The position numbers and the translations under genes were made by a program. Of a DNA stretch of 33,738 bases, positions 1 to 33,738 are shown piece after piece (position 1 is the stretch's first letter; each line of letters starts with the position of its first letter). The stretch comes from Geobacteraceae bacterium (GTDB taxonomy: Bacteria; Desulfobacterota; Desulfuromonadia; Geobacterales; DSM-12255). The stretch is taken from contig JACABD010000012.1 in NCBI GenBank assembly GCA_013377075.1, positions 1-33,738 on the forward strand. Direction: 5' to 3'. The notes beneath the pieces were generated by a model. It was not told where the DNA came from, made no database searches, and saw only the letters and a list, made by a program, of their open reading frames with translations.

Positions 1-40
1 TTTGGGCTATTGCTTTCCAGTCATACTGCTTTTCTGCCAT
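1..40 (-). CDS. Start of a probable DUF485 membrane protein (partial)
   Basis: Only the first 13 codons are in the window, reading MAEKQYDWKAIAQ from an ATG at 40-38. The gene runs leftward out of the window. An AAAGGAG ribosome-binding site lies at 49-55 with good spacing, so the start is credible. The short acidic/aromatic N-terminus with DWKAIAQ resembles the beginning of DUF485 proteins, small two-helix membrane proteins usually encoded just before an acetate/solute:sodium symporter (ActP type). In Geobacter such a pair lies beside an IclR regulator, as here. The identification rests on 13 residues plus context and is therefore tentative. Confidence 0.45.
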   Translation of the reverse strand, partial: MAEKQYDWKAIAQ

Positions 41-160
41 GGTTAGTACTCCTTTCGTTTGGATTTTTGACAGCATTGGTGAGCGGCGTCCCGCCCGCCG
101 TGACGGTGATACTCTTTACGATCCTCCTTTTGTTATTTCGTTAAATTACAACGGCTTTTG

Positions 161-931
161 TTAATACTTCGCATATCCGAATTTCATCGAAAGCATGTCA
201 GCCCCTTCTAAAAGCGAAGGAGCAATCTCATTTTCTATTCTCTCAGCTACTAGCCTGAAAGCGGGACCCAGAAGAGTAATTGCCCCTACAACCTTGCCGG
301 CGTAATCCTTTATTGCAACGGCCACATCGGTTATACCTTCGCCCAACCCATCGTAATCAACTGCCACCTTCTTCTGCCTGATCTCGCCAAGTTCGTGTTC
401 TAGCCTGGCAAGATCCTCCGGAGCCATCTTTCGTCGCCCTTTTTTGAAGAATTTCTCAAGCAGATCAGATGATTCTAGAGCTTTTATGACTTTACCTGGA
501 GCATTGGAGAGACATGGAAATTTCTTGCCGACCAGAGATGCAGTCTTTACGGTATGGGCGCCATCAACCATGTCAAGGAACAGAATCTCTTCGCCAAGAA
601 GGACTGTCAGATAGACAGCCTCTTCGTGCCGTTTTGCCAGCTCTTCCATGACAGGATGAGCATGCTTGATAAGATTTGCACCTTTTATGAACCGCTGGGC
701 AAGTCCAACCGTGTTAAGCCCTATCCTGTAAACGCCGCTATGCTCTTCGCGCTGCACAAGATCCCTGCTCTCAAGTGTTGCAAGAAGACGAAAAGCCTTG
801 TTTCTGCTGATGCCGAGCTTTTCTGCAAGGTGCGGCAGAGTCGCATCAACAGACTCGTCTGCAAGCAGCTCTAAAATATCCAGAGCCTTTTCGACACTTT
901 GCACCGAATAGCTGCTCTTGCTTCTGAACAT
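161..931 (-). CDS. IclR-family transcriptional regulator
   Basis: A 256-residue protein, normal length for IclR regulators. Residues about 8-70 form the winged helix-turn-helix (YSVQSVEKALDILELLADE, then LPHLAEKLGISRNKAFRLLATLE with the recognition helix). Residues about 85-250 form the GAF-like effector domain (AHPVMEELAKRHEEAVYLTV, VDYDGLGEGITDVAVAIKD). It should bind a small organic acid or aromatic ligand and control nearby genes. The gene starts about 120 bases upstream of, and on the same strand as, a probable DUF485/acetate-permease gene, so control of acetate or organic-acid uptake is a reasonable inference. A good promoter lies upstream at 997-1025. The ligand cannot be read from sequence. 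Confidence 0.9.
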   Translation of the reverse strand: MFRSKSSYSVQSVEKALDILELLADESVDATLPHLAEKLGISRNKAFRLLATLESRDLVQREEHSGVYRIGLNTVGLAQRFIKGANLIKHAHPVMEELAKRHEEAVYLTVLLGEEILFLDMVDGAHTVKTASLVGKKFPCLSNAPGKVIKALESSDLLEKFFKKGRRKMAPEDLARLEHELGEIRQKKVAVDYDGLGEGITDVAVAIKDYAGKVVGAITLLGPAFRLVAERIENEIAPSLLEGADMLSMKFGYAKY

Positions 932-1273
932 TGACCGCCCTGTTTACATTAGATTTGAACGACCGTTTTATATATTAGTATTTTTAATTTTGATTTTTTT
1001 TAGCACGTCGTTTTATTCATGTCAACGCAAAATTTTACTTTTTTAAATTACTGTCAGTATTCATCTGTTATTTCGGATATTTACCCACTCTTAGACATAG
1101 CTCAAATCTACACTAAATGCTTCCACAAACAGATTCAAACAAGGGTTTATCAAACTAATTAAAAAGGCATCTATTCAAGCAGCCGGGCACAGATTTTCTT
1201 GCTTTACAGCATAAGGACACCATGATAATATTTTTTGCTTTTGAACCACTCAATATCAATCAGGAGTTGCACG
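932..1273. other. Divergent intergenic region between iclR and yebC
   Basis: This 342-base AT-rich stretch separates two divergent transcription units. No plausible coding frame or RNA gene is seen. It holds a convincing minus-strand promoter for the IclR gene at 997-1025. For the plus strand only weak candidates were found: TTATCA at 1147-1152 with TCTATT at 1170-1175 (17-base spacer), and TTGCTT at 1199-1204 with GATAAT at 1224-1229 (19-base spacer). Either could start the yebC-ruvCAB transcript. No clear IclR operator palindrome was recognised. Confidence 0.5.
997..1025 (-). promoter_or_regulatory. Sigma-70 promoter of the IclR gene
   Basis: Read on the minus strand, a perfect TTGACA (1025-1020) is followed after exactly 17 bases by TAAAAA (1002-997). 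Transcription would begin near 990, giving a leader of about 60 bases before the IclR start at 931. The -35 box is perfect and the -10 box matches 4 of 6. The region is AT-rich, so a chance match is possible. Confidence 0.5.
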
Positions 1274-2017
1274 ATGTCAGGACATAATAAATGGAGCACA
1301 ATCAAACATAAAAAAGGCGCTGCTGATGCAAAACGCGGCAAAGTCTTCACAAAGATTATCAAGGAGATTTCCGTTGCGGCAAAACTCGGCGGCAGTGATC
1401 CAGCAGCCAACCCGAGACTGCGGACTGCCATAGATAAAGCAAAGGGCGAGAACATGCCCAAGGACAACATCGAACGTGCCATCAAAAAGGGTGCCGGTGA
1501 AATGGATGGTGTCAATTACGAAGAGATTGTCTACGAAGGCTACGGCCCTGCCGGAGTGGCTGTTCTTGTTGAGGTTATGACCGATAACCGTAACAGAACC
1601 GTTTCAGATGTACGCAGCATCTTCTCAAAATGCAACGGCAACATGGGTGAAACCGGTTGTGTCTCCTGGATTTTCGATAAGAAGGGGCTGATACTCTTTC
1701 CAAAAAGTATTGATTTCGACAAACTCTTCGAAGCAGCCATCGAAGCCGGTGCAGACGATGTTGCCGAGCAGGATGAACAGTTCGAAGTCACAACTGAACC
1801 GGCCGCTTTCATGGAGGTGCGTGATGCCCTGACAGCCGCCGGTTTCAAGTTCGAGTCGGCAGAGATCACCATGATCCCGCAGACAATGGTGAAGCTTGAA
1901 GGCAAACAGGCAGAGAGCATGCTGAAGATGATGGACAAGCTTGAAGATAACGACGATGTTCAGAATGTCTATGCAAACTTCGACATCTCGATGGAAGAGA
2001 TGGAAAAGATGATGTAG
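1274..2017 (+). CDS. yebC: YebC/PmpR-family DNA-binding / translation factor
   Basis: A 247-residue protein with the family's hallmark N-terminus [20 protein letters not shown], and typical [19 protein letters not shown] and [14 protein letters not shown] segments. The start was set at the ATG at 1274 because it matches the conserved family start and has an AGGAG box 7 bases upstream; an in-frame ATG at 1235 would add 13 non-conserved residues. YebC proteins were first described as DNA-binding regulators, including of ruvC, and some members were later linked to relief of ribosome stalling at proline runs. It heads a run with ruvC, whose ATG follows directly after the yebC stop codon; yebC-ruvCAB is a widely conserved order. 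Confidence 0.96.
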
Positions 2018-2539
2018 ATGATTATTCTGGGGATTGATCCTGGTTCACGTATAACCGGCTACGGAATAATCCGCAAACAAGGCAACCGCCTGCTGCATAT
2101 AGACAATGGCGCCATATTTACCGAAAACGCCGTTGATTTTCCCGGCAGATTGAAGCGGATTTTTGATGGTCTTACCGAGGTTATCGAAAAGTACCCCCCT
2201 GACGCAGTAGCCATCGAGGATATGTTCTTTGCCAACAACGCCCAGAGTGCCCTCAAACTTGGCCAGGCCCGTGGAGCAGCCATTGTAGCCGGTGTCAATG
2301 CCGGCCTGCCGGTATTTGAATATACTGCTCTCCAGGTGAAGCAATCTGTTGTCGGCCATGGCAAGGCTGCCAAAGAGCAGGTTCAGCAGATGGTGAAGGT
2401 TCTCCTTGGCCTGCCGGAAATCGCCCAGGCAGATGCTTCCGATGCACTGGCAGTTGCTATCTGCCACGCGAACTCATCGCTGCTAAAAAGCCTGACCGCA
2501 AATCTTTCCCATTTCAGAAAACCGGGAACGCTCCGATGA
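2018..2539 (+). CDS. ruvC: Crossover junction endodeoxyribonuclease RuvC
   Basis: A 173-residue RNase H-fold nuclease that resolves Holliday junctions by paired symmetric nicks as a dimer with RuvAB. The acidic active site is visible: Asp7 in [16 protein letters not shown], Glu67 in AIEDMFF, and Asp139/Asp142 near [13 protein letters not shown]. Its length is normal. The ATG follows the yebC stop directly, and its own stop overlaps the ruvA start by four bases (ATGA), so the genes are translationally coupled. Assignment is secure. Confidence 0.97.
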
Positions 2540-3138
2540 TTGCACTTCTAACCGGGAAGATCGCCGGCAAAACACCTGACTCTGTCATTCTCGATGTAAA
2601 CGGTGTCGGCTACCGCGTGCAGATACCGTTCTCCACCTTTTTTGCTCTCCCTGAAGAAGGTGGAACCATAACGCTCAACATCCACACCCATGTAAAAGAG
2701 GATGCAATAAATCTTTTCGGTTTTCTCACCCCTAAGGAGAAGCAGTTCTTTCAGCTCCTCATTCTGGTCTCCGGTGTCGGCCCAAAGCTTGCCAGAGACA
2801 TCCTCTCCAACATTCAACCTGACGACCTAGCCTCGGCACTATGCAGAGGTGATATTGTCAGGCTTTCAGCCATACCCGGAATCGGCAAAAAAACATCGGA
2901 GCGGCTTGTACTCGAACTCAAAGACAAGGTTGTCAAGCTCGGCCTGATGCCTGAGCCCGGCAAAGGGGCACCTCTGTCAACGGTTGATGCATCTGTCCGT
3001 GATGATGTGGCTTCAGCCCTTATCAACCTGGGATACAAAGAGGCAATTGTCTCCAAAGTTCTTGCTGAAATGGGGAGCGATGGCGATGCGCCGATGGAAA
3101 CAGTTCTCAAGCTCGCCCTGAAAAGGCTGATGAAGTAG
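2536..3138 (+). CDS. ruvA: Holliday junction DNA helicase RuvA
   Basis: A 200-residue protein that forms the tetramer recognising four-way junctions and loading RuvB. Seen in order: the N-terminal OB domain ([28 protein letters not shown]), the double helix-hairpin-helix domain ([40 protein letters not shown]), and after a flexible linker near 145-155 the C-terminal domain III that contacts RuvB ([19 protein letters not shown]). Length and domain order are standard. The start overlaps the ruvC stop (ATGA). Confidence 0.97.
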
Positions 3139-3139
3139 C

Positions 3140-4156
3140 ATGACACGGGTAATCGAGCCAATGGCTACTGATGAAGAGCTCTATATGGAGAGCAGCCTGC
3201 GTCCCCGCACTCTGGAAGAGTACGTTGGTCAGGAAAAGGCAAAGGGGAACCTGCGGATCTTCATAGATGCCGCTAAGCAGCGCAGCGAGGCTCTCGACCA
3301 CGTTCTTCTCTACGGCCCGCCCGGGCTTGGCAAGACCACCCTGGCAAACATCATTGCCTGTGAGATGGGGGTCAACATCAAGTCCACCTCGGGGCCGGTT
3401 ATCGAGCGCCCCGGCGATCTGGCAGCAATCCTCACCAACCTTGAAGCCAACGATGTCCTCTTTATCGATGAGATCCACCGCCTCTCCCACACAGTTGAAG
3501 AGATTCTCTACCCGGCTATGGAGGATTTCCAGCTCGACATCATCATCGGTCAGGGGCCCAGCGCCAGAACTATCAAGCTAGACCTCCCCAAATTCACTCT
3601 GGTCGGGGCAACCACCCGGGCAGGACTCCTGTCATCCCCTTTGCGCGACCGTTTCGGCGTTATCTCCAGGCTCGAATTCTACACCGATAATGAGCTTGCC
3701 TTTATAGTCCGCCGCTCAGCCCGTATCCTCAATATCGGCATTGTCGAAGAGGCTTCACTGGAACTGGCCCGCAGAAGCCGGGGCACCCCCAGAATTGCCA
3801 ACCGCCTGCTGCGTCGTGTGCGCGACTTTGCCCAGATTCTTGGCGACGGCACCATCACAATGAAGATAGTCAAGGAATCGCTCAAGCTTCTTGAAGTTGA
3901 TGAAATGGGTTTCGACAACATGGATCGCACCGTCCTGCTCACCATCATCGACAAGTTTGGCGGCGGCCCAGTCGGTCTGGACACCCTGGCAGCGGCTATC
4001 TGTGAGGAGAGCGACACCATTGAGGATGTAATAGAACCGTTTCTTATCCAGCAGGGTTTTTTAAACCGTACCCCGCGAGGCCGTGTGGCAACCCGCGCCG
4101 CCTATCTCCACTTTGGACGAATTGCCCCTGAAACTCCGCAAGGAGCACTCTTCTAG
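3140..4156 (+). CDS. ruvB: Holliday junction branch migration ATPase RuvB
   Basis: A 338-residue AAA+ motor that pumps DNA through the RuvA-junction complex. Conserved pieces: [20 protein letters not shown] near the N-terminus, Walker [14 protein letters not shown], Walker [30 protein letters not shown] with the sensor 1 and arginine-finger region, and the C-terminal winged helix ([22 protein letters not shown]). Length is normal. Its ATG lies one base after the ruvA stop, and the hda start lies two bases after its own stop, so the block is clearly co-transcribed. Confidence 0.97.
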
Positions 4157-4158
4157 CG

Positions 4159-4848
4159 ATGCAGCTCTTCTTCGATTTTCCGGTAAACCCTGACTACAGC
4201 TTCAAAAGTTTTGTCGCCTGTAGCGGCAATCAAACCGCCCTCAAGTTTGTGCAGCGGGTCATTTCGGGCGAAGAGAGCCTGCTCTACCTCCACGGTGACA
4301 GCGGATCTGGCAAAACCCACCTTCTGCATGCCGCAGCAAAAGAACTTGCAACCAGAGGCTCAGTTCCAGTAATACCGGTTGAACTTGTTACCCATGACAA
4401 CCTTGAAGAGATCACAACATCGGCAGCAACCAGCCAGGGACTGCTGCTCGACAACCTGCACCTGCTGGCCGACTCCCCTCTTCTGCGCACCGCCTTCTGG
4501 CAGCTCTTTAACGACTTCTACGAAAGCGGCCGCAAGATCATTGCCACGGCAACTCTGCCGCCAAAAGAGCTTGATTCCCTTGACGATCACCTGAAATCCC
4601 GCTTCATGTGGGGCCTTGTAGCAAAGCTGGACATTTCCGATGACACCTCAAGAAGAATGATCATGAAAAAACTCGCCGATGACCGCCAGCTCATCATTCC
4701 TGACGATGTAATCGACTACCTCCTCATCCGCCTGCCACGAGACATTCCATCCCTGGCAAATGCAGTTGAACGGCTGAAGCAGGAGTCATTTGCCACCCAG
4801 AGGAAGATCTCCCTGAAACTGACTAAAGCGACGCTGCCCGGCCTGTAG
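4159..4848 (+). CDS. hda: Hda-like DnaA regulator (AAA+ domain, no DnaA domain IV)
   Basis: A 229-residue DnaA-type AAA+ protein without the DNA-binding domain IV of DnaA. It begins MQLFFDF, matching the QL(S/D)LF beta-clamp-binding motif that Hda carries at its extreme N-terminus. Walker A is complete (GDSGSGKTH, residues 46-54). The Walker B position reads LLLDNLHLL, with Asn99 where DnaA has an acidic residue. A box VII arginine finger is visible (SRFMWGL, about 147-153). The C-terminal part (ESFATQRKISLKLTK) resembles the end of E. coli Hda as recalled. Hda with the sliding clamp stimulates ATP hydrolysis by DnaA and so prevents re-initiation. Placement after ruvB is notable. That this protein performs the same task here is inference. 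Confidence 0.85.
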   Translation: MQLFFDFPVNPDYSFKSFVACSGNQTALKFVQRVISGEESLLYLHGDSGSGKTHLLHAAAKELATRGSVPVIPVELVTHDNLEEITTSAATSQGLLLDNLHLLADSPLLRTAFWQLFNDFYESGRKIIATATLPPKELDSLDDHLKSRFMWGLVAKLDISDDTSRRMIMKKLADDRQLIIPDDVIDYLLIRLPRDIPSLANAVERLKQESFATQRKISLKLTKATLPGL

Positions 4849-4868
4849 ATCTATTCGGCGCTTTTCGC

Positions 4869-4896
4869 TTGACACAAATAACGCCCGCCATTAAGT
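4869..4896 (+). promoter_or_regulatory. Possible promoter for the dockerin-like gene
   Basis: A perfect TTGACA at 4869-4874 sits upstream of the small gene starting at 4964. The best -10 is poor (TTAAGT at 4891-4896, 16-base spacer). The rest of the 115-base gap between hda and this gene shows no other structure, so this is only the best candidate. Confidence 0.3.
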
Positions 4897-4963
4897 CAGC
4901 ACATTTCAATTCAATAAAACTAAGAGTTAACAATATCAACAAAATGATACTCAAGGAGTTATC

Positions 4964-5257
4964 ATGAAAAGGCGAACCTGTTTCCATACTCTTGTTGTTG
5001 TCACCTTAATACTAACTTTTGCTACGAGTAGTCTGGCTTTTGAAAGTGGATATATTGATGGCGACGGTATTGTCAGGCTAGCCGATGCACTACTAGCCTT
5101 GCGTCACGTTGCTGGAACCGAACGTCTGGATTTTTTCGAAGTTTTCAACTGTGATGTGGCTGGCGGTGGAGGGCCTTTACCCTCGAAAGATGGAGTATGC
5201 GACATATTTGACGCATTGATAATTCTGGCCAAGGCGCAGGGACAGATAACTTTTTAG
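4964..5257 (+). CDS. Small secreted dockerin-like (EF-hand-like) protein
   Basis: A 97-residue protein with an AAGGAG box before the ATG. Residues 1-25 form a Sec signal peptide (basic MKRR, hydrophobic core, cleavage probably after SLA). What remains is essentially two dockerin-like calcium-loop-plus-helix repeats: GDGIVRLADALLALRHVAG at about residues 33-51, and a second one (CDV, a glycine-rich insert, DGVCDIFDALIILAKAQG) at about 63-93. Two cysteines flank the second loop and could form a disulfide. Dockerin I repeats bind calcium and normally dock enzymes to cohesins. No enzyme domain and no cohesin gene are present here, so the partner is unknown. The gene converges on the cation-efflux gene with a 19-base gap and no terminator seen. 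Confidence 0.75.
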   Translation: MKRRTCFHTLVVVTLILTFATSSLAFESGYIDGDGIVRLADALLALRHVAGTERLDFFEVFNCDVAGGGGPLPSKDGVCDIFDALIILAKAQGQITF

Positions 5258-5276
5258 TCCTTAAACAAACGCCTAT

Positions 5277-6176
5277 CTACAGCCGTATCAGATCCTCATG
5301 GGCCTCTTCATGGGGATTTATATGGATCATCACATCCCCCACATTTACATACTGTTCGAAAATCACCTTTTTAACCGCCGTAGCGATGGCGTGAGACTGC
5401 TTCACGGTCATATCCGGATCCATGTCCAGCTTCAGATCAATTATCACATACTGGCCTGAACGACGGCCCTTGATCTCATGGACATGCTCGACACCTTCTA
5501 CCACTTCAGCTAACTCCGTTATGGCTGCAAGCAGTTCCTCCTCGGGCTGGCCGTCCATAAGGTCATGAGCAGCTGCCCTGAAGGTCTCCCAACCGATATG
5601 GAAAATAAAGAACGAGGTGAGTCCGGCAGCAATCGGATCGAGTATTTTAAAGCCGAAAAAAGCTCCAGCAACGCCAATCAAGGTGGCAATCGAGGTGATT
5701 GCATCCTTGCGATGATCCTTGGCGATGGCAAGCAGCGCGGGGCTTTGCAGAGAGCTGCCGGTCTTCATGGAGAAACAGTAAAGCCACTCCTTAATAATAA
5801 TAGTCAGAAAAGCTGCGATAACAGCAATGAACTGCGGAGCTTGATAGTTTGCAGCAATGATTGAGGTTATTGAGTTATAAAGAATCCAGCCACCTGTGCC
5901 AAAGATGATCAGCGAAACCATTATGGCCGAAAGACTCTCAGCACGACCATGCCCGTAGGGGTGGGTGGCGTCAAAGGGCTTGCGACCAATCTTCAGCGCA
6001 ATCATGGTTGTTAGGATGGCAATAAAATCGCAGGCACTTTCCATGCCGTCGGCAAAGACTGCCTCTGAACTCCCGAAATAACCGGCCAGAAGCTTCATAA
6101 CCATCAGGAATGCATTGACCCAGAAGCCGATACTGATAATCCGGTCTGCTCTGCCAAAGCGCTCGTTACGCTCCAT
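5277..6176 (-). CDS. Cation diffusion facilitator (CDF) transporter
   Basis: A 299-residue inner-membrane divalent metal/proton antiporter of the CDF family. It has the expected hydrophobic segments between about residues 12 and 185, the DGMESACD metal-site motif in TM2 (family pattern D-x-x-x-S-x-x-D), the HPYGHGRAES loop, and a C-terminal cytosolic metal-sensing domain (VEGVEHVHEIKGRRSGQYVI to VMIHINPH). Length is typical of FieF/MamM-like members. Zinc, iron, manganese or cobalt cannot be told apart reliably. The ATG lies inside the end of recJ (11-base overlap), so it is probably translated from the recJ transcript. Confidence 0.92.
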   Translation of the reverse strand: MERNERFGRADRIISIGFWVNAFLMVMKLLAGYFGSSEAVFADGMESACDFIAILTTMIALKIGRKPFDATHPYGHGRAESLSAIMVSLIIFGTGGWILYNSITSIIAANYQAPQFIAVIAAFLTIIIKEWLYCFSMKTGSSLQSPALLAIAKDHRKDAITSIATLIGVAGAFFGFKILDPIAAGLTSFFIFHIGWETFRAAAHDLMDGQPEEELLAAITELAEVVEGVEHVHEIKGRRSGQYVIIDLKLDMDPDMTVKQSHAIATAVKKVIFEQYVNVGDVMIHINPHEEAHEDLIRL

Positions 6177-7872
6177 CTGACGACCTTATATCCTTTAGTT
6201 TAAGCTGCATGGTTACTCTACCGTTCCATTCATTCCGGTCAACCGTAAAGAGGATATCTACCATATTACCGCTGATATTGACTTTTGCCATATTAAAGCC
6301 TATCGCATCAAGAACCTTGCCGTCCTTTTTGAGCCGGAGTTTAAGATGTGCATCTTTCAAGACCCTTGAATCTGCAATTTCCAGACCTCTCACCAGGAAA
6401 ACCGGCTCAGGATTACCCATACCGAACGGCCTGAGCTGATTTATCTCTTCCAGCAAGGATTCGTCAATCCCGGCGACTGATATTTCTGCATCTACATTTA
6501 TCTGCGGGACGAGATCCTCTTCGCTGAGCATGGCAGCAGCATAGCTGTCGAAGTCGCCATAAAAAAGGTTCAATTTATCCTCGGAAATTGTCAGCCCGGC
6601 AGCCTGCTGATGGCCGCCAAAATTGAGGAGATGCTCAGAGGATGCGGCAAGCGCCTTATAGAGATGAAAAACCGGGATACTTCGACCAGACCCCTTCCCT
6701 ATGCCATTCTGGAGCGCAATGAGTACAGTCGGTCTAAAGTAGCGCTCGACAACCCTTGAGGCGACAATGCCGATAACACCGGGGTGCCAGCTATCAGATG
6801 CCATAACAATGGCTGTCCGCCCGTTGAGCGTCGAATCACTTTGCAGCCGCTCAAGGGCATCGGCCAGAATCTCCTTTTCAATCTGCTGTCTCTCACTGTT
6901 TGCTGAGTCGAGCTCATCAGCAAGAGCGTCTGCTGTCTCAATCTCTGAGGTGAGGAGCAGTTCAACCCCTCTTTTAGCGTCATCGAGGCGACCGGAGGCA
7001 TTAAGCCTTGGCGCCAGCCTGAATCCGACGTCACCTGCCGTCACATCCCCGTTTACAGACGAAACTGCTTTAAGGGCATTTATACCGATCCGACGCCGGG
7101 CAGAGAGTTCTTTCAGACCAAAAGCCGCAATAACCCGGTTCTCGCCGACAAGGGGGACAAGATCGGCAATAGTGCCAAGGGCGGCAAGATCCAGATACTC
7201 CCTCAGGTTTGGTTCAGCAATCGAATCAAAATAACCTTCCGCTCGCATCCTGCTACGAATGGCCATTGCCAGCTTGAAGGCCAGGCCCACCCCGGCAAGC
7301 TTGTTAAATGGTGCAGCGCAGCCGGGCTGAAGCGGGTTGATGACCGCAAGGGCTGAGGGGAGGAGTTCACCGGGGGTGTGGTGATCGGTAATGATAAGGT
7401 CGATGCCTCGATCCAGGCAGTAAGCAGCCTCATTGACCGATGTTATCCCGCAGTCAACGGTTATCAGCACCTTTGCGCCAAGACGCACTGCTTCGTCCAC
7501 ACCATCAGTCGATAGACCATAGCCGTCCTCAAGCCTCTTAGGTATGACATAGCAGACAGGAATGGCAACGGCCCTGAAGAACGCCGTCAACAGGGCAACC
7601 GCAGAGACGCCGTCAACATCGTAATCGCCGTGAATGCAGACAATTTCCCCGGTTCTCTTTGCTGCTATCAGCCTGTCAACTGCTTCTGTAACCCCTTTCA
7701 TAAGAAACGGGTCAGAGAGATCGGCAAGAGACGGGTTTAAAAATGAACGGATATCATCAGGCGAGGTTATCCCACGGTTTTCAAGAACTTTAGCGAGAAT
7801 CGATCCGGTTACAGTGGTGTTCTGTGCGACCTCAGATTTCAAGCGCCATCTGCGCTCTTTTGGCATGTCCAC
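6166..7872 (-). CDS. recJ: Single-stranded-DNA-specific exonuclease RecJ
   Basis: A 568-residue 5'-3' ssDNA exonuclease used in recombination and mismatch repair. It shows the DHH phosphoesterase motifs HGDYDVDGVSAV (Asp83, 85, 87), ITVDCGI and TDHHTPG (about 163-165), the loop ASGRLDDAKRG, and the DHHA1 part with SWHPGVIGIVASR and FGGHQQAAGLTI, followed by the C-terminal OB-fold region. I place the start at GTG 7872 because an AGGAG box (7885-7881) lies 8 bases upstream; the ATG two codons later has a 14-base spacer. A longer in-frame reading from 7971 is unlikely because it would cross the terminator at 7889-7917. The terminator's T-tract runs straight into the recJ RBS, so transcription probably enters by read-through. 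Confidence 0.95.
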   Translation of the reverse strand: MDMPKERRWRLKSEVAQNTTVTGSILAKVLENRGITSPDDIRSFLNPSLADLSDPFLMKGVTEAVDRLIAAKRTGEIVCIHGDYDVDGVSAVALLTAFFRAVAIPVCYVIPKRLEDGYGLSTDGVDEAVRLGAKVLITVDCGITSVNEAAYCLDRGIDLIITDHHTPGELLPSALAVINPLQPGCAAPFNKLAGVGLAFKLAMAIRSRMRAEGYFDSIAEPNLREYLDLAALGTIADLVPLVGENRVIAAFGLKELSARRRIGINALKAVSSVNGDVTAGDVGFRLAPRLNASGRLDDAKRGVELLLTSEIETADALADELDSANSERQQIEKEILADALERLQSDSTLNGRTAIVMASDSWHPGVIGIVASRVVERYFRPTVLIALQNGIGKGSGRSIPVFHLYKALAASSEHLLNFGGHQQAAGLTISEDKLNLFYGDFDSYAAAMLSEEDLVPQINVDAEISVAGIDESLLEEINQLRPFGMGNPEPVFLVRGLEIADSRVLKDAHLKLRLKKDGKVLDAIGFNMAKVNISGNMVDILFTVDRNEWNGRVTMQLKLKDIRSSDGA

Positions 7873-7888
7873 GAAAAGCGCTCCTAAA

Positions 7889-7917
7889 AAAAATCCCCGC
7901 TGTGAACGGGGATTTTT
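7889..7917 (-). terminator. Strong intrinsic terminator between the TPR gene and recJ
   Basis: A perfect stem pairs AAATCCCCG (7891-7899) with CGGGGATTT (7907-7915) across a 7-base loop, extended by flanking A/T pairs. On the minus strand it is followed by an uninterrupted run of eight T. It lies 4 bases after the TPR gene's stop. The A/T flanks would also let it work on the plus strand. Its T-tract abuts the recJ AGGAG box. Confidence 0.9.
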
Positions 7918-7921
7918 AATA

Positions 7922-8518
7922 CTATTTCCAGCCGCCGGATTTTGGCGGTCCGCCACCGGCTTTAAGTTCATCTACCATGGCCTTTACCTGTTGCCCTTGG
8001 GGACTCATCCCGTCGATAGCAAGATAACGTGTCCATGCGCTTATAGCCTTATCGTTCTGCTTAAGATCATTTGCGTAGACTACACCAAGATTGAATAGGG
8101 ACTGCGCATGTTTGGGGTCAATGCTGCTGGCTTTTTCAAAGTTTGCAACAGCCTTGTCAAACAGCCCCATCTTGCGGTACATGACACCCTGGTCGGTGAG
8201 GACATTAGGTGTGTTCTGGTGCTTTGAATCTATTTCAAGTGCCTTTCCATAGGCATTTACAGCCTTTTGCGGTTGTTCTGTATCAAAATAATCGTTAGCG
8301 AGCTGAACCCATACCTGATAGTTCTTAGGATCCTGGGCAACAATCTTCTCAGCCTCTGTAATCCGCTGAGTGTAATCTGTCGGGGAGCCGCTTCCCATGG
8401 GAACTGACTGGGGAGCAGAAGGCCCTTTATTCTTGTTAGTTATGCTGAAGATCAGAAAACCGCCAAGCAGTCCAACCAGAAGAGCTACTATTATGAAAAC
8501 CATATTTTCCTGCTTCAC
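7922..8518 (-). CDS. Membrane-anchored TPR protein
   Basis: A 198-residue protein with one N-terminal transmembrane helix (about residues 6-26, VFIIVALLVGLLGGFLIFSI) and then a periplasmic or cytoplasmic tail with about three tetratricopeptide repeats (NYQVWVQLANDYFDTEQPQK, GVMYRKMGLFDKAVANFEKA, SLFNLGVVYANDLKQNDKAI). The end is glycine/lysine-rich. The start is GTG 8518 because AAGGAGG lies 8 bases upstream; an in-frame ATG at 8554 would lie inside secF without a good RBS. TPRs mediate protein contacts. It follows secF directly, with its RBS overlapping the secF stop, so a role around the Sec translocon or envelope assembly is possible but unproven. A strong terminator follows. Confidence 0.85.
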   Translation of the reverse strand: MKQENMVFIIVALLVGLLGGFLIFSITNKNKGPSAPQSVPMGSGSPTDYTQRITEAEKIVAQDPKNYQVWVQLANDYFDTEQPQKAVNAYGKALEIDSKHQNTPNVLTDQGVMYRKMGLFDKAVANFEKASSIDPKHAQSLFNLGVVYANDLKQNDKAISAWTRYLAIDGMSPQGQQVKAMVDELKAGGGPPKSGGWK

Positions 8519-8531
8519 CGGTAAATCCTCC

Positions 8532-9440
8532 TTAAGACTTAACTTGTATTCCACGCTCTTCCCATAGAGAAACTATCGGGCTGGCAACAAAGATGGAAGA
8601 GTAGGTTCCGACGGCTATCCCGATCACAAGAGCGAAGGCAAAGTCATGGATGACTTCGCCGCCGAAGAAAAGTAGAGCAACAGCAGCAAGAAATGCTGTC
8701 AGCGACGTAACGATTGTTCTGGAAAGAACTTCATTGATACTCTTGTTGAATACGTTGTGCATAGCCTCTTTAAGGTTTTTATGAAGGTTTTCGCGGATCC
8801 TGTCAAAGACGACAACGGTGTCAGTAAGTGAGTAACCGGCAATTGTAAGAACGGCGGTGACAAAGAGTAGGTTAACCTCTTTATTCATGATGTAGAACAC
8901 CGCAAACATTGCAAGAACATCGTGCATGGTTGCGATGGTTGCACCGACGCCGAACTTGAAGTCAAAACGCCAGGCAATATAGAGGATAATGCCGAACATT
9001 GAAATGACGATAGCTGTAAGAGTGTCTTTCCTGAGCTTGTCACCGACCGAAGGGCCGATTTCAGTTGAGCTTTCAACAATGAACTGATTGCCGACAAACT
9101 CCTTCTTGAAGACATCTTCGATGGTATCCGCAACCTTTCCGGTAGCAAGGGTGGTTTTACCGACCTTCACAAGGAGTTTATTACCCTCCTTGATATCCTG
9201 AAGGGTCGCATCCTTAAGACCGTGCTTGCCAAGAGCTTCACGGGCCTTGTCCATCCCTACAGGCTGGGTGAACTTGAGCTGAACGGCGGTACCACCGGAG
9301 AAATCAATCCCCATGTTTGCAGCACCGCGAGCCATCTGGATCATGCCGATCAGTCCGACAATTGCTATTATCCCGGAAATGATGAAGGATATCTTCTTCA
9401 TCCCGATGAAATCTATGTTTGTTTTACCGATAAGTTCCAT
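8532..9440 (-). CDS. secF: Protein translocase subunit SecF
   Basis: A 302-residue inner-membrane protein that, with SecD, uses the proton gradient to pull preproteins through SecYEG. It has TM1 near residues 16-36, the GIDFSGGTAVQLKF periplasmic motif, a short periplasmic domain, and a block of five helices from about 140 (LTIAGYSLTDTVVVFDRIRE, SINEVLSRTIVTSLTAFLAA). Length is typical for a separate SecF. It starts 9 bases after the secD stop with a GGGGG RBS. SecD and SecF are separate genes here, not fused. Confidence 0.97.
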   Translation of the reverse strand: MELIGKTNIDFIGMKKISFIISGIIAIVGLIGMIQMARGAANMGIDFSGGTAVQLKFTQPVGMDKAREALGKHGLKDATLQDIKEGNKLLVKVGKTTLATGKVADTIEDVFKKEFVGNQFIVESSTEIGPSVGDKLRKDTLTAIVISMFGIILYIAWRFDFKFGVGATIATMHDVLAMFAVFYIMNKEVNLLFVTAVLTIAGYSLTDTVVVFDRIRENLHKNLKEAMHNVFNKSINEVLSRTIVTSLTAFLAAVALLFFGGEVIHDFAFALVIGIAVGTYSSIFVASPIVSLWEERGIQVKS

Positions 9441-9449
9441 TGTTTCCCC

Positions 9450-11051
9450 CTATATGCTCATTCTCTTCACGTTCATACGGCTGAGCGCGAAGTCAAAGAC
9501 CACTTTGGTGGCCACAAGAGAAGTAAACAGGTTGATGATGATACCAAGGCTTAAGGAGACTGCAAACCCTTTGACCGGCCCTGTACCGAACTGAAAGAGA
9601 ACAGCAGCGGTAATCAGAGTTGTCACGTGGGAATCCATGATCGTTAGAAACGCCTTGTCATATCCTGCATCAACTGCTGCTATGGGCGGCTTGCCAAGAC
9701 GAAGTTCCTCGCGAATACGCTCGAAAATCAGAACGTTGGCATCAACCGACATACCGACAAGAAGAACGATAGCGGCAATACCCGGCAGGGTGAGTGTTGC
9801 GCCAAGTGCAGCAAGGGCTCCCATCAGGAAGATAATGTTAAGCACCATGCCGTAGTTTGCCACAAGACCGCAAACCTTGTAGTAAATAGCCATAAAGACA
9901 ACTACCAGAAGGACGCCGATCAGACCGGCTGTAAGACCTTTTTTGATTGAATCCTGTCCAAGGGAAGGACCGACTGTGACATTCTGGATGATCTTGACCG
10001 GCGCAGGAAGCGAACCGGCACGTAGCACCAGAGCAAGGTCAGCAGCATCCTTGTCTGTGAATGAGCCTGAAATCTGGGCACTGCCACCGGATATTCTCTC
10101 GCGGATGACAGGTGCCGAGTAGATGGTGTTGTCAAGTACAACGGCAAAGCGCTTGCCGACATTAGCTGCAGTCACCTGATCAAAAAGCCGTGCGCCGGTG
10201 GAGTTGAACTCAATGGCAACATAAGGCTGGTTAAACTGCGAATCAACCCTCACCTTTGCATCAGTAAGAAGATCGCCGGTGATGATCGCCTTTTTCTTTA
10301 ACACAAGCGGAGTTTCGGTAACAGCACCAGTGGCCGGATCAGTCCTCTTCTCCAAGAGAATTTCTGAATCTTCTGAGATAGAACCTGGCGTGGCTGTAGC
10401 CGGGTTGACATTCTCATCAAGAAGTTTGAATTCAAGGCGTGCGGTTTTGCCGATAAGCTCGATTGCGCGTTTTGGATCCTTAATACCAGGGAGCTGGACA
10501 ACTATGTGATTCAGCCCCTCCCTTGCAATGATCGGCTCGGAAACACCGAACTGGTCGACCCTGTTGCGGATTGTCTCAAGTGCCTGGGAAACCGCCTTGT
10601 CCTTGCGGTCAGCAGCAACCTTCTCATCCATCCTGACTTGAACAACAGTAAATCCACCCTCTTCGAACTGGGGCATAAGCTCCATTTCAGGATATTTCTT
10701 TTTAATCAGAGTCTGCACAGTCTCGGCAGTACCCTTATCGTAAAGCGTGATCTTTACCTTGTCGCCACCCTCACGGGCAATACGTTTGAAACGGAGGGTC
10801 TGGGATGTAAGCGAGTCCTCGATATCTGTTGAAATAAGGTCGAGGGCAGCTTCAACAGCCTTGGGGGTGTCAACCTCCAGAATAATGTGGGATCCACCCT
10901 GAAGGTCAAGACCAAGATGAATCTTCTCTTTGGGAAGGATTCCGCTCCACCATGTAGGGAGCTTTGGAACGAGTGTCGGTGTCATGTAGACAACCGACAG
11001 AATAAGGAAGGCGACAATCAGCAGAGGACGCCAGTTTAATCCTTTTGGCAT
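9450..11051 (-). CDS. secD: Protein translocase subunit SecD
   Basis: A 533-residue partner of SecF. TM1 is at about residues 9-27, followed by the conserved GLDLQGGSHIILEVD. The large periplasmic P1 domain spans about 55-355 (IRNRVDQFGVSEPIIAREG, VQLPGIKDPKRAIELIGKTA, RFAVVLDNTIYSAPVI). The C-terminal five-helix block contains VLLVGMSVDANVLIFERIRE with the functionally important acidic residue. AAGGAG precedes the ATG by 8 bases. It lies downstream of yajC, separated by 94 bases that hold a nested hairpin. Confidence 0.97.
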   Translation of the reverse strand: MPKGLNWRPLLIVAFLILSVVYMTPTLVPKLPTWWSGILPKEKIHLGLDLQGGSHIILEVDTPKAVEAALDLISTDIEDSLTSQTLRFKRIAREGGDKVKITLYDKGTAETVQTLIKKKYPEMELMPQFEEGGFTVVQVRMDEKVAADRKDKAVSQALETIRNRVDQFGVSEPIIAREGLNHIVVQLPGIKDPKRAIELIGKTARLEFKLLDENVNPATATPGSISEDSEILLEKRTDPATGAVTETPLVLKKKAIITGDLLTDAKVRVDSQFNQPYVAIEFNSTGARLFDQVTAANVGKRFAVVLDNTIYSAPVIRERISGGSAQISGSFTDKDAADLALVLRAGSLPAPVKIIQNVTVGPSLGQDSIKKGLTAGLIGVLLVVVFMAIYYKVCGLVANYGMVLNIIFLMGALAALGATLTLPGIAAIVLLVGMSVDANVLIFERIREELRLGKPPIAAVDAGYDKAFLTIMDSHVTTLITAAVLFQFGTGPVKGFAVSLSLGIIINLFTSLVATKVVFDFALSRMNVKRMSI

Positions 11052-11091
11052 GCCGGATACTCCTTTGCATATTAGGTATTTAGGCTGAAGG

Positions 11092-11131
11092 CTGAAGGTT
11101 CAAGGCTTTACTGGCAGCCTTCTACCTTCAG
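11092..11131. repeat. Nested stem-loop between yajC and secD
   Basis: CTGAAGGT (11092-11099) pairs with ACCTTCAG (11124-11131), and inside it AAGGCT (11102-11107) pairs with AGCCTT (11116-11121), leaving a 2x2 internal loop and an 8-base terminal loop. The outer arm's GGCTGAAG unit is tandemly duplicated just before it (11083-11098). There is no T-run on either strand, so it does not look like a normal terminator. It may be a copy of a dispersed intergenic repeat, or an RNA-processing or stability element that sets secDF against yajC expression. Confidence 0.6.
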
Positions 11132-11145
11132 ACTATCCACCTGCT

Positions 11146-11469
11146 TTATTTATCAATAACAGCAGCGACGTGACCCTTGTTAAACTTTACATTAACATTA
11201 TTTGCGATCTCAATTGTTACAACTCCCTCTTCGACTGCGGTTATCTTGCCGTGCATACCACCGGCAGTTACAACCTGATCCCCTTTCTTCAGGGCTTCAA
11301 GTAGTGCCTTGTGCTCCTTGGCTTTCTTCTGCTGAGGCCTGATAAGGAGAAAGTAGAAAATCGCAAACATGATAACCAGCGGGATCATGCTCGTAAAAGC
11401 CTGTGTGCCACCACCACCTGCCGCAGCGCCACCAAGCGGGGTTCCCATCGCAAAAGCAAGACCACTCAT
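11146..11469 (-). CDS. yajC: Preprotein translocase accessory subunit YajC
   Basis: A 107-residue small membrane protein that associates with SecDF. One transmembrane helix (about residues 27-46, SMIPLVIMFAIFYFLLIRPQ) carries the diagnostic RPQQKKAKEH at its cytoplasmic end. The KKGDQVVTAGGMHGKITAVE segment and a short KOW-like C-terminus follow. The start is the ATG at 11469, preceded by GGAGG with a 7-base spacer; a TTG one codon upstream is too close to the RBS. It lies between tgt and secD, the classical tgt-yajC-secD-secF order. Confidence 0.95.
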   Translation of the reverse strand: MSGLAFAMGTPLGGAAAGGGGTQAFTSMIPLVIMFAIFYFLLIRPQQKKAKEHKALLEALKKGDQVVTAGGMHGKITAVEEGVVTIEIANNVNVKFNKGHVAAVIDK

Positions 11470-11553
11470 CAATCAACCTCCGGTAAATTATTAAATCCTT
11501 TTTCAAATCAAGAATATTGCCTTAAAATTATCTGAATATCAACCCAAATAAGC

Positions 11554-12729
<1,176 letters not shown>

Positions 12730-12738
12730 GATATTTTT

Positions 12739-12813
12739 TGGAGGCGCTGAGCGGATTTGAACCGCTGAATAAAGCTTTTGCAGAGCTTTGCCTTACCACT
12801 TGGCGACAGCGCC
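12739..12813 (-). tRNA. tRNA-Cys (anticodon GCA)
   Basis: A full cloverleaf is visible on the minus strand. The acceptor stem pairs GGCGCTG with CAGCGCC. A D-arm GCCAAGTGGTAAGGC follows. The anticodon stem AAGCT/AGCTT encloses CTGCAAA with anticodon GCA, and the T-arm is AGCGG-TTCAAAT-CCGCT. Discriminator U and an encoded CCA end the gene at 12739. All stems pair and the length is 75 bases including CCA. It has its own promoter (12844-12872) and terminator (12702-12729). Confidence 0.97.
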
Positions 12814-12843
12814 GAACTTTTTTACTTCAAAAAACGAATGCTT

Positions 12844-12872
12844 TTTATACCCTTTTTGATGACCCCTGTCAA
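12844..12872 (-). promoter_or_regulatory. Strong sigma-70 promoter of tRNA-Cys
   Basis: On the minus strand a perfect TTGACA (12872-12867), a 17-base spacer and TATAAA (12849-12844) start 4 bases after the korC stop codon. Transcription should begin near 12837, leaving a leader of about 24 bases for RNase P to remove. The near-consensus strength suits a tRNA gene. Confidence 0.85.
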
Positions 12873-12875
12873 TCA

Positions 12876-13430
12876 TCAAAATTTCATTGCTGACGTTGCC
12901 ATCTCAGCCCCTGTGTCTATTGCCTTGACATTGGCCGGGATAAATTTGTGATTGCGCTCAGGCAGGCTCTTTTTAAGTGCTTCGTAGAGCGAGCCCATTT
13001 TCAGTGCTCCGGTTGCTGCCGCGTAAGCACCGCAGGCAACCATGTTTACCATGCGCGGATCACCAAGCTCATTGGCTATGCTGTTCATCGGAATACTGAT
13101 GAGCCTGACATTATCGAGCGCAACGGTCCCGGTTTCCACAAGTGTTGAATTTACTATGCAGATGCCGCCCGGCTTCACCTTTGCAGCATATTTGTCAAAG
13201 GAGAGCTGGTTCAAAAGAATAGAGACGGATGGATGCCCCACAACCGGAGATCCGGTATCACCATCTGAAAAAACAAGTGTGCACATGGCAGCGCCACCAC
13301 GTTTTTCAACACCGTAAGACGGAAAGAAGGAGACGTTCAGCCCCTCGTGGATTGCTGCATAGGAGAGCAGGTTACCTGCCAGAAGAACCCCCTGCCCGCC
13401 ATAACCTGCTATGAAAAGATCATTACGCAT
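12876..13430 (-). CDS. korC: 2-oxoacid:ferredoxin oxidoreductase, gamma subunit
   Basis: A 184-residue gamma subunit (POR/KOR domain), with the N-terminal FIAGYGGQGVLLAGNLLSYA loop typical of the family and the later YGVEKRGGAAMCTLVFSD and MVNMVACGAYAAATG segments. Length is standard. It works with KorA, KorB and KorD to convert 2-oxoglutarate and CoA to succinyl-CoA with ferredoxin as acceptor. It starts 11 bases after korB with an AGGAG box and is the last gene of the korDABC set. The tRNA-Cys promoter begins right after its stop. Substrate choice (2-oxoglutarate versus a branched-chain 2-oxoacid) is inferred from subunit layout and expected host physiology. Confidence 0.9.
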   Translation of the reverse strand: MRNDLFIAGYGGQGVLLAGNLLSYAAIHEGLNVSFFPSYGVEKRGGAAMCTLVFSDGDTGSPVVGHPSVSILLNQLSFDKYAAKVKPGGICIVNSTLVETGTVALDNVRLISIPMNSIANELGDPRMVNMVACGAYAAATGALKMGSLYEALKKSLPERNHKFIPANVKAIDTGAEMATSAMKF

Positions 13431-13441
13431 CTATCGTTCTC

Positions 13442-14185
13442 CTAGAGGTTTTCGCTGTTCTTGTAGACACCTAGCGGGAAGTAAGGAATCATCTCATGTG
13501 TCAGCCTCTCGTTTGCATCAAGGGGCTGCATCCCCCAGTTTGTCGGGCAGGTCGCCAGTGCCTCGATGAAAGAAAAGCCTTTCCCCTCAACCTGATAGCG
13601 AAAAGCCGTCTTGATAAGCTTTTTGGCATTCAGGACATTTTTCGGGCTGTTCACCGCCACCCTGGCTGAAAAGGCAACGCCGTCAAGATTGGAGAGAAGC
13701 TCGGCCATCTTGAATGGAGCACCGTCATTCCTGGTGTCGCGACCATAGGGAGATGTTGATGTCTTCTGCCCCGGCATGGTTGTCGGAGCCATCTGGCCAC
13801 CGGTCATGCCGTAGGTGGTGTTATTGACAAATATGACCGTGATATGCTCGCCGCGGTTTGCTGCGTGAATTATTTCTGAAGTGCCGATTGCAGCCAGGTC
13901 GCCGTCACCCTGGTAGGTAAAGACAATGCTCTCCGGACGTGCCCTTTTTACCCCGGTTGCCACAGCTGGCGCTCTGCCGTGTGGGGATTCGACAACATCG
14001 ACATTGAAATAGCCATAGAGGAAAACCGAGCAGCCGACAGATGCGCAGCCTATGGTTCTGTCGCGAATATTGAACTCATCCAGTGCCTCTGCCACGAGGC
14101 GGTGAATCGCACCGTGATGGCATCCGGGACAAAAGTGGGTCTGCACGTCTTTAAGGCTTGGAGACCTGCCAAATACCTGTTTCAT
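13442..14185 (-). CDS. korB: 2-oxoacid:ferredoxin oxidoreductase, beta (TPP-binding) subunit
   Basis: A 247-residue thiamine-diphosphate-binding subunit. It has the N-terminal [19 protein letters not shown] with the conserved Cys-x-x-Cys, the TPP/Mg site [20 protein letters not shown] followed by [17 protein letters not shown], and the C-terminal [16 protein letters not shown]. Length and motifs match KorB. The start overlaps the korA stop by four bases (ATGA). In strict anaerobes that run the TCA cycle this complex replaces NAD-linked 2-oxoglutarate dehydrogenase. Confidence 0.93.
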
Positions 14186-15243
14186 CGGTACACCTTCCTT
14201 ATTCTCTCGAAAAGCTCTTCCGGAGTCGGCAGAGACCCGGCGCCCGGCGGACGTCCATAGAACTCTACATCTGCATCGCGCTGCACAGAAAGGCGGACAT
14301 CATCGACCATCTGCCCGGTGCTGAGCTCAATAACGAGGAACAGTTTGCATTTTGTCGACAGGTCGGCATAGGCCTTTTTCGGGAACGGAAACAGGGTGAT
14401 CGGTCTCATGAGGCCGACCTTCATCCCGGCCTCACGGGCCATTTCAACCGCAGTCCTTGAGATACGCGCTGTCGAACCGAAGGCGGTAACGATCAGGGTG
14501 GCATCATCGGTGCGGTACTCCTCCCAAAGGCATTCTTTATCGGCAAGGAGGTTGTAGCGATCATGCATCTCCCAGTGAAACTTCTCCATCTCGCCATCAC
14601 CAAGCTTAAGGGATTTGACAACATTTTGCGCCGTGCCCTCTTTCCAGCCACGCACCGCCCAATCCTTGGCAGGGAGATCACAGACAGGACGCGGATTCGG
14701 TGTTATGGACTCCTTCATCTGGCCGAGAACCGAGTCTCCTAGAACCATGGCAGGGATACGGTAGGTGTCGGAAAGGTCAAAGGCAAGCATGGTAAGGTCG
14801 TACATCTCCTGTACCGAGCCTGGCGCAAGGACGATGATACGGTAGCCGCCGTGACCGCCGCCGCGGGTCGCCTGCCAGTAGTCGGCCTGTGAGGCATCGA
14901 TGCCGCCGAGACCAGGCCCCTGGCGCATAATGTCAACTATGACACCGGGCAGCTCCGAACCGGCCATGTAGGAGATCCCCTCCTGCTTGAGGGAGATTCC
15001 AGGGCCCGAGGAGGATGTCATGGCCCGTACACCGGCAGCTGAAGCGCCAAGCACCATATTGATGGCACCGATCTCGCTCTCCGCCTGGATAAAGGTGGCG
15101 CCGGTTTTATGCAGCTCCCTTGACAGATATTCGGGGATGTCGCTCTGTGGAGTTATGGGGTAGCCGAAATAGCAACGGACACCGGCTTCAATGGCTGCCA
15201 TGGCAACGGCTTCATTCCCCTTGACGAACTGGCGCAGGGTCAT
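14182..15243 (-). CDS. korA: 2-oxoacid:ferredoxin oxidoreductase, alpha subunit
   Basis: A 353-residue alpha subunit with the pyrimidine-binding domain of TPP enzymes ([51 protein letters not shown]) and a transketolase-C-like domain near residues 240-350 ([33 protein letters not shown]). The start is the ATG at 15243, preceded by AAGGAGG with a 7-base spacer; an in-frame upstream start at 15315 lies inside korD. It overlaps korD by 4 bases (ATGA). No fused gamma domain is present; gamma is a separate gene downstream. Confidence 0.93.
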
Positions 15244-15455
15244 GGTTTGTCCTCCTTGAAGACCATTATAGCCACATCGGGGCACATCTCGGCACAGAGT
15301 GCGCAGCCGGTGCACTTTTCAGGATCTGAAAAAACAGCGACAGTGTAACCCATACTGTTTGGAGTGGAGCTGAGAGTTACCAGCTTCCGCGGACAGGCAA
15401 TTGTACAGAGTCCGCACCCTTTACAGCGTGATTCGTTAATCTCTATCTTCGGCAT
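15240..15455 (-). CDS. korD: 2-oxoacid:ferredoxin oxidoreductase, delta (2x[4Fe-4S] ferredoxin) subunit
   Basis: A 71-residue ferredoxin-like subunit with two clear [4Fe-4S] motifs: CKGCGLCTIACP at about residues 11-22 and CTGCALCAEMCP at about 48-59. It carries electrons from the TPP site towards free ferredoxin. As first gene of korDABC it sets the operon start. The RBS before its ATG is weak (GGGAAAAAAG). A promoter candidate lies at 15506-15535. Confidence 0.92.
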   Translation of the reverse strand: MPKIEINESRCKGCGLCTIACPRKLVTLSSTPNSMGYTVAVFSDPEKCTGCALCAEMCPDVAIMVFKEDKP

Positions 15456-15505
15456 CTTTTTTCCCGGGATTTATAGCTGGTGGGCTATGATTTTAATTTT
15501 GGTAC

Positions 15506-15535
15506 AAATTAGCAGAGAGTTTACCTGAACGTCAA
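15506..15535 (-). promoter_or_regulatory. Possible promoter of korDABC
   Basis: On the minus strand TTGACG (15535-15530) is followed after 18 bases by TAATTT (15511-15506). The -35 is good and the -10 weak. It lies 50 bases before korD and downstream of a terminator-like hairpin, which is where an independent kor promoter would be expected. Confidence 0.4.
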
Positions 15536-15545
15536 CCATTTTGTA

Positions 15546-15573
15546 AAACGGCCCGGCAAAAGCCGAACCGTTT
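15546..15573 (-). terminator. Terminator-like hairpin ending the nadC-to-DUF4124 gene run
   Basis: AAACGG (15546-15551) pairs with CCGTTT (15568-15573), and CGGC pairs with GCCG inside, with a 2x2 mismatch and an AAAA loop. On the minus strand it is followed by a short broken T-run (TTTTACAAAAT). It lies about 20 bases after the DUF4124 gene stop. The weak T-tract makes efficiency uncertain. Confidence 0.5.
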
Positions 15574-15592
15574 AAATTACCCTATACCGTAT

Positions 15593-16120
15593 TTAGCGAA
15601 TCTCCCCCGGAACACCTGCCCTGTCGGCAGCTGCATTAAGAGCATCAAGCTTCTTTCTAGCCTTTTCTAGCCTGACCTCAAGATCGCGCTGAGTATTCTG
15701 CAGGGTCAGAACCTCGCCGCGAGACTTCTTTGTAGAATCAGCCAGACGCTCCTTGATGCCTGTCAACTGCTCTTCAAGGGACTGGGTTTCATGCTTTTGC
15801 CTGGCAAGATCCTGCTTCCATGCCTCGACTGTCTTGCCTTCATAGCTTGGTTTATCTTTGACTTTGTCATCCTTGGCCGAAGAATCACCCTTCCCCTCAA
15901 CACCCTTCTTTGCCCCTTTCTCAGGTTCAACCTTTTCGATGATCTCGACAGCCTGTTCCTGCTTCTCAGTCGTGAATGCTCTGTCACGGTACTTTTGCGG
16001 CACTTTGCCAAGGTCATCCGCAAAGCCTACCTGACCCTTGTCGTCAACCCATTTATAGATTTCGGCAGCGCATAGGGTTGGCAGCGCGAGAAGCAGAATA
16101 ATCAGAATTAAATTTCGCAT
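15593..16120 (-). CDS. Secreted DUF4124-domain protein with coiled coil
   Basis: A 175-residue protein starting with a Sec signal peptide (residues 1-19, LILIILLLALPTLCAAE). A DUF4124 domain follows (EIYKWVDDKGQVGFADDLGKVPQ at about 20-42, cited here as its two conserved parts YKWVDDKG and FADDLGKVP). The charged remainder includes a lysine-rich stretch (about 70-95) and a probable coiled coil (about 100-165, SLEEQLTGIKERLADSTKKS onward). DUF4124 proteins are common secreted proteins of unknown role in proteobacteria. GGGAGG lies before the ATG. It is the last gene of the long operon from nadC. Confidence 0.85.
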   Translation of the reverse strand: MRNLILIILLLALPTLCAAEIYKWVDDKGQVGFADDLGKVPQKYRDRAFTTEKQEQAVEIIEKVEPEKGAKKGVEGKGDSSAKDDKVKDKPSYEGKTVEAWKQDLARQKHETQSLEEQLTGIKERLADSTKKSRGEVLTLQNTQRDLEVRLEKARKKLDALNAAADRAGVPGEIR

Positions 16121-16153
16121 GTTAGTCCTCCCATGTTTGTGTTTGTCAATTCC

Positions 16154-16495
16154 TTAACCCGGCGGCCAGGCAAGGCTTCTACCTGCCAGAAGGTGAAAAT
16201 GTATATGGAAAACTGACTGACCGGCATCCCCATTGGTATTTGTCACCAGTCGAAAACCGCTCTCCGCAAAGCCGCGATCTGTGGCGATCTTCGCGGCAAC
16301 CCGGTGAAGATGGCCTATCAGCAGGTCGTCTTCGGGGACAATATCTAGAGTATTGGCAATATGCTTTCGCGGAATCAGCAGCAGATGCAGCGGAGCGGCC
16401 GGGTTTATATCCTCGATCACCACCAACTGGTCATCCTGATGAACACTCTTTGCCGGTATCTCACCAGCGACTATCTTGCAGAATATACAAGACAC
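16154..16495 (-). CDS. HIT-family nucleotide hydrolase (HinT-like)
   Basis: A 113-residue histidine-triad protein. It shows the N-terminal CIFCKIVAGEIPAKSV with zinc-type cysteines, AAPLHLLLIPRKHIANTL, and the catalytic triad SVFHIHFHLLAGR near the C-terminus. HinT-like enzymes split purine nucleoside phosphoramidates and aminoacyl-adenylates. It lies 23 bases after tlyA and 33 before the DUF4124 gene in the same operon. Length is standard for bacterial HinT. Confidence 0.93.
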   Translation of the reverse strand: MSCIFCKIVAGEIPAKSVHQDDQLVVIEDINPAAPLHLLLIPRKHIANTLDIVPEDDLLIGHLHRVAAKIATDRGFAESGFRLVTNTNGDAGQSVFHIHFHLLAGRSLAWPPG

Positions 16496-16518
16496 ACAAT
16501 CCCCCTTTGCAAAACCGT

Positions 16519-17250
16519 CTACTTGAGTTTTTTCAGATATATGAGGAACTCCCGGTTCCCCTTGGGTCCTGTAATTGGCGATTCGGTAACGCCTGCCACC
16601 TCAAGATCCATGCTCTTTGCCATCTCGCAGACTGAAAGTATCACAGCTTCATGCTTTTCCGGATCCCTGACCACGCCACCCTTACCGACTTCGCCCCTGC
16701 CGACTTCAAACTGCGGCTTGATAAGTGCGACAACAGTTCCACCGCATTTTATCAGGTTCAAGGTGTTTGGGAGCACCTTATCCAATGAGATAAATGATGC
16801 GTCAATGACCGCCATATCCGGGATTGCGGGGAGTAACGCCGGTTCAAGATAGCGGATATTGGTTTTTTCCAGAGAGAGTACCCGCTCATCCTGCTGCAAT
16901 TTCCAGGCAAGCTGACCATAGCCGACATCAACTGCAAAGACCTTTGCAGCCCCCTTTTGCAGGAGGCAGTCCGTAAATCCGCCGGTTGAAGCGCCGACAT
17001 CCATGACCACAAGCCCGGAGACATCTATGTTGAACTCTTCCAGCGCCTTTTCCAGCTTGAGCCCGCCACGGCTTACATAAGGAATATCACCCTTTATCCG
17101 CACCTCAAGTGAATCATCAACAAGCTGCCCGGCCTTATCAACCTTATGGTCGCCGATGACCACCTGTCCGGCCATGATAAGGGACCGTGCACGCTCCCTT
17201 GACGGCACAAGGCCACTCTCCACAAGCAGTTTGTCTGCGCGAACTTTCAT
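16519..17250 (-). CDS. tlyA: TlyA-family rRNA (cytidine-2'-O)-methyltransferase
   Basis: A 243-residue protein with an N-terminal S4 RNA-binding domain (about residues 1-62, RADKLLVESGLVPSRERARS) and a FtsJ-like Rossmann methyltransferase domain containing the SAM site VMDVGASTGGFTDCLLQKGA (about 80-99), the catalytic region (AVIDASFISLDKVLP, ALIKPQFEVGR) and a terminal beta strand. TlyA of mycobacteria 2'-O-methylates rRNA cytidines and affects capreomycin sensitivity. Older annotations call the family a hemolysin, which the domains do not support. It follows the MglA-like gene by 36 bases. Confidence 0.92.
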   Translation of the reverse strand: MKVRADKLLVESGLVPSRERARSLIMAGQVVIGDHKVDKAGQLVDDSLEVRIKGDIPYVSRGGLKLEKALEEFNIDVSGLVVMDVGASTGGFTDCLLQKGAAKVFAVDVGYGQLAWKLQQDERVLSLEKTNIRYLEPALLPAIPDMAVIDASFISLDKVLPNTLNLIKCGGTVVALIKPQFEVGRGEVGKGGVVRDPEKHEAVILSVCEMAKSMDLEVAGVTESPITGPKGNREFLIYLKKLK

Positions 17251-17286
17251 TTAAAACCGCCTGAGACGGTGCAAGTGAACATAAAA

Positions 17287-18111
17287 CTAGAGCGAGACCG
17301 ACACAGTGACTTTGAACTCAGCGCTTTTTCCACAAGCTCCGCCACTAATTCTCAAGGGGATCTCGATAGTAGACCCACCAAGCAATACAGGAGATCCGTT
17401 CATCTCAACAGCCAGCTGCGGGCCATCATCACAGCAGTGGTCAAAGGCCTCTTCCTGGGAGTCAACCTCTGGTGCGTTAATCTGCTCATCAACGGGAGCT
17501 GTCGTGGAGATAGCTTCTATGGGCGCATCCTGCCCGAGATTTTTCAGTATATCAGTGACTACCCTGTGGAGACCCTCCATGAGGCCATCGCCGGTTATTG
17601 CCGTTACCGGCAGCGGATCGACGTCAATTTCAGGCATCAGCTCATGACCCATTGCGTCCAGGGAGAGCCCCCCTTTAAGATCCCTCTTGTTACACTGTAG
17701 CGATAGAGCAATCTGGCTTAACTTTCTGCCGTAGTGAGCCACCGAGTCCATCAATACCGCGCAGCTCTCTAGATTGGCGTACATTTTCCCTTCAGAAGAG
17801 TCGGCAAAAAGTACAACCCCGTCAACCCCCTTGAGGAGCATTTTCCAGGGTAGCGGTGCCCCTTCACCGGCAATCAGGGTATAGACATGAAAACGGACTG
17901 AATAGGCATCCTGTCTTACCGATGGCGGATAGGTGAAGTCAAAGAAGAGCATCTGGTGCTCTCCGACGGACATGCTCTTCAGTTCGCTTCTATGTCCTGG
18001 TTCGATCCTTGTGTATATGCGGTTAAAGGCAGTACTCTTCCCGGCGCCCTTTGGACCGACATAGACTATCTTTGCATTTATCTCTCTCTTTGCATCATTG
18101 ACCAGCGCCAT
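17287..18111 (-). CDS. MglA-like small GTPase with C-terminal extension
   Basis: A 274-residue GTPase related to Myxococcus MglA, the polarity switch. It has the family start NDAKREINAKIVYVGPKGAG with P-loop GPKGAGKST (residues 19-27), RFHVYTLIAGEG in switch II (73-84), KGVDGVVLFADS (94-105) and the guanine-specificity motif NKRD (141-144). Where MglA has PGQ in switch II this protein has AGE, so the usual Gln is absent. After the GTPase fold (to about 190) comes an 85-residue tail, ending in a beta-rich piece with three Cys (HCCDD, GGACGK). ATG 18111 has AGGAG 6 bases upstream. No mglB-like Roadblock gene is adjacent; its neighbours are a HEAT-like and a SPOR protein. Role unknown. Confidence 0.75.
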   Translation of the reverse strand: MALVNDAKREINAKIVYVGPKGAGKSTAFNRIYTRIEPGHRSELKSMSVGEHQMLFFDFTYPPSVRQDAYSVRFHVYTLIAGEGAPLPWKMLLKGVDGVVLFADSSEGKMYANLESCAVLMDSVAHYGRKLSQIALSLQCNKRDLKGGLSLDAMGHELMPEIDVDPLPVTAITGDGLMEGLHRVVTDILKNLGQDAPIEAISTTAPVDEQINAPEVDSQEEAFDHCCDDGPQLAVEMNGSPVLLGGSTIEIPLRISGGACGKSAEFKVTVSVSL

Positions 18112-18120
18112 CAACGTCTC

Positions 18121-18951
18121 CTATGACTTCTTCTTAGCCGAAAGTGCCCGTCTTGCATTGTTTGCAAGGACACTCGAAATGTTTTTACTCTTAGCCATTC
18201 CGGCGAGATCCTTCTCTGTCAAAAACCCCATGAAACGGAGCGCAACAGGAAGAGGAGTCTTGTTGTTAAGTACAAGAGCCTTCCTGATTTCATAATTCTT
18301 AACCCACTCCTTATTATGGCAAATGATACGCAAAATTTCTTCATTCTGGATAGCTGATTTGGATATTGCCAGAATTTCCGGGTCAGTAATGCGGGGATTT
18401 TTTACAACAGCACTGTTGACCAGCTTGTTGGAATCCTTGACAAGAATTGAGCGCCACTCCTTGTCACCGGTGAGCGCCATCTTGATCTTCTCGCCAACTC
18501 CCATTGACTGGGCAAGCTGGTATTTGCTCCTGAACTCCTCTTGCTCCGGTTCTTTTCCTTCCTCCGGCGCCTGTTCTTCTTCCGGTTCTGCAAACGCCTC
18601 CGGCTCCGCTACAGGAGCTACTAAAAGTTCCGCTTCAGGCGCTGTCAAAGGTGATACCGCGATCAAGGATGGGTAGAATTTTGCAAAAAGCTCCTTAAGT
18701 TTTGGATGCGTTTTATGAGACGCATAGAGCTTTTCTGCAAGCGTAAGCGGCATGGTCTTAAGCTCAGCAAGAGCCGCCACCTTTACCTCAGGATTTTTAT
18801 CATAACAGAGAAAAAAAAGCAGGGCCGCACGTTCATCTGGCGATGCAGCGACCCTGCTAGTTATAGCTTTCATCTTCTCAACCGGGTCAGTTTCCGGTTT
18901 AACATAATATGCAAGAGCCGCAGGCAATCTGATGCTGACTTTTTCAGACAC
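18121..18951 (-). CDS. Uncharacterised helical (HEAT-like) protein
   Basis: A 276-residue soluble protein without signal peptide or transmembrane segment, not matched by me to a named family. Two alpha-helical blocks resemble HEAT-type repeats: residues about 20-95 (ERAALLFFLCYDKNPEVKVA, AELKTMPLTLAEKLYASHKT) and about 160-276 (LVNSAVVKNPRITDPEILAI, ILRIICHNKEWVKNYEIRKA, LVLNNKTPLPVALRFMGFLT). An acidic Glu/Pro/Ala linker (about 108-143) separates them. The end is basic (RRALSAKKKS). It lies 9 bases upstream of the MglA-like GTPase gene and 3 bases after the SPOR gene. This invites the inference that it is a scaffold or effector of that GTPase. Function is otherwise unknown. Confidence 0.7.
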   Translation of the reverse strand: MSEKVSIRLPAALAYYVKPETDPVEKMKAITSRVAASPDERAALLFFLCYDKNPEVKVAALAELKTMPLTLAEKLYASHKTHPKLKELFAKFYPSLIAVSPLTAPEAELLVAPVAEPEAFAEPEEEQAPEEGKEPEQEEFRSKYQLAQSMGVGEKIKMALTGDKEWRSILVKDSNKLVNSAVVKNPRITDPEILAISKSAIQNEEILRIICHNKEWVKNYEIRKALVLNNKTPLPVALRFMGFLTEKDLAGMAKSKNISSVLANNARRALSAKKKS

Positions 18952-18954
18952 CTG

Positions 18955-19989
18955 TTACTTCCCTTTCGTGGCAACTGAAGCCTTAAGCCCGTCTTTGGCA
19001 AGCTTTGCTGCGGCCTTTTCTGCCTCGGCCTTTGAATGGAACTGACCGGCAGTTATTCTAGACATCGCGAGGGGAAGAACAACCTGCTGAATTTGCAGGG
19101 TCACACCTTTTGAAGTGAGATCTTTTTTCTCTTTTTCTGCCCGATCTTTTGTGGCAAAAGAGCCTGCGTAGAGATAATATTTACCATCCTTCTCGACACC
19201 AAAAGCCCCCTTTGCCGAGACTTTGAGCTTGTCGAGAGCCAGATTATAGGCATCATAATCCGTATAAGCCCCAAAGTAGAGCCTGTTCATGGTTCTGTTT
19301 TTCTTTGAATCATGCTTGACAAGCGGCTTTATTCCAGCCTTGGCAATCTTCTCCTCAGCAACTTTGGCGTCATCACCTGAAGAGAGATCAATGAGCAGAG
19401 TGTACGCAATCGCCTTCTTTGCCTCAACAGGCTTGGCAGCAGAGGCTTTGACCGGCTTAACCTCTTCCTTCTTTGCAGTTGTAGCAGGTTTTGGCTCTTC
19501 CTTCTTTGCTGCCGGTGCAGCTACCGACTTTGCAGCAGGTGCTGCGGCAGGTTTTGCCGCTGCAGGTGCAGCTGCGACAGGGGCTGGTGCAGGTTTGGCT
19601 GGCTGAGGAGCAGGAGCTGGCTTTGCAGCAACTGGGGGAGTTTGTGGAGCCGGTGTTGCAACTGGTTTTACCGCTGTAGCCGGAGCGACAGGCGCTGGGA
19701 CGGGAGCAGCAGGTGCGGCAACAGGCGTGGTCACATCCGGATTCTTGGCACCCTGACCACCTTCAGGCGCAGCAGGTTTTGGTGGCATGCTCTGTTTTAT
19801 CTCCGGAGAACCAACTGGAGCTTTTACCGGTGGGGCCTCATGAGGGACTATGAGGCTGGTGAAAAAGTAGAAATAGGCAAACCCGCCAATCAGAATCAAA
19901 AGAACGAGGAGAGCCCCCTTGTTTTTTGGTTGTGGGGGAACTTCCTGCTCATCTTCAAATCCGGATGATTTCTTCTTAAAGAGACTCAC
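18955..19989 (-). CDS. Membrane-anchored SPOR-domain protein with Ala/Pro-rich linker
   Basis: A 344-residue single-pass protein. A short cytoplasmic part (FKKKSSGFEDEQEVPP) is followed by a transmembrane helix at about 25-47, a long periplasmic linker of Ala, Pro, Lys and Val (about 50-205), and two C-terminal SPOR-like units (IAYTLLIDLSSGDDAKVAEE onward; YYLYAGSFATKDRAEKEKKD with RITAGQFHSKAEAEKAAAKL). SPOR domains bind denuded glycan strands of septal peptidoglycan, so placement at division sites is expected. The start is GTG 19989, because AAGGAG lies 7 bases upstream; an in-frame start at 20037 would lie inside the EF-G-like gene. Confidence 0.85.
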   Translation of the reverse strand: MSLFKKKSSGFEDEQEVPPQPKNKGALLVLLILIGGFAYFYFFTSLIVPHEAPPVKAPVGSPEIKQSMPPKPAAPEGGQGAKNPDVTTPVAAPAAPVPAPVAPATAVKPVATPAPQTPPVAAKPAPAPQPAKPAPAPVAAAPAAAKPAAAPAAKSVAAPAAKKEEPKPATTAKKEEVKPVKASAAKPVEAKKAIAYTLLIDLSSGDDAKVAEEKIAKAGIKPLVKHDSKKNRTMNRLYFGAYTDYDAYNLALDKLKVSAKGAFGVEKDGKYYLYAGSFATKDRAEKEKKDLTSKGVTLQIQQVVLPLAMSRITAGQFHSKAEAEKAAAKLAKDGLKASVATKGK

Positions 19990-20008
19990 TAGATTTCTCC
20001 TTTTATTT

Positions 20009-22090
20009 TCAGCCCTTTGCAGCGGCTGATTCAGCAATTATCTTCTGCATAAGATGTGACGGCACCTCTTCATAATGTGAAAACTCCATACTGAAAAGTC
20101 CGCGGTCACTTGTCATGGAGCGCAGGTCGTTGGAGTAGGCCAGCACCTCGGTCATCGGCACAACTGTCCTTATAATCTGGGAGTTTGCCTTTGGCTCGAC
20201 GCCGACAACCTTGCCCCGTCTTGAGTTGATGTCACCGATTACATCCCCCATGTTTTCGTCAGGTACGGTGACCTTCATGTTCATGATCGGCTCCAGCAGC
20301 ACCGGTTTGCACGACTCCATCGCTTTCTTGAACGCCATGGAACCGGCGATCTTGAACGCCATCTCGGAAGAGTCCACCGTATGAAAAGAACCGTCATAGA
20401 GAGCAACTTTAAAGTCAACAACCGGATTCCCGGCAAGGAAGCCTTCAAGTGCCGCCTCCTGGATACCCTTGTCAACAGCGGGGATATATTGCCTCGGGAT
20501 AACACCACCGACTATCTTATCGTCGAAAAGGTAACCCTCGCCACGGGGCATTGGGCTCATCTCTATCCAGCAGTCGCCATACTGTCCCCGTCCGCCGGAC
20601 TGTTTCTTGTATTTCCCCTGAACCTTGACACTGCCACGAATCGTCTCTAGATAGGGAACTTTCGGGGTTTTCAAAAGCACTTCGACATTGAACTTGCGCT
20701 TCATCTTTTCGACTATGACATCAAGATGAACCTGCCCCATGCCGGAGATGATGAACTCTTTTGTCTGGTCGTCGCGGTGAGACTCTAAAGTCGGCTCCTC
20801 CTCGATCATCTTGTGGAGGGCACCATGGATTTTGTCTTCGTCGTTCTTGGTCTTTGGCTCGATGGCGTAAGAGATGACCGGTTTCAAAAGCGGTGCCGGC
20901 TCGAAGAGAATCGGTTTGGCAGTATCGCAAAGCGTATCACCGGTTACCGTTTCTTTCAGCTTGGCAACAGCGACGATATCACCTGCAACAGCCTGTTTGA
21001 TGGCCTTTTGCTTCTTCCCTTCCAGCTCGTAAATCTGGCCGATCCGCTCATCTACACCCTTTGAGGCATTGAAGATGGTCGAGTCGGAGTTAAGCACACC
21101 GGAGTATACACGGAAAATGGAAATTTTGCCGGTATAGGGATCGGAGGTCGTCTTGAAAACCAGTGCCGAAAACGGCTCTGACTCTGAAGGGCCACGCTCC
21201 TCGATTGACTGGGTCTTCGGATTTACGCCGACAGCCTTGGTACGGTCAAGAGGAGAAGGGAGAAAAGCGCAGATCCCGTCAAGAAGCTGTTTTACACCGA
21301 TATTAGCAGTTGCCGAGCCGCAGAGAACGGCAGTAAAGGTGTTCCTTATGGTGCCGACCCTGAGACCGTCAAGGATTTCCTCTTCCGTCAGATCGCCTGC
21401 CTCAAGATACTTCTCTGTCAGGGCATCATAAGCTTCGGCAACCGTCTCCACCATCTGCTCGCGAAGTCTTGCCGCCTCATCCGCATACTCGGCCGGAATA
21501 CCGATCTCGGTAAAAGCGCCGGAACGATCCTTTGTGTAGCGATAGGCTTTCATCTTTATGAGGTCAATAACCCCTTCAAATCCATCTTCTATACCTAGAG
21601 GAATCTGAATGGCAACGCCGCGGGCTTTTAGCGCCTTCTCCATGTCATCGATAGCACGGAAAAAGTTTGCGCGCTCGCGATCAAGTTTGTTTACAAAGGC
21701 GATGCGGGGAATTTCGAACTCATTTGCCCAGGCCCAGACCTCTTCTGTCTGTACCTTTACACCGGATATGGCGGAGAGGATTATGACCGCACAGTCAAGA
21801 GTTCTCATGCAGGCGCGCGTGTCGGCAATGAAGTCACCGTAACCGGGGGTGTCAACCAGATGGATTGAATAATCCTTCCATTCACAGTGATCCAAAGAGG
21901 AGGTAATGGAGATCTTACGCTTGATCTCTTCAGGCTCGAAGTCCATTGTCGATGTGCCGTCGTCAACCTTTCCCAGCCTGTCGATCATACCGGTGTCAAA
22001 CAGGATGGCTTCAGAGAGAGACGTCTTGCCTGCCCCGCCGTGAGCAATGATACCAAGATTACGGATTTTCGAAGTGTCGTACTTTCCCAT
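20009..22090 (-). CDS. Elongation factor G-like GTPase (EF-G-2 type paralogue)
   Basis: A 693-residue translational GTPase with all EF-G domains, from the G domain (IIAHGGAGKTSLSEAI, P-loop about 16-24; NKLD at 134-137) to domain IV (VSPLSGRGQYGD-like region read here as SGGRGQYGDCWIEM) and domain V (MGDVIGDINSRRGKVVGVEP). It is not the canonical fusA product: the P-loop is GGAGKTSL rather than DAGKTTTT, and the switch II motif is DTPGYGDF, with Tyr84 where EF-G and EF-Tu have the catalytic His. This fits the EF-G-like/EF-G-2 subfamily, which some species carry besides fusA. Its exact function is not settled. The RBS TTGGGGG precedes the ATG. It lies between coaX and the SPOR gene, not with rpsL/rpsG/tuf. 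Confidence 0.9.
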   Translation of the reverse strand: MGKYDTSKIRNLGIIAHGGAGKTSLSEAILFDTGMIDRLGKVDDGTSTMDFEPEEIKRKISITSSLDHCEWKDYSIHLVDTPGYGDFIADTRACMRTLDCAVIILSAISGVKVQTEEVWAWANEFEIPRIAFVNKLDRERANFFRAIDDMEKALKARGVAIQIPLGIEDGFEGVIDLIKMKAYRYTKDRSGAFTEIGIPAEYADEAARLREQMVETVAEAYDALTEKYLEAGDLTEEEILDGLRVGTIRNTFTAVLCGSATANIGVKQLLDGICAFLPSPLDRTKAVGVNPKTQSIEERGPSESEPFSALVFKTTSDPYTGKISIFRVYSGVLNSDSTIFNASKGVDERIGQIYELEGKKQKAIKQAVAGDIVAVAKLKETVTGDTLCDTAKPILFEPAPLLKPVISYAIEPKTKNDEDKIHGALHKMIEEEPTLESHRDDQTKEFIISGMGQVHLDVIVEKMKRKFNVEVLLKTPKVPYLETIRGSVKVQGKYKKQSGGRGQYGDCWIEMSPMPRGEGYLFDDKIVGGVIPRQYIPAVDKGIQEAALEGFLAGNPVVDFKVALYDGSFHTVDSSEMAFKIAGSMAFKKAMESCKPVLLEPIMNMKVTVPDENMGDVIGDINSRRGKVVGVEPKANSQIIRTVVPMTEVLAYSNDLRSMTSDRGLFSMEFSHYEEVPSHLMQKIIAESAAAKG

Positions 22091-22120
22091 GTTACCCCCA
22101 ATAAAAGTAAGATGATCCGG

Positions 22121-22888
22121 CTAGTCACAATTACGTTCGTACAGAATCCTTAAACCTTCAAGCGTCAGATACTCTTCAATTTTTTCAATGGTGCGCGACT
22201 CTGGCGCAATCAGTCCGGCCAATCCTCCTGTTGCAATTACGGTACACTTTTCCCGGCATTCAGCCTGCATCCTTGTAACAATCTCATCGACAAGCCCCAC
22301 ATAGCCGTAGTAAATACCGGCCTGCATGGAGTTTACGGTATTCTTTGCCACAATGTGCGGCGGCTTTAAAATTTCGACACGGGGCAGCTTGCTGGCCCTC
22401 TGAAACAGGGCTTCCATGGAGATCGCCACACCCGGAGCAATGGCTCCGCCGCAATACTCACCTTTTTTGTTCACATAGTCAAATGTCGTTGCCGTGCCAA
22501 AATCGACGATTATAAGCGGTGACTTGTACTTCTCGAATCCGGCGACGGCATTAACAATCCTGTCAGCACCAACTTCCCGCGGATTATCGTAAAGTATCGG
22601 CATTCCGGTCTTTATGCCGGGTCCGACAATATAAGGTTTGAAACCGAAATACTGCAGCGACAGTTTTTCAAGTACCCCGGTAAGGGTCGGCACGACTGAG
22701 GAGATGATTATCCCTTTGACACTCTCAAAAGGGATTTTAGAAAGGCGGAACAGGTCATTTACCAGTATGCCGTATTCGTCGGTTGTCTTCGACTTATCGG
22801 TGGAGACCCGCCAGTCCTTGAGTAGCTTTTCACCATCATAAATACCCAGAACTATATTGCTGTTGCCTACATCAATTACTAAAAGCAA
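22121..22888 (-). CDS. coaX: Type III pantothenate kinase
   Basis: A 255-residue ASKHA-fold kinase that phosphorylates pantothenate, the first step to CoA. Motifs: N-terminal [18 protein letters not shown] (phosphate 1), [19 protein letters not shown] with the pantothenate site, and [16 protein letters not shown] (phosphate 2), then [20 protein letters not shown]. It starts with TTG at 22888, supported by a GGAG box 6 bases upstream and by the fit to the family N-terminus; the RBS overlaps the end of birA. The birA-coaX order is common. Length is normal. Confidence 0.95.
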
Positions 22889-22889
22889 G

Positions 22890-23888
22890 TCACTCTCCGA
22901 TAACTACATCGCCTGATAGAATCTGCTCTCCCGTATCGAGAAGGAGCGCGCCAAAGCCGTCTATACCGACAACTCTCCCCTTTTTAACACTGCCGCTGTC
23001 CGTAACCGTCACCATCTCGCCATTCAGTCTGCTTCGCTCCAGCCACTCGCTCCTTGCAGCACCATAGCCATCGGCAAGAAATCCAGAGTAGAGCTCGTCC
23101 AACTCCTGAATCATGACCCTGACAAACTGGGTGCGATCCACCTTTTTTCCCGTTTCCAGAAAAAGCGAGGTCGCAGGGTGACGAAGGTCGTCCGGGAACT
23201 GTTCTTTTGTCATATTCAGGTTAACGCCGATGCCGAGGATCACGAAATTAACCTTGTCTGTTTCGGCGCTCATCTCATTGAGCAGTCCGGCGACCTTTTT
23301 TGCATCAACAAGTATATCGTTGGGCCACTTGATGCGCGGTGATATGCCACAAACCTTCTCAATTGCCCTGGCAACGGCAACAACAGAGAGAAAGGTGAGC
23401 TGGGGCGCTGCAACAGGCTGAATCGGCGGACGAAGTATGATCGAGCAGTAGAGGTTTACGCCTGCCGGTGATGTCCATCTCCTGCCAAGCCTGCCTTTGC
23501 CGCTGCTCTGGGAATCGGCTATGACTATGGTTCCTTCGGTCTCACCCTCTTCAGCCATGGAAAATGCGACCGAGTTTGTTGAAACCGTTTCGTCAAGGGA
23601 GATGATCCTTTTCCCTATCCGGCTGCACTCTATAAGCCCTTTCAGCGCGGCTGCACGGAGCCTGTCCGGCGAAGAGACAAGCCTGTAGCCCCGTGAAGGT
23701 TCTGCTGCAATATTGAAACCTTCCAGCCTGAGTGCCTTTATCTGCTTCCAGACAGCGGAACGGGAAACACCAAGGGAGCGGCTCAGTTCTTCACCGGAGA
23801 TAAAGAGGTTCTCTCCTTCGGCAAGAAAAGAGATGATTTTCTCGGCTGTGCCGATTGAGCTGCTATCACCTCGCGCAGACTCTTTCAC
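22890..23888 (-). CDS. birA: Bifunctional biotin-protein ligase / biotin operon repressor
   Basis: A 332-residue protein with an N-terminal winged helix (about residues 12-75, [20 protein letters not shown]), the ligase domain with the biotinyl-AMP loop [40 protein letters not shown] and ILGIGVNLN, and the C-terminal SH3-like domain ([20 protein letters not shown]). It attaches biotin to carboxylase carrier domains and can also repress biotin genes. The start is GTG 23888, overlapping the nadC stop as GTGA, which implies translational coupling. Whether it represses here depends on operators outside the window. Confidence 0.95.
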
Positions 23889-24715
23889 TGCCGGTCCAGA
23901 AGCATGGAAATATCCATGGATGGCGCCGAGTGGGTCAGAGCCCCGACCGAGATAATGTCAACGCCGGTCTCGGCAATCCCCCTGACAGTGCTAAGATTGA
24001 CCCCGCCGGAAGCCTCGACAACAGCCCTGCCGGCAATGATCGCCACAGCCTCTTTCATTTCAGCATTATTCATATTATCAAGCATTATGATGTCAGCACC
24101 TGCTTGAAGTGCCTCTCTCACATCATCAAGGTTCTCGGTCTCGATCTCAATCTTGAGTGTATGGGGGATATAGGCCCTGGCTCGGCTGATAGCCGCAGAG
24201 ATCCCGCCGGCAGCAGCGATATGGTTCTCCTTGATGAGGACGCCGTCGTACAGACCGGTGCGGTGATTGATCCCCCCACCGGCACGGACTGCGTACTTTT
24301 CCAGAACCCTCAGCCCCGGAGTAGTCTTTCTGGTATCAACAATTCTGGCACCGGTCCCCTCAACAGCTTTTACAAATTTTGCTGTAAGTGTCGCAACACC
24401 TGACATCCGCTGCATCAGGTTAAGGGCTACCCGCTCACCCTGCAACAGCAGGGAGGCATCGCCTGTCATCCGGGCAATGACCCGGCCCGATGGGACGAAA
24501 TCGCCGTCAGCAACTTCAGAACTGAATGCTGTGCCTGGATCGAGAATCTCGAAAACCCGCTTCGCCACCTTAAGGCCGCAGACTACCATATCCTCTTTTG
24601 CCTTGAGAAAACCGCTGATGCGGCCTGAAGTTAGCTGGAGCGCACTGGTTGTAATATCACCGGTGTGAATATCTTCGGCAAGGGCATTTTTGATAATTGT
24701 ATCGATCTGCTGCAT
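23885..24715 (-). CDS. nadC: Quinolinate phosphoribosyltransferase (nicotinate-nucleotide pyrophosphorylase)
   Basis: A 276-residue enzyme converting quinolinate and PRPP to nicotinate mononucleotide in NAD synthesis. Signature pieces: NALAEDIHTGDITTSAL, LNLMQRMSGVATLTAKFV, IVDTRKTTPGLRVLEKYAVR, GGGINHRTGLYDGVLIKENH, EIETENLDDVREALQAGAD and VEASGGVNLSTVRGIAETGV. The start is ATG 24715, with AGGAG upstream and a conserved family start; an in-frame ATG at 24865 would add about 50 hydrophobic, non-conserved residues and cross the promoter region. It heads the long minus-strand operon and is divergent from the cytochrome gene. Confidence 0.95.
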   Translation of the reverse strand: MQQIDTIIKNALAEDIHTGDITTSALQLTSGRISGFLKAKEDMVVCGLKVAKRVFEILDPGTAFSSEVADGDFVPSGRVIARMTGDASLLLQGERVALNLMQRMSGVATLTAKFVKAVEGTGARIVDTRKTTPGLRVLEKYAVRAGGGINHRTGLYDGVLIKENHIAAAGGISAAISRARAYIPHTLKIEIETENLDDVREALQAGADIIMLDNMNNAEMKEAVAIIAGRAVVEASGGVNLSTVRGIAETGVDIISVGALTHSAPSMDISMLLDRQ

Positions 24716-24745
24716 GTGAAACCTCTCCTGAACAATTCCCAAAAC

Positions 24746-24774
24746 TGTATAGCACAGGATGAAAAGCGCCGCAA
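24746..24774 (-). promoter_or_regulatory. Probable promoter of the nadC operon
   Basis: On the minus strand TTGCGG (24774-24769), a 17-base spacer and TATACA (24751-24746) lie about 30 bases before the nadC ATG. Each box matches the consensus in four positions and the spacing is ideal. The transcript could run through nadC and birA up to the hairpin at 15546-15573. Confidence 0.5.
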
Positions 24775-24855
24775 TCGGTAACAGTGAGGATTTACAAAAA
24801 CAGGTTTCAGGTTTGTGAAGACTGTGCAACAAAGCCATAAATACCTGATTTAAGA

Positions 24856-24884
24856 TTGACGGCATCTGATCGTATGTGTATATT
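24856..24884 (+). promoter_or_regulatory. Sigma-70 promoter of the dodecahaem cytochrome gene
   Basis: TTGACG (24856-24861), exactly 17 bases, then TATATT (24879-24884). Both boxes match 5 of 6. Transcription would begin near 24891, giving a leader of about 40 bases that holds a GAGGAG RBS. Just upstream is a tandem CAGGTTT CAGGTTT (24801-24814), a possible regulator half-site pair. Confidence 0.75.
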
Positions 24885-24930
24885 ATTTGGCCTTATCCCT
24901 TAACCCATTCCAACGTTTGAGGAGTCATAA

Positions 24931-25947
24931 ATGAAACCGCTTCGTTTTTTGCTGCTTGCTTTAATTTTACTGTTACCTACAGTCTCTCTGGCAAAGGAGA
25001 CTAAAGACATCTCCTTCTCCTTCAAGAATGCTGAAGCCGTAATCTTCAGCCACGACTTCCACCTTGAAAAATACAACAACAACTGCCGCATCTGCCACAA
25101 TGCCATATTCAACCTGAAGAGCAAAACCAAGTTCACCATGGCTGACATGGAAAAGACCAAGTCCTGCGGCGCCTGCCACTCAGGAGTTAAAGCGTTCAGC
25201 GTCAAGAATGAAAAGGACTGCACCAAGTGCCACAAAGGGAAGCCAAAAACCGTAACATTCAAAGTCAAAGGTGCTACGGACGTTGCTTTCAGCCACGATT
25301 CGCACGTCTCTAAGGCCGGCCTCTCCTGCAAAAGCTGTCACGACGGCAAGATCATCACCGGCAAGGATAAGAATGTTTCCATGGCACAGATGGAGAAAGG
25401 CAGAACCTGCGGCGCCTGCCACAACGGCAAGAGAGCATTCACTGTTGCCGGGAACTGCGGCAACTGCCACAAGGGGATGAGCCCTCGTGAAATCACCTTC
25501 AAACTCAAAGGCGTTACTGATGCGGTATTCAGTCATCAGGTACACATCGGCATGTTCAAGTGTCCTGACTGCCACACAAAAGTCTTTCCGTACAAGGCCG
25601 GATCACTCAAGGCAACCATGGCAAGTATGGAAACCGGCAAATCCTGCGGCACCTGCCACAATGGCAAGGATGCATTCACCGTAGCCGGTGAGTGCGACAA
25701 GTGCCACAAAGGGTACAAACCAGGCATTATCCCTTTCAAGACCGAAGCCGGTGACGCAAGCTTCAGCCACGAATTCCATCTCGGCATGTTCAAGTGCGCC
25801 GACTGCCATACCAAGGTATTCCCGTTCAAAGCAGGAGCACTCAAAGCCAAGATGGGCGATATGGACAAAGGTAAATCCTGCGGCGCCTGCCATAACGGCA
25901 AAGACGCGTTCAAGACCGAAGATTGCATCAAATGTCACAAGATGTAA
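24931..25947 (+). CDS. Periplasmic dodecahaem cytochrome of four c7-type triheme domains
   Basis: A 338-residue exported cytochrome. The signal peptide is residues 1-21 (cleavage after VSLA). Twelve CxxCH sites start at Cys 52, 79, 97, 133, 160, 176, 211, 239, 255, 289, 317 and 332. They fall into four repeats of about 78 residues, each with FSHxxH (distal ligands, e.g. His41/44, 122/125, 202/205, 280/283), a first CxxCH, then CGxCHxG, and a closing CxxCHK. This is the linear 'nanowire' arrangement of c7-like domains known from Geobacter GSU1996. The protein probably carries electrons across the periplasm. Repeats 3 and 4 are more alike than 1 and 2. It has its own promoter (24856-24884) and terminator (25977-26004). 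Confidence 0.93.
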   Translation: MKPLRFLLLALILLLPTVSLAKETKDISFSFKNAEAVIFSHDFHLEKYNNNCRICHNAIFNLKSKTKFTMADMEKTKSCGACHSGVKAFSVKNEKDCTKCHKGKPKTVTFKVKGATDVAFSHDSHVSKAGLSCKSCHDGKIITGKDKNVSMAQMEKGRTCGACHNGKRAFTVAGNCGNCHKGMSPREITFKLKGVTDAVFSHQVHIGMFKCPDCHTKVFPYKAGSLKATMASMETGKSCGTCHNGKDAFTVAGECDKCHKGYKPGIIPFKTEAGDASFSHEFHLGMFKCADCHTKVFPFKAGALKAKMGDMDKGKSCGACHNGKDAFKTEDCIKCHKM

Positions 25948-25976
25948 CAACTTCTTTATCTATCTGAATAACATTG

Positions 25977-26004
25977 AAAAAGGCGACCGATTGGTCGCCT
26001 TTTT
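25977..26004 (+). terminator. Intrinsic terminator after the cytochrome gene
   Basis: AAAAAGGCGACC (25977-25988) pairs perfectly with GGTCGCCTTTTT (25993-26004) across a GATT loop, and more T follow (CTGTTTTTG). It lies about 30 bases after the cytochrome stop. It insulates the cytochrome transcript from the next gene. Confidence 0.93.
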
Positions 26005-26082
26005 CTGTTTTTGCCACTGAACTTCCCAAATTCCGTTCATCATGCTATAAAGAAAATATTGAACATTTCCGGAGGTTGCACG

Positions 26083-27282
26083 ATGCGTAGAAGTACAAGC
26101 CTTATTACCATACTTGCTCTTTTTGTTTCAGCCTCTTTAGCTACTGCGGCTGCAAAACCTGCAAAACCGGCGGCAGTTAAACCCGCTGAAAGCAAGCCTG
26201 TTGAGAACTCACTCAAGCAGTCTGATCTTGCCCGCAAACTGGTGGATGCGCTCGGACTTGCTGAGGGGCTTCCGGAAAAGCCTGCTGAAAAAGATTATCT
26301 GCTGATACTAGGAGGAGAGAGAACCTTCAGATTCGAAGCAGAAGAGACTTTTGACCGCCAGAGCGACCTGGCAATAGTTCGTGAACTGCCGCTCTTCGGA
26401 GCTTTTTCCGGCAAAGGATGGCTGCATGCAACCACAACCCAGACTGCAGTTCACTTCAAGGTCCTCATCCCGGTTTCCGGAAAATACATTTTTAAAGTCA
26501 CTGCTAAAGGGGATAGCCAGATCTGGTCAGTTGCCGGCAAAGCGTTTCGGCAAAGTTTTGGCGATAAATTCAGCGAAACCAGTCTTGGGCAGGTATTCAT
26601 CCCGGCCGGGGAACTGGAGTTCAACGCCCTCCTCCCGCCGGATGGTGCTGTTGACTCCTTTGTCTTTGTCGCACCGGCAAATTCCCCTGTGGAGCCCCTT
26701 GCCGGGTGGGCCACCTCTGCCCCCCTGACTGCCGCAGCACTGAACGAGGTTTTTGCCTCTAGCCTTGGCATTGAATCATCTCTGCCCGATGACAGCAGCT
26801 ATACTGCAAAAACAGTTGAAGCCGCATCACTGTCCAAGATACCCCAGACAGCCCGCCTGACCGACACCCAGCTGCTTGGAAAGCCGGTTGCAGCCAATTG
26901 GCTCAGGGCTTTTCAGACTGGGGCCAACATCTCTCTGCCAATCGACATTGAATCCTTGGGCGTCTACAGGATCAGGGTCAGAGCTGTCGGCAGTGAACTG
27001 ACTGCCGGTTTTGGCAATAGAACAGTCACAAAACCGCTCACAGCCTCACTCAACTGGGTGGACCTTGGAACCTTCAGACTACCAAAAGGGACCAACAGTC
27101 TGAACCTGAAACTGCCTCCGACCGGAGGAGTTGACGTAATCGAAGTCACCAAAAAGCTGTCAAAAGCTGCTGACTACGCTGCCATTACCAAAACCGGTAT
27201 CAGCGGTGACTCCATCGTGAAGCCGGACGAACTTGAAAAAGCCGTCAAATTGCTACAGGAAATGTTTAAAGAGAAAAAGTGA
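26083..27282 (+). CDS. Secreted protein with two related beta-sandwich-like modules, unknown function
   Basis: A 399-residue protein. The start is ATG 26083 (GGAGG 7 bases upstream); an in-frame start at 26011 lies in the preceding terminator region. Residues 1-23 form a signal peptide (MRRSTSLITILALFVSASLA). A Lys/Pro/Ala spacer follows (24-45). Two similar modules can be seen: about 85-205 (VSGKYIFKVTAKGDSQIWSV ... LGQVFIPAGELEFNALLPPD ... AVDSFVF) and about 270-370 (LGVYRIRVRAVGSELTAGFG ... LGTFRLPKGTNSLNLKLPPT ... GVDVIEV). The pattern Y-x-(F/I)-(K/R)-V...LG-x-(V/F)...G...(L/F)...LPP-x-G-x-(V)-D resembles carbohydrate-binding jelly-roll modules. No catalytic residues were recognised. The stop overlaps the comEC GTG start (GTGA). 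I do not know its function. Confidence 0.75.
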   Translation: MRRSTSLITILALFVSASLATAAAKPAKPAAVKPAESKPVENSLKQSDLARKLVDALGLAEGLPEKPAEKDYLLILGGERTFRFEAEETFDRQSDLAIVRELPLFGAFSGKGWLHATTTQTAVHFKVLIPVSGKYIFKVTAKGDSQIWSVAGKAFRQSFGDKFSETSLGQVFIPAGELEFNALLPPDGAVDSFVFVAPANSPVEPLAGWATSAPLTAAALNEVFASSLGIESSLPDDSSYTAKTVEAASLSKIPQTARLTDTQLLGKPVAANWLRAFQTGANISLPIDIESLGVYRIRVRAVGSELTAGFGNRTVTKPLTASLNWVDLGTFRLPKGTNSLNLKLPPTGGVDVIEVTKKLSKAADYAAITKTGISGDSIVKPDELEKAVKLLQEMFKEKK

Positions 27283-29717
27283 TCCGCTTCTTTAAACTAC
27301 CACCCCTTCTGTTGCCGCTCTGCCTCTTCATCTTCGGCATTGCGGCAGCGGGAAGCATCGGCCTGCACATCCCGCCTCTCCTTCTATTTTTATCCTCACT
27401 GCTCACAGTAGCACTCCTCTTAACCCGGATGAATAGCGCTTTCATGGCAGCCCTGGGCCTAGCTCTGTTTGCAGCCGGCAACCTGATGATTCAGCCACTA
27501 CTGCAAAACGGCAGGGAAGCCAGGGCACTGCTGGAGCAGGTTCAGAGCTCGAAGTTAGCTGTTGAAGGAATTATTGTACGCCGCCCGGAAGCAAAAGATG
27601 GTGGCTGCAAGATAACCATAAGACCGACATCTGTTCAAACAGAAGAGAGCCTGAAGATTGACATCGGCTCCGGACTACTTCTGTTGCGGATAGGACAAGG
27701 TGGCAGCTCTTTTGCCAGCGGCGACAGAATCAGTTTTACAGGAAAATTGAAGCGGCCAAGAAACTTCGGAATGCCGTTTGAGTTCGATTCAGAGCGCTTT
27801 TACGCTCTCAAAAACATCAGTGCGACAACCTTTGTAAAGAGTGATGCCGACATCAGGCTCTTAAAAGCAGGGGAAGAGTCGAGATTTCAGCGCCATTTCG
27901 ACCTGACCGCAGCAGAGATCGGCAGATTCATAATGAACCGTTTCCCAACTGTCGAAGGTGGTGTCTTGAAGGCTCTTCTGATTGGCGACGTTTCCGATAT
28001 TCCCCAGGCAACCAAGGATCAGTACAGCCGCACAGGAGTCAACCACATCCTTTCAATATCCGGCTTTCATGTCGGCATAATCGCCCTTGCCCTCTTTCAG
28101 CTCTGGTCGTCCATTGCAAAGCTCTTCCCGACACTCCTTCTGCAGATCAACTTCAGGCGCCTTGCCCTCCTTGTCTCAATCCCGCTGATCACCTATTACA
28201 TGTTCCTCTCCGGCGCAGCCCCGGCAACAGCCCGCTCTGTAATCATGCTCTGCCTTCTGGCCCTGTCACTTCTGCTGGAGAGAGAGTCAGATTCGGTGAA
28301 CATGCTCTGTCTGGCAGCATTCGCACTTCTGCTCATCAACCCTGCATACCTTTATGATGTCTCGTTTCAGCTCTCCTTCCTTGCACTTTGGGGTCTCACA
28401 TCTCTGGCACCTGTTTTGTCAAGACCATTTGACTCACTATCACCGGGATGGATTTACAAGCTGATCATTTTTGCGACTGCTTCTACAGCCGCTGTGGCGG
28501 TCACAGTACTGCCCGTCGCCTATTACTTTCAGCAGAGTTCCCTCACCGGGATCATCAGCAATTTCTTCATAGTCCCTCTCCTTGGCTATGGCGCCGTTGT
28601 AACCGGTTTTACAGCCCTCCCCTTCATCTATATCTCGCCGATGATTGCCTGGTTTCTGCTTTACGTTGCCGCAGCTCTGACAAAAATCTCTGACCTCATC
28701 ATAGCCGCTCTTGCCCAAATACCGGTTCTCCCCCTGTTCATACCGTCTGAGCTGGAGATAGGCATTTTTCTGGCTGCCATGCTGCTAATCACCATCATCA
28801 GAAATCATCTGGCAAAATCGGCTCTACTTGTAACTGTTCCACTTTTTCTGCTCATGCTCCAGCAGCTCCCGGCTAAGGAGAGTACCTCTGCCCTGAGGAT
28901 CGATTTTTTCAGTGTCGGCCAAGGGGAATCGTCCTTGATAACATTTGCCGATGGCAAAAAAATGCTCATCGACGGTGGCGGCGCCCTCTATGAATCAGGC
29001 TGGGATATCGGCAGGCATCTCCTTTTGCCGACACTGCGGAAAATTGGGGTAAGGCGTATTGATTATCTGGTACTGACCCACTCTCATCCCGACCATATGC
29101 AAGGGGTTATTGCTGTTCTTGAAGCTCTGCCGGTGGGTGAGTTCTGGGAAAGCGGGCTGAACAGCGGCAATGAGTACAAAAAACTTCAAGAGCTTTTACA
29201 GACAAAAGGGATCCCGGTAAAAATCCTCAGCAGCGGCTTGCCACCGTTTGAGATCGCCGGAACAAGGATAAGATGCCTCCATCCGGTTGACGCTGAAAAA
29301 TCGGGTAGTGACATGAACGAGACCTCCCTGACACTTCGCTTTGAAACCGGAAGTTTTTCAGCCCTGTTTACCGGTGACATCGGCTTTGAGGCCGAAGCAC
29401 AGATTTTACGGCAAAAAGGGGATATAAGGTCAACTCTCCTTAAAGTTCCACACCACGGAAGTCGATACTCAACGGGACCGGATTTTCTCGACGCAGTAGC
29501 ACCAGAAATCGCACTGATATCCGCAGGGTTTGGCAACAGCTTTGGACTCCCATCGGTAGAGACCGTAAATCAGCTGGCAGCGAAACGAATCAGAGTTTTT
29601 CGAACTGACCTTGACGGAACCGTAACCATTAATGTGCAAAATGATTCTAAAAAGCCTGCCATCTCTACCCAAAAAGGCAAATCAATTGACAGTGGCACTA
29701 ATGTTCTGTATTTTTAG
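27279..29717 (+). CDS. comEC: ComEC/Rec2-family DNA uptake channel with metallo-beta-lactamase domain
   Basis: An 812-residue inner-membrane protein. N-terminal helices and an OB-like domain (about 60-160, ending FGMPFEFDSERFYALKNISA) come first. The Competence domain follows, with SRTGVNHILSISGFHVGIIA (about 250-265) and about eight to ten helices to residue 530. The C-terminal metallo-beta-lactamase-like domain carries VLTHSHPDHMQGV (His601, His603, Asp605, His606), FTGDIGFEAE and KVPHHGSRYSTG. ComEC carries transforming single-stranded DNA across the inner membrane, and the MBL domain is thought to be a nuclease. Length is full. The GTG start overlaps the previous stop. No other competence gene is in the window. 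Confidence 0.93.
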   Translation: MIRFFKLPPLLLPLCLFIFGIAAAGSIGLHIPPLLLFLSSLLTVALLLTRMNSAFMAALGLALFAAGNLMIQPLLQNGREARALLEQVQSSKLAVEGIIVRRPEAKDGGCKITIRPTSVQTEESLKIDIGSGLLLLRIGQGGSSFASGDRISFTGKLKRPRNFGMPFEFDSERFYALKNISATTFVKSDADIRLLKAGEESRFQRHFDLTAAEIGRFIMNRFPTVEGGVLKALLIGDVSDIPQATKDQYSRTGVNHILSISGFHVGIIALALFQLWSSIAKLFPTLLLQINFRRLALLVSIPLITYYMFLSGAAPATARSVIMLCLLALSLLLERESDSVNMLCLAAFALLLINPAYLYDVSFQLSFLALWGLTSLAPVLSRPFDSLSPGWIYKLIIFATASTAAVAVTVLPVAYYFQQSSLTGIISNFFIVPLLGYGAVVTGFTALPFIYISPMIAWFLLYVAAALTKISDLIIAALAQIPVLPLFIPSELEIGIFLAAMLLITIIRNHLAKSALLVTVPLFLLMLQQLPAKESTSALRIDFFSVGQGESSLITFADGKKMLIDGGGALYESGWDIGRHLLLPTLRKIGVRRIDYLVLTHSHPDHMQGVIAVLEALPVGEFWESGLNSGNEYKKLQELLQTKGIPVKILSSGLPPFEIAGTRIRCLHPVDAEKSGSDMNETSLTLRFETGSFSALFTGDIGFEAEAQILRQKGDIRSTLLKVPHHGSRYSTGPDFLDAVAPEIALISAGFGNSFGLPSVETVNQLAAKRIRVFRTDLDGTVTINVQNDSKKPAISTQKGKSIDSGTNVLYF

Positions 29718-29722
29718 AACGA

Positions 29723-29728
29723 TATAAT
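29723..29728 (+). promoter_or_regulatory. Possible -10 box upstream of the GGDEF gene
   Basis: A perfect TATAAT stands 38 bases before the ATG at 29767, in the 49-base gap after comEC. No matching -35 hexamer is seen at 16-18 bases, so it would need an activator or is a chance match. Confidence 0.3.
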
Positions 29729-29766
29729 ACTCGCAAAAATAATCATTTCCAGGGGCAACCGATTTG

Positions 29767-31119
29767 ATGGAAAAAATCCTGATTGTTGAAGATGATGCCT
29801 TTTTCAGAGAGATATTTTCTGATCTCCTTAGCGAAGACGGGTATCAGGTTGACACGGCATCCTCTGGGAATGAAGCGCTTAAAATGCTTGAAGCCGGTAA
29901 GTACCAGCTTGTGGTCACAGACATGGTGCTTCAGGACATCAGCGGGCTCGACATCCTCTCACGCGCAAAGCAGATGGACTCTGACATTGAGGTAATAGTT
30001 GTAACAGGTTACGGCAATATGGAGTCCGCGATCTATGCCCTTAAAAACGGCGCCCGCGATTATCTTGTCAAACCGATCAGCCATGACGAGTTCAAACATG
30101 TTGTCCGCCTCTCAATGGAACAGAGAAGACTCCTCAACGAAAACCAGGGGTTAAAGGATCAGATCCGTCTTTTCCAGACATGCCAGACAATAGCCAACTG
30201 CATCGAAATTGAAAGAATTCTCTCGCTGGTTCTTGAAGCGGCACTTAAAGAGACCGGGTCTCACCAGGGTTTCTCATGCATACGCGATGCGGGCAGGGAA
30301 CTCTTTCTTATCGACGCTAAAGGGATGACTGCTGAGGCTGCAGAAGCACTGAATGAACAGTTGAAAAAGTGCTTCAACTGGGAGGAAGAGTCTTTCTTCG
30401 AGCCGATGAGCCTGACCGTCGAACCGGGCAAGGATCTACTTCTTTTGCCGCTCAGCCACAAATCACCCATACAAGGGATCGTTGCCCTGATGAACCAGGA
30501 TAAAACTTTCCCGATAAGACTAAACATGGGGAATGTCCACTTTTTGATGGAACAGTCTGCCCTTGCACTTGACAATGCCGGAAGGTACTCCGTTGCCAAG
30601 GATCTGCTCAATATCGACGAATTGACAGGGCTCTACAACTACAGATACCTTGAAATTGCCCTTGAACGGGAAATGAAGCGGGCTGAGAGATACGGCCTCA
30701 GTATGTCGGTCATCTTCCTTGATGTTGACATGCTCAAACTGGTCAATGACACCTATGGGCACCTTGTCGGCAGCCGTGTACTCAAGGAGGTTGCCTCCGT
30801 AATCAAAAGCTCTGTCCGTGAAGTCGACATTGTCATCAGATACGGCGGTGATGAATACACCATCATCCTGATTGAGACCGGAAAACAGGGTGCGGCCATA
30901 GTCGCAGAACGTATCAGAAAAACAATCGCCAATCAGAATTTCATCCTCGGTGAAAACCTCGAAGTAAAACTCACGGCAAGTCTGGGATTTGCCTGCTATC
31001 CTGAAGACACGAAATCAAAACTCGAACTGCTGGAAATGGCTGACAGAGCCATGTATTTCGGCAAGGAGAGTGGCAAAAACACTGTCTCTCACATCTCTGA
31101 AAGCATTGAAAAACAGTAA
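29767..31119 (+). CDS. gacA: REC-GAF-GGDEF cyclic dinucleotide synthase, Hypr (cGAMP) type
   Basis: A 450-residue protein. Residues 1-120 are a receiver domain (Asp9/Asp10, phospho-acceptor Asp52 in TDMVLQD, Thr80, Lys102). About 130-275 is a GAF-like sensor region. About 283-445 is the GGDEF domain (DELTGLYNYRYLEIALERE, FLDVDMLKLVNDTYGHLVGS). The signature is GGDEY (360-364), with an I-site RxxD at Arg351-Asp354. At residue 336 there is Ser (GHLVGSR) where c-di-GMP synthases have Asp (GHxxGD). That replacement marks Hypr GGDEF enzymes, which accept ATP as well as GTP and make 3',3'-cGAMP, as shown for Geobacter GacA. The start may be ATG 29767 or TTG 29764 (AGGGG at 29751-29755). It lies 22 bases before hisS. 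Confidence 0.85.
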   Translation: MEKILIVEDDAFFREIFSDLLSEDGYQVDTASSGNEALKMLEAGKYQLVVTDMVLQDISGLDILSRAKQMDSDIEVIVVTGYGNMESAIYALKNGARDYLVKPISHDEFKHVVRLSMEQRRLLNENQGLKDQIRLFQTCQTIANCIEIERILSLVLEAALKETGSHQGFSCIRDAGRELFLIDAKGMTAEAAEALNEQLKKCFNWEEESFFEPMSLTVEPGKDLLLLPLSHKSPIQGIVALMNQDKTFPIRLNMGNVHFLMEQSALALDNAGRYSVAKDLLNIDELTGLYNYRYLEIALEREMKRAERYGLSMSVIFLDVDMLKLVNDTYGHLVGSRVLKEVASVIKSSVREVDIVIRYGGDEYTIILIETGKQGAAIVAERIRKTIANQNFILGENLEVKLTASLGFACYPEDTKSKLELLEMADRAMYFGKESGKNTVSHISESIEKQ

Positions 31120-31141
31120 AAGGCATGAAAGGTAAACTCCG

Positions 31142-32389
31142 GTGGCAATAACCGCAATCAAAGGCTTCAACGACATACTCCCCTCTGAAATCGAAAAGTG
31201 GCAGCACATTGAAAAAACAGCCAGAGATGTTTTCGGCTGCTATGGATTTTCCGAGATACGGGTTCCTATCATGGAAAAGACCGAGCTCTTTTGCCGCTCC
31301 ATCGGTGATGCCACAGATATAGTTGAAAAAGAGATGTACACCTTCACTGACAAGGGAGACAACCGGGTGACTCTCCGCCCTGAAGGGACTGCCGGTGTCA
31401 TGAGGGCATTTATCGAACACAAGCTCTATGCCGCAGACCCGGTCAGCAAGCTGTTCTACATGGGGCCGATGTTTCGCTATGAACGTCCGCAAAAAGGGCG
31501 CTACCGCCAGTTTCACCAGATAGGCGCAGAAGTTACCGGCGTTTCCGACCCGAAAGTCGATGCCCAGACCCTGACAATGCTGTCCCACTTCTTCTCGGAA
31601 CTGGGACTTGACGAGCCTTCACTTGAGATAAACTCCCTTGGCTGTCCTGAGTGCAGGCCTGCCTACCGAGAAATTCTCAAGGATTTTCTCCGCCAGAAAC
31701 TTGATACACTCTGTGAAGACTGTCAGCGACGACTCGACACTAATCCGCTGCGCGCCCTGGACTGCAAGGTGGAAAAATGCAAAGTGGCAACAGCGGATGC
31801 TCCGGCAATGCTGGAACACCTCTGCACAGCCTGTGACACTCATTTTACAGAGACCCGTAGCTACCTCGATCTCGTCTCGACCGGTTACCGGATAAACAGC
31901 CGCATGGTCAGGGGGCTTGACTACTACACCAGAACCACGTTCGAAATGATAACCGGGCTTCTCGGCTCCCAGAGCGCTGTCGCAGCTGGCGGGCGTTATG
32001 ACGGTCTCATCTCCGATCTTGGCGGCCCTTCAGTTCCCGGAATCGGCTTTGCAATGGGTGTTGAGCGGATCGCCCTTCTTCTTGACAACGCAAAGTTCCA
32101 GACATCGCCAGCACTCTTCATTGTCGCCCTTGGCGAAGAGGCTCAAAAACGGGCGTTCTGCCTCTCAACCGAGCTTCAGCGGGCAGGCGTATCCGTTGAA
32201 TTCGACTACGAAGGTAAAAGCATGAAAAGCCAGATGAGAAGGGCTGACAAGCTCTCTTGCGGCTACACACTCATCATCGGTGAATCTGAACTGGCCTCAG
32301 GAGTCGCACCTTTGAAAGAGATGAAAACCGGCAATCAATTCGTAATAGCTCTTGATTCGAAGACCATCGCACAAGAACTAAAGAGCTGA
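31142..32389 (+). CDS. hisS: Histidyl-tRNA synthetase
   Basis: A 415-residue class II aminoacyl-tRNA synthetase. It starts at GTG 31142 with the family's AITAIKGFNDILPSE. Motif 2 is in FYMGPMFRYERPQKGRYRQF HQ (FRYERPQKGRYRQFHQ), the histidine-A motifs are LVSTGYRINSRMVRGLDYY and TTFE, and GGRYDGLISDLGG precedes motif 3 (GIGFAMGVERIALLL). The C-terminal anticodon-binding domain begins near 325 (ALFIVALGEEAQKRAFCLST). Length is normal. An AAAGG box lies 9-10 bases before the GTG. Confidence 0.97.
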   Translation: MAITAIKGFNDILPSEIEKWQHIEKTARDVFGCYGFSEIRVPIMEKTELFCRSIGDATDIVEKEMYTFTDKGDNRVTLRPEGTAGVMRAFIEHKLYAADPVSKLFYMGPMFRYERPQKGRYRQFHQIGAEVTGVSDPKVDAQTLTMLSHFFSELGLDEPSLEINSLGCPECRPAYREILKDFLRQKLDTLCEDCQRRLDTNPLRALDCKVEKCKVATADAPAMLEHLCTACDTHFTETRSYLDLVSTGYRINSRMVRGLDYYTRTTFEMITGLLGSQSAVAAGGRYDGLISDLGGPSVPGIGFAMGVERIALLLDNAKFQTSPALFIVALGEEAQKRAFCLSTELQRAGVSVEFDYEGKSMKSQMRRADKLSCGYTLIIGESELASGVAPLKEMKTGNQFVIALDSKTIAQELKS

Positions 32390-32399
32390 CTGCTCTGCC

Positions 32400-33491
32400 A
32401 TGGGATCTGCACCGGCAAGAATAAGCATAATCGCAATCTTAATCCTCTGCATCAGCCTTTTGCACTATCTCACCCCTCTCCACCTCCACTACCTCCATGA
32501 TATCTTTCAGCGTTTCTACTACATCCCGATAATCCTCTCGGCCCTCTGGTTCGGCTTTCGTGGTGGGCTGGCATCAGCAATTGCGGTCAGCATCATCTAC
32601 ACCCCCCATATACTTTTTCAGTGGGGCGACCATGTCTCCATGGAGATTGAAAAATACCTGGAGATCGTTCTCTACAATATTGTCGGCGGCATAACCGGCC
32701 TACTCGCCCAGCGGGAAAAAGAGCGAAGCATCGAGTTGCAAAAAACTGCAAAAGGGCTTGAGGAGTCATATCAGAAGCTTCAACTGCAGTCGGAAAGGAT
32801 TCTCGTTGTGGAAGAACAGCTAAGGCGTGCTGAACGCCTCTCTACACTCGGCGAGATGGGTGCAGTCCTGGCTCACGAAATCCGCAATCCACTCGGCTCG
32901 ATCAGAGGGACTGCCGAAATTCTTAAGGACGACTTTCCCCCCGGATCTGCCAAGCATGAATTCATCGAGATCCAGATTAAAGAGACGGAACGACTGAACA
33001 ATGTTGTAGAAGATTTTCTCCGCATGGCGAGACAGCAGCCGCTGGAATTGAAGGAGTGTTCCATTGCTGAAGAGCTGCGGACAATATTCAGACTTGCGGA
33101 AAACCAGGCCAAAACAGCCGGAGTCAGGATTGTGCCTGCCTTTACAGCTGATGGTCTCCCTATAAAAGGGGATGGTGAAAAGCTCAGACAGGCATTTCTC
33201 AACATAATGATAAATGCCATCCAGGCGACTCCGCCAGACGGCAGTGTAACAATTGCACTTGAGAGAAGTGACTCAGGGGTTGCGATTACCTTTAGTGATA
33301 GTGGCATCGGCATCGCAACAGAGGAGCTTGAGAAGATTTTCGAGCCGTTCTACACGACAAAGAGCGATGGCACCGGTCTTGGGCTGGCCATCACCAGGAA
33401 AATCATCGAAGGCCACGGCGGCAGGATAGATATATGCAGTGAAAAAGGCAAAGGAACACAGGTTTGCATAAGATTGCCGGGAGCGAAATGA
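32400..33491 (+). CDS. Membrane-bound sensor histidine kinase (NtrB/AtoS-like)
   Basis: A 363-residue kinase. Residues about 8-102 contain three to four transmembrane helices with very little periplasmic loop (IIAILILCISLLHYL, FYYIPIILSALWFGFRGGLA, VLYNIVGGITGLLAQ). A coiled-coil linker covers about 104-145. The HisKA H-box is VLAHEIRNPLGSIRGTAEIL with His159. The ATPase domain has the N-box around Asn272 (INAIQATP), G1 DSGIGI (300-305) and G2 GTGLGLAI (324-331). The signal is probably sensed in or at the membrane; no PAS or HAMP domain is seen. The RBS is weak and lies just after a small hairpin (32382-32396) over the hisS stop. Its own stop overlaps the next start as ATGA, so the pair with the following response regulator is certain. 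Confidence 0.92.
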   Translation: MGSAPARISIIAILILCISLLHYLTPLHLHYLHDIFQRFYYIPIILSALWFGFRGGLASAIAVSIIYTPHILFQWGDHVSMEIEKYLEIVLYNIVGGITGLLAQREKERSIELQKTAKGLEESYQKLQLQSERILVVEEQLRRAERLSTLGEMGAVLAHEIRNPLGSIRGTAEILKDDFPPGSAKHEFIEIQIKETERLNNVVEDFLRMARQQPLELKECSIAEELRTIFRLAENQAKTAGVRIVPAFTADGLPIKGDGEKLRQAFLNIMINAIQATPPDGSVTIALERSDSGVAITFSDSGIGIATEELEKIFEPFYTTKSDGTGLGLAITRKIIEGHGGRIDICSEKGKGTQVCIRLPGAK

Positions 33492-33738
33492 GCCATAAAA
33501 TCCTCATAATTGATGATGACGCTTCGCTACGACGTGTACTTGAGTACAATCTCCATGAGGCCGGCTATGAAGTCACAGCCGCGGCTTCAGGAGAGGAAGG
33601 GCTCTACTTTCTGAAAAGTGAGCCCTACACGCTTGTCATTTCTGATATGAAAATGCCCGGCATGGATGGCATGGAGCTTCTTAAAAGGGTTAAAGAGCTG
33701 TACCCCGAAACACTCGTTATCATCATCACAGCTTTCGG
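33488..33738 (+). CDS. Response regulator, NtrC-like (partial, 3' end outside window)
   Basis: The first 83 residues are present. They form most of a receiver domain: acid pocket in KILIIDDDASLRRVL (Asp9-11), phospho-acceptor Asp53 in ISDMKMPGMDGMELL, and the conserved Thr81 in VIIITAF just before the window ends. It overlaps the kinase stop by four bases (ATGA) and is that kinase's cognate partner. The kinase type suggests a sigma-54-activating NtrC-family regulator, but the output domain is not visible. Confidence 0.88.
   Translation, partial: MSHKILIIDDDASLRRVLEYNLHEAGYEVTAAASGEEGLYFLKSEPYTLVISDMKMPGMDGMELLKRVKELYPETLVIIITAF

Follow-up and report, generated by a model that had tools for sequence, protein, structure and literature searches.

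A GGDEF domain with serine at the position where diguanylate cyclases have aspartate may make either c-di-GMP or 3',3'-cGAMP, and the question raised by the locus studied here is which of these applies. The window, i.e., the whole stretch of DNA that was analysed, is 33,738 nucleotides long and comes from a Geobacteraceae bacterium; a first-pass annotation of it had proposed that the gene at 29767-31119 encodes a Hypr GGDEF enzyme orthologous to GacA of Geobacter. GacA is a known enzyme, whose cGAMP product switches on genes of surface electron transfer. We consider it highly probable (about 0.9) that the window gene is a gacA orthologue, belonging to a bacterium of the Geobacter lineage and encoding a Hypr cyclase that makes cGAMP and acts via GEMM-Ib riboswitches. 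What is shown here comprises the sequence, domains, key residues, gene order and riboswitch sequences; the GacA/cGAMP system, reported for G. sulfurreducens and G. metallireducens, is extended to an uncharacterised relative.

Gene and domain architecture

The open reading frame list opens the frame at TTG 29764; starting from ATG 29767, the gene encodes a Rec-GAF-GGDEF protein of 450 amino acids (Table 1). Translation places S336 inside GHLVGSRVLKE and Y364 inside YGGDEY, with REVD at residues 351-354, five residues ahead of GGDEY, and confirms Ser336, the GGDEY signature, D52 and the RxxD motif as first annotated. The GGDEF domain (Pfam match at residues 282-438, E 4e-43) is indeed preceded by a receiver domain, matched by Pfam Response_reg at residues 4-113. 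The region between them had been called GAF-like. Pfam has no GAF match in this region of the window protein itself, but the corresponding regions of 32 orthologues include three that hit GAF_2 at a threshold of 0.1 (best E 1.6e-7). A structural model of the region (pLDDT 91.5) matches GAF-containing PDB chains by fold, among them the isolated GAF domain 3cit (Z 13.4, rmsd 2.9, 143 residues aligned) and phytochrome chains (Z up to 15.2). On both grounds, the label is right. The full-length model has pTM of 0.53, and the placement of domains relative to each other was left out of the evidence.

Table 1. Features of the window, with the two other Ser-type cyclase genes of the same genome
Feature	Position	Strand	Basis or remark
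comEC, upstream neighbour, conserved synteny	27279..29717	+	NCBIfam ComEC_Rec2, 260 bits vs cut-off 190
gacA orthologue: 450-aa Hypr cyclase with Rec-GAF-GGDEF layout	29767..31119	+	Best PDB match 6d9m, E 9e-67
Receiver domain, residues 4-113	29776..30105	+	Pfam PF00072 Response_reg, E 9e-28
D52, receiver phospho-acceptor position	29920..29922	+	Translation; Asp in 31/32 orthologues
Diverged GAF domain, residues 128-282	30148..30612	+	GAF_2 in 3/32 orthologues; fold match
Hypr GGDEF catalytic domain, residues 283-441	30613..31089	+	Pfam PF00990; 104/159 identical to 6d9m
Y292, cross-dimer base-stacking position (Tyr304 of GmGacA)	30640..30642	+	Alignment; Y in 36/50 orthologues
S336, selectivity position (Ser348 of GmGacA)	30772..30774	+	Alignment; Ser in 50/50 orthologues
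Primary I-site RxxD, R351-D354	30817..30828	+	Translation; 32-orthologue alignment
GGDEY signature, residues 360-364	30844..30858	+	Translation; orthologue tally
R382, second I-site Arg (by numbering R393 of GsGacA)	30910..30912	+	Same residue in 6d9m; invariant in 32 orthologues
hisS, downstream neighbour, conserved synteny	31142..32389	+	NCBIfam TIGR00442, 499 bits vs cut-off 287
Histidine kinase, possible partner	32400..33491	+	HisKA/HATPase_c
Response-regulator gene start, cut by window end	33488..33738	+	Translation; receiver nature by inspection
Soluble GAF-GGDEF protein, L016/L247	G000:C70:8924-9970 (L247:2922-4013)	-	GGDEF; Ser at cross-dimer position
HAMP-GGDDF protein, L025	G000:C116:71504-72883 (L025:664-2046)	+	Ser at selectivity position

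Comparison with GacA, PleD and other cyclases

By sequence, the window protein comes closest in the PDB to 6d9m, a structure of the GacA Hypr GGDEF domain from Geobacter metallireducens, with which it shares 104 of 159 residues; the runner-up follows at E of 2e-39. In most diguanylate cyclases, the residue that stacks across the dimer is Arg. Alignment with GacA and PleD, the check suggested in the first-pass annotation, pairs S336 with Ser348 of 6d9m and with Asp of PleD, so that Asp at the base-contacting position of the window protein is ruled out. Fourteen of 15 functional positions are identical to 6d9m, the sole difference being Y364, which is F in 6d9m; here the G. metallireducens domain and published numbering serve as the reference, G. 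sulfurreducens GacA lying outside the alignable sets. A fold search of the GGDEF domain also has 6d9m first (Z 25.7), with 4iob, another bacterial GGDEF domain, at 25.1; as the two are within 1 Z of each other, fold rank is not used as evidence. In G. metallireducens GacA, the nucleobase is contacted by Ser348 and Mg is bound by Asp374, Glu375 serves as the base acting across the dimer, and Tyr304 stacks across it (PMC6456294); their counterparts in the window protein are S336, D362, E363 and Y292, respectively.

The likeness to GacA (GSU1658 in G. sulfurreducens, Gmet_1914 in G. metallireducens) extends to the receiver and Hypr GGDEF domains, to the GAF domain (by the PDB name of Gmet_1914), to Ser at the selectivity position, Tyr at the cross-dimer position, the I-site arginines and D52 of the receiver, as well as to the GEMM-I riboswitches and the pilM target discussed below; a difference is GGDEY in place of the GGDEF of the G. 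metallireducens enzyme. PleD and other Rec-GGDEF diguanylate cyclases share the fold, the receiver input and the RxxD I-site, but have Asp at the selectivity position, GGEEF and a cross-dimer Arg where the window protein has Ser, GGDEY and Tyr. By the selectivity residue, then, which is Asp in canonical diguanylate cyclases of the PleD/WspR type, Ser336 places the protein outside that class, and it has the whole set of GacA-type Hypr marks: Ser at the selectivity position, GGDE[F/Y], a cross-dimer residue other than Arg, I-site arginines, the Rec-GAF-GGDEF layout, and the clade and gene order described in the next section. Bd0367 of Bdellovibrio, compared by its description (PMC9140294), is likewise a Ser-type Hypr GGDEF protein with an I-site, but belongs to another organism and has another role.

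Orthologues, family tree and gene order

We searched 58 genomes, comprising the window's own and others from its genus, family and order, and found the gacA orthologue in 50 of them, own included (it is split or lacks the start region in two, G046 and G025); the genomes without it are G006, G010, G013, G016, G018, G021, G027 and G052. The selectivity position is Ser in all 50 orthologues. In 32 aligned orthologues, chosen out of 60 full-length frames, S336, G360-E363, R351, D354 and R382 are invariant, so that S336 with GGDE is no chance pattern. The cross-dimer position varies: Y in 36 of the 50, H in 13 and Q in one. In the 13 orthologues with His for Tyr (e.g., L111, L116 and L121), the residue is not among the cross-dimer residues for which the portions of PMC6456294 drawn on give a product mix.

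A quick tree inferred from 125 GGDEF domains with the trait columns left out joins the GacA rows in one clade of 57 (SH-aLRT 93, with near-copies from two collections among the rows; G. sulfurreducens is outside the set), and GAF-type Ser rows form a separate clade of 20 (SH-aLRT 99). The domains were collected for their similarity to the window protein; the set contains some near-copies and does not include the HAMP-GGDDF type (L025 is absent); rows with more than 30 gaps, L210 among them, were dropped, and so were L018, L190 and L206 as copies. Among 48 full-length orthologues, comEC is upstream in 47, hisS is downstream in 46, and both are in place in 45. The nearest named relatives are metagenome-assembled genomes labelled Geobacter sp. 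(79 and 74% identity) and Deltaproteobacteria (74%). The first reading, of a Hypr GGDEF protein orthologous to GacA, with Ser at the base-contacting position and GEMM riboswitches in the host, is supported by the 6d9m alignment, the family tree, the gene order and the eight A-type riboswitches of the genome.

The GGDEY signature

The Tyr of GGDEY had been singled out as a residue that may tune product mix and feedback. Among the 50 orthologues, however, the signature is GGDEY in 46 and GGDEF in four, and according to the 2019 paper on these enzymes the Ser/Thr forms use GGDE[F/Y] exclusively (PMC6456294); between them, these two facts rule out GGDEY as a special variant. Given how common GGDEY is among the orthologues searched, it is the crystallised G. 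metallireducens enzyme, with GGDEF, that represents the less common form. A full-text search on Hypr enzymes and diguanylate cyclases matched 27 papers, and the word "GGDEY" occurs in none of the 20 that were listed.

In the 125-domain set, the third motif residue is Asp in all 77 Ser domains; GGEEF is found in none of these vs 32 of 45 Asp domains, and Arg at the position of Y292 in none vs 34 of 45, with two Thr rows and one Ala row standing outside the counts. These are not natural frequencies, because the set was gathered by similarity and is without the HAMP-GGDDF type; read from sequence, the Ser/Asp split in GGEEF and Arg is the published Hypr pattern (PMC6456294). Tyr in the fifth place of the motif is likewise associated with Ser (present in 59 of the 77 Ser domains and in none of the 45 Asp domains, the sample having been selected by similarity and its rows being non-independent), which is what could be said for the view that Tyr alters product ratio or feedback relative to GGDEF forms. 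This view is nonetheless very unlikely indeed to be correct: Tyr is the rule among the orthologues, F at the fifth place is seen in each of the two Ser clades, and F and Y were handled alike by the authors who described the family (PMC6456294). Neither the orthologues, nor the 125-domain set, nor the parts of PMC6456294 drawn on link this Tyr to product mix, and the tuning role is left with no observation in its support. The prevalence of GGDEY would make a Y/F comparison on a GacA protein meaningful, though no open question hinges on it.

GEMM-I riboswitches and the putative regulon

A search of the host genome for GEMM-Ib riboswitches had been suggested along with the Hypr assignment. The genome to which the window belongs (95.5% complete) has eight GEMM-I riboswitches over the Rfam cut-off, and the same search found no GEMM-I riboswitch in 14 control genomes. 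An A at the equivalent of G20 of Vc2 is what we take to be the mark of Ib, or cGAMP-type, aptamers; it is found at the corresponding model position 11 in 8/8 cases. The base at the G20 equivalent reportedly contributes to the choice between cyclic dinucleotides (PMC9262584). Six of the eight run directly into a terminator-like hairpin with a U run, in which the 3' strand of the aptamer takes part.

In L245, a riboswitch is followed by an HTH-like ORF, pilM (PF11104) and further ORFs that, by inspection and position, are in the pilNOP order. The riboswitch before the HTH-like ORF and pilM is arranged as in G. sulfurreducens, where gacA deletion lowers transcripts including those of a transcriptional regulator and the pilMNOP genes (PMC6456294). 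The tandem pair of L243 precedes an RCC1-repeat protein and then an ORF with three CXXCH motifs, which scores 22.8 as cytochrome c7, just below the Pfam cut-off of 24.8. Downstream of the riboswitch in L242 lies a large MBG-domain protein (by Pfam), the proteins downstream in L241 and L246 match no Pfam family, and the other tandem pair, L004/L008, is followed by a 64-aa ORF. At model position 9, presumably the ligand-intercalating base, both riboswitches of the latter pair (G000:C13:21515-21756) have C, in contrast to A in the remaining six.

A-type riboswitches are also carried by relatives that have no GacA orthologue, so the riboswitches alone do not point to this gene. The tally of bases in relatives covers the 49 of 60 fetched sites that have full flanks, the best-scoring sites having been given loci first; the other 11, which lie near contig ends, and any site that has no locus are not in it. 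Because of this selection, the mix of A and G among relatives is no census.

Other Ser-type cyclases and the possible sources of cGAMP

Seventeen GGDEF domains are encoded in the genome (18 search rows, two of which are one domain), with Ser at the selectivity position in three, Asp in 13 and Ala in one. The Ser-type genes are the gacA orthologue, a soluble GAF-GGDEF protein and a HAMP protein with GGDDF; G. sulfurreducens has been reported with one Ser-type gene besides GacA, and the genome at hand has two (PMC8835794). The GAF-GGDEF family is found in 21 of the 58 genomes at E <= 1e-60, own included, with Ser in 21/21. At E <= 1e-30, the HAMP protein has matches in 52 of the 58 genomes; at E <= 1e-100, in 49. 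Ser with GGDDF is seen in all 18 HAMP-GGDDF rows that were read by pattern (of 30, own included). In having Ser, GGDDF and HAMP, the HAMP protein fits the published description of GSU1937, which in G. sulfurreducens is the second enzyme that makes cGAMP (PMC8835794); proteins of this type differ from the window protein in membrane HAMP architecture, in GGDDF and in belonging to another protein family. The GGDEF part of L025 opens with SPLTRLPGN rather than with the usual start, and the protein has a weak match, below cut-off, to the Cas10 palm.

Among the eight genomes without gacA orthologue, the GAF-GGDEF family occurs in G006, G018 and G027, and HAMP-GGDDF matches at E <= 1e-127 in G010, G013, G016, G021 and G027, the matched stretch being interrupted by a single stop codon in G013, G016 and G021; Ser was read in the HAMP-GGDDF matches of G010, G013 and G016. 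Thr at the selectivity position with GGDEF is seen in L234 (G010) and L239 (G052), with 30 of 43 matches read.

Since the genome has two further Ser-type genes, cGAMP need not come mainly from the gacA orthologue. The latter might be minor or silent, with the HAMP-GGDDF protein or the GAF-GGDEF protein, both encoded in the genome, supplying cGAMP; in G. sulfurreducens grown with Fe(III) citrate, deletion of GSU1937 lowered the reporter by 70%, and that of gacA by 10% (PMC8835794). We regard this as unlikely: the catalytic residues of the window protein are intact and Ser is kept in every orthologue, which speaks against a decaying gene. It is also conceivable that a Ser-bearing GGDEF protein works in the cell mainly as a diguanylate cyclase, with cGAMP as a minor product. 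Hypr enzymes are promiscuous, and GacA itself is so in vitro; c-di-GMP output is higher for two published enzymes whose cross-dimer residue is Arg (PMC6456294), and Bd0367 forms cGAMP as well as c-di-GMP (PMC9140294). The window protein, however, has Tyr and not Arg at this position, GacA, which also has Tyr there, yields cGAMP in vivo (PMC6456294), and the riboswitches found in the genome are A-type without exception, all of which makes a mainly c-di-GMP output quite improbable.

A broader proposal is that cyclic-dinucleotide control by riboswitches is exclusively cGAMP-type in this bacterium, with three Ser-type cyclases feeding it from different inputs (Rec-GAF, soluble GAF and membrane HAMP-GGDDF); the GAF-GGDEF family would then be one of cGAMP synthases. 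We put this forward tentatively, at less than even odds; the portions of the cGAMP literature drawn on have no description of the GAF-GGDEF family in that role. The three Ser-type cyclases, together with a riboswitch set that has A at the G20 equivalent throughout, are the part of these results most worth following.

Regulation and proposed mechanism

The I-site had been noted as retained, and the phosphorylated protein as the form to assay. The retention is not special, as GacA has an I-site as well, where it is held down by c-di-GMP, and its R393A variant gives a 30-fold cGAMP reporter signal, while cGAMP levels of the D52A variant are like those of the wild type (PMC6456294). Both residues are kept in the window protein, as R382 (by 6d9m alignment and numbering) and D52; inhibition by c-di-GMP would thus be expected to matter more than phosphorylation of D52, which need not be required for cGAMP output if the protein behaves as GacA does.

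By analogy with GacA, from which product, inhibition, riboswitch ligand and regulon function are all carried over, the window protein is most likely a 3',3'-cGAMP synthase that is inhibited by c-di-GMP and feeds a riboswitch regulon. It would act as a homodimeric Hypr GGDEF cyclase with one purine NTP in each GGDEF half-site; Glu363 would serve as the base acting across the dimer, and Y292 may stack on the nucleobase of the partner, where it would lack the preference for guanine that Arg has. We expect mainly 3',3'-cGAMP as product, together with some c-di-GMP, and binding of c-di-GMP at the I-site (R351, D354, R382) would shut the enzyme down, while the Rec and GAF domains may modulate it in response to signals. 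The cGAMP produced would act on GEMM-Ib terminator riboswitches, including the one before the HTH-like ORF and pilM, and the tandem pair before the RCC1-repeat protein and the triheme-cytochrome ORF.

The histidine kinase gene behind hisS is a possible candidate for the partner kinase of the gacA orthologue; it adjoins its own regulator gene. Homologues of this kinase are found behind hisS in near relatives only (L028-L032), most loci reaching just 1,500 bases past the match, too short a stretch to be likely to reveal it.

Elsewhere in the window, the only Rfam match within the 33,738 nt is a tRNA. A protein of 398 amino acids (26086-27279, forward strand), matched by no Pfam or NCBIfam family, adjoins a multiheme cytochrome gene (24931-25947, forward strand) whose product has four triheme c7-type "nanowire" domains (TIGR04257).
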